Assembly (NCBI RefSeq): GCF_011065895.1
Contig: NZ_JAALCR010000046.1
Location: 1-37,279 of the forward strand
Origin: Paludisphaera rhizosphaerae
GTDB lineage: Bacteria > Planctomycetota > Planctomycetia > Isosphaerales > Isosphaeraceae
DNA length: 37,279 bases
Direction of reading: 5' to 3'
Below, one piece after another: positions 1-37,279 of the stretch. A model generated the notes under the pieces. That model was not told the DNA's origin and ran no database searches. It was given only the letters and a program-made list of their open reading frames with translations. How positions within the stretch are numbered: position 1 is the first letter of the stretch; each line of letters starts with the position of its first letter. Made by a program: the position numbers and the translations under genes.

Positions 1-42
1 GGCGGGAGAGGGGACCACGTGCTGGGCCATTCAACGGCAAGG

Positions 43-1038
43 TCAGCCCTTCTCCACCTTGTTCGGCAGCGGCAGGCCCTTCTCGAAGTTCGTGAAGCTG
101 GCGATCACCGTGGAGGCGATGTTGCCGATCGCCTCTGCGGTGAAGAACGCCTGGTGGCCGGTGATGAGGACGTTGGGGAACGTCAGCAGGCGGGCGAGGA
201 CGTCGTCCTCGATGACGCGGCTGGAGAAGTCCTCGAAGAAGTAGTGCTCTTCTTCCTCGTACACGTCGAGCGCCAGGTAGCCGAGCCTTCCCGACTTCAG
301 GGCGTCGACGACGGCCCCGGTGTCGATGACGTCGCCCCGGCTGGTGTTGACCAGCATTGCGCCCGGCTTCATCTTCGCCAGGGTCTTCTCGTTGATGAGC
401 TTGTTCGTCTCGGGCGTCAGCGGGCAGTGGAGGCTGACGACGTCGGACTCGGCCAGCAGTTCGTCGAGATCGACGTAGCGAACGCCGATCGCCGTGCAGT
501 CTGGGTTGATGTATGAGTCGAACGCGAGGATCCGGCAGCCGAAGCCGTGGAGGATCTTCGCCACCAGCGCCCCGATCTTCCCCGTGCCGACGATCCCGAC
601 CGTCTTGTTGAAGAGGTCGAAGCCCATCAGGCCGTCGAGCTGGAAGTTGCCGTCCCGGACGCGGTTGTAGGCGCGGGGGATGTGGCGGTTGAGGGCCAAC
701 AGCAGCCCGACGGCGTGCTCGGCGACGGCGTGCGGCGAGTAGGCCGGCACCCGGACGACGGTCATCCCGTGTGCGTGGGCGGCGTCGAGGTCGACCTGGT
801 TGAACCCGGCGCAACGGCAGGCGATCAGTTTCACGCCCTCGGCGGCGAGGATCCTCAGTGCTGACGCGTCGGCCTGGTCGTTCACGAAGATGCAGACCGC
901 GTCCGATCCTTTCGCCAGCGGCGCGGTGTCGGTGGTCAGGCGGGTGTCGAAGTAGTGAAGCTCGTGACTCGTCCCCTTGGCGGCGGCGTCGAGGAACTCC
1001 TGATCGTAGGGCTTGGTGCTGAAGACGGCGACTCGCAT
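43..1038 (-). CDS. ldhA: D-lactate dehydrogenase (2-hydroxyacid dehydrogenase family)
   Basis: NAD-dependent cytoplasmic enzyme expected to interconvert pyruvate and D-lactate. The 331-residue product is full length and resembles E. coli LdhA throughout. It has an N-terminal catalytic segment with [14 protein letters not shown] (residues 74-87), the NAD-binding GTGKIG (151-156), the substrate-binding arginine in NTSRGD (R234), an acidic cluster EEEE (261-264) that supplies the catalytic glutamate, and the catalytic histidine in GHQAFFT (H295). The ATG at 1038 has GGAG about eight bases upstream. It lies directly downstream of a response-regulator reading frame on the same strand, and the two frames overlap because the regulator has no stop. 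Related 2-hydroxyacid dehydrogenases differ in substrate, but the close LdhA match makes D-lactate the best call. Confidence 0.9.
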
Positions 1039-1075
1039 GACGGCGGCTCCGGGACGGGTCGGGGCAGGGCTCGCG

Positions 1076-1435
1076 TGCGGGGATCCCGCGGACGATTGCG
1101 AGCAGGGCGTCGATGTCGACCGGCTTGTGAAGGAATCGTGAGCAGCCCGAGGCTCGCGCTCGATCGCCGACGTGGTCTTCGGAATGGCCCGACGTCGCGA
1201 TCAGGTACGGCGGCGGCTCCTCTACGCTCAGTGTCTCGGCCAGCTTGAAGCCGTCCAGGCCGGGGAGCTTCAGGTCGAGCAGAACCACGTCGGGCCGGAA
1301 CCGGCGGTCGGCCTTGACCGCCTCCAGCCCGTCGTAGACCGCCTCGGCCTGACAGCCCTCGACGGTCAGGAGCATCACCGCCATGTCGGCCGCGTCCCGG
1401 TTGTCGTCGACGATCAGCACGCGGGTCGGTCTCAT
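1076..1435 (-). CDS. Response regulator receiver domain; reading frame has no stop before the window edge
   Basis: Single-domain phospho-receiver. It starts at ATG 1435 with a strong GGAGG six bases upstream, 30 bases after the hisG stop. The translation begins [20 protein letters not shown] and shows the acidic pair D10/D11, phospho-acceptor D54 in [10 protein letters not shown]81/S82 in IATSGHSED and K104 in FLHKPVDID, so all receiver residues are present. The domain is complete by about residue 118, and the coordinates given stop at residue 120. No in-frame stop follows: the frame is open through all of ldhA, in a different frame, to the left edge of the window. The true 3' end is therefore unknown. 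A one-base shift near 1040-1090 into the ldhA frame would fuse receiver and LdhA. Known role of the family: relay of phosphoryl signals from a histidine kinase; no output domain is visible. Confidence 0.75.
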
Positions 1436-1465
1436 GTCGGCCTCCGTTCCATCCGGGTGTTTATG

Positions 1466-2518
1466 TCAGCTTCGAGCACCCTCCGCAAGTGGGGCGCCAA
1501 GCTTTTCCCGAAGGTCGTCGAAGGTCGACGGGGCGTTGCGGTCGAAGACGAACTGAGCGGGGAGCCCGACGACCCGGCTGGCGCCCAGGTCGAAGAGCGC
1601 CCGCTGGCAGGCGGTGAGCTTCTTGGCGGCCACCAACGCGGTGACGCGCCAACCGGGGCCGCCGGTTTCATCCCAGACCTCGCCCCGGGCGATGTGCTGG
1701 GCGCCCTGGCTCCGGAGGTAGTCGGCGACCGCGGCGGCCGTTTCACGTCCCGGCGCGGCGGGGGCGCCCACGACTTCCAGGTGCAAGAGCCCTTCGGAGC
1801 GCTTCACGCCGTCCATCGCGTCGAGCAGGAGGGCCAGCGGTCCGGTCTCGCCTTCCTCGACCAGCTTCGCGAGGCTCGGCGCGTGGCCGATCAGGCATGA
1901 GGCCGAGTCCAGGACGATCCCGCCGGCGATCTCTCGCAGGCGGTTGTCCTTCAGCGTGACGCCGGAGCTGGTCAGGTCGACGATGATGTCGGCGATGCCC
2001 AGGCTCGGGTGCAGCTCGAGCGCCCCCTCGGAATCGATCAACTGGTAGTAGTAAATGCCCCACTTGCGGAAGTACTGCCGCACGAGCGCGGGGTACTTGG
2101 TGGAGACCCGGAACGTCTTGCCCGCCGCCTTGAACTCGGCGGTGAGGTCGACGAGGTCCATGACGTGGCCGACGTCCACCCAGCTTTCGGGCACGGCGAC
2201 GACCAGCCGGCAGCCGCCGTAGCCCAGGTCGGGGACGACGACGGCGGCTTCCTGGGCCTCGAAGGCATGCTCGGCGTAAACGTCCATCCCCGTGACGCCC
2301 AGGTGGCAGCGGCCTTCCTGGACCTGAAGGACGATGTCCGTGGGCCTCATGAAGACGACGTGGAACCGCGGCTGGCCGGCGATGGTCGCCTCATACTGGC
2401 GGTCGCTGGCGCGCCGGACCTTGTATCCGGCCGTCTTGAGGATGTCGACGATCCCCTCGTAGAGGTGCCCCTTGGAGGGGATCGCCAGGCGGATGGGGTC
2501 GATGATTTCAGCGGTCAT
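1466..2518 (-). CDS. hisG: ATP phosphoribosyltransferase, long form
   Basis: First enzyme of histidine biosynthesis, joining ATP and PRPP to give phosphoribosyl-ATP. The N-terminal catalytic part has RLAIPSKGHLYE (residues 10-21), and the family PRPP signature DIIVDLTSSGVTLKDN lies at residues 177-192. At 350 residues it is much longer than short-form HisG (about 210 residues). The extra C-terminal region contains GWRVTALVAAKKL and occupies the place of the regulatory ACT-like domain of long-form enzymes. The start ATG overlaps the stop of the upstream hisZ-like gene (ATGA, 2515-2518), with GGGGAG in front. Long-form HisG normally works without HisZ, so its coupling to a HisRS paralogue is notable. 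Identification is firm; the exact fold of the tail is inferred. Confidence 0.93.
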   Translation of the reverse strand: MTAEIIDPIRLAIPSKGHLYEGIVDILKTAGYKVRRASDRQYEATIAGQPRFHVVFMRPTDIVLQVQEGRCHLGVTGMDVYAEHAFEAQEAAVVVPDLGYGGCRLVVAVPESWVDVGHVMDLVDLTAEFKAAGKTFRVSTKYPALVRQYFRKWGIYYYQLIDSEGALELHPSLGIADIIVDLTSSGVTLKDNRLREIAGGIVLDSASCLIGHAPSLAKLVEEGETGPLALLLDAMDGVKRSEGLLHLEVVGAPAAPGRETAAAVADYLRSQGAQHIARGEVWDETGGPGWRVTALVAAKKLTACQRALFDLGASRVVGLPAQFVFDRNAPSTFDDLREKLGAPLAEGARS

Positions 2519-4053
2519 CGGGCGTCTCCCCGGGCCAGCAGCGAGAGGCGGCTCCGGATCTGGTCGATTAGCTCCCCTTCGCGGACGGAACGGACGTCGC
2601 CGTGATCCAGGTCCCAGACCTCGACGTCCGCGCCGGCGGCGACGATCCGGTTCAGTCCGAGATCCCGGGCGTAGTCCACGGCCGGCTCGATGGCCAGGTC
2701 GGCGACGACCACGGGGAAGGCGGTGCGTTCACGCAGGAAGGCGGCCAGCGCGACGGCCTCGCGGCCCAGACCGCGGCCGTCGCCCGTCACGAGGAACCCC
2801 TGTGAGGTTTTGTCCGCGGTCTCGCGACCGCCGAGGACCTGATCGAGCCGCTCCAGCCCGAAGGCGAAGCCGGCCCCGCGGTCGTCGCGGTCGCGGCCGC
2901 CCAGAACGCGGGCCAGGCCGTCGTATCGGCCGCCGCCGCAAACCTCGACGGGCCCTTCGGGCGTGGGGACGGAAAGCTCAAAGATCATCTGCGTGTAGAA
3001 CCCGATCCCACGACCGAACCCCAGGTCCAGCTCGACTCGTTTCAGGTCGATCCCCTGGCGTTCGAGCATCTCCGTCAGATTCTTGATCGCCGCGACCGAC
3101 TCCGGCGCGCTGGCGGCGAAGTCGCGGTCGAGCTTGACCAGGACGTCCGCCGCAGGACCGCGGAGGTCGGCCAGGCCGTGGACGAGGTCTCGGACGTTTC
3201 CAAGAGCGTCGTGCAGCGAGTGCTCCAGCGCCCACTTGTTGCGGAGCCGGGCGACGATCTCGGCCTCCGACCGACGGCCCGTGACGTCCGGCACCAGGTG
3301 CCTGAAGAGGCGGTCGACGGCCGGGTCGGAACTCGTCCGCGACGTCGCCGATTCGGCCTCGTCGGTTTCGCGGGCACCGAGCCAGTCGGTGAGGCGATCA
3401 AGGGCGTCTTCCAGGGTCCGGACCCCTTTGCCCTCGCTGGCGGCCTCGCTCAGCGACTCGATCAGAGCCGCAGTTGCGGCGGGAGGGAGCCCCGCGCCGC
3501 CGAGCAATTCCAGGATCAGGCCGACGTGGCCCACGCGGATCTTCGGTTCGGCGACGCCGAGGGCCCGGAGCGACCAGTCGGCCAGCCAGATGATCTCGGC
3601 GTCGGCGGCGGGTCCACCCGCGCCGATGAGTTCGACGCCCGTCTGGATGAACTCGCGGTCGAGCCCCTTGCCGGTCGCCTGGAATCGGAAGACCGGGCCG
3701 GAGACACTGGCTCGCCATGGGAGCGACGGCGGCTGGGGGGCCTCAACGTAGGCCCGCACCAGGCCGGCGGTCAGCTCGGGACGCAGGCAGATGCCGGCAG
3801 TCCCCGCGCCGGAGACCTCGAACAACTTGCCCACGATGCCGGCGCCGCTTTTGCGCTCGTGGAGGTCGGACAACTCCAGGACGGAGGTCCGCGCCGGCCG
3901 GTAGCCTGCGCGGGCGAAGCAGTCGAGGAGGGTTCGTTCATATCCCAGCAGCCGGGCGTAGTCGGCCTGAAGCCAGTCGCGGGTGCCGCGGACCTGGCCG
4001 ACGTGACGCTCGGGAGCGGTAGCGGGGTCGGCGGGGGTGCGGAGGACGGTCAT
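2515..4053 (-). CDS. hisZ: Histidyl-tRNA synthetase paralogue, HisZ-like
   Basis: Class II synthetase-like protein of 512 residues. It keeps a motif-2-like stretch VFRFQATGKGLDREF (residues 121-135), a glycine-rich loop GFGRGIGFYTQ (345-355) where true HisRS has ARGLDYYTG, and motif-3-like GGGRYDGL (373-380). After about residue 415 it has an additional alpha/beta region resembling a HisRS anticodon-binding domain, which classical HisZ lacks. It sits between authentic hisS and hisG with 4-base overlaps on both sides. A regulatory subunit of HisG is therefore the most likely role. A second HisRS or a Gcn2-like histidine sensor are alternatives. The start ATG 4053 is supported by GGGGAG upstream inside hisS. 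Confidence 0.7.
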   Translation of the reverse strand: MTVLRTPADPATAPERHVGQVRGTRDWLQADYARLLGYERTLLDCFARAGYRPARTSVLELSDLHERKSGAGIVGKLFEVSGAGTAGICLRPELTAGLVRAYVEAPQPPSLPWRASVSGPVFRFQATGKGLDREFIQTGVELIGAGGPAADAEIIWLADWSLRALGVAEPKIRVGHVGLILELLGGAGLPPAATAALIESLSEAASEGKGVRTLEDALDRLTDWLGARETDEAESATSRTSSDPAVDRLFRHLVPDVTGRRSEAEIVARLRNKWALEHSLHDALGNVRDLVHGLADLRGPAADVLVKLDRDFAASAPESVAAIKNLTEMLERQGIDLKRVELDLGFGRGIGFYTQMIFELSVPTPEGPVEVCGGGRYDGLARVLGGRDRDDRGAGFAFGLERLDQVLGGRETADKTSQGFLVTGDGRGLGREAVALAAFLRERTAFPVVVADLAIEPAVDYARDLGLNRIVAAGADVEVWDLDHGDVRSVREGELIDQIRSRLSLLARGDAR

Positions 4054-5420
4054 GACGAGGCTCCCCGCTGCTCGATGACCTCAAGGGCGCCTCGGATCGA
4101 GTCCTCCAGGACGGACCAGGCGAGTCCCTTGTCCTCGTGCCGGGTTTCCAGGTCTCGGAGGTTGAAGGTCTCGGCCTTCATTTCTTCCGGGCCGACGATC
4201 ACGGCCAGCTTGTGGCCGTGGCTGGAGCCGTAGCCCATCTGTTTGCCGACCTGAAGCGGTTCCGGATAGACCTCGCAGCCGATCCCCGCCTTGCGGAGAA
4301 CGCCCGCGAGCCGGACGGGGACGGTCGACGGCACACCCGGAAAGTTGGCGATCAGGACGGGGGCCGTCGCCGCCGACTTCTTGAGGGCGCCCGCTTCCTC
4401 CATCAGGGCCAAGAGCCGGTCGAGACCGATCGAGGCCCCGACGCCGGGGAGTCGACGGGCGGTGAAGAGGCTCGCGAGGTCGTCGTAGCGCCCGCCTGAG
4501 GCGACGCTGCCGAACCGCTCCCAGCCGATGACGGTCGTCTCGAAGACGACGCCCGTGTAGTAGTCGAGCCCGCGGGCCAGGCCGAGGTCGATCGCCGTGC
4601 GTTCCCTGGGGACGCCGCCGGCTTCGAGCAGGTCGAGCACGGCGCGGAGGTCGGCGATTCCCTGGGCGGCTTTTTCGTTGGCGCCCAGGCGGGCCTCGGC
4701 GGCGTCGAGCACCTCGCCGGAGCCGCGGCCGGTTTCGGCGAAGTCGAGGATGCGGGTCGTCTGGTCGGCCGTCAGCCCCGCGCCGCCGACGTCGGCCGGA
4801 CGCTCCAGCTCGGCGGCGACGCCGTCGCGGCCGATCTTGGCGAGCTTGTCGAGCGACCGCAGCACGAGCCCGGACTTGCCCGCGAGGTCGACCGATTCCA
4901 GCATACCGTCGAGGATCTTGCGGTTGTTGAGCGTGATCGTGAACGGCGGGACGTCGGCCGCAGTGAGGGCGGAGTAGATGATCTGGGCCGTCTCGGCGTC
5001 GGCCAGGCGGCTGTCGACGCCGATGGTGTCGAAGTCGCACTGGACGAACTCGCGGAACCGCCCCTTGGCGGGACGCTCGCCCCGGAAGACGGAGCCGATG
5101 GCGTACCGCTTGAACGGCACGCCGACCTCGTCCATGTGCTTGGCAATGAACCGGGCCAGGGGGACGGTCAGGTCGAACCGCAGGGCGAGTTCCCCGGGCG
5201 TCCCCCCCTTGTTGGTGACGTCGAAGATCTGGCGCAGGACCTCGTCCGAGCCAGCCCCCTTGCCCGTGAGGACCTCCATGCGCTCGATATGGGGCGTCTC
5301 GATCGGCACGAAGCCGAATGAGGCGAAGGTCTCTCGGAAGGACTTGAGGATCCGCTCGCGGGGGATCATGACGGCGGGAAGCAGGTCTCTCAGCCCGCTG
5401 GCCACCCGGGGGTCGATCAT
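4050..5420 (-). CDS. hisS: Histidyl-tRNA synthetase
   Basis: Charges tRNA-His with histidine in the cytoplasm. The 456-residue protein has all class II HisRS hallmarks: LRFDLTVPLARF (residues 80-91), motif 2 FRGERPAKGRFREF (112-125), the histidine-binding ARGLDYYTG (282-290), GGRYDDL in motif 3, and a C-terminal anticodon-binding domain of about 95 residues from APVLIANFPG onward. Length matches the family. The start is the ATG at 5420, and the stop overlaps the following hisZ-like gene by 4 bases. It is the first gene of the hisS-hisZ-hisG cluster, so translation and histidine biosynthesis are probably co-expressed here. No attenuator-like histidine leader was recognised in the 150 bases upstream. 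Confidence 0.95.
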   Translation of the reverse strand: MIDPRVASGLRDLLPAVMIPRERILKSFRETFASFGFVPIETPHIERMEVLTGKGAGSDEVLRQIFDVTNKGGTPGELALRFDLTVPLARFIAKHMDEVGVPFKRYAIGSVFRGERPAKGRFREFVQCDFDTIGVDSRLADAETAQIIYSALTAADVPPFTITLNNRKILDGMLESVDLAGKSGLVLRSLDKLAKIGRDGVAAELERPADVGGAGLTADQTTRILDFAETGRGSGEVLDAAEARLGANEKAAQGIADLRAVLDLLEAGGVPRERTAIDLGLARGLDYYTGVVFETTVIGWERFGSVASGGRYDDLASLFTARRLPGVGASIGLDRLLALMEEAGALKKSAATAPVLIANFPGVPSTVPVRLAGVLRKAGIGCEVYPEPLQVGKQMGYGSSHGHKLAVIVGPEEMKAETFNLRDLETRHEDKGLAWSVLEDSIRGALEVIEQRGASS

Positions 5421-5573
5421 CGGCTTCTTAACCCTGTCGCGGCTTCCCGCCTCGACCCATCGGCCGGGACGGACCGCGCTCGTCTCGTGATACGAACAAT
5501 CGGCGATTTTGCGGACAACCAGCCTAGCAGAACGAGGCCCGCCCCGGCAATCGCGCGGGGAGGGCGCATCGGT

Positions 5574-6584
5574 TCAGAAGTCGGCGTCGAGGACGATGCG
5601 GTAGCGGGCCTTGCCGGCCCTGAGCCGATCGAAGGCCTCGTTGATCTGGCTCATGGGCATGTGCTCGTTCTGGGGGGTTACGCCGTGCCTGGCGGCGAAA
5701 TCGAGCATCGTCGCCATGTCGACGGGCGAGCCGGTGGGGGAGGATGAGAGGCTCGCCTGCTTGAAGAGGAGTGCGAACACCGGTACCGGGATCGGCTCCG
5801 GCACTGCGCCGACGATGTGCATCCGGCCTCTCGGGGCGAGGGTCCCGAGCAGGGCCTCCCAATCCAGACGCGCGTTGACCGTCACGATCAGCAGGTCGAT
5901 TGAGCCGGATAGCTTTTTGAGGTCCGCCGAGTCGCTGCTGGAGGCGACGTGATTCGCCCCGAAGCTCCGGGCCTCGTCGAATTTGCTCGGGCTCGAGGTG
6001 AAGGCCGTCACGTCGCAGCCGTAGGCGTGGGCGAATTTCACAGCCATATGCCCAAGCCCGCCGATCCCCACGACGCCGACTCGGCTGGTGGGGACCGCAT
6101 GGTCGTGCAAGGGGTTGAACACCGTGATCCCGCCGCAGAGCAGGGGGCCGGCGTCCTGGTATGCCAGGCCCTCCGGCAGGGGGACGGTCCAGGCCCAGTG
6201 CGATCGGACGTGAGTCGCGAACCCGCCGCGATGGCCGATGATCGTGGGCACGAGGCTCGCGCAGAGGTGCTGGTCGCCGGAGAGGCACTGCCGGCAGTAC
6301 ATGCAACTGGACGCCGACCAGCCGACGCCGACTCGTTGGCCGACCGTCACCCCTTTGGCGGCGCTCCCGACCGCCGTCACGCGGCCGACGACCTCGTGTC
6401 CGAGGATCGCCGGGAATTGCGAGACGCCCCAGTCGTTGTTCAGTACCGAGAGGTCCGAATGGCAGAGCCCGCAATGCTCGACCTGGACCTCCACCTCCTC
6501 ATCGCCGATCGGTCCAAGGTCGACCGATTCCAGCGTCAACTTCGACTTCGCCGATTGCGCAACCCAGGCTTGATCGCTCATCAT
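5574..6584 (-). CDS. Zinc-dependent alcohol dehydrogenase, cinnamyl/YahK type
   Basis: Medium-chain NAD(P)-dependent alcohol/aldehyde oxidoreductase. I place the start at the ATG at 6584 because GAGGAG lies a few bases upstream and homology begins just after it; an in-frame upstream ATG at 6659 would add 25 arginine-rich residues. From 6584 (336 residues) the catalytic zinc ligands are C41 in CGLCHSD and H63/E64 in LGHEVVG, and the third is probably C150. The structural zinc site is C94, C97, C100 and C108. The dinucleotide-binding motif is GIGGLGHM (173-180). Family members reduce aldehydes to alcohols, but the substrate cannot be read from sequence. It follows the secreted esterase gene on the same strand. 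Confidence 0.88.
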   Translation of the reverse strand: MMSDQAWVAQSAKSKLTLESVDLGPIGDEEVEVQVEHCGLCHSDLSVLNNDWGVSQFPAILGHEVVGRVTAVGSAAKGVTVGQRVGVGWSASSCMYCRQCLSGDQHLCASLVPTIIGHRGGFATHVRSHWAWTVPLPEGLAYQDAGPLLCGGITVFNPLHDHAVPTSRVGVVGIGGLGHMAVKFAHAYGCDVTAFTSSPSKFDEARSFGANHVASSSDSADLKKLSGSIDLLIVTVNARLDWEALLGTLAPRGRMHIVGAVPEPIPVPVFALLFKQASLSSSPTGSPVDMATMLDFAARHGVTPQNEHMPMSQINEAFDRLRAGKARYRIVLDADF

Positions 6585-6671
6585 TCGTCTCCTCGGACGT
6601 TTGGAGTTCCGCGATGTTTCGGGCGAATTGTACGATCGACGGGAAATCGAGCCCCGCAAACCGATGGGCGA

Positions 6672-8831
6672 TCAAGGACGTTCCGTCGAGGTTGGAATGA
6701 TCTCGGGCCACGGCTTCTTGGAGCCTAAGCGCTCCGACAGGTCTCGCGGCCAGGCCCAGTAGGCCTCGGGCGAGCCCTCGATGCAGACGTCGACGGGGTA
6801 CATCAGGGCGACGGCCTGGGGCATGTCCAGAATACGGTCGAGGTTGAGGAACGCGGGGCCGTCCTGGACGGTGGCCGGCGGATTTTCGAGCAAGAGTCGC
6901 CGAACCTTGGATCCCTGAGGTTTGCCTTCATCGTTATCGAGAATGGCCGCCCAAAGTGCGATGGGGGCCATCTCCCCGGACGCCTTCAGCCGGAGGGGGG
7001 AGTTATGCCACCCTGTCAGGAAGATTACGGCGTTCTGGACGTCGTCGACGCGCAGGCCGTCGAGGGTCAGCCCGAGCAAGGCGAGGCGGCGGCGAATTGT
7101 GAGATCCTTCGACTTCGGCCAGGCGGTGCGTCCCACGCCGATCGGGGCGAGCAGGCCGATCGACTCGCCGGCATCGATGCGACGTTTCAGCTCCGCGAAT
7201 CTCGGGTGAGACGAGGGGTCGCCCTTTTCGGCTTCGAAGATTTCGATCAGGCCCTCGTACTTGCTCCACTCCTTCGATCCCATGACGAGAAGCTCAAGGT
7301 CTCCGTCATGCGGCCGTCCTCCTGGTTTGTGAAACACCCAGACTCGCGACCGAAGATCAGGGCGGTCCGTCAACCAGACGTCGAATGCCGAGACTCCGAC
7401 GCCTGCAAGGGTGATGTCGTCTTTCAGAATTCCTTTCCGTGCCTCATTCAAAGCCGCAAACGGGAACGTGACGGTCGTCCCAAATGGTGCCGACGTTCTC
7501 GCGAAGACCTGCTCCGCCGCCTGCGATCGCCAACGGGCCTTGATCGCCTTCCAATCGGCGTCGGTTTCCGGGATCGGAGGTTCACCGGACCGGGGGATGA
7601 ACGATTCGTGTATCGTGTCATTCGCGTTGGCGGGGAGAGGGGCCTTGGGGTCGAGGACTTTTAAAGAGGCGAGAGGCAGCTTGCGGTCCGGCTCCTGGAT
7701 CTTGTCGAGGCTCTGCGCCGAGCGCCCCTTGAACCAGCGCTCGAACCAGGCGAACTCAGGATGGCGAAGCTCCGGCGTGTCGGCGTGGCCTCCCTTGCCG
7801 ATCACGATGTCGAGACGTTCACGGGTCCCGTACCAGTCGTAGACCTTCTCCAGTGTGCCGTAGATTCGCCTTACCCCGACCTCGGGGAAGATCGGGTCGA
7901 CGTCATTGTTCTCGACGAGCAGCGCCTTGGGGGCGACGAGCGCGGCGAGCATCGTGTAATCCCAACGGTATGTGTTTACAAAATACATGCAGTCGCAATG
8001 GCCGTCCACGACCCCCTCGGGATAGGCGACTTTCGGGTTGCCGGCGACGACGTGGTCCTGCAGGTCGGTGATGCCGGCGACAGCGACGACCACCTTGAGC
8101 CGGTCGTCGACCGCGCCGAGGTACCACGACATCGCCCCGCCGCCTGAACGACCGGTCACGCCGATCCGGTCGGCGTCGACTTCGGGCCGCGAGCAGAGGT
8201 AGTCGATCGCCCGGATCCCATTCCAGACCTCGACGCCCGCCGGTGTGTATCCGCGCGACTGCCACCACCACATGTTCAAATGATGCGTCCCGTGGTGAAG
8301 CCCCGGGACCTCGCCGAGCTGGAGCGTGTCCAGCACCAGGCAGACGTAACCGTTGGCGGCGTACCAGGCGGCGTGATGCTGGTAATGCGTCTTGTTGCCG
8401 AAGATGACGCCGTCCTTCTCCTCCTTACCGTGGCCGCAGACGTAGACGATCGCCGGCAAGGGTTTCTCGACGACCTTTGGCCGGAACAGGTTCGCCGTGA
8501 CGTAAAGCCCTGGCGAGGACTGGAACACCAGCCGCTCGACGACGAAATCGGGGGCCTCGACGGTGCCCCGGATCTCAGCCTTCAGGTCGGTCCGGGGCGG
8601 CATCGGATCCAGCCCAAGCATCTCGCGCATCCGCCGCTGGGCCTCGGGCCGCTTCGCCTTCCAGTCCTCGGCCGATTGCGCGTCGCCCAACGGATGAGCG
8701 GCGATGCGATCGACCTCGGCCTTGAAGAACGCCTTCATCCCAGCGGGGATCGGTTCCTCAGCGATTACGGCGAACTCGCAGGAGGCGAGCAACGCTGCGG
8801 CGAGCGTCGTCAGGACGGTTCGGCTCGGCAT
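6672..8831 (-). CDS. Secreted alpha/beta hydrolase, acetyl-xylan-esterase-like
   Basis: Large exported esterase or peptidase-like hydrolase of 719 residues. Residues 1-24 look like a signal peptide (hydrophobic LTTLAAALLAS, then AVIAEE). The hydrolase core lies at about 90-370, with nucleophile elbow GRSGGG (S229), a likely acid in NDVDPIFPE (D312) and a histidine in GKGGHAD (H349). The remaining 350 residues repeat a weaker hydrolase-like pattern without an obvious second nucleophile elbow. Such proteins are frequent in planctomycetes and are usually annotated as acetyl xylan esterase or dienelactone-hydrolase-like. The start ATG 8831 has GGAG about eight bases upstream. It is followed by the alcohol dehydrogenase and preceded by DUF4058. 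The natural substrate is not known. Confidence 0.8.
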   Translation of the reverse strand: MPSRTVLTTLAAALLASCEFAVIAEEPIPAGMKAFFKAEVDRIAAHPLGDAQSAEDWKAKRPEAQRRMREMLGLDPMPPRTDLKAEIRGTVEAPDFVVERLVFQSSPGLYVTANLFRPKVVEKPLPAIVYVCGHGKEEKDGVIFGNKTHYQHHAAWYAANGYVCLVLDTLQLGEVPGLHHGTHHLNMWWWQSRGYTPAGVEVWNGIRAIDYLCSRPEVDADRIGVTGRSGGGAMSWYLGAVDDRLKVVVAVAGITDLQDHVVAGNPKVAYPEGVVDGHCDCMYFVNTYRWDYTMLAALVAPKALLVENNDVDPIFPEVGVRRIYGTLEKVYDWYGTRERLDIVIGKGGHADTPELRHPEFAWFERWFKGRSAQSLDKIQEPDRKLPLASLKVLDPKAPLPANANDTIHESFIPRSGEPPIPETDADWKAIKARWRSQAAEQVFARTSAPFGTTVTFPFAALNEARKGILKDDITLAGVGVSAFDVWLTDRPDLRSRVWVFHKPGGRPHDGDLELLVMGSKEWSKYEGLIEIFEAEKGDPSSHPRFAELKRRIDAGESIGLLAPIGVGRTAWPKSKDLTIRRRLALLGLTLDGLRVDDVQNAVIFLTGWHNSPLRLKASGEMAPIALWAAILDNDEGKPQGSKVRRLLLENPPATVQDGPAFLNLDRILDMPQAVALMYPVDVCIEGSPEAYWAWPRDLSERLGSKKPWPEIIPTSTERP

Positions 8832-8849
8832 GGATCTGCTCCGGGGTCG

Positions 8850-9623
8850 TCAGGAAGGCTTTGGAAGGAACGATTCAGCCCAGGCGGCTTCATCGGAGGT
8901 GAGCGGTGGTTGGGGAGGGCCGTCATAGACGTAGTATTCATAGCCCGCCTCATCGTAGACGCGGTGCAGGAGAGCCTGCAGATCGAGCGAGGCGTCGGGG
9001 CGGGGACGGCGGAGCGGAATCGGGATGACCGGGAGCGGATCGGAGAGTCGCAGCGGCCAGAAGCCGGAATTGAGCCGCTCTTCCGGTCGACTGACGACGA
9101 TTGAGTACGAGCAAGGCGGTCGAAGGTCGTCGGGCATCGGCTCGCCGCCGCGCAGCAGGTCGATCTCGACGAGGTTCGCCTGCGAGGCGATGACGGCGTC
9201 GCGTTTGGCGAGATACTGCACGCGATCCGGTCCACTCTTCCGCTTGTTCGCGGGGCTGAGGAGTTCGACGACCGTCACGACCTCACGTGAATGACGGTCG
9301 ATGATGTTGAGATAGACCTCGCGGGTCACGTCGAGAGGATGCACGCGGATACGCGTTGGGGCCTCCAGCACGGCGACGTCGGCTGGGAGTTCGCTCGCCT
9401 GGCGAGTCGTCGGAATCACCGTCAGGTCGGGTCTGCCGATCGATCGGCGGGATTCATCCGTCGTTTCCTGGACGAAGATGTGGTCGTCGACCCGGACGAT
9501 GTAGTCGGGCCGGATCTGAGCGCCGATGATACCCGCGCCCAGGATCAGGAACCGCTCATGGAAGTCGTGCCACGAGACGTCGCGTTCGAGGTAGGGGTTC
9601 ATCCCCGGGAATGGCGAAGGCAT
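8850..9623 (-). CDS. DUF4058 family protein
   Basis: Protein of 257 residues beginning MPSPFPGMNPYLE, the recognisable opening of the DUF4058 family found mostly in planctomycetes and cyanobacteria. It continues with IRPDYIVRVDDHIFVQE and VVTVVELLSPANKR, also typical of the family. The E-x-LSPANK stretch gives it a nuclease-like look (Glu, then Lys), but no enzymatic activity is established to my knowledge. The start ATG 9623 has GGAG upstream. It lies between the sarcosine-oxidase-like gene (18 bases upstream) and the esterase gene (18 bases downstream) on the same strand, so co-transcription is likely. Family assignment is confident; function is unknown. Confidence 0.85.
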   Translation of the reverse strand: MPSPFPGMNPYLERDVSWHDFHERFLILGAGIIGAQIRPDYIVRVDDHIFVQETTDESRRSIGRPDLTVIPTTRQASELPADVAVLEAPTRIRVHPLDVTREVYLNIIDRHSREVVTVVELLSPANKRKSGPDRVQYLAKRDAVIASQANLVEIDLLRGGEPMPDDLRPPCSYSIVVSRPEERLNSGFWPLRLSDPLPVIPIPLRRPRPDASLDLQALLHRVYDEAGYEYYVYDGPPQPPLTSDEAAWAESFLPKPS

Positions 9624-9641
9624 GGGCTTGCTCCGGGGGAA

Positions 9642-10772
9642 TTACCAGATGCTTTTCCACGCGTCGAATGCGGGGTCGACCGGGACGCCGGTCGCCAGGT
9701 CGGCGAGGAGGCGGCCGACGAGGATGGAGAACTTGAAGCCGTGGCCGCTGCAGGGGCTGGCGACGAGGACGTCGGGGCGGGCGGGGTGGGCGTCGACGAG
9801 GAATCGCTCCTCGGGGGCGACCGTGTACAGGCAGGTCTCGGCGGCGACCACTTCGGCGTTGGCGAGGATCGGCAGGTGCCGGGAGAGGTACCCGCGGATC
9901 AGGGCGACGTAATCGTCGTCGATGGTCGCGACGTTCTCATCCGGGTCGGTCGGCGGGCCGCCGTGACGCGCGGCCTTCACGCCCGAGCCGAGGAAGTCGG
10001 GCATGCCGTAGAAGGCCTCGTCCGGCGAGGGGCCCATGTGGATGAACGTCGGGAACCGGCCGACCTGGAACGGCCCGGGGTTGGACGGTCGGAAGTAGAG
10101 GACCTGCTGACGCGTCGGCTGGAGCGTCGATGCCAGTTCGGGGACGAGCCGTCCGGTCCAGGATCCGGCCGTCAGGATCAATCGCTCGGCCTCGATCGTC
10201 TGCGAACCCGTGACGATCGCCGGCCGATCGCCTTCGAGGTCGATGCGACGAACGATCGTCTCGGTAAGGATCTGGGTGCCGGGGCTGCGGCGGGCCAGCT
10301 CGATCTCGGCCTCGATCGCCTTCGCGGCCGCGAGCATGCCGGCGTCGGGTTCGAAGACCACTTCGTAATCAGCCGGGAGAGAGAACTCCGGTTGCGCCGT
10401 GTTCCAGGCGTCGCCGGTCATCATACGGTGCGGCACATCGAGGTCGGCGAGGTTGGCCGCGACCTTGTCGACGTACCCGACGCCCGGTGGGCTGAAGGAA
10501 ACGCCCCCAGTCCGGATGAAGAACGAGCGGCCGGCCTCCGCCTCAAGTTCTCGCCAGGCGCGGAACGCGCGGGGCATGAGCCCAGCGTAAACCGGATCGG
10601 CGTACGAATGGCGGATGATCCTGGCCGCGCCGTGCGAACTCCCCCGCGCATGGCCCAGCCCGAACTGCTCGATCAGCAGGACGGGCTCTCCGCGGCGGGC
10701 CAGGTGATAGGCGGTCGCCGCTCCCACGGCCCCAGCGCCCACCACCACGTTTTTCGCGACGAGATGCTCCAT
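9642..10772 (-). CDS. FAD-dependent oxidoreductase, monomeric sarcosine oxidase / N-methyltryptophan oxidase type
   Basis: Flavin amine oxidase of 376 residues. The N-terminal dinucleotide fold VVVGAGAVGAATAYHLARRG (residues 9-28) binds FAD, followed by GSSHGAARIIRHSY, typical of MSOX/SolA enzymes. Near the C-terminus PCSGHGFKFS carries cysteine 341, the residue that covalently attaches FAD in this family. Family reactions are oxidative demethylation of sarcosine or other N-methyl amino acids with release of formaldehyde and hydrogen peroxide. The particular amine cannot be told. It is the first gene of a tight minus-strand run continuing into DUF4058 and the esterase. No strong ribosome site is seen before the ATG at 10772. 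Confidence 0.85.
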   Translation of the reverse strand: MEHLVAKNVVVGAGAVGAATAYHLARRGEPVLLIEQFGLGHARGSSHGAARIIRHSYADPVYAGLMPRAFRAWRELEAEAGRSFFIRTGGVSFSPPGVGYVDKVAANLADLDVPHRMMTGDAWNTAQPEFSLPADYEVVFEPDAGMLAAAKAIEAEIELARRSPGTQILTETIVRRIDLEGDRPAIVTGSQTIEAERLILTAGSWTGRLVPELASTLQPTRQQVLYFRPSNPGPFQVGRFPTFIHMGPSPDEAFYGMPDFLGSGVKAARHGGPPTDPDENVATIDDDYVALIRGYLSRHLPILANAEVVAAETCLYTVAPEERFLVDAHPARPDVLVASPCSGHGFKFSILVGRLLADLATGVPVDPAFDAWKSIW

Positions 10773-10855
10773 GACGGCCGGACTCGCGAGGGTGTTCGGC
10801 GGGCGGTTCGATGAACCGACAGCCTACGCCCTCGCGACGGCCGATTCAATCGCCC

Positions 10856-13675
10856 TCAGGTCCTCAGCCCCGGCCGCGAAGCCCGGACCGGCGTGGCCGA
10901 GGCGATCATCGGCCGCGGCGGTCGATTGGCGAACGTGGCCGAAGCGACCGCGCTCCGGACCAAAGGCCGAGCCGACGCCGGCGACGACGAAGGCGCGGGG
11001 CTCGCCGAAGCCGTCACGTCGGAGGTCGTCGCAACCATCGGAGCGGTGGCGAGCGGGGCCGCGGCGATCGAGGAGGTGGTCGAGGAGGTCGTCGGCGTTC
11101 CGTAAATCTGGACGTCGTAGAGCGAGTAGTTCTTGGTCGCGTTTTCCTTCGTGCAGTAGATCCGCACGTAACGGCCCGCCCCCAAAAGCCCTCCCTGGAC
11201 GTCGACGCCCGCCTGGGCGTTGCCGGTCACGGAGCGGATCGTGGTCCAGTTCGTCCCGTCGTCGCTGACCTGGATCTGGTAGTCGACCGCGTACGCGGCC
11301 TCCCAGTTCAGGACCATGGTGTTCAAGTTGTACTTCGCGCCGAGGTCGAAGGCGATCCAGCCGGTCTGGCTGGACTGCATCCACTGGCCGCTGGACCATC
11401 GCGTCGCCAGGCTGGGGTCGATCGCCATCGAGGGGGCGTAAAAGTTGCTCTCGTTGGTGGACGAGGTGGCGACCGCGCCGGTGGTCAGGTTGGAGAGCGT
11501 CTGGCCGTAGACGTTGAAATCGTAAAGAGAATAGTTGTTGTTGATCGGTCCCGTGGCGGTGCAGAGAATTCGGACGTATCGGCCGATTCCGTTCAGGTTC
11601 GAGAAGAAGGACGGCGCCGACGAATTGTTCCCCGTCACCGAGGCAAGCGTGGTCCAGGTCTTGCCGTCGACGCTCGACTGGATCTGATAGTTCGCCGCGT
11701 AGGCGGCCTCCCAGTTCAGCCGGACGTCGTTGATCGCCGAGACCGCGCCGAGGTCGACCGACAGCCAGGCGGTCGAGCCGCTCTGCATCCACTGACCGCT
11801 GGACCATCGCGTCGAGGCGTCGTTGTCGAACGCGCCCGAGGGGTTGAGGGACGACGACTCCGACGACGATGCCGTGGCCGTCTTCCCCTGCGCCAGGTCG
11901 GTCTCGCGCGAGCCGAAGACCTGGAAATCGTAGAGCGAGTAGTTGTTGGAGCCGGCGCTCGTCTTTGTGGCGTAGACCCGGATGAAGCGGCCGTCGCCCG
12001 ACAGGTTGGAGAGGTCCACGACTCCGGCCGATTGGTTGCCGGAGACGGTTTTGATCGTGGTCCAGTTGGTCCCGTCGTCGCTCGTCTGGATCTGGTAGTC
12101 GACGGCGTAGGCGGTCTCCCAGTTGAGGCGGACGCCCGTGACGTGGAAGAAGTCCTGGAGGTCGACGGAATACCACCCGGTGGACGTCGACTGCATCCAC
12201 TGCCCGCTCGACCAGCGTGAGGCCGAGGAGTAGTCGACGGCCAGCGCCGGGTTGTACGACCACGATTCGATCGAGGAGGACGTCGTCGGCTTGAGGGCTG
12301 CGAGGTTCGAGTTCGGCGTGATCTCGATCGCGTTGACGGAGGCGTTCCCCTTCAGGGCCTTGAAGGCGATCGTGATCGTCCCGGAGGAGTCCGCCTGGAC
12401 GACCAGGTCGCGGCCGACCGCTCGGTTCTGGCCGCCGGCGACGGCGAAGACGTCGAGGGCCGAGATCTGCGTGACGCCGTTGACCAGCACGTCGAAGAGC
12501 CGTTGGTTCGCCGCGACGACCTGAGTCTCCGAGAAATCCAGGCGGACGTGGTAGGACGAGCCGGGGGTGAGGTTCGTGACCTTGTAGGAGAAGGCCGAAC
12601 CCTGGCGGGAAGTCTGGAAGACGCTCGACGGCGGGGGCGACTCCAGGCTGCTGACGTTGACGACCGACGTGGTGGTGACGGCCGTTCCCCCCTGATAGTA
12701 GGAGTCGGTCGAGCCGCCCGCGTCGACGACGAACCCGCCGGACGCGGCGGCGATCGTCTTCTGGGCCCTGGCCACCGCCGCCGCCGGATTCAGTACGCCC
12801 CCCGTGACCGACCACGTTCCGACGCTCTGCGACTTGAGCGTCACGGTGGAATCCAGGACGTCGATCACCTGGCTCGGCGTCGTCCCCGACGGCATCAGCG
12901 AGTCGATCACGCCGGCGACCCCGGCCGCATAGGCGGAGGAGTACGATGTGAAGCCTTCGGGACCGGCGTACGCCCCCAGATCGACGTGGACGGGCCCCCA
13001 GTTGGAGACGGAAGTCAGGTTCCCGCTGGAATCGACGGCCGCCGCGACCAGAACGTTGGTGGGGGTCGGCCGAGTGGTCGAGTAGACCGGGTCGTCGGCG
13101 TAGGGGGGGAAGAGGACCGAACCGTCGATGTTCTTGGCCGAATTCCCCGGCGCGGTGACGACCACAGCACCCTTCGTTTCGGCGTAACCGATCGCGTCGA
13201 CGAGCGTCTTGCCGTTGTACGGGCTGGAGGCGTCCGTCAACGACGGGTTGTACGTCAGGTTGACGCTCAGGTTGATGACCGATGCGCCGTGGTCGGCGGC
13301 CCAGTAGACGCCTCGGATCAGGGCGTTGGCGTCGATGTTCAACCCGGACGACGTATCCCGGATCGGCATGATCTTGACGTCGGGCGTCTTCCCCAGCGCT
13401 GCCGCGGCCGCTGCGATCCCCTGGACCGTCATATTCGCCACGACCGACCCATGCCCGTGCGTCAGGCTTGTGTCGAGGATCGCCGAAGCCCCGGACGCGG
13501 CGTAAGTGGTCTTGTTGTAGGCGTCATAGGCCGACGTCAGGTCCAGGTACGGGACGACCGTCGTATCCGTCAGGTCGACGCCTGAGTCGACGATGGCGAT
13601 CAGGGTCGTCAGCAACTCGCGGGTTTCCAGTGCGAGTGGCCCGTGCAGGCGTGCGGAGCCGCGACGTTGAGACAT
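10856..13675 (-). CDS. Exported S8 subtilisin-like peptidase with malectin and three discoidin domains
   Basis: Multidomain exported protein of 939 residues. Residues 12-24 (GPLALETRELLTT) match the planctomycete N-terminal LExRxLL export-associated motif. The subtilase domain spans about 25-265, with Asp30 in IVDSGVD, His75 in HGHGSVVA, oxyanion Asn178 in APGNS and probable Ser247 in SYSSAYAAGVAG. The usual G-T-S-M-A is replaced, so activity should be confirmed. A malectin-like carbohydrate-binding domain follows (about 315-452), then three F5/8 type C (discoidin) domains at roughly 455-590, 592-727 and 729-862, each with RWSSGQWMQ, NWE(A/T)AYA and NYSLYD. A Ser/Ala/Pro-rich tail ends the protein. 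The likely job is binding and processing extracellular glycan or glycoprotein. The repeats make the reverse and alternative frames look open, but this frame carries the domain motifs. Confidence 0.85.
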   Translation of the reverse strand: MSQRRGSARLHGPLALETRELLTTLIAIVDSGVDLTDTTVVPYLDLTSAYDAYNKTTYAASGASAILDTSLTHGHGSVVANMTVQGIAAAAAALGKTPDVKIMPIRDTSSGLNIDANALIRGVYWAADHGASVINLSVNLTYNPSLTDASSPYNGKTLVDAIGYAETKGAVVVTAPGNSAKNIDGSVLFPPYADDPVYSTTRPTPTNVLVAAAVDSSGNLTSVSNWGPVHVDLGAYAGPEGFTSYSSAYAAGVAGVIDSLMPSGTTPSQVIDVLDSTVTLKSQSVGTWSVTGGVLNPAAAVARAQKTIAAASGGFVVDAGGSTDSYYQGGTAVTTTSVVNVSSLESPPPSSVFQTSRQGSAFSYKVTNLTPGSSYHVRLDFSETQVVAANQRLFDVLVNGVTQISALDVFAVAGGQNRAVGRDLVVQADSSGTITIAFKALKGNASVNAIEITPNSNLAALKPTTSSSIESWSYNPALAVDYSSASRWSSGQWMQSTSTGWYSVDLQDFFHVTGVRLNWETAYAVDYQIQTSDDGTNWTTIKTVSGNQSAGVVDLSNLSGDGRFIRVYATKTSAGSNNYSLYDFQVFGSRETDLAQGKTATASSSESSSLNPSGAFDNDASTRWSSGQWMQSGSTAWLSVDLGAVSAINDVRLNWEAAYAANYQIQSSVDGKTWTTLASVTGNNSSAPSFFSNLNGIGRYVRILCTATGPINNNYSLYDFNVYGQTLSNLTTGAVATSSTNESNFYAPSMAIDPSLATRWSSGQWMQSSQTGWIAFDLGAKYNLNTMVLNWEAAYAVDYQIQVSDDGTNWTTIRSVTGNAQAGVDVQGGLLGAGRYVRIYCTKENATKNYSLYDVQIYGTPTTSSTTSSIAAAPLATAPMVATTSDVTASASPAPSSSPASARPLVRSAVASATFANRPPRPMIASATPVRASRPGLRT
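11105..12310 (-). repeat. Three tandem discoidin-encoding repeats
   Basis: Coding repeat inside the subtilase gene. Three units recur at about 405-410-base intervals, visible for example at the CTGCATCCACTG segments near 11376, 11782 and 12191 and the GGATCTG(G/A)TAGT segments near 11272, 11681 and 12090. The units have diverged at the DNA level but keep protein motifs RWSSGQWMQ and NYSLYD, indicating duplication followed by selection on the protein. Confidence 0.8.
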
Positions 13676-14106
13676 GGTAGGTCGGCCTCGTGCTCGGGGT
13701 GGTGTTTCCGTTCGAAGTGCCGAGGACTCGCACGTCTCCTTGCACCGAGAGGTCTCCTACGGGGAATATAGCAGCCGATTCCTCGATTGTCGGAATTGCC
13801 GCAAGTCTCATGAGGAGGTCGGACGCACAACGAAAAAAGTCGCGACGACCGGCCGATCCGGAGAGTCGCGCTGAGGAGTCGGGAGGAATCCGAAGGGAGG
13901 CCCGGCGCTCAATTGACAGCGAGTGATTGCATTCCTAGAGTGAAGGTGCGACCCTCCCGATTCGTCGCCCCCCGTTCCAACGAGACCGAGCGTCCCGGGA
14001 TCGCCGCCCATCCCTCCGCCATCGCCGCGAGGGCGAGGCGGGCGACGCGCTGCGCCCCCCCGGGGCGGACCTTCGAGTCTCCAAATCTCCCGCGAGACGC
14101 CCTTCG
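13676..14106. other. Intergenic region between divergent subtilase and TPR genes
   Basis: Gene-free 431 bases between divergently transcribed genes. The plus-strand half contains a near-consensus promoter at 13913-13941. Short open frames here have no recognisable domains and no ribosome sites. The last 150 bases form an untranslated leader if that promoter is used. Confidence 0.6.
13913..13941 (+). promoter_or_regulatory. Sigma-70-type promoter for the TPR gene
   Basis: TTGACA (13913-13918, perfect -35), a 17-base spacer, then TAGAGT (13936-13941, four of six matches to the -10 consensus). It points toward the TPR gene starting at 14107 and would give a leader of about 160 bases. Confidence 0.65.
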
Positions 14107-15123
14107 ATGAGAGGCATCGAGTTTTACGACCGGCTCCTCGACATCCCCGGGCCGGGGGTCATTGCTCAGCTCTTTTACGCGGGCGTCTTTCTGGTCGTCG
14201 CGGCGGTCGTGTTGCTGTCGCTGGACCGCGTCCGCTACTTCGCCCGCGCGCTGGGGATCGTGGGAGTTCTCTGCTTCCTACTCGCGCTTGGACTGATCCA
14301 CGAACAGAAGGTCGTGGAGAAGCGAGACGAGCACGTTACGGTCACGCACTGGCGGTATTCGTCTTCGGCGCGGTTCCAGGTGCGGGTGGCCCTGCTGGGA
14401 CTGCCGGCCGCGGCGGCCTTTCTGATGGCCCAGGGATACTGGAGCACGCAACGCCGGCAGCGGTCGAAGGTGCCCTCGCTCCTCAAGGACGGGCGCGTTC
14501 GACTCTTCAAGGGAGACCTTGACGGCGCTCAGGCGGATTTCGATGCGGCGCTGAAGATCTCCCCCTATCTGGGCGACGCCTACTTCCAGCGCGCGGCGGT
14601 ATACGAGGCCCAGGGGCGTTTCGACGACGCCGTCGCCGATCTCGACCAGGCTCTGCGCTGCGATCCCCAGATCGCCGCCGGCTATCTCGCTCGCGGTCGC
14701 CTGTTGACCCGGAGGGGAGACCTGCAGGCTGCGGAGCTCGACCTGGACCGCTACCTGGCCATGCGCCCCAGCGACGTCGAGGGCTATCTTCATCGCGGGC
14801 TTTGCCGCGTCCGCGAGGGGCGCGACGTCGATGCGGTAGCCGACCTTCAGCGCGTCCTGAAGATGACCAATCATTCCGACTACGCCGATCCGGCCCATGC
14901 GGCGCTCAAGACGCTGTACGACCGCGTCCCCTCCGCTGAGGAGACCGAGGCCCTCTCGCCTCCCGACGCTCTCGGAAAGTCGGTGCTCGATGCGCTTCCC
15001 CGCTATGACGAGCACGCCGGCCCGCCACAGATCGAGGCTCAGGAGGGAGTCGCCAGCAACCTGCCGATCGCTAGCCCCAGCGCCGCGGAGCCGAGCCCGA
15101 ACAAGACGCTTCCGCCCAGGTAG
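14107..15123 (+). CDS. Membrane-anchored TPR repeat protein
   Basis: Protein of 338 residues. The N-terminal 120 residues hold three likely membrane segments (about 14-38 with FYAGVFLVVAAVVLLSL, 42-61 with ALGIVGVLCFLLALGL, 93-113 with VALLGLPAAAAFLMAQ). The cytoplasmic or periplasmic part (about 125-285) consists of tetratricopeptide repeats with the usual spacing, for example GDLDGAQADFDAALKISP, GRFDDAVADLDQALRCDP and GDLQAAELDLDRYLAMRP. TPR domains bind other proteins; the partner is unknown. The tail after residue 290 is Pro/Ala-rich. The start ATG 14107 precedes the first hydrophobic segment, but no clear ribosome site is seen. The last 85 bases overlap the 3' end of crcB on the opposite strand. 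Confidence 0.8.
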   Translation: MRGIEFYDRLLDIPGPGVIAQLFYAGVFLVVAAVVLLSLDRVRYFARALGIVGVLCFLLALGLIHEQKVVEKRDEHVTVTHWRYSSSARFQVRVALLGLPAAAAFLMAQGYWSTQRRQRSKVPSLLKDGRVRLFKGDLDGAQADFDAALKISPYLGDAYFQRAAVYEAQGRFDDAVADLDQALRCDPQIAAGYLARGRLLTRRGDLQAAELDLDRYLAMRPSDVEGYLHRGLCRVREGRDVDAVADLQRVLKMTNHSDYADPAHAALKTLYDRVPSAEETEALSPPDALGKSVLDALPRYDEHAGPPQIEAQEGVASNLPIASPSAAEPSPNKTLPPR

Positions 15124-15437
15124 ATTGCTCCCAGGAACGGACGATCTCGCTCAATGAGGCCCATGGCCTCCAGGGTGTACGACGAGAACGTCGTATACCC
15201 CCCGAGAAATCCCACAACCACGAACAGCCTTGCGGAGTCGTTCCCGGGGAACCTGTGAACCAGGACGGCCGACGACAGCCCGATCAGGAACGAGCCCGTG
15301 ACGTTGATGGCGAACGTCGCCCAGGGGAACTCCAGCGGGGCCCACCGAGCCATCCAGACCGCTTGCCAGTATCGTGCGTTGACCCCCAACGCGCCGCCGA
15401 TCGAGAGGACGACGATCTTGATCCAGGCATTCGTCAT
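15039..15437 (-). CDS. crcB: Fluoride ion exporter CrcB (Fluc)
   Basis: Small four-helix membrane protein of 132 residues that forms a dimeric fluoride channel. Family signatures are GALGVNARYW (residues 15-24), FAINVTGSFLIG (about 42-53) with the conserved Asn, and GFLGGYTTFSSYTLEA (about 77-92) with the TTFS motif and the phenylalanine that contacts fluoride. Length is normal. The ATG overlaps the fucU stop by 4 bases (15434-15437), so translation is coupled to fucU. The 3' end overlaps the convergent TPR gene by 85 bases. No fluoride riboswitch was recognised upstream of fucU. Confidence 0.92.
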   Translation of the reverse strand: MTNAWIKIVVLSIGGALGVNARYWQAVWMARWAPLEFPWATFAINVTGSFLIGLSSAVLVHRFPGNDSARLFVVVGFLGGYTTFSSYTLEAMGLIERDRPFLGAIYLGGSVLFGLGSAALGLAIGRLLATPS

Positions 15438-15868
15438 GAGGGCGGGATGATTCCCTTCTTGATGATGATGTTGCCGTAAAGGGCGCCCTCGCCGGTGGCC
15501 ACCACGCCGAAGGTGGTCTTGGCCCGCTCGTAGAAGGCGAATCGCTCGATCTGCTCCATGGCGATGTGCCGCCCTTCGGCGCCGTCGAGGATCCGCTGGT
15601 ACTCGGCCCAGATCGGGGCCGGGTCGCCCGGCTTGTCGATCCGCCTCATCACGGCGGCCGGATGATCGACGAACGAGTCCAACGGGAAGAGTTGCAAGAT
15701 CGCTTCCAGGATCACGGGGACGCTGTGGCCGTCGGCCCGGACTAGCCGCTTCGCGCAGGTGACGGCTGGGAAGTTGGCGTCGGCGATCACCAGTTCGTCG
15801 CCGTGGCCCATCTGGGCGATCATGAGCAGCAGTTCGGGAGACAGGATCGGCGGGATTCGCTTGAGCAT
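15434..15868 (-). CDS. fucU: L-fucose mutarotase, RbsD/FucU family
   Basis: Sugar mutarotase of 144 residues that interconverts alpha and beta anomers of fucose or a related pyranose. The protein opens MLKRIPPILSPELL and has MGHGDELVIADANFPA (residues 20-35), the FucU/RbsD signature in which the histidine and aspartate contact the sugar. RADGHSVPVILEAIL (about 45-59) and FAFYERAKTTFGVVATGE (about 111-128) also match FucU. It is coupled to crcB by a 4-base overlap and follows the sulfatase gene on the same strand, about 125 bases downstream. That placement is compatible with use of sulfated fucose-containing glycans, but this link is only inference. Confidence 0.88.
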   Translation of the reverse strand: MLKRIPPILSPELLLMIAQMGHGDELVIADANFPAVTCAKRLVRADGHSVPVILEAILQLFPLDSFVDHPAAVMRRIDKPGDPAPIWAEYQRILDGAEGRHIAMEQIERFAFYERAKTTFGVVATGEGALYGNIIIKKGIIPPS

Positions 15869-15991
15869 GGTCGACGCCCTGGCGGGGACGGGGGAGGTTC
15901 CACTTCGACGGCGTCCAACATAACGCCGTCAGCGGGGCGACGCCACGAGGCTCCTCCCCGGGTTGGGTCGTTCCCGGCCCCAGCCGGCTCG

Positions 15992-17368
15992 CTAGTCCTT
16001 GATCGGATCTCCGACGGAAGCTCGCCAGGCGTCGAGCTTCGCCTGGAGGACGGCCTTCTCAGCCTGAGCGGCGGGGGCGTCATACAGGTTGCGCGTTTCG
16101 CCGGGGTCGTTGGCGAGGTCGTACAACTCGTCCATGAAGTTCGTCTTGAGATGGCGGACGAGCTTCCACTTCGGCGTCCGCACCATGCGCATGTACGCCA
16201 GGGCGCCGTTGTGGAGGTCGTACGCTCCGTAGACGTCCTGGTCCCAGTCGCTTGGGGTCTCGCCGCGGAGCAGGGGGGAGAAGTCTCGCCCGCGCTGGGA
16301 GCCGGCGGCGACCGGAACTCCGAGCATGCCGCAGACGGTCGCCATCGTATCGATGTTGCGAACCGTCTCGTCGATGACCGTGTTCGGACGCGCGACGCCC
16401 GGCCAGCGGATCAGCAGCGGGATCCGGAGCGACGTATCCCACATGTTGGGCCGCGTAGGCCCCTCGACGCCGCCAGCGATCCAGCGGCCGTTCCCCTTGT
16501 GCTGGATGACGTGCTGGCCAATGTTGTAGCCGTGGTCGCTGGTGAACATCACGATGGTGCGGTCGGCCAGCTTCAGGGAGTCCAACTCGTCCAGGATCCG
16601 GCCGAGGTTCCGGTCCACCGCCCGAATCGCCGAGTAGTACCGGCGAGTGGCGGTCTTCACCTTGTTGCGATCGAGGAGCGGAGAATCCGGGATTTTCGGG
16701 TCCAGGTCCTTGTAGACGGCCTCGTCCTCGGGGGGCATCGGGGCGTAAGGGACGTGAGGCTCCCGGTAGTGGACGCTGATTGCGAACGGGCCGTCCTTGT
16801 TTTCACGCATCCAGCGCAGGACCTCGTCGGTCATGACGTCGACGCTGAAGAGGCCGTCGAAGGTCTTCTGCTTCCCCTCAACCTCAAAGGTCGGGCTCTT
16901 GGGCGACCACCCGCCGCCGAGGTGACCGAAGAAGTGGTCGAACCCGCGTCGGGTGGGGTGCTGGTCGGGATTCACGCCAAGGTGCCATTTGCCGACCAGG
17001 GCGGTCTCGTACCCGGCTTTCTGCAGCAGCCCCGGCCAGGTTTCGACGCCGACCGGCAGACCGACGGCCGCCTCCACTGGCGCGATCCAGTCCGTGATGC
17101 CGACCTCGATCCCGTGACGCCCTGTCATGAAACTCGCCCGACTCGGCGAGCAGACGGGCGTCACGCTGAAAGCGTTGGCGAACCTCGCCCCCTCCTTCGC
17201 CAGGCGATCCATGTTGGGCGTCTTCGCTTCGGGATTGCCGTAGCACCCGACCGTCCACGCGGCCTGATCGTCGGTGACGACCGCGATGATGTTCGTCCGA
17301 GGCCCCTCGGCGGCGACGACCGCACCCGAGGTCGCGATCATGGCGAGGAATGCGAAGATCCGTTTCAT
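15992..17368 (-). CDS. Secreted type I sulfatase
   Basis: Sulfate-ester hydrolase of 458 residues. Residues 1-20 are a signal peptide (hydrophobic FAFLAMIATSGAVVAAE). The active-site signature CSPSR at 73-77 holds the cysteine converted to formylglycine by a maturase, and TGRHG follows. D33/D34 in VVTDDQAAW and the later TSDHGYNIG and GKWHLGVN supply metal and substrate ligands. The overall order matches iduronate-2-sulfatase/choline-sulfatase-like enzymes common in planctomycetes, which degrade sulfated polysaccharides. The ATG 17368 has GGAG about nine bases upstream. The neighbouring downstream gene is fucU. The exact substrate is not readable. Confidence 0.9.
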   Translation of the reverse strand: MKRIFAFLAMIATSGAVVAAEGPRTNIIAVVTDDQAAWTVGCYGNPEAKTPNMDRLAKEGARFANAFSVTPVCSPSRASFMTGRHGIEVGITDWIAPVEAAVGLPVGVETWPGLLQKAGYETALVGKWHLGVNPDQHPTRRGFDHFFGHLGGGWSPKSPTFEVEGKQKTFDGLFSVDVMTDEVLRWMRENKDGPFAISVHYREPHVPYAPMPPEDEAVYKDLDPKIPDSPLLDRNKVKTATRRYYSAIRAVDRNLGRILDELDSLKLADRTIVMFTSDHGYNIGQHVIQHKGNGRWIAGGVEGPTRPNMWDTSLRIPLLIRWPGVARPNTVIDETVRNIDTMATVCGMLGVPVAAGSQRGRDFSPLLRGETPSDWDQDVYGAYDLHNGALAYMRMVRTPKWKLVRHLKTNFMDELYDLANDPGETRNLYDAPAAQAEKAVLQAKLDAWRASVGDPIKD

Positions 17369-17564
17369 GGAAGGATGCTCCGAGGGAAGGAGACGTGGGC
17401 GAGGCTCGATCGCCGCTGACTCGCAGCATTGTGAAGAAACGGGTCCGCTCCATCAAGGAGGCCCCGTCCCATGGAGCGCGAGGCCAGGATTACCTGATCG
17501 CGCATCGTGCTGCGAACCTGCGAGACGCTGTGGTGTCACTCAAGTGGCTCGCCGTCGAGCATGA

Positions 17565-17593
17565 TTGCAGACGACGCGAGCCTCCGGTATAGT
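17565..17593 (+). promoter_or_regulatory. Sigma-70-type promoter for the TerD-like gene
   Basis: TTGCAG (17565-17570), a 17-base spacer, then TATAGT (17588-17593). Four of six -35 bases and five of six -10 bases match consensus. It points toward the TerD-like gene, giving a leader of roughly 120 bases. Confidence 0.6.
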
Positions 17594-17670
17594 TTCGCTC
17601 GGCGGCTCTGAAGGTCCTTCCTTCTATGTTTTTCAAACCCTAGGGCCTTCGCTTTCCGCTTATTCTTGAG

Positions 17671-17696
17671 CGTCCCGCCGGGGTCCGGTCGGGACG
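17671..17696 (+). promoter_or_regulatory. Inverted repeat in the leader of the TerD-like gene
   Basis: CGTCCCG (17671-17677) pairs perfectly with CGGGACG (17690-17696) around a 12-base loop, ending about 22 bases before the probable GTG start. There is no following T-tract, so it is not a convincing terminator. It could be an mRNA hairpin affecting translation or a dimeric repressor site. Confidence 0.4.
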
Positions 17697-17718
17697 TTCG
17701 CGTTTGTGGGGCAAAAGC

Positions 17719-19779
17719 GTGAACGCCCTTTACCTTCGTCGACGCCTGAAGGTGATGCTCCCCCAGGGAGACGGAACGACGCCGGTCAATGTCGTCGCCA
17801 CTCTCCAGAAGAACCTCGAATCGCTGGGGTTTCTTCTCGACGAGGACGTTGTCGAGGAGCTGAAACGCCTGAGCCCGATTCAGCTGGACTCCTTCTACCA
17901 GCGGTTGGTGAAGGACCTCCGCGCGATGGTCGGCGCGCACCGGACGTTCAGTCCTATGTACCCGAACTTCCCTGCCCAGGTCATGGACATGACCGAGGCG
18001 GAACTCTATCTGAACGCCTTCCGCCACTACTGGACGCACAGGCTTCCGGAGACCGAACCCAAGGCTCGCGACCCGCTCGAAGACTCGCCAAATTTACGGA
18101 TCATTCGGCTCGGTACGCGCGAGGATTTCGAGAACGTCTTTACGCTCCTCGCTCGGTCGAAGTCGCCGTTCTCGCCGCAGGATCAAGAGGACGTGAAATG
18201 GTTCATCGCGCAGTATCGCGATGGAATCAAGCGGCTCATGCCGGAGCATATCCCGTGCAAGGAGAACCTGGGGGTCCTTGGTGCCGAATTGATCCGCAAT
18301 ACGTCTGACGCTGAGGCCGTGCTGGGACCGCACATCAAGACCGCTACGGACGTGCTCCGCCTCGCCGCGGCGATGAGCGGCGGCGACGTGTCTCTGGCTC
18401 AAGCGTGCAGATTCGGCAAGTTCCGCCGCGCCGAGCGGACCCTGCTATTAGGCTGGATCGAGCGGGCAACTAGCCGCACTGAGGACATGCTCCGGTGGAA
18501 GCAACGCTGGATCCGGCTGGGCGAGCGTCTCCACCCGGGCGAGTATGCAGGCCGATTCCCAGAGACGGCGGCGGCCTTCGATGTACTCCGGAACGGCCGG
18601 CCGTTTGAGACGTTCAACTCGCGCGTCGAGAGGAGCTTGCTTCGCAAGGACGTCGATAGCGTGCTGGATTTGCTCGATGACCGTCCGGGCGAGTTGGCCC
18701 GGCGGCTGGATCATCTCACGCGGCTGGGGGACGATCGCGACGCGATCGTCGCCCGGTTCGCAAGCCGGGCCGACAGGGTATCGACTCCCGTTCTCCTCCA
18801 GGTGCTCACGTACTTTCGGCGTCGAGGCGAACCGGCCGACCTTCGGACGTTCTTCCCCAAGGGGAATATCGCCAAGGTCTACGCGATCCACGAGGCGCTT
18901 CCGGCCCTACCGGCGGGAGTGGATGAGGAACTGTCAACGATCTGCGAACAAGCACTCCTTGACCGTTTCTCGAAGCTCCCGCCGCTCGGAGCCTGCTACC
19001 TCGACGACATGTTGAGGAATTATCTGGTCCCCTTCTCCCAGCGGTCGGCGTCGAAGACCCTCCGAACCCTCGTGCGCGGCAGTCGCCTCCCGCTGCCCGA
19101 GTGCACGACGATGCGATTCTTCGTCTGGTGGAAGAACGGGCGCGGTCGGGTAGATATCGACCTCTCCGCGGCGATGTACGACGCGGACTTTGGTTATATT
19201 AGCACGCTGGCCTACTACAACCTGAAGGACTACGGGGCGCACCACAGCGGCGACATCGTCGATGCGCCGCAGGGCGCGGCCGAGTTCATCGACGTCGACA
19301 TTCCGAGGTGCCTTGAGCGCAAGGTCCGATACGTCGTCATGTCCTTGAACAGTTTCACTCGGCAGCCGTACTGCGACTTGCCGGAATGCTTCGCCGGATG
19401 GATGGCTCGCGAGCAGCCGAACTCGGGGGAAATCTTCGAGCCGAAGACCGTGATCGATAAGGTGGACCTCGCCGCAGACACCCATATGTGCCTCCCGGCC
19501 ATCTTTGATCTCGTCGGACGTGAGATCGTCTGGGCGGACATCGCCTTCGCCAGCCGTCCGCAGTTTGCTAACAACGTCCATAACAATCTGAGCGGCGTTT
19601 CTTTGATGCTCCGGGCGTTGACGCACCTTCGAAAGACTGACCTCTATTCGCTCTTCGACCTGCACGTAAAGGCGCGAGGGACGAGGGTCTCGGTAGCCGA
19701 AGGCGCCGATACCGTCTTTTCCGTCGATCGAGGGATCACGCCCTTCGACCTGGACCGAATCGCCGCTGAGTTCATGTGA
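17719..19779 (+). CDS. TerD-domain protein, RING-less relative of the MXAN_6230/SCO0854 family
   Basis: Protein of about 686 residues. Numbering below is from the in-frame TTG at 17704; I prefer GTG 17719, which has GGGG seven bases upstream. Residues about 6-110 (ALYLRRRLKVMLPQ, then DLRAMVGAHRTFSPMYPNFP) match the start of the MXAN_6230/SCO0854 family as I remember it. A helical middle has RPGELARRLDHLTRL (327-341) and FFPKGNIAKVYAI (383-395). The C-terminal 468-615 is TerD-like: VDIDLSAAMYD, HHSGDIVDAP, AAEFIDVDIP and FEPKTVIDKVDL. The cysteine-rich RING finger expected near residue 110-160 is absent. TerD proteins bind calcium and act in tellurite, phage and envelope stress responses; the role here is inferred only. 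It converges on an ATP-grasp gene and has its own promoter. Confidence 0.7.
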   Translation: MNALYLRRRLKVMLPQGDGTTPVNVVATLQKNLESLGFLLDEDVVEELKRLSPIQLDSFYQRLVKDLRAMVGAHRTFSPMYPNFPAQVMDMTEAELYLNAFRHYWTHRLPETEPKARDPLEDSPNLRIIRLGTREDFENVFTLLARSKSPFSPQDQEDVKWFIAQYRDGIKRLMPEHIPCKENLGVLGAELIRNTSDAEAVLGPHIKTATDVLRLAAAMSGGDVSLAQACRFGKFRRAERTLLLGWIERATSRTEDMLRWKQRWIRLGERLHPGEYAGRFPETAAAFDVLRNGRPFETFNSRVERSLLRKDVDSVLDLLDDRPGELARRLDHLTRLGDDRDAIVARFASRADRVSTPVLLQVLTYFRRRGEPADLRTFFPKGNIAKVYAIHEALPALPAGVDEELSTICEQALLDRFSKLPPLGACYLDDMLRNYLVPFSQRSASKTLRTLVRGSRLPLPECTTMRFFVWWKNGRGRVDIDLSAAMYDADFGYISTLAYYNLKDYGAHHSGDIVDAPQGAAEFIDVDIPRCLERKVRYVVMSLNSFTRQPYCDLPECFAGWMAREQPNSGEIFEPKTVIDKVDLAADTHMCLPAIFDLVGREIVWADIAFASRPQFANNVHNNLSGVSLMLRALTHLRKTDLYSLFDLHVKARGTRVSVAEGADTVFSVDRGITPFDLDRIAAEFM

Positions 19780-19821
19780 GCGACGTCGGCTTGTCCTGAT
19801 TTCGCAGCCCTCTACTTCCCG

Positions 19822-20097
19822 ATGCAGAATCGACGCCCTCGGTGCGTTGAGTGCGCAAGATGCACGAATTTTCGGGCATTGTGGGTGCTCGAGGCGAGCC
19901 CCGGGTGTCTGGAATGCACGCTCTGCGTCGGGTTCTGTTCCGGAGGTGTTCCGCAACGGGATCACCATCGAGGGCTATGCCACCCTCACTCATTCAGGTT
20001 GCCCTCGGACTCAACGTCTGCCACTGCCGGATCGCCAGTTCGCTCGCCTTCCTCACAACATCGGACAAATCGCACTGATAGAGCCAAGAGCAGCTAA
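19822..20097 (+). CDS. Doubtful cysteine-rich small reading frame
   Basis: ATG frame of 91 codons in the gap after the TerD-like gene. Its first 40 residues contain two similar cysteine clusters 21 residues apart, CVECARCTNF and CLECTLCVGF, which resemble a zinc or iron-sulfur knuckle pair. Against it being real: no ribosome site, and the last third runs antisense through the ATP-grasp gene. Listed only because the paired C-x2-C-x2-C motifs are unusual for a chance frame. Confidence 0.15.
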   Translation: MQNRRPRCVECARCTNFRALWVLEASPGCLECTLCVGFCSGGVPQRDHHRGLCHPHSFRLPSDSTSATAGSPVRSPSSQHRTNRTDRAKSS

Positions 20098-20833
20098 ATC
20101 CATTCAGTTCCACCAACCACAATCTCCCTTTCGATTCGCATATGTCCATCATAAATATCGGATCGGGTCGCCAGGACACGTCGGCCAGTATGGCCGCCGC
20201 GAAGTCAAGCACCTCGACGGGACAGCCGGCCGCAATAGACTTTGTTCCGTCCTCGGAGTACTGGCTAGCCGCGATGACCTTGTCCTCGGCGACGATCAGA
20301 CGCCATTCACGACCTATCTCCTTTGGAGCGGCGATCACGACCTGGGTCGCCGGATCGTAGCGAGTCGGAGACAAGGCCGCGGCGAATGACTCGCTATGTA
20401 CGCAGCGTCCGACGAAATGCTTTTGACAGCCCGCTGGGCGGGCGAAAACCTCATCGTCGACCCCGAAAACTGTGAACACCCAATCGCTCTGCCGGATAGC
20501 TTCGACACCGGGCATGATTGCGTAATGTTGATTCAGCAGGTACTTCCCGTAGTAGGCGAAGTAGGTTGAACAATCGAGTTTCTCGGCGTCGCACCAGGCG
20601 CCCGGGGCCCACTCGTGGTGAAGTTGGATCTGGCGAGCGAAGGGGAAGGTCCCGTACCCGATCACGCACCGGTCGGGCGGGACGGGTTGGCCGTCGATGG
20701 CTAGGCTGGCTCCAGCTTTGAGCGAGCCGTGAGGGACGATGCTCCCGATCATCCCCTGCCGCCGGATCTCCGACAAGAGGAGGTCCGCTTCGTCGCGATA
20801 GACGCCAGCCTCGATCAGCCACGTCGGATTCAT
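19994..20833 (-). CDS. ATP-grasp domain protein, R2K-clade type
   Basis: Probable ATP-dependent carboxylate-amine or peptide ligase of 279 residues. Recognisable elements are FARPAGCQKHFVGR (the RP...K.F.G motif of the R2K clade), IGREWRLIVAEDKVIAASQY, MMDICESKGRLWLVELN with the metal-binding E-x-N, and a final GFSCSWLYQCD. These place it with the DUF4343-like ATP-grasp families, whose described roles are synthesis of small peptides or peptide tags on proteins. The true substrate is unknown. The start ATG 20833 is the first methionine before the conserved region. It converges on the TerD-like gene with a gap of about 214 bases. Codon use appears less GC-biased than in the flanking core genes. 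Confidence 0.72.
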   Translation of the reverse strand: MNPTWLIEAGVYRDEADLLLSEIRRQGMIGSIVPHGSLKAGASLAIDGQPVPPDRCVIGYGTFPFARQIQLHHEWAPGAWCDAEKLDCSTYFAYYGKYLLNQHYAIMPGVEAIRQSDWVFTVFGVDDEVFARPAGCQKHFVGRCVHSESFAAALSPTRYDPATQVVIAAPKEIGREWRLIVAEDKVIAASQYSEDGTKSIAAGCPVEVLDFAAAILADVSWRPDPIFMMDICESKGRLWLVELNGFSCSWLYQCDLSDVVRKASELAIRQWQTLSPRAT

Positions 20834-21264
20834 TGGTGACTCACGAACTACAACGCCGGGTAGTCTTACGCGTCTGACCCTCGCACTGCGGAAATCAATC
20901 CTACCGAATCACCATCATTACATGCATCAAGGATATAGTGTAATTCGCCAATCGAAGGCGGATTGACGGTCTCCGAGGTTGAGTCCTTGATTCGGTCTTC
21001 GCGATCGCTCTCGGGTCAGTTTGTTCGAGTTGAACCGTTCTGGACCTGAACTCGTGCAGATTCCGAAGCTCAACCTATCTCACGACCGCTTCCGACAGAA
21101 TGTCGTTCCTGACTCTATCTAGGGTTCTGTGCCGAATTCTGTACCGGTCAGACGCCAAGGATCCAGTTCAGACCAAGGGAAGATATCGCAAACAACTTTT
21201 TCCCAATGGTTTGCGACATGTGGCGCGAAATATTCTCGCCATCTTCTCCCGATTCGACATCGAC
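20834..21264. other. AT-richer gene-free region between the ATP-grasp gene and mnmE
   Basis: 431 bases with no supported gene, visibly less GC-rich than the flanks. It contains the inverted repeat at 21186-21216 and presumably the promoter of the ATP-grasp gene, since a TATATC-like box lies on the minus strand near 20933. It may be the edge of an acquired segment. Confidence 0.5.
21186..21216 (-). terminator. Possible terminator after mnmE
   Basis: Perfect 8-base inverted repeat TCGCAAAC (21186-21193) and GTTTGCGA (21209-21216) with a 15-base loop, about 50 bases past the mnmE stop in its direction of transcription. The T-tract after the stem is poor, so termination is only a possibility. 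Confidence 0.35.
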
Positions 21265-22791
21265 TCATTTTCCTATGCAGAACCGGGCGAAGATCCGGTC
21301 CAGGACGTCATCGGCCACGATGACGCCCGTGACTTCGCCGAGGTCATCGAGGGCGGCTCTCAGTTCGAAGGCGATCAATTCGTCGCCGCCGCCGGCGAGC
21401 ATCACGGCGGCGGCCTCGCGGATGGAGGCCGAGGCTCGCGTCAGGGCGTCTCGGCAGCGGGCGGAAGTGCCCGTCGTTGAGGACTCGCTCTCGCGACGGC
21501 GGATCGCATTGGCGATCGTGTGTTTCAGTCGTTCGAGTCCCACGCCGGTCCGTGCGCTGGTGGCAAGCCAGGGCGTTGGGTCGTCGCCTGGAGGGGGGGC
21601 GAGGTCGGACTTGGTCCAGATGGGGATGACGCGGTCGTCGTCGGGAGTCTGGGAAGTCCGGGCGTCGGACGAGGAGCAGGCGAGGATCACGTCGGCGCGG
21701 TCGGATGCAGCCGACCGGCGGTCCTGGGCTTCGGCGGCGATCGCGTCGGCGGCGGATTCCATCCCCGCAGTGTCGACCAGCTCGACGACGAGTCCGTCGC
21801 AGGGGCAGGGGGCCGACAGGGTGTCGCGGGTGGCGCCGGCGACGGGCGAGACGATCGCGTGATCGTCCCCCAACAGCCCGTTGAACAGACGGCTCTTGCC
21901 GGCGTTGGGGAGGCCGACCAGGACCACGAGCGGGGCGTCGCCGGAACGGTCGCGACGGCCCAGGCGGGCGGTCAATGCGTCGAGGGCGACCGCCTCGCGG
22001 TCCAGTTCTTCCGCCAGCGCCGCGCGGCCGATGGGATCGACGTCGGCCTCGTCGACGAAATCGAGGTCAGCCTCCAGGTGGGCGAGGAGGTCGAGCAGCC
22101 GGTCGCGCAGGGCCTCGATCGGGCCCGCCAGTCCGCCAGCGAGCTGCTCCAACGCTGCGTCGAGGCGGCGGGCGTCGCGGGCGTCGATCACGCCCAGGAC
22201 GGCCTCGGCGCGAGTCAGGTCAATTCGGCCGGAGAGGAAGGCTCGGAGGGTGAACTCGCCCGCCCGCGCTGGTCTGGCACCCTGGGACAGAACGTGCGCC
22301 AGCAGGCGGTCGAGCAGAGGAGGCGAGCCGAGCGTATGGATCTCCGCCAACTCCTGCCCGGTGTAGGTCCGAGGAGCCGGCCAGAGCGCGAGGCTCGCGG
22401 GGAGGAGCGGACGGAGGCCGGCGAGTTGGTACGAGCCGGCGATGACGGTGGGACGCCTCGGCGACGGTTCCGAGATGGCATACGCGTCCGAAACGACGGC
22501 CTTCCCCCCTGGAGGGGGAAGGTGGCCCGAAGGGCCGGATGAGGGGGACGACCGCTGTCGGACGTCTATCCCCCGACTCGTTACAAATCCCGAGGCGATC
22601 TCCCCCTCATCCGACCCCTGCGGGGTCTGCCTTCCCCCTCCAGGGGGGAAGGCGTCAGATTTGGGTTCGAAGTTCGCGAGGGCGACGCGCCACGCGCCGG
22701 GACCGGATAAACGAACGATGCCGCGAAGGCCCCCGCCGGGTGCGGAGGCCTTCGCGGCGATCAGATCCTCGGTGTCGAAGGCCGACGACAT
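21265..22791 (-). CDS. mnmE: tRNA modification GTPase MnmE with an in-frame repeat insertion
   Basis: GTPase that with MnmG installs the carboxymethylaminomethyl group on wobble uridine 34 of certain tRNAs. The 508-residue product has the N-terminal folate-binding domain (IVRLSGPGAW at 25-34; RTYTGQELAEIHTLG at 141-155), a helical domain, the G domain with P-loop GLPNAGKS (293-300), DTAGM (340-344) and TKSD (393-396), and the terminal FCIGK (504-508) with catalytic cysteine. Residues about 46-99 do not belong to the family. They are encoded by a 162-base palindromic repeat, placed in the natural loop between SGPGAWRVALANF and the next strand, in frame. The start is 13 bases after yidC, the order seen in many bacteria. 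The reading frame is intact, so a functional protein is expected. Confidence 0.93.
   Translation of the reverse strand: MSSAFDTEDLIAAKASAPGGGLRGIVRLSGPGAWRVALANFEPKSDAFPPGGGRQTPQGSDEGEIASGFVTSRGIDVRQRSSPSSGPSGHLPPPGGKAVVSDAYAISEPSPRRPTVIAGSYQLAGLRPLLPASLALWPAPRTYTGQELAEIHTLGSPPLLDRLLAHVLSQGARPARAGEFTLRAFLSGRIDLTRAEAVLGVIDARDARRLDAALEQLAGGLAGPIEALRDRLLDLLAHLEADLDFVDEADVDPIGRAALAEELDREAVALDALTARLGRRDRSGDAPLVVLVGLPNAGKSRLFNGLLGDDHAIVSPVAGATRDTLSAPCPCDGLVVELVDTAGMESAADAIAAEAQDRRSAASDRADVILACSSSDARTSQTPDDDRVIPIWTKSDLAPPPGDDPTPWLATSARTGVGLERLKHTIANAIRRRESESSTTGTSARCRDALTRASASIREAAAVMLAGGGDELIAFELRAALDDLGEVTGVIVADDVLDRIFARFCIGK
22495..22656. repeat. Nested-palindrome repeat element, copy 1 (inside mnmE)
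   Basis: 162 bases (54 codons exactly) with near-perfect terminal inverted repeats of about 27 bases. Each end is itself a palindrome of CCTTCCCCC...GGGGGAAGG type. Two internal hairpins are seen: GGCCC-GAA-GGGCC (22524-22536) and GACCCC-TGC-GGGGTC (22613-22627). The related copy lies at 32241-32403. Both mnmE-strand and opposite-strand readings are free of stops. Confidence 0.85.
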
Positions 22792-22804
22792 GGCCGGGCC
22801 GCGA

Positions 22805-25051
22805 TCACTTCCGCCCGGGGCGGGCGGGGGGCTTGCGGCGGTCGCGGTCCTTCTCGACCTCCTTCTCTTTCTCCTTGCTCCGACCGTCCCGGGTCGCCCG
22901 GTCGTCGATCATCTTGCGGTAGGTCGGATCCTTCTTGGCCTCTTCGAGGACGCGATTCCAGAGCTGGGCGATGCCGCCGGTGGGCTTGGGGGGAGCTTCC
23001 GGCGAGCCCTTGGGGCCGCGGCCGGGGCCGTCCTCGCCCTTCGCGGGGCCTTCCGTCCCTTCGGCCGGATGCTCGTGGATGATCTTGGGGAGCAACAGCC
23101 GCTCGCCGATCGTCCAGAGGCTGCTCGTGATGAAGTAGATGCCCAGGCCCGAGGGGACCTTGTAGAACATCACGGCCATCACGATCATCATGTACTTCAT
23201 CGTCTTCTGCTGCATTTCCGCCTCGGGCGTGGTGGCCGGCGGGGCGAAGAGCTGCGTCTGGAAGAGCATCAGACCGACGACCAGGATCGGCAGCAGGTTG
23301 AACCAGTGGCCGAGGAACGGCAGGTCGAACGGCATGCGGAAGAGCATGTCGGGCGCGGCGAGGTCGTTGATCCAGAGGAACGGCGCCTGACGGAGCCCGA
23401 CCGTCGTATTCAGGGCCTGCCAGAGGCCGACGAAGATCGGCAACTGGATCAGGGCCGGCAGGCAGCCGGCGACCGGGTTGGCGTTGTGCTTCTTGTACAG
23501 GGCGAAGGTCTCGCGAGTGAGCTTCTCCTTGTCGTCCTTGTACTTCTCCTGGATCGCCTTGAGGTGGGGCTGAAGCTCCTGCATCTTCTGAGCCATCAGC
23601 GCCTGCTTGCGGCCCAGGGGGAACATCAGCATCTTGACGATCAGCGTCAGCAGGATGATGGCGACGCCGTAGTTGCCGCGAACCCCGCCGAAGAGCGCCG
23701 AGACCTTCTCAGTCAGGGAGTACGTGAACGAGAGCATCGGCGTGATGAACAGCTTGGCGATCGTCGGGGCGAGGGGGATGATCCCCTTGCGGTAGACGGC
23801 CAGTTCCTCGGCGCCGTAGGGAGCCAGGGCCTCGGGCGTTTTGGCGCCGGCGAAGACCTTGAAGGCGAACGTCTTGGGCGTGTTCGGGCCGACCTTCACC
23901 GGTCGGGAGCTGATCCGCACGCCGACGTCCGACTTCTGGAGATCCTGGGGGTGGGCGTGAAGGAGGACGCCCTGAGTCTCGCGGTCCATCCGGTCGTCGG
24001 CGCTCTTCGAGGCCAGAACTGGGGCGACGAGAATCGCGAAGTACTGGTTCTCGATGCCCGCATAACGCAGCGGGTTGACGGTCGACTCGAAGGCCTTGCC
24101 GGTGGCGATCTTGTAAGCCGTCTCGGTCTCCAGCGCGGTCGAGCCGCCGGAGGCGGCGGTGCCGAAGAAAACCTCGCGGAACGTTGAGGTGTACCACTCG
24201 CCTTCGATCGGGATCCCGTAGGGGCCCAGCAGATTGAAGGTGAAGGAACGCTCCTGGTCGTCAGGACTCTCGAACTTCAGGTCGAGTTCCAGGCCGTCGG
24301 CGCCCTGCCAGAGCCGGAACGTCTTGGTGACGATCACACCGTTGGCGGCCCTGGTGCGGAAGACGACTTCCTGGCCCTGGGCGGACGGGACTTCCCCGTT
24401 CGCCTCGCGGCTGATCGGACGCACGGCGCGGCCCTGATCGTCGCGGACGACGTCCCAGAGTTCGGCGTCGAGGAGATCCTCGCTCGGCGGCGCATCAGGG
24501 GTCGCGGCGGCAAGCTGGGCTCGATCCGCGGGACGCAAAGGCGAGCTGCGGCCGGCGACTTCGGACGGGCTGAGCGTCAGTGCCAGCGAGGGGGGCCAGG
24601 CGGCGGAGAAGAGCGGCTTGGATCGATCCCGGCCGATGAGCTGCATCGGCAGGTGGGGGTTCTTCCGCCCCTCGAAGTCGGCGTCGTAGCGCGACGAGAA
24701 GACGGACTCCACGCCCGCCCCCTTCTGGTCAAGCTGGACGGCCAGACGATAGCCGCCGGGCGTCTTGTCCTCGGCCGAGCCCATCGCCAGTTCGGTCGGC
24801 GGGACGAGATCGGCCTTCGGCTTGGGTGCCTCTTTGACGGCGGCGGATTCCGTGGACGGAGCGTCGCCGGGCTTTTTCTCGGCGTCGGCGGGCTCCGCCT
24901 TCTTGGCTTCATCCGCCTTGGCGACCGCGACGGGAGGCTTCTTGGCGGCGTTGCGGGGCGCCAGGCCGAGCTTTTCGAGGAGATAGGGGAACCCCACCAT
25001 CCACAAGAAAATCAACATCACGAAGAGGACGAGACGCTTCTCATTGCTCAT
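22805..25051 (-). CDS. yidC: Membrane protein insertase YidC/Oxa1
   Basis: Inserts and folds inner-membrane proteins, alone or with SecYEG. I take the ATG at 25051 (MSNEKRLVLFVMLIF), which starts the usual N-terminal membrane helix; an upstream in-frame ATG at 25165 would add 38 unsupported residues. The 748-residue product has TM1 (about 8-25), an Ala/Lys/Pro-rich linker, the periplasmic beta domain (about 90-430), and the conserved five-helix core from YGVAIILLTLIVKMLMFPL, through GCLPALIQLPIFVGLWQAL, to KVPSGLGIYFITSSLWTIGE. A long basic tail (KEKEKEVEKDRDRRK) probably contacts the ribosome. mnmE follows 13 bases downstream. It is longer than E. coli YidC because of the linker and tail. 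Confidence 0.94.
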   Translation of the reverse strand: MSNEKRLVLFVMLIFLWMVGFPYLLEKLGLAPRNAAKKPPVAVAKADEAKKAEPADAEKKPGDAPSTESAAVKEAPKPKADLVPPTELAMGSAEDKTPGGYRLAVQLDQKGAGVESVFSSRYDADFEGRKNPHLPMQLIGRDRSKPLFSAAWPPSLALTLSPSEVAGRSSPLRPADRAQLAAATPDAPPSEDLLDAELWDVVRDDQGRAVRPISREANGEVPSAQGQEVVFRTRAANGVIVTKTFRLWQGADGLELDLKFESPDDQERSFTFNLLGPYGIPIEGEWYTSTFREVFFGTAASGGSTALETETAYKIATGKAFESTVNPLRYAGIENQYFAILVAPVLASKSADDRMDRETQGVLLHAHPQDLQKSDVGVRISSRPVKVGPNTPKTFAFKVFAGAKTPEALAPYGAEELAVYRKGIIPLAPTIAKLFITPMLSFTYSLTEKVSALFGGVRGNYGVAIILLTLIVKMLMFPLGRKQALMAQKMQELQPHLKAIQEKYKDDKEKLTRETFALYKKHNANPVAGCLPALIQLPIFVGLWQALNTTVGLRQAPFLWINDLAAPDMLFRMPFDLPFLGHWFNLLPILVVGLMLFQTQLFAPPATTPEAEMQQKTMKYMMIVMAVMFYKVPSGLGIYFITSSLWTIGERLLLPKIIHEHPAEGTEGPAKGEDGPGRGPKGSPEAPPKPTGGIAQLWNRVLEEAKKDPTYRKMIDDRATRDGRSKEKEKEVEKDRDRRKPPARPGRK

Positions 25052-25259
25052 GAACCAGGATTCCCGGAGCCGTGTGGCGGAGGCGAGGGATGCAGCGGCC
25101 GACCAGTTCCGGGTCTTCGGAACGAGTTTGGCAGATCCTAAAAGTATAAGGACGCCGTCGAGCACCCTTCTCGATTGTCGCGAGGGGTCGACGAAATCGC
25201 AAGACGCCCTGCGCGTCCGCGTGAGGGCGTCCCGAGATCAGGGGTGGTGGGAAGGCGGC

Positions 25260-26027
25260 TTAGCGGCCCTGGCGGAGGCGATCGCCGAGGAAGGGTTCCA
25301 GATCCGAGATCGAGTGGATCTTCTGGATGGTCTTCTCGAAGTCGTACGGGACGCGCCGATAGGCGATGTGAGCAGGACGGGAGCCTTCGCCCTCGTCGAG
25401 AATCACATAGCAGGCTCGCGGGTCGCCGTCGCGAGGCTGGCCGACGGAGCCCACGTTGATGAGCAGCTTGCCCTCGCCCAGAGTGTATTCGTGGTCGATC
25501 TCGTCGGGGGCGAAGAACTGATAGCCCTCGGTGAAGATCCCCGGAACGTGCGTGTGGCCCTGGAAGCAGTAACGCTCCACCAGTTGGAACAATCGTTCCA
25601 TCTTGCGATGGTTGTAGATGTCCTCGGGGAAGATGTACTCGCTCAGGGGGTTCCGGGGCGAACCGTGGACGAAGAGGAACGGGGGAGCCTTGTGGGTGCG
25701 GGGCAGTTCCCCGAGAAATTCCCAGCGGCGCTCGTTGCCGGCGCGGTCGGTCGAGCTTTCCAATTGCGACCGCGTCCAGAAGATCGCGCGCTCGGCGCCG
25801 ACGTTGAAGCCGTCGGGATCGAACATCGCCCCCTGGTCGTGATTACCTAGCAGAGTGACCTTGCAGTTATCGATAACGAGATCGATGCACTCGCGCGGGT
25901 TAGGGCCGTAGCCGATCACATCCCCCAGGCAGAAGATCTCGTCGACCCCCTGGCTCTCGATGTCGCGCAGGACGGTCTCCAGCGCTTCGAGGTTTCCATG
26001 AATATCGCTGATTAACGCACGACGCAC
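25260..26027 (-). CDS. Metallophosphoesterase, YfcE/predicted phosphodiesterase type
   Basis: Cytoplasmic calcineurin-fold phosphoesterase of about 255 residues. From the probable GTG start at 26027 the product opens [16 protein letters not shown]. It carries [21 protein letters not shown] and GHTHVPG, the successive metal-ligand motifs of the family. An in-frame ATG at 26126 would add 33 Arg/Ser-rich residues with no homology, so the later start is preferred. Substrates of such single-domain enzymes range from cyclic nucleotides to phosphoprotein and cannot be inferred. It lies upstream of yidC on the same strand with a gap of about 210 bases, and is divergent from tsaB. Confidence 0.88.
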
Positions 26028-26403
26028 CGAGGGGAATCCTCCGACGAGGGGAGGGGAGCGGTCACCGGAGAAACGCTGCGACGGGAATCGGAGCGACCCA
26101 GCAATCCGTCGCGAGGACGCGAACACCCTCCAGAGTATCTTACTTTATGCCCATGGCGAGGGGGAATTTTCGCCCCCGCGGCGGCTTTCTTCACGGTAGG
26201 AAATTTACGTTCTTCACAATTTTAAGAATAGGGCGAGAGACGACGACGGGTCAAGGTTCATCAATTAATGGAGGATGGAAGATTGCTTGCGTGTCTCTTT
26301 TCCGCATCGTCCGCCGAGAAGGCGTGGGTGACGGGCGGCGCGTGTCGGCGATAGAATCGGGACGAGATTCGATGCGACCTTCCCTCCCCAGGCGAGTTTT
26401 TCA
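26028..26403. other. Intergenic region between divergent metallophosphoesterase and tsaB genes
   Basis: 376 bases with no supported gene. An AT-richer patch at about 26190-26290 probably holds promoter elements, but none is close enough to consensus to call. A short G5/C5 inverted repeat lies at 26160-26177 around AATTTTCG. Confidence 0.45.
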
Positions 26404-27117
26404 GTGGCCCCTCACCCGTTCGTGCTGGCTCTCGACACCTCCGGCGACCGCTCGGCGATCGGCCTGCGAGCCGCCGATGGAGCCCTTTTCGAGGCCGAGA
26501 CGGACGCCTCGCGCAAGCACGGCCGGGATTTGCTCCCCTCTCTTCGTAATCTGCTCCGATCGGCCGGCGTAAGACCGGCGCAGATTGGTTTGATCGGCGT
26601 CGGATTGGGGCCTGGATCGTATACAGGTCTGCGAATCGGGCTCACCGCGGCGCGGACGCTCGCGTATGCGGCGGGGGCTCGGTTGGTCGGTTTCGACAGC
26701 CTGGAGGCCGTCGCCCGCAACGCCCCCGAGGACGAGACGCACGTGATCGTGGTCGGCGACGCCCAGCGCGGCGAAGTTTATGCGGCCGAGTTCGTCCGGG
26801 AGGCCCCCGGCGCTCCGCTCGTCGCCTGCGGGCCGAGCCGGATCGAGCCGCTTGCGGCCTGGTCGGAGCGCGTTGAACCGGGGGCTTTCGTGATCGGCTC
26901 CGGCCTGCGGTCGCCGACCATCCGATCGGCGCTCGCGGGACGCTCTCTCATCGAGCCCGACGATTCGATCCATCGTCCGTCCGGCCGGCGGATGATTGAA
27001 CTGGTGGATCGAGTCGCTGAGTTTGGGGCTCAGATCGAGCCCGACGACCTGGATCCCAACTACCTTCGCCGGAGCGCGGCCGAGGATCAATGGGACGCCC
27101 GCGCTCTGGGGCGATGA
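26404..27117 (+). CDS. tsaB: tRNA N6-threonylcarbamoyladenosine biosynthesis protein TsaB
   Basis: Non-catalytic partner of TsaD in making t6A at position 37 of ANN-reading tRNAs. The 237-residue protein begins at GTG 26404 (MAPHPFVLALDTSGDRSAIG) and has the ASKHA-fold signatures LALDTS (residues 8-13) and IGVGLGPGSYTGLRIGLTAA (about 64-83), plus DAQRGEVYAAEF, all typical of TsaB. No glycoprotease metal motif is present, as expected for TsaB rather than TsaD. Length is normal. It is followed 80 bases later by the DUF1559 gene. No strong ribosome site is visible. Confidence 0.92.
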   Translation: MAPHPFVLALDTSGDRSAIGLRAADGALFEAETDASRKHGRDLLPSLRNLLRSAGVRPAQIGLIGVGLGPGSYTGLRIGLTAARTLAYAAGARLVGFDSLEAVARNAPEDETHVIVVGDAQRGEVYAAEFVREAPGAPLVACGPSRIEPLAAWSERVEPGAFVIGSGLRSPTIRSALAGRSLIEPDDSIHRPSGRRMIELVDRVAEFGAQIEPDDLDPNYLRRSAAEDQWDARALGR

Positions 27118-27197
27118 TGCGCCGCGTTGTGATCGGCGGCCGGTCGGGGTAGCATGAGCGAGTCTTGACCGCCCTCGACCTCTCGGAGGATCCTGGA

Positions 27198-28253
27198 TTG
27201 TCCGCTTCTCCAATCGCCGCCCGCTCGTTCCGCTCCCCTCGTCCCGCCTTCACGCTGATCGAACTGCTGGTCGTCATCGCGATCATCGCGGTGCTGATCG
27301 CGTTGCTCCTGCCGGCCGTCCAGGCGGCCCGCGAGGCCGCTCGACGGGCTCAGTGCACCAACAACATGAAGCAACTGTCGTTGGCGGCTTTGAACTACGA
27401 GTCGACGCATCAAACCGTTGCAACCGGGGGCTTTACGCGGAGCGGGTCGTTGCCGGGGTCGAAGTGGAACTTCAGCCCGTTCGTCCACATGCTGCCGTTC
27501 TACGAGCAGCAGAACGTCTACAACATGGTGAACTTCTCGCCCGGCGTCTTCACGGCCGAGAATGTGACGCTGGCGGGAACGAGCATCTCGGCCCTCCAGT
27601 GCCCCAGCGACGCCACGGTCTACGACCTGACGCCGGTGGTCGCAACCCAATACGCCAGTCTTCCTTCCGGAACCTGGATGCAGGCCAAGACCAGCTATGG
27701 GGGAGTCGTGGGCTGCTGGAGCCTGATGCTCCATATCGACAACCCAACGTTCGCGGCTCGCAAGGCCAACATGAACGGCGTGATCTACGCCCACAGCGCC
27801 ACCCGACTCTCCGAGATCACGGACGGCACGAGCAACACCATGCTCTTCGCCGAGCACAACCACGGCGCGTTCGATTCGGCCGGCCAGGCGCAGTACCACG
27901 GCTGGAATTCGGGCTTCTGGACCGACACCATGATCGGCGGCTACTACCCGATCAACGGAACGCTCAAGGTTCTTCGACTGAGTGACTCGGCGGCGCGCGA
28001 CTACATCGCATTCAACATCGGCAGCCGACATCCCGGCGGGGCCAATGTGGGTCTGGCCGACGGCTCGGTCCGGTTCCTCAAAGATTCCACCGACTGCTGG
28101 CCGATCGACCCGACGACCAAGACGGCGGTTGGAGTCTCGTTCAACGCCGACGGCCAGGGGATCCAGACGATCGCACCTGGGACGAAAATCGGGATCCTCC
28201 AGGCCCTCTGCACGCGGAACTTCGGCGAGGTGATCTCCGCCGACTCCTACTAA
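27198..28253 (+). CDS. DUF1559 pseudopilin-like protein
   Basis: Planctomycete-type pilin-like secreted protein. The start is taken as TTG 27198, because GGAGGA lies seven bases upstream; an earlier TTG at 27165 has none. The 351-residue product has a short basic leader, a prepilin cleavage site PA-FTLIELLVVIAI with alanine rather than glycine before the cut, and one hydrophobic helix. QAAREAARRAQCTNNMKQL then follows, typical of the family. The C-terminal DUF1559 signature is SRHPGGANVGLADGSVRFL. These proteins are present in many copies in planctomycete genomes and are thought to use a type II/IV-like assembly route; their function is not settled. The methyltransferase gene follows after 16 bases. 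Confidence 0.93.
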   Translation: MSASPIAARSFRSPRPAFTLIELLVVIAIIAVLIALLLPAVQAAREAARRAQCTNNMKQLSLAALNYESTHQTVATGGFTRSGSLPGSKWNFSPFVHMLPFYEQQNVYNMVNFSPGVFTAENVTLAGTSISALQCPSDATVYDLTPVVATQYASLPSGTWMQAKTSYGGVVGCWSLMLHIDNPTFAARKANMNGVIYAHSATRLSEITDGTSNTMLFAEHNHGAFDSAGQAQYHGWNSGFWTDTMIGGYYPINGTLKVLRLSDSAARDYIAFNIGSRHPGGANVGLADGSVRFLKDSTDCWPIDPTTKTAVGVSFNADGQGIQTIAPGTKIGILQALCTRNFGEVISADSY

Positions 28254-28269
28254 GCCCACCGGCCGCACC

Positions 28270-29115
28270 ATGCCCGACCCTCGCGACGACCAGGCCCGTA
28301 CCAAGTCCACGTACGGGCTGCAGTGGAATCGGTTTCGGATCATCCGGGAAGACGAGGACCGGGCGACCTTCGCGAACCGGACGGGCCTGCGGCCGGGAGA
28401 CCTGGCGGGCCGTACGGTGCTCGACGGCGGCTGCGGAATGGGGCGTTACCTGAGAATCGCCGCGGCCGACGCCCCCCGGTTGGCCGTCGGCCTGGATCTC
28501 AGCGAGGCGGTCCTCGCCGCCCGCGACCTGACCGCCGAACTTCCCAGCGTTTCGCTCGTTCGCGGCGACCTGCTCCGGCTCCCGTTCGCGGAAGGCTCGT
28601 TCGACCACATCTACTCGATCGGCGTCCTCGACCACACGCCCGACCCGAGAGCCGCCTTCCTCGGGCTCGCGAGGTTGCTCCGGCCGGGAGGACGCATCGC
28701 GCTCTGGGTCTACGAGCGCGAAAGTCCGGCCGTCGAGCGGATCATGAACGCCCACCGGGCGGTTTCGACCCGGCTCCCGCTGGGAATGCTGCTGGCGATG
28801 TGCCGACTCTCCGCGCCGATCGGCCTCCTGAAGCGGCGGCTGATGTCGAGCCGCTGGCGATTGGTGGAGCGGTCCGGCGTGGCGCTGCACGCGCTGACGA
28901 TCGGCGTTTCGATGCACCCGGACGCCGAGGTGCGGGTTTGCGACACGCTCGACTGGTACGCGCCGAAGTTTCTCTCCCGCCACACCGTCGAGGAAGTTCG
29001 CGGTTGGTTCGCGGAGGCCGGGCTCGTCGACGTGGAGGACCTGAGCGTCGGCCAGGTGTTCCATCACGAAGGCCAGGGGAATGGGGTGAACCTGGCGGGA
29101 AGGAAGCCGGGTTGA
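28270..29115 (+). CDS. Class I SAM-dependent methyltransferase
   Basis: Cytoplasmic methyltransferase of 281 residues. Motif I VLDGGCGMGRYLRIAA (about 50-65) binds S-adenosylmethionine. The acidic residue of motif II lies in VGLDLSEAV, motif III-like VRGDLLRLPFAEGSFDHIYS follows, and LLRPGGRIALWVYE ends the core, giving a UbiE/Methyltransf_11-type fold. The C-terminal half has a hydrophobic helix and WYAPKFLSRHTVEEV, often seen in lipid or glycan methyltransferases, but the substrate is unknown. The gap to the DUF1559 gene is 16 bases, so co-transcription is likely. Confidence 0.85.
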   Translation: MPDPRDDQARTKSTYGLQWNRFRIIREDEDRATFANRTGLRPGDLAGRTVLDGGCGMGRYLRIAAADAPRLAVGLDLSEAVLAARDLTAELPSVSLVRGDLLRLPFAEGSFDHIYSIGVLDHTPDPRAAFLGLARLLRPGGRIALWVYERESPAVERIMNAHRAVSTRLPLGMLLAMCRLSAPIGLLKRRLMSSRWRLVERSGVALHALTIGVSMHPDAEVRVCDTLDWYAPKFLSRHTVEEVRGWFAEAGLVDVEDLSVGQVFHHEGQGNGVNLAGRKPG

Positions 29116-29302
29116 GGAGGGGACGCTGGTCGTCACCGGTCCGCTTGACCGCCAGTCTCGATGATTTTTAAGATGAAAGCCGCCGCCGGGCGAACGCATC
29201 GCGGGGGGCGATCGTAGAAATCGCATCCGTCTTCTTTCGCGGCGACGCCCCGTCGTGCGCCGGCCGAAACGCCTCGGTCGTCCTAATCGGAGTTCTCCTC
29301 AA

Positions 29303-30403
29303 ATGTTGCGGTGGATCTTGCTGGCGGTCGCGGTGGTCGTGCTGGCGGCGGCTTCGACTTTGGTCATGAATTCGGCGCCGGCTCCTTCACCGTTCGGCGT
29401 GCCGGTCGCTCCCACGGCGACGGGACCGCAGCCGAAGGCCGTCGTGGACGGCGACCTGACCTGGGAATTCGGCGAGATGGGTCAGCAGCAGACCGGCAAG
29501 CGGTCGTGGAAGCTGACCAATCAGGGAGAAGTCGACCTTCAGATCTGGAAAGGGTCGTCCACCTGCATGTGCACGGTGGCCAAGCTTCAGAAGGACGGCG
29601 ACCGGCTGACGCTCAAGCCGGGCGAGTCCACCGACATCGACATCGAGTTCAAGACGAACTACGTCACGGGCGACTTCCACAAAGGCGCCAACATCGAGAC
29701 GAACGACCCGCTGCACCCGACGTTCCCCCTCTTCGTGCACGGCAAGATCAACCCGCCGATCATCCTGATCCCCGACAACACGATCGATTTCCACACCGTC
29801 AACACTGACGCTCCCACCAAGGTCTTCGTCGCGCTCTATTCGCCGGACCGCCCTGAGACCAAGATCACCGAGATCAACACCTCGAAGCCCGAGTATCTGA
29901 CGACCGAAGTCGTGCCGATGTCGGAGTCCGAGATCGAGAGCAGCGGCGGCAAGGTGAAGCAGGGGTACAAGATCAATATCGACGTCAAGCCCGGCTTTCC
30001 GATGGGCCTGATGCGCGAGGAGATCGTGATCCACACCGACCACCCGCATCGCCCCGAGATCAAGTTGACGGCCGTCGGCACGGTCGTCGGCCCGGTGAGC
30101 GTCGTGCCCGATCGGCTGCGGATGGTCACGGTCAAGAGCGCCGAGGGGGCGTCGTCTGAGGTCCATCTATCGGTCCGCGCCGGCAAAGAGGCGACTTTCA
30201 CGGTCGCCAGTAAGCCCGACAAGCTGGAAGTCTCGATCACCCCTGAGGAATCGGCCGACGTCAAGGGTCGCTACAAGGTGACAATCAAGGTCCCCAAGGG
30301 GACTTCCACGGGACTGATCGACGGCGAAGTGGTGCTCAAGACCGACCTCCCCAACGCGGGTGAGTTGAAGATTCCCGTCAGTTTCCTCGTCGGCTCCAAC
30401 TGA
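29303..30403 (+). CDS. DUF1573 protein, membrane-anchored
   Basis: Protein of 366 residues. The start is ATG 29303 (MLRWILLAVAVVVLAAAS), with GGAG about ten bases upstream; an earlier in-frame start at 29255 lacks support. The N-terminal hydrophobic stretch is a signal anchor. DUF1573 follows: LTWEFGEMGQQQTGKRSW and the diagnostic SSTCMCTVAKLQ, then repeated Ig-like beta segments such as GLMREEIVIHTDHP and GLIDGEVVLKTDLP. DUF1573 proteins occur in planctomycetes and Bacteroidetes, and the paired cysteines are thought to be a redox or metal site. It is followed by a multihaem cytochrome lipoprotein, suggesting a shared envelope electron-transfer or copper role. Confidence 0.88.
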   Translation: MLRWILLAVAVVVLAAASTLVMNSAPAPSPFGVPVAPTATGPQPKAVVDGDLTWEFGEMGQQQTGKRSWKLTNQGEVDLQIWKGSSTCMCTVAKLQKDGDRLTLKPGESTDIDIEFKTNYVTGDFHKGANIETNDPLHPTFPLFVHGKINPPIILIPDNTIDFHTVNTDAPTKVFVALYSPDRPETKITEINTSKPEYLTTEVVPMSESEIESSGGKVKQGYKINIDVKPGFPMGLMREEIVIHTDHPHRPEIKLTAVGTVVGPVSVVPDRLRMVTVKSAEGASSEVHLSVRAGKEATFTVASKPDKLEVSITPEESADVKGRYKVTIKVPKGTSTGLIDGEVVLKTDLPNAGELKIPVSFLVGSN

Positions 30404-30552
30404 TCGCGGCTGGTCGCGGTCGGGGATTCGGCCTTCTCGCCCCCCGGCCGCGGGGATAGACTCCAGCGACCGTCCGCCCGGAGTTGCGGGGGGGGGCTCG
30501 TTCCCCGCGTCTTCGGCCGGGCCGGGATGGATCCAGCAAGGAGGGAAGGACG

Positions 30553-32151
30553 TTGGACTCGCTTTCGATCCGGTCGCTTCTCGCGGTCGCGACCGCTGCC
30601 GCGCTTCTCGCCTATGTGGGATGCAGCCGCCCCGCCCCCGAAGGCGGCGGGGATTCGTCTGTCGTCACTCCCCCTTCCGCTCCCAGTAACGCCCCCCCCG
30701 ACACGAAGGCCGCTCCAGCGCACGGCGAGGACAAGGCCGACTCCGCCGGCAAGTCCTCCAAGCTGTTCTCCCAGACGCCGGGCCTCAAGGCCGTGCTGGT
30801 GGTCTCGGGTGAGATGGACGGCTACATGGAGCCCTGCGGCTGCGCCGAGGGGCAGATGGGCGGCCTGATCCGTCGCTACGACTTCGTCGAGAAGATGAAA
30901 GCTCAGGGCGTCCCGGTCGCTCTCGTCGATCTCGGCAGCTTGATCAAGGATCCGGCCGGAGCGCGAGGGGGCTTCGAACAGGCCAAGATCAAGTTCGGGA
31001 TCGCCCTGAAGGCCCTGGGGGCGTTCAAGTACAACGCCATCGCCCTCAGCGCGGACGACCTCCGTGTTGGGGTCGGCGAGGCCTTTGCCCAGTTCCTCAA
31101 CGGGCTGGAGGGCGGGACGAAGCTGGTGGCGGCGAACGTCGTTCCAGGGGCGGGGTTCGAGACGGTCATCGTGCCGTCGGTCGTCGCCGAGGCCGGGCCG
31201 GTCAAGCTGGGGATCACCGCCGTCGTCGACCCCCAGGCGCTCGCCAAACTATCCGACCCGGACAAGGACGCCCTCATCCAGACCGTCAAGAAGCCCGACG
31301 AGGTCCTGGGCGCTGCCCTCAAGGAACTGGAGGGGAAGAGCGACTATCAGGTGCTCCTCGTCCAGGCGCCTCCCCAGGAGGCCCAACGACTGGCCGCAGC
31401 CTATCCGGGTTTCGACGTGGTCGTCGCCACGTCCGAGGCTCCCGACCCCACGGCCGACCCCGAGATGGTCAACGACGGCAAGACGATGATCGTGAACGTC
31501 GGTCGTCGCGGGAAGTACGTTGGGACGGTCGGCTTCTTCGACGGTTCCGCACCGAAGTACCATCGTCAGGCGCTGACGCCGCCGGATGGACCGGGAAACG
31601 TGGTCAAAAAGATCATCGAGGACGAGTATCGCGGGCTGCTGAAGGCCGTTGGGACCGTCGAGAACTTCCCTCGCCACGATTACGTCGGCGGCGCTCCGGG
31701 CGCGAAGTTCGTCGGGGCCGAGTCATGCAACCAGTGCCACCCGAACACGTTCCTCAAATGGTCGACGACCAAGCACGCCCAGGCGTTCACAAAGCTGGAG
31801 CACGATCCCAAGCCGAACGTGATCTTCGACGCCGAGTGCATCACCTGCCACACGACGGGCTTCGAGTACAACAGCGGCTGGAAGTCGGCGGAGGCGACGC
31901 CGAACCTCAAGGGGAACCAGTGCGAGAACTGCCACGGCCCGGCCTCGAAGCACGTCGCCGAGCCCGACAACCTGGCCTACCGCAGCGCCCTGAAACTGAC
32001 CATTGAGCAGGCCGAGCGCAATCGGGTCTGCTACCGCTGCCACGACGAGGACAACTCGCCCAAGTTCAAGTTCGAGGAGTATTGGCCCAAAGTCGAACAC
32101 AAGGGGCTCGACAAGTACACCGACCCGAAGGTCCACCAGCCGAGTCAGTGA
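30553..32151 (+). CDS. Tetrahaem cytochrome c lipoprotein with 5'-nucleotidase-like N-terminal domain
   Basis: Exported protein of 532 residues from TTG 30553, with a GGAGGGAAGG ribosome site just upstream. A signal sequence ends in AYVGC, giving a possible lipoprotein cysteine at 24. After a Pro/Ala linker, a domain of about 300 residues with GEMDGYMEPCGCAEGQMGG and IVNVGRRGKYVGTVGF resembles the 5'-nucleotidase/UshA fold but lacks clear metal ligands. The C-terminal part has four CxxCH haem-binding motifs: CNQCH, CITCH, CENCH and CYRCH, arranged as in cytochrome c554-like domains. It probably carries electrons in the periplasm, and lies 149 bases after DUF1573. The CGC motif in the N-terminal domain is conserved in relatives as far as I recall. 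Confidence 0.85.
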   Translation: MDSLSIRSLLAVATAAALLAYVGCSRPAPEGGGDSSVVTPPSAPSNAPPDTKAAPAHGEDKADSAGKSSKLFSQTPGLKAVLVVSGEMDGYMEPCGCAEGQMGGLIRRYDFVEKMKAQGVPVALVDLGSLIKDPAGARGGFEQAKIKFGIALKALGAFKYNAIALSADDLRVGVGEAFAQFLNGLEGGTKLVAANVVPGAGFETVIVPSVVAEAGPVKLGITAVVDPQALAKLSDPDKDALIQTVKKPDEVLGAALKELEGKSDYQVLLVQAPPQEAQRLAAAYPGFDVVVATSEAPDPTADPEMVNDGKTMIVNVGRRGKYVGTVGFFDGSAPKYHRQALTPPDGPGNVVKKIIEDEYRGLLKAVGTVENFPRHDYVGGAPGAKFVGAESCNQCHPNTFLKWSTTKHAQAFTKLEHDPKPNVIFDAECITCHTTGFEYNSGWKSAEATPNLKGNQCENCHGPASKHVAEPDNLAYRSALKLTIEQAERNRVCYRCHDEDNSPKFKFEEYWPKVEHKGLDKYTDPKVHQPSQ

Positions 32152-32497
32152 GTAAAGTGATCGACCAAGGTCCGGCCTGACCGAAGTCCCCTCTCCCACC
32201 GGGCTGACGACCCGACACTATCTCAGGAATAGCGACCATAACGGCCTTCCCCCCTGGAGGGGGGAAGGTGGCCCGAAGGGCCGGATGAGCGGGACGACCG
32301 CCATCGGACGTGCATCCGACGGTTCCCTCTCGATCCCACGCCAGTCGTCCCCCTCATCTGACCGCTTCGCGGTCTGTCTTCCCCCTCCAGGGGGGAAGAC
32401 GTCTTGATCGCAGCCGTTGATAAAGTGTTGGGTCGTCAGCCGTCGGGAGACGGGACGAGGGGACGACCCTCGTCGATGGTCCGAAAGGAAGAACTCC
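32152..32497. other. Intergenic region carrying repeat copy 2
   Basis: 346 bases between the cytochrome gene and the DUF962 gene. Nearly half is the repeat at 32241-32403. The remainder shows no recognisable gene. Confidence 0.7.
32241..32403. repeat. Nested-palindrome repeat element, copy 2 (intergenic)
   Basis: 163 bases related to the element in mnmE. The terminal inverted repeats again read ACGGCCTTCC...GGGGGGAAGACGTC, and the GGCCC-GAA-GGGCC hairpin is identical. The second hairpin is GACCGC-TTC-GCGGTC (32360-32374), versus GACCCC-TGC-GGGGTC in copy 1: a C-G pair has become G-C with pairing maintained. The centre between the hairpins has diverged. Confidence 0.85.
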
Positions 32498-32860
32498 ATG
32501 CCGCAGACCGCCGAGCCGACCACCAGCGCGACCACGATCCCCAAACAGACGCGTCTCGAGCGGATGAGGGCGGACTATCGCCAGGACCACCAGAATCCGA
32601 TCAACCACTTCCTGCACGTCGGCGTCGGCTGGCCGATCATGGCCCTGGCCGTGATCCTGGCCCCATTCCGGCCCTGGTGGGCCTTCGGCCTGTTCTGCCT
32701 CTCGTACGCAATCATGTGGATGGGCCACTTCGTCTTCGAGCGCAACCTCCCCACCGTCTTCACCCAGCCGACCACCCCCTTCGTCATGGCCTGGTCCGTA
32801 ACCGGCCAGATCCTCTCCGGGATCGGGCGACTGGTGACCGGGAAATCGAAGCAGGCCTGA
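32498..32860 (+). CDS. DUF962 / Mpo1-like membrane protein
   Basis: Protein of 120 residues. The start is ATG 32498 (MPQTAEPTTSATT) with AAAGGAAG upstream; a longer frame from 32417 lacks a ribosome site. It has NPINHFLHVGVGWPIMAL (conserved histidine), a first hydrophobic span, a second span FGLFCLSYAIMWMGHFVFE with the second conserved histidine, and RNLPTVF..PTTPFVMAW, the DUF962 pattern. The yeast relative Mpo1 is an iron-dependent dioxygenase that alpha-oxidises 2-hydroxy fatty acids; whether the bacterial protein does the same is unknown. It converges on recN with a 13-base gap. Confidence 0.85.
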   Translation: MPQTAEPTTSATTIPKQTRLERMRADYRQDHQNPINHFLHVGVGWPIMALAVILAPFRPWWAFGLFCLSYAIMWMGHFVFERNLPTVFTQPTTPFVMAWSVTGQILSGIGRLVTGKSKQA

Positions 32861-32873
32861 ATCGGGGTTGGGT

Positions 32874-34577
32874 TCAGACCCCCACCGCTTCGCGGGCCTC
32901 GCGGAGCATCTCGCGGGCTTCGCGGCGGGTGGATTCGACGGCGGAGTCGCCGCGGAGCATGGCGGCGATCTCGGCGACGCGTTCGGTCTCGGCCAGGGGG
33001 GCGATGGTCGTCTTGGTTCGGCCCCGCTCGACTTGCTTGCGGATGACCCACTGCTTGCGGGCGTAGCTGGCCATCTGCGGTAGGTGGGTGACGCAGACCA
33101 CCTGATGATGCTTGGCCAGGTCGGCGAGCGTTTTCCCCAGCGCCGAGCCCAATCGACCGCCGACGCCCGTGTCGATCTCGTCGAAGACCAATGTCGGGAC
33201 GCGATCGACGGCCGCCAGCACGGCCTTGGCCGCGAGCGTCACGCGTGAAAGCTCGCCGCCTGACGCGATCTTGCGCAGGGGCTGCGGGACCTCGCCGGGG
33301 TTGGCCAGGAAGATCATTTCGACGCGGTCGGCCCCGAATTCGGGGGGAGGGGAGACCGTCGGGTCGTCCCCCAGGTCGCGGGATTCGACCTCCACGGTCA
33401 GCCTGGCCCGCTCCATCCCCAGCGACTTGAGCCGGGCCTGGATCGCCTTGCCGAAATCCTTGGCCGTCTTGCGCCGGCCTTCGGTGAGCGACGCCGCCGT
33501 CCGCTTGACGCCGGCCCAGGCCTCGGCGAGGGGTTTGTCGAACTCCTTCAAGTCGGTCTCGTGCCGTTCGATGGTCGCGAGCTTCGCCTCGACCTCGGCG
33601 CGGAGGGCGGCGAGTTCGTCGGGCTTGCAGTGGAAGTGATTCGAGAGCTTGCGGTAGAGGGCCAACCGAGTCTCGACGTCCTCGAGCCGCTCGGGGTCCT
33701 CGTCCCAGTTCTGGCCCAGGTCGCGGAGGGTGTAAGCGACTTCCCGGGTCTCGTCGGCCAGGCGTTCGAGGGTCGCGGCGGCCTCGGCCAGTTCGGGGAT
33801 GTCCTTCGAGAGCGGGCCGAGCGAGCGCGCGACGCGGCAGAGGATCTCCTGCGCCGAGCGGTCGGCCTCGTAGAGCATCTTGTGGCCGTCGACGGCGGCC
33901 GTCCGGAGGGCCTCGGCGTTGGCGAGGATGTGGGATTCCTGGACTAGTTCCTCGTGCTCGCCCGCCTTGGGGTCGGTGGCGGCGAGTTCCCCGCGCTCGA
34001 ACTCCAGCAGGGTCTTCTCACGTTGGCGGGCCTGGGCCGAATCGATGAGGGCCTGGCGCGCCCGCCGCAGTTCGGCGTGCTTGTCGCGAGCCTGGGTGAA
34101 GGCGAGGTGCAACTCCTCCAGCCCGCCGAAGGCGTCGAGCAGGTCGCGCTGGCGGTCGGGGTCGACCAGGGCGCGGTTCTCGAACTGGCCGTGGACGTCG
34201 ACCAGGCGCTCGGCCAGCTTCTGGAGCACGGCGATCGTCACGGGCATGCCGTTGACCTGCGCGGCGCTCCTTCCCTGGGCGGAGACGCGCCGGTTGACGA
34301 TCAGCGAGCCGTCCTCCAGCGCGACGCCGAGCAATTCTTCCAGCTCGGCGCGCAGCCTCGGGCATTCGATCTCGAAGACCGCGCCGGCCCGCGCTTCGGG
34401 CTTGCCGGCGCGGACCAACTCGGCCGACGCCTTGCCCCCGAGCACCAGGCCCAGGCCGGAGAGCAAGAGGCTCTTGCCCGCCCCGGTCTCGCCGCTCCAG
34501 ACGCAGAAGCCGTCCTCGAGCTCGATCTGGACGTCCTCGATCGTCGCCAGGTTCTGCACCGACAGTTCGCGAAGCAC
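32874..34577 (-). CDS. recN: DNA repair protein RecN
   Basis: SMC-like ATPase in recombinational repair of double-strand breaks. I choose GTG 34577, which gives VLRELSVQNLATIEDVQIEL, the standard RecN opening, with GGAGG eight bases upstream. The open frame extends to 34964 but that part is unlike RecN. The 567-residue product has Walker A SGETGAGKSLLLSGLG (about 30-45), two coiled-coil arms with VNGMPVTIAVLQKLAERLVDVHGQFE between, the ABC signature IASGGELSRV, Walker B VFDEIDTGVGG and CVTHLPQMA. Length is normal. It lies convergent with the DUF962 gene and divergent from the ybdK-type gene. Confidence 0.95.
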   Translation of the reverse strand: MLRELSVQNLATIEDVQIELEDGFCVWSGETGAGKSLLLSGLGLVLGGKASAELVRAGKPEARAGAVFEIECPRLRAELEELLGVALEDGSLIVNRRVSAQGRSAAQVNGMPVTIAVLQKLAERLVDVHGQFENRALVDPDRQRDLLDAFGGLEELHLAFTQARDKHAELRRARQALIDSAQARQREKTLLEFERGELAATDPKAGEHEELVQESHILANAEALRTAAVDGHKMLYEADRSAQEILCRVARSLGPLSKDIPELAEAAATLERLADETREVAYTLRDLGQNWDEDPERLEDVETRLALYRKLSNHFHCKPDELAALRAEVEAKLATIERHETDLKEFDKPLAEAWAGVKRTAASLTEGRRKTAKDFGKAIQARLKSLGMERARLTVEVESRDLGDDPTVSPPPEFGADRVEMIFLANPGEVPQPLRKIASGGELSRVTLAAKAVLAAVDRVPTLVFDEIDTGVGGRLGSALGKTLADLAKHHQVVCVTHLPQMASYARKQWVIRKQVERGRTKTTIAPLAETERVAEIAAMLRGDSAVESTRREAREMLREAREAVGV

Positions 34578-34966
34578 GTTCCGGGCCTCCAAGCCCCCCG
34601 CCCTCACCGGGACAGGGATGAAACCCACTCGCCCGCCCTTCATTGTGCCATTCGTCGGAGAACTATCCAGATGTTCTGTATGAAATTTTGGACACGCTCT
34701 GTCGCCTGGTCGCGATCGCGGCGACCCGGAGGGTGGGGGGAACCGACGCGGTTCGGACCTGGACCCCTGACATAATTTAAGACGTGCGTGCGGATTGCAA
34801 CGGTGGCAAGCTGGAATTCGAGCATGTCGATCGGCCGCGTTGCCGGGTGGCAACATCGGCCAGGTGCAGGGGTTGGCGTTCGGCATGGCAAGTGCCTTCG
34901 ATAGGCACCCGAAGCCTCGGCTGATCGAACCGACGGCCTCGAAAACATCTCTGCGAGGACGCACCG
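34578..34966. other. Intergenic region between divergent recN and ybdK-type genes
   Basis: 389 bases. The recN frame continues open here but without RecN similarity. A minus-strand pair TTGCAA and AATTAT with 17 bases between (about 34770-34800) could be a weak recN promoter. No SOS box was recognised. Confidence 0.45.
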
Positions 34967-36112
34967 ATGCCCGTCGAACCTTTTCGCGGCAGCTCCGAGC
35001 CGACCCTGGGCGTCGAGCTGGAGATGCAGATCGTCGACGCCGAGACGTTCGACCTCAAGCCGGTCGGCGACGACGTCATCGAGACGGTCCCAGCCGAGCT
35101 TGCGGCGTCGATCAAGCCCGAGCTGTATCAGTGCTGCGTCGAGATCAACACCGGGATCTGCCGGGACGTCGACGAGGCCGGCCGCGATCTGGAGGCCAAG
35201 CTCGCCTTCGTCCAGGAGCGTGCGGCGCGGTTCGAGGCGCGCGTGGCCTGGGGAGGCTCGCACCCATTCGCGCATTGGCTCGACCAGGATCTTTCGATCA
35301 GTCCGAGATATCATCAGCTCATTGAGGACAACCAGGACACCATCCGCCGCGAGCTCACGTTCGGCCTGCACGTCCACGTCGGCGTCCCCGACGGCGACAC
35401 CGCCGCGCGGGTCTGCACCCGGGTTTCGCACTATTTGCCGGCGCTGCTGGCGCTATCGGCCAACAGCCCGTACTGGTGCGGGCGGGACAGCGGCCTGAGT
35501 TCGTACCGGCTCGACGTGATGGGCGTCGCGCCGACGGGCGGGCAGCCGCCGTTCCTTCGCGACTGGGATTCATTCGTCCGGCTGGCCGAGCGGCTGGCGG
35601 CCGTCGGTTCGATCAAGACGACGAAGGAGCTGTGGTGGGACGTCCGTCCCAGCGATCGATTCGGGACGGTCGAGGTCCGCATCTGCGATATGCCGACCGA
35701 CCTGGCCTCCGTCCAGGCCATCGTCGCGCTGATCCAGTGCCTGATCGACCATATCGTCCTCGACACGGGCTTCCACCTCGTCGAGTTGAGCGAATTCGGC
35801 CGCCTGATGATCCGCCAGAACCGCTGGCGCGCGGCGCGTTACGGTCTGGACGCGGTCCTCGTCGACCCCGAGACCGGCCGCAACGAGGTCGCCCGCGACG
35901 CCATCCGCCGGATGGCCGACACGCTTGCCTCCACGGCCGAGAAGCTCGGCTGCTCCCACTGGCTCGACCACGCCCGAAGCATGGCCGACCTTCCCGACGG
36001 CGCCGCTCGTCAACGCGAGGTGTTCGAACGGACCGGCTACCTGTCCGACGTCGCCCGCTTCCTCGCCGGCGAGGTCGTCGGGGTGCAGACCGACTCCGAG
36101 GTCGAGATTTAG
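34967..36112 (+). CDS. ybdK: Carboxylate-amine ligase, YbdK / GCS2 family
   Basis: Glutamate-cysteine-ligase type 2 family enzyme of 381 residues, with a glutamine-synthetase-like fold. Signatures in order: TLGVELEMQIVDAETFDL (about 12-29) with metal-binding glutamates, CVEINTGICRDV (about 57-68), GLHVHVGVPDGD (about 131-142) and RPSDRFGTVEVRICDMPTD (about 226-244). E. coli YbdK has weak glutamate-cysteine ligase activity, and the natural substrates of most members are unknown. The ATG 34967 sits just before the conserved start. The 3' end is nine bases from the convergent secreted-protein gene. Glutathione-like thiol synthesis is possible but no partner gene is seen. Confidence 0.88.
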   Translation: MPVEPFRGSSEPTLGVELEMQIVDAETFDLKPVGDDVIETVPAELAASIKPELYQCCVEINTGICRDVDEAGRDLEAKLAFVQERAARFEARVAWGGSHPFAHWLDQDLSISPRYHQLIEDNQDTIRRELTFGLHVHVGVPDGDTAARVCTRVSHYLPALLALSANSPYWCGRDSGLSSYRLDVMGVAPTGGQPPFLRDWDSFVRLAERLAAVGSIKTTKELWWDVRPSDRFGTVEVRICDMPTDLASVQAIVALIQCLIDHIVLDTGFHLVELSEFGRLMIRQNRWRAARYGLDAVLVDPETGRNEVARDAIRRMADTLASTAEKLGCSHWLDHARSMADLPDGAARQREVFERTGYLSDVARFLAGEVVGVQTDSEVEI

Positions 36113-36121
36113 CCGCCGGGA

Positions 36122-37255
36122 CTATTCGTCGCCCGTCTGGAAAGCCTGGTGCCAGCCAGACCATCCCGCGTTGGCCGCCTCGTGATCGATCGACCGGACG
36201 CGGAGCGCGAACCGCGCGCCGGCGGCGAGTCGATCGGCGTCGGCCAGCGGGCCCATGAACGAGCCGGAGGCGGCGTCGACCGTGACTCGGCGCGGGCCGG
36301 TGATCGGTTTCGACCGCCAGACGACGACTCGATCCTCGCCCGCGACCTCGACTTTCCAACCGCGGGCCGTCTCCGGCGCGGGGCCGCCGAGCAGCAGCAC
36401 GGGCTGGCGGGGGGCGGTCACGGGCCCAATCGGCCGGGTCGAGATCACGAACTGGTCGAGCCACCGCGTCTGGCCGACGGGCGATCCGTCGTTCCAGTAG
36501 GATTCCAGGAACACGGCGTTGAGGCTGTGTTCGTCGTAGCGGCCCCGCCAGTCCAGGTTCGTTCGTTCTGACTCCAACCGGCCGTCGATCCAAAGTTGCA
36601 TCAGGCCGTCGCGCTCGCCAGGCGTATTCAGCTTCACCCGGGCTTCCACGCAGACCCACCAACCGGCCTCGCCCGCGCTGCTGATCGGGAGCTTCGCCGT
36701 CGGCTTGTTCCCGAGCCACCGCAACTTCGGGAAGTCGTTGTAACGCGTCGTGACGACTCGATCGTCGCGGACGCCGGTGGCCGGGTCGAGCGTCAGGGTC
36801 TCGCCGCTCGACCAGACGTGTCCGATCATCGCCTGGGACCAGTTGGGCGAGGTGATCGAGGTGATCCGCGAGAGCTTCGCTTCGCCGCCGCCGGTCCAGC
36901 CGGGCTGATGCTTGACGTAGACGCGCCAGTAGACGTCCGAGAATCTCTCGCCTCGACGCACGACGCGGCCGGTCGGGCTGTCGCCGAAGAAGACCTTGCG
37001 ATTGCCTCGGCCCTGCTCGCCCTTCTCATAGCGGCTGACCATCGATCGCCCCACGCCTCCGAAGGCGACCCGGTCGTCGAGTTCACCCTGGGACTCGGTG
37101 TAGCGCTTCTCGGGGCCGTCGAAGTCGTCGTACCAGATCGTCGCCGGGTCGTCGGCCTGCGGCTGACTGGAGCGGGGGACGACGGAGTCGATCCGCAACG
37201 ATGAATCTTCGGCTGCGAACAGCGTCGCGGCGAGCACGATCCCGAGCAGGTTCAT
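36122..37255 (-). CDS. Secreted lectin/lyase-like hypothetical protein
   Basis: Exported protein of 377 residues with a signal peptide MNLLGIVLAATLFAAEDSS. I do not recognise a named family with certainty. The middle contains WRVYVKHQPGWTGGGEAKLSR, GWWVCVEARVKLNTPGE and MQLWIDGRLESERTNLDWRG, followed by WLDQFVIST. This pattern is of a concanavalin-A-like jelly roll as in polysaccharide lyases and heparin-lyase-like proteins. The final 90 residues (ARGWKVEVAGEDRVVVWRS to the end) look like an Ig or fibronectin-like beta domain. Such genes are common in planctomycetes and probably act on extracellular glycans, but no catalytic residues can be assigned. Its 5' end is close to the window edge. 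Confidence 0.7.
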   Translation of the reverse strand: MNLLGIVLAATLFAAEDSSLRIDSVVPRSSQPQADDPATIWYDDFDGPEKRYTESQGELDDRVAFGGVGRSMVSRYEKGEQGRGNRKVFFGDSPTGRVVRRGERFSDVYWRVYVKHQPGWTGGGEAKLSRITSITSPNWSQAMIGHVWSSGETLTLDPATGVRDDRVVTTRYNDFPKLRWLGNKPTAKLPISSAGEAGWWVCVEARVKLNTPGERDGLMQLWIDGRLESERTNLDWRGRYDEHSLNAVFLESYWNDGSPVGQTRWLDQFVISTRPIGPVTAPRQPVLLLGGPAPETARGWKVEVAGEDRVVVWRSKPITGPRRVTVDAASGSFMGPLADADRLAAGARFALRVRSIDHEAANAGWSGWHQAFQTGDE

Positions 37256-37279
37256 GGCGTCCCCTTTCCGTCCGGGCCT

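Follow-up and report, generated by a model that had tools for sequence, protein, structure and literature searches.

Palindromic repeats that are read in frame within protein-coding genes are known from Rickettsia and, in the form of REPs, from several phyla (PMC10969869, PMC2229807, PMC3733652, PMC3767692, in the sections used here). According to the relevant parts of three of these sources (PMC10969869, PMC2229807 and the R. japonica genome, PMC3767692), through which Ogata 2000 and 2002 are cited here, Rickettsia palindromic elements (RPEs) are palindromes of 100-160 bp that are repeated in the genome at both intergenic and genic positions, lie in frame and without a stop in unrelated protein genes, contribute a similar peptide to these unrelated proteins at solvent-exposed sites, and have no settled mover. 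The GTAG/CGTC REPs consist of 20-40 nt hairpin units, with an unpaired GTAG or CGTC at one end, in inverted pairs, some of which are located in frame in genes, notably uvrA (Di Nocera 2013, PMC3733652); the same source, in the part drawn on, reports GTAG families for the PVC superphylum including R. baltica. A third line of work concerns the DUF559 (PF04480) domain. In excerpts of the respective papers, one DUF559 protein is assigned to the EDxHD homing endonucleases (PMC9403480), the DUF559 protein VsrA is described as Vsr-like (PMC12907096), and repeated transposase/DUF559 segments are recombination hotspots in a Legionella genome (PMC12308824).

Here we describe a 162-bp palindromic element that is read in frame in the mnmE gene of Paludisphaera rhizosphaerae. 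Measured against the RPE features above, it is a palindrome repeated in about 112 intergenic and genic units, it lies in frame without a stop in 10 genes, it gives a similar peptide to unrelated proteins at a site that in MnmE is a predicted low-pLDDT loop, and it likewise has no settled mover. It differs from RPEs in belonging to the Planctomycetota, in its G+C-rich sequence and 8-Mb genome, in having empty sites in same-genus relatives, and in the endonuclease genes that lie between the same arms. The first-pass annotation of this DNA had called the arrangement RPE-like; this stands for the palindrome and for the coexistence of in-frame genic and intergenic copies, while the class rests on behaviour and the element is not filed as an RPE. 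In its behaviour, the element matches the RPEs, in a host from a different phylum. With the GTAG/CGTC REPs, as far as the cited sections describe them, the element shares hairpin units in inverted pairs and in-frame genic copies, but it has no unpaired GTAG or CGTC, its arms are ~55 nt long with two hairpins each, and it shows no RAYT link. The DUF559 genes resemble the systems in the excerpts above in their PF04480 domain, in conserved acidic and His residues and in a mobile or repeated setting, but are bracketed here by palindromic arms that are also dispersed as a gene-free element.

The first-pass annotation also knew of no such arrangement in planctomycetes. For Isosphaeraceae this agrees with the literature seen, whereas in-frame palindromes outside Rickettsia were already known from the section of PMC3733652 cited above. 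Our literature search, conducted mostly without subscription journals and weak as evidence of absence, returned no account of such an in-frame element in Isosphaeraceae and no paper tying DUF559 to palindromic repeats. In the part used of a comparative genome paper on Isosphaeraceae, palindromes are mentioned only for CRISPR (PMC5352709).

The palindromic element in mnmE

The window, which is the whole stretch of 37,279 nucleotides that was analysed, contains the interrupted mnmE gene and a second copy of the element (Table 1). Position, length and codon count of the insert within the mnmE ORF had been given correctly by the first-pass annotation, and the two internal hairpins that it noted are present, one in each arm. 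Its description of 27-base inverted ends holds for 24 nt of perfect pairing and reaches 27 only with one base unpaired (the extra G of GACGG). The stem of the arm B hairpin is of a type that is rare in its own genome and common in relatives, with compensating bases. As a single strand, the minus strand of the element folds at -129.7 kcal/mol, compared with -79.05 +- 4.33 kcal/mol for 200 shuffles (z -11.7). The terminal palindrome pattern, allowing up to three mismatches, has three matches in the window against a mean of 0.00 in 100 shuffles, two of them in the mnmE element and one in the second copy.

Table 1 Features of the mnmE locus and genes carrying in-frame copies of the element
Feature	Position	Strand	Remarks
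mnmE	21265-22791	-	host gene; 508 aa with insert; G-domain motifs and C-terminal FCIGK intact; ORF and Pfam
Palindromic element	22495-22656	+	162 bp = 54 codons = MnmE residues 46-99; read in frame in mnmE
Arm A, outer palindrome	22499-22522	+	24 nt, perfect complement of arm B end
Arm A, second hairpin	22524-22536	+	GGCCC-GAA-GGGCC
Variable centre	22549-22600	.	divergent in seed alignment of 30 copies, arms conserved
Arm B, second hairpin	22613-22627	+	GACCCC-TGC-GGGGTC
Arm B, outer palindrome	22630-22653	+	
Second element copy in window	32241-32403	+	in no predicted gene; flanked by open frames 30460-32148 and 32408-32857
AcrB-family RND pump			host gene
Acyltransferase/FabA synthase			host gene
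Cytochrome-peroxidase/propeller protein			host gene
UvrA-like ATPase			host gene
PMT-family glycosyltransferase			host gene
Membrane protein without Pfam match			host gene
HemY-like amine oxidase			host gene
Ser/Thr kinase	L019 1501-1825		host gene; position given for its two tandem copies, head to tail, 109 codons, in frame
FHA-like protein (named by eye)	L011 241-3162		host gene; two or perhaps three in-frame inserts

Insertion site and state of MnmE

In the Pfam scan, MnmE matches MnmE_helical and MMR_HSR1, and TrmE_N over residues 132-189 only. Its score against TIGR00450 is 178.6 bits, under the cut-off of 252.6, with the match in two pieces; the same cut-off is missed by 5 of 14 control genomes. 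An MnmE match was obtained in 42 of 45 Isosphaeraceae genomes, including the genome of the window (G000), and the alignment contains 29 relatives with loci, five further rows being repeats of some among them. The insert is missing from all 29 aligned relatives, which disposes of the concern that it might be common to all planctomycete MnmE proteins, and the surrounding stretch differs by a few residues.

The AlphaFold2 model of MnmE, the sole host protein modelled, was built from a 9-row alignment and has a mean pLDDT of 67 and a pTM of only 0.37. In this model, residues 47-112 have pLDDT below 50 and no secondary structure, and the segment lies in the N-terminal domain between strand 41-43 and strand 115-121. 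The model is thus in line with the earlier claim that the N-terminal domain is interrupted at a loop, and the insert probably occupies a variable, disordered loop.

Over 440 columns, MnmE of G000 carries 17 unique substitutions, compared with 13, 6, 5 and 6 in its sisters; at positions that are invariant in four further relatives the counts are 8 versus 5, 3, 5 and 2. With these counts, the intact G-domain motifs and FCIGK terminus, and the MnmG gene found in the genome, we conclude that mnmE is not decaying; it may be under somewhat relaxed selection. A second MnmE-like frame of 368 aa is located elsewhere in the genome (G000:C30:58151-59104), in which the N-terminal and G-domain parts of TIGR00450 are matched and the C-terminal part is not.

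A repeat family with conserved arms

G000 is a draft genome of 8.05 Mb in 110 contigs. The mnmE element matches at least 40 places in it at 79-100% identity (E down to 4.9e-28), plus one at 77%, with 40 of 291 candidates scored. An inner-arm pattern gives 97 matches, compared with 0 for the reversed control, and merging element and arm-pattern matches yields 99 places. On the loci around these places, an nhmmer profile of 30 copies delineates the roughly 112 units after automatic de-duplication, a figure that includes fragments and merged neighbours; 64 units are 150-170 bp long. The seed alignment of the 30 copies shows two conserved arms of ~55 nt and a variable centre. A perfect second-hairpin stem of at least 4 bp is found in 290 of 301 arms (180 of 186 in G000 loci, 110 of 115 in loci of relatives). 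This hairpin occurs in many stem types whose pairing is kept by compensation; as the types vary and the pairing is retained, the conservation of the arms is conservation of nucleic-acid structure. An Rfam search of the element gave no gathering-score match, and the matches below that score are mostly generic long hairpins such as MIR1858.

The motif is present in all six genomes of the genus, with 5 to 199 matches (199 in G005, 50 in G004), and in none of the 39 other Isosphaeraceae; the control gives 0. The genus is taken to be Paludisphaera, as the MnmE frame of G003 equals that of Paludisphaera soli JC670 in length and score. A slightly looser pattern, applied to a draw of 392 genomes of the phylum, matches two, namely G000 (135 matches) and one genome of the class (a single match); G000 was the only member of the genus in that draw. 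By motif, the repeat family is confined to a single genus within the set of 45 Isosphaeraceae genomes searched.

The ends of 62 aligned copies read ..ACGGC on the left and ACG, ACC or GCG on the right, whereas the mnmE copy ends in GACGCC with its GCC paired. Terminal inverted repeats, many copies and the lack of a gene of its own are the marks of a MITE, and a classical MITE of a DDE insertion sequence, with the parent copy unseen, would account for the size, the long terminal inverted repeats and the many similar copies. However, the 64 full-length copies give no signal of the target-site duplication expected of a MITE, the longest word shared by the flanks being 4.42 compared with 4.38 in shuffled flanks, and visual inspection of three arm-to-arm intervals (L089, L095 and L098) showed no recognizable transposase-like ORF. 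We regard a MITE origin as unlikely, if worth keeping in mind.

The two-hairpin arms in inverted pairs also resemble REP dimers, which raises the possibility of a REP/BIME-type repeat with a RAYT (Y1) transposase as its mover, a situation known from enterobacteria and pseudomonads; G000 has one Y1_Tnp gene, whose sequence we take to resemble RAYT. Nevertheless, the 3.3-kb locus of this gene contains no arm, Y1_Tnp is missing from the element-bearing G004 while being found in 34 of the 39 motif-free genomes of the family, and the element is without a GTAG end. A RAYT as mover was rejected for want of co-occurrence with the element, and a REP/BIME-type origin appears quite improbable.

In-frame copies in nine other genes

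In a codon-usage test, eight elements lie within open frames and are flanked by coding signal at both ends. A stricter version (60 codons) returned only two same-frame cases and was replaced by an order-4 Markov test, which scores each flank separately, so that frame-breaking cases are equally detectable. Ten of the 112 units were set aside with too little flank; the other 102 comprise 8 same-frame and open cases, 1 on the same strand in a different frame, 3 divergent, 37 with signal on one side and 53 with no signal. These counts are incomplete, since the Markov test misses mnmE (scored 'one side') and L028 ('divergent'). The union of the two tests is nine genes, and ten with mnmE (Table 1), so that the element does occur elsewhere in coding sequence, contrary to one objection foreseen by the first-pass annotation. 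Host identities come from a Pfam scan of nine of the ten proteins, one of which has no match; this membrane protein presumably resembles YfhO. The inserts of the FHA-like protein, a 118-bp and a ~160-bp element, are located in a low-complexity stretch. The encoded peptides recur across hosts, for example FPPGGGRQTAxRSDEGD..SPSSGPSGHLPPPGGKAV.

Joined-flank queries against five relatives find no element-sized insert in seven of eight genes (eight of nine with mnmE). The kinase, a member of a large paralogous family, was excluded from this empty-site count, and the FHA-like protein is outside the eight genes queried. The RND, synthase, propeller, PMT, YfhO-like and HemY-like genes have empty sites in two to six loci each, and the UvrA-like gene in one; its site is plainly empty only in G005, the matches of G002-G004 being split. 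Within the matches of 59 ortholog and paralog loci no element arm is present, and a single arm pair (L183) lies outside its match. The insertion sites coincide with places where ortholog length varies: relatives have as many as some twenty additional residues in the synthase linker, and the propeller protein of G000 has ~20 extra residues beside the element that are missing from two relatives. Separately, the UvrA-like ortholog of G001 carries a natural, non-element segment of ~100 aa at the element site, and the G000 and G005 proteins are without it.

Read-length repeats can produce false joins, and the inserts might in principle be assembly artefacts at a repeat in this 110-contig draft. A false join would unite unrelated flanks, whereas in mnmE and seven other genes both flanks are parts of one gene and colinear with relatives; the chance of an artefact is accordingly very small.

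By reading, the lone different-frame case was judged to sit between two ORFs, the upstream of which extends into the element. With a one-in-three chance of the same frame, the odds are P = 1.5e-4 for 8 of 8 and 9.7e-4 for 8 of 9. The 64 full-length copies, taken by profile ends, fall into length classes 0, 1 and 2 mod 3 as 21, 24 and 19, and they are open in 152 of 384 frames. From these two figures, the share of random genic insertions expected to retain reading is about one in eight, whereas all detected genic copies do. There is no clear gene disruption among the detected copies, and disruptions may be undercounted, as a truncated gene remnant without signal would score 'one side' (37 of 102). 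Genic copies are strongly depleted overall, with 8 of 102 units compared with 236 of 400 random boundaries inside a gene, as expected if most have been purged. At L068 1801-1958, an element is located between two ORFs, and the upstream frame enters the element and ends past it, so that the element may supply the C-terminal tail of the upstream ORF.

Among 64 elements in 62 loci of the five related genomes, none is in frame; 60 of these loci are from G002, G004 and G005 and were picked as best matches to the window copy. Gene invasion is thus seen in G000 only.

The extremely strong fold of the segment could suggest that the inserts are removed at the RNA level or bypassed by ribosomes, leaving normal proteins. 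In that case frame and stops would not matter, yet all eight (or eight of nine) detected genic cases are in frame and open, although the full-length copies are spread over the three length classes and most of their frames are closed. In addition, no Rfam family reaches its gathering score, and the Pfam scan of MnmE, whose insert is 54 aa, contains no intein domain. Removal or bypass is highly improbable; since both frame and stops make a difference, translation of the segment is most likely, rather than its removal.

Retention in ten genes of both core and peripheral function could also mean that the inserted loop has acquired a function in MnmE or other proteins. Against this, the hosts are unrelated, the MnmE model predicts a disordered-looking loop, relatives are without the insert, and the peptides recur because the DNA recurs. 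An acquired function is very unlikely; the ~54 added Gly/Pro/Ser-rich residues most likely form a tolerated, disordered loop without a function of its own.

DUF559 genes between the arms

The association with DUF559 is post hoc, as a DUF559-like gene was first noticed between arms and the link was then tested. A search of the genus gives 17 rows that represent 15 genes in five of the six genomes. Nine of the genes are strong matches (best E at most 3.7e-12), three of them in G000. Eight of these nine are bracketed by arms no more than 300 bp away, which are inverted in seven cases. If each genome is assumed to have 200 arms, the chance that a gene is bracketed in this way is roughly 5e-5. The ninth (L280/L283), which lies at a contig end and is interrupted by a stop, has its nearest arm on the visible side 960 bp off. 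None of the six weak DUF559-like domains (open frames of 278-377 aa) has an arm within 1.4 kb.

The unit is laid out as arm, ~100 nt, DUF559, ~90 nt and arm, and the L276 unit starts some 15 nt past the stop of the upstream gene. In G000, the C42 gene has its two nearest arms in direct orientation and an inverted partner 570 bp away, and the other two genes have diverged arms (25-38 bits versus 54-59). G005, with its 199 motif matches, has no DUF559 match, and G004, with 50, has only a weak one; two element-bearing genomes of the genus are therefore without a strong DUF559 gene. All eight DUF559 proteins compared, those of G000 included, share the residues E30, D56, E67, D69, H73 and D80, which we take to be catalytic. 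Solved relatives are 3hrl (E 3e-13) and, weakly, the mobile-intron protein 3r3p (E 0.13). At L089 1780-3080, a different ORF is located between two inverted arms, which presumably resembles an Mrr-type restriction enzyme.

Relatives of the DUF559 genes are present in 29 plasmid records, from which 14 loci were picked by hand. Inverted repeats with a score of at least 21 flank six of them, from Sphingobium, Novosphingobium, A. lipoferum, Pseudanabaena and two Sphingomonas plasmids; two further loci are borderline (16 and 18, the highest control window being 17), and six are without inverted repeats. In the Pseudanabaena plasmid pPg_02 (L293 355-3276), DUF559 and the inverted repeats are in one frame with an Eco57I-like methylase domain, and this protein may be a natural nuclease-methylase fusion. 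It also contains a further repeat-like segment, LPPSPKEGEGG..SGRGAGGEG, later on. In a Sphingomonas plasmid (L299 1456-1848), a DUF559 gene with inverted repeats on both sides is located among annotated NAD(P) transhydrogenase genes, like a mobile unit.

Arm-like sequences in Rhizobiaceae plasmids

One arm of the element is matched in 88 plasmid records, among them 68 from Rhizobium and 15 from Shinella. These Rhizobiaceae repeats are alike in arm sequence, mostly at 80-92% identity, but belong to another phylum and cover less than 80% of the element in 87 of the 88 records. They are possibly RIME (Osteras 1995, as cited in the part of PMC2573895 used here). In the Shinella plasmid pcSHIWSC3 (L269 8-1363), an arm-like match lies inside the frame of an annotated E2 (dihydrolipoamide acetyltransferase) gene. 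Its product reads ..TPSSGPSGHLLPAGEKG.. beside ..SPSSGPSGHLPPPGGKAV.. in MnmE, and the peptide SSGPSGHL is common to both. Spread by plasmids was also considered and rejected; the only near-full plasmid copy, with 73.4% over 96% of the element, comes from SH-PL62, a member of the same genus.

Origin and meaning of the insertions

The element is inserted in frame in mnmE. This insert is probably a copy of a mobile, non-autonomous palindromic element, related to the DUF559 unit and kept in proteins where the frame is preserved. From the bracketing arms we infer movement driven by DUF559. The DUF559 unit would be the autonomous relative of the element; its Vsr/EDxHD-like nuclease would open the DNA, and the folded element would be copied or moved in trans. 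Such a homing-like mechanism would fit the missing target-site duplications. Selection would then remove most genic insertions, and around one in ten of the copies now present would survive in a gene, where the frame is preserved and a loop is the position.

A wider reading, which we put forward tentatively and with less than even confidence, is that the palindrome forms the ends of a kind of small mobile unit, undescribed in the literature searched, whose core is a DUF559 (Vsr/EDxHD-like) endonuclease and which occurs in planctomycetes as well as in alphaproteobacteria and cyanobacteria. Both the full unit and the gene-free form derived from it could settle in frame inside proteins, like a never-spliced intein that leaves new loops.

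Discussion of protein-coding palindromes has so far centred on Rickettsia, whose members are obligate parasites with genomes in decay and in which relaxed selection is a possible cause; the same phenomenon is found here in a large planctomycete genome. The event is recent, as same-genus relatives show the element-free site in eight genes, which allows the origin of new protein segments from a mobile repeat to be examined soon after insertion. Moreover, the DUF559 endonucleases are a concrete and testable candidate for the mover of such elements.
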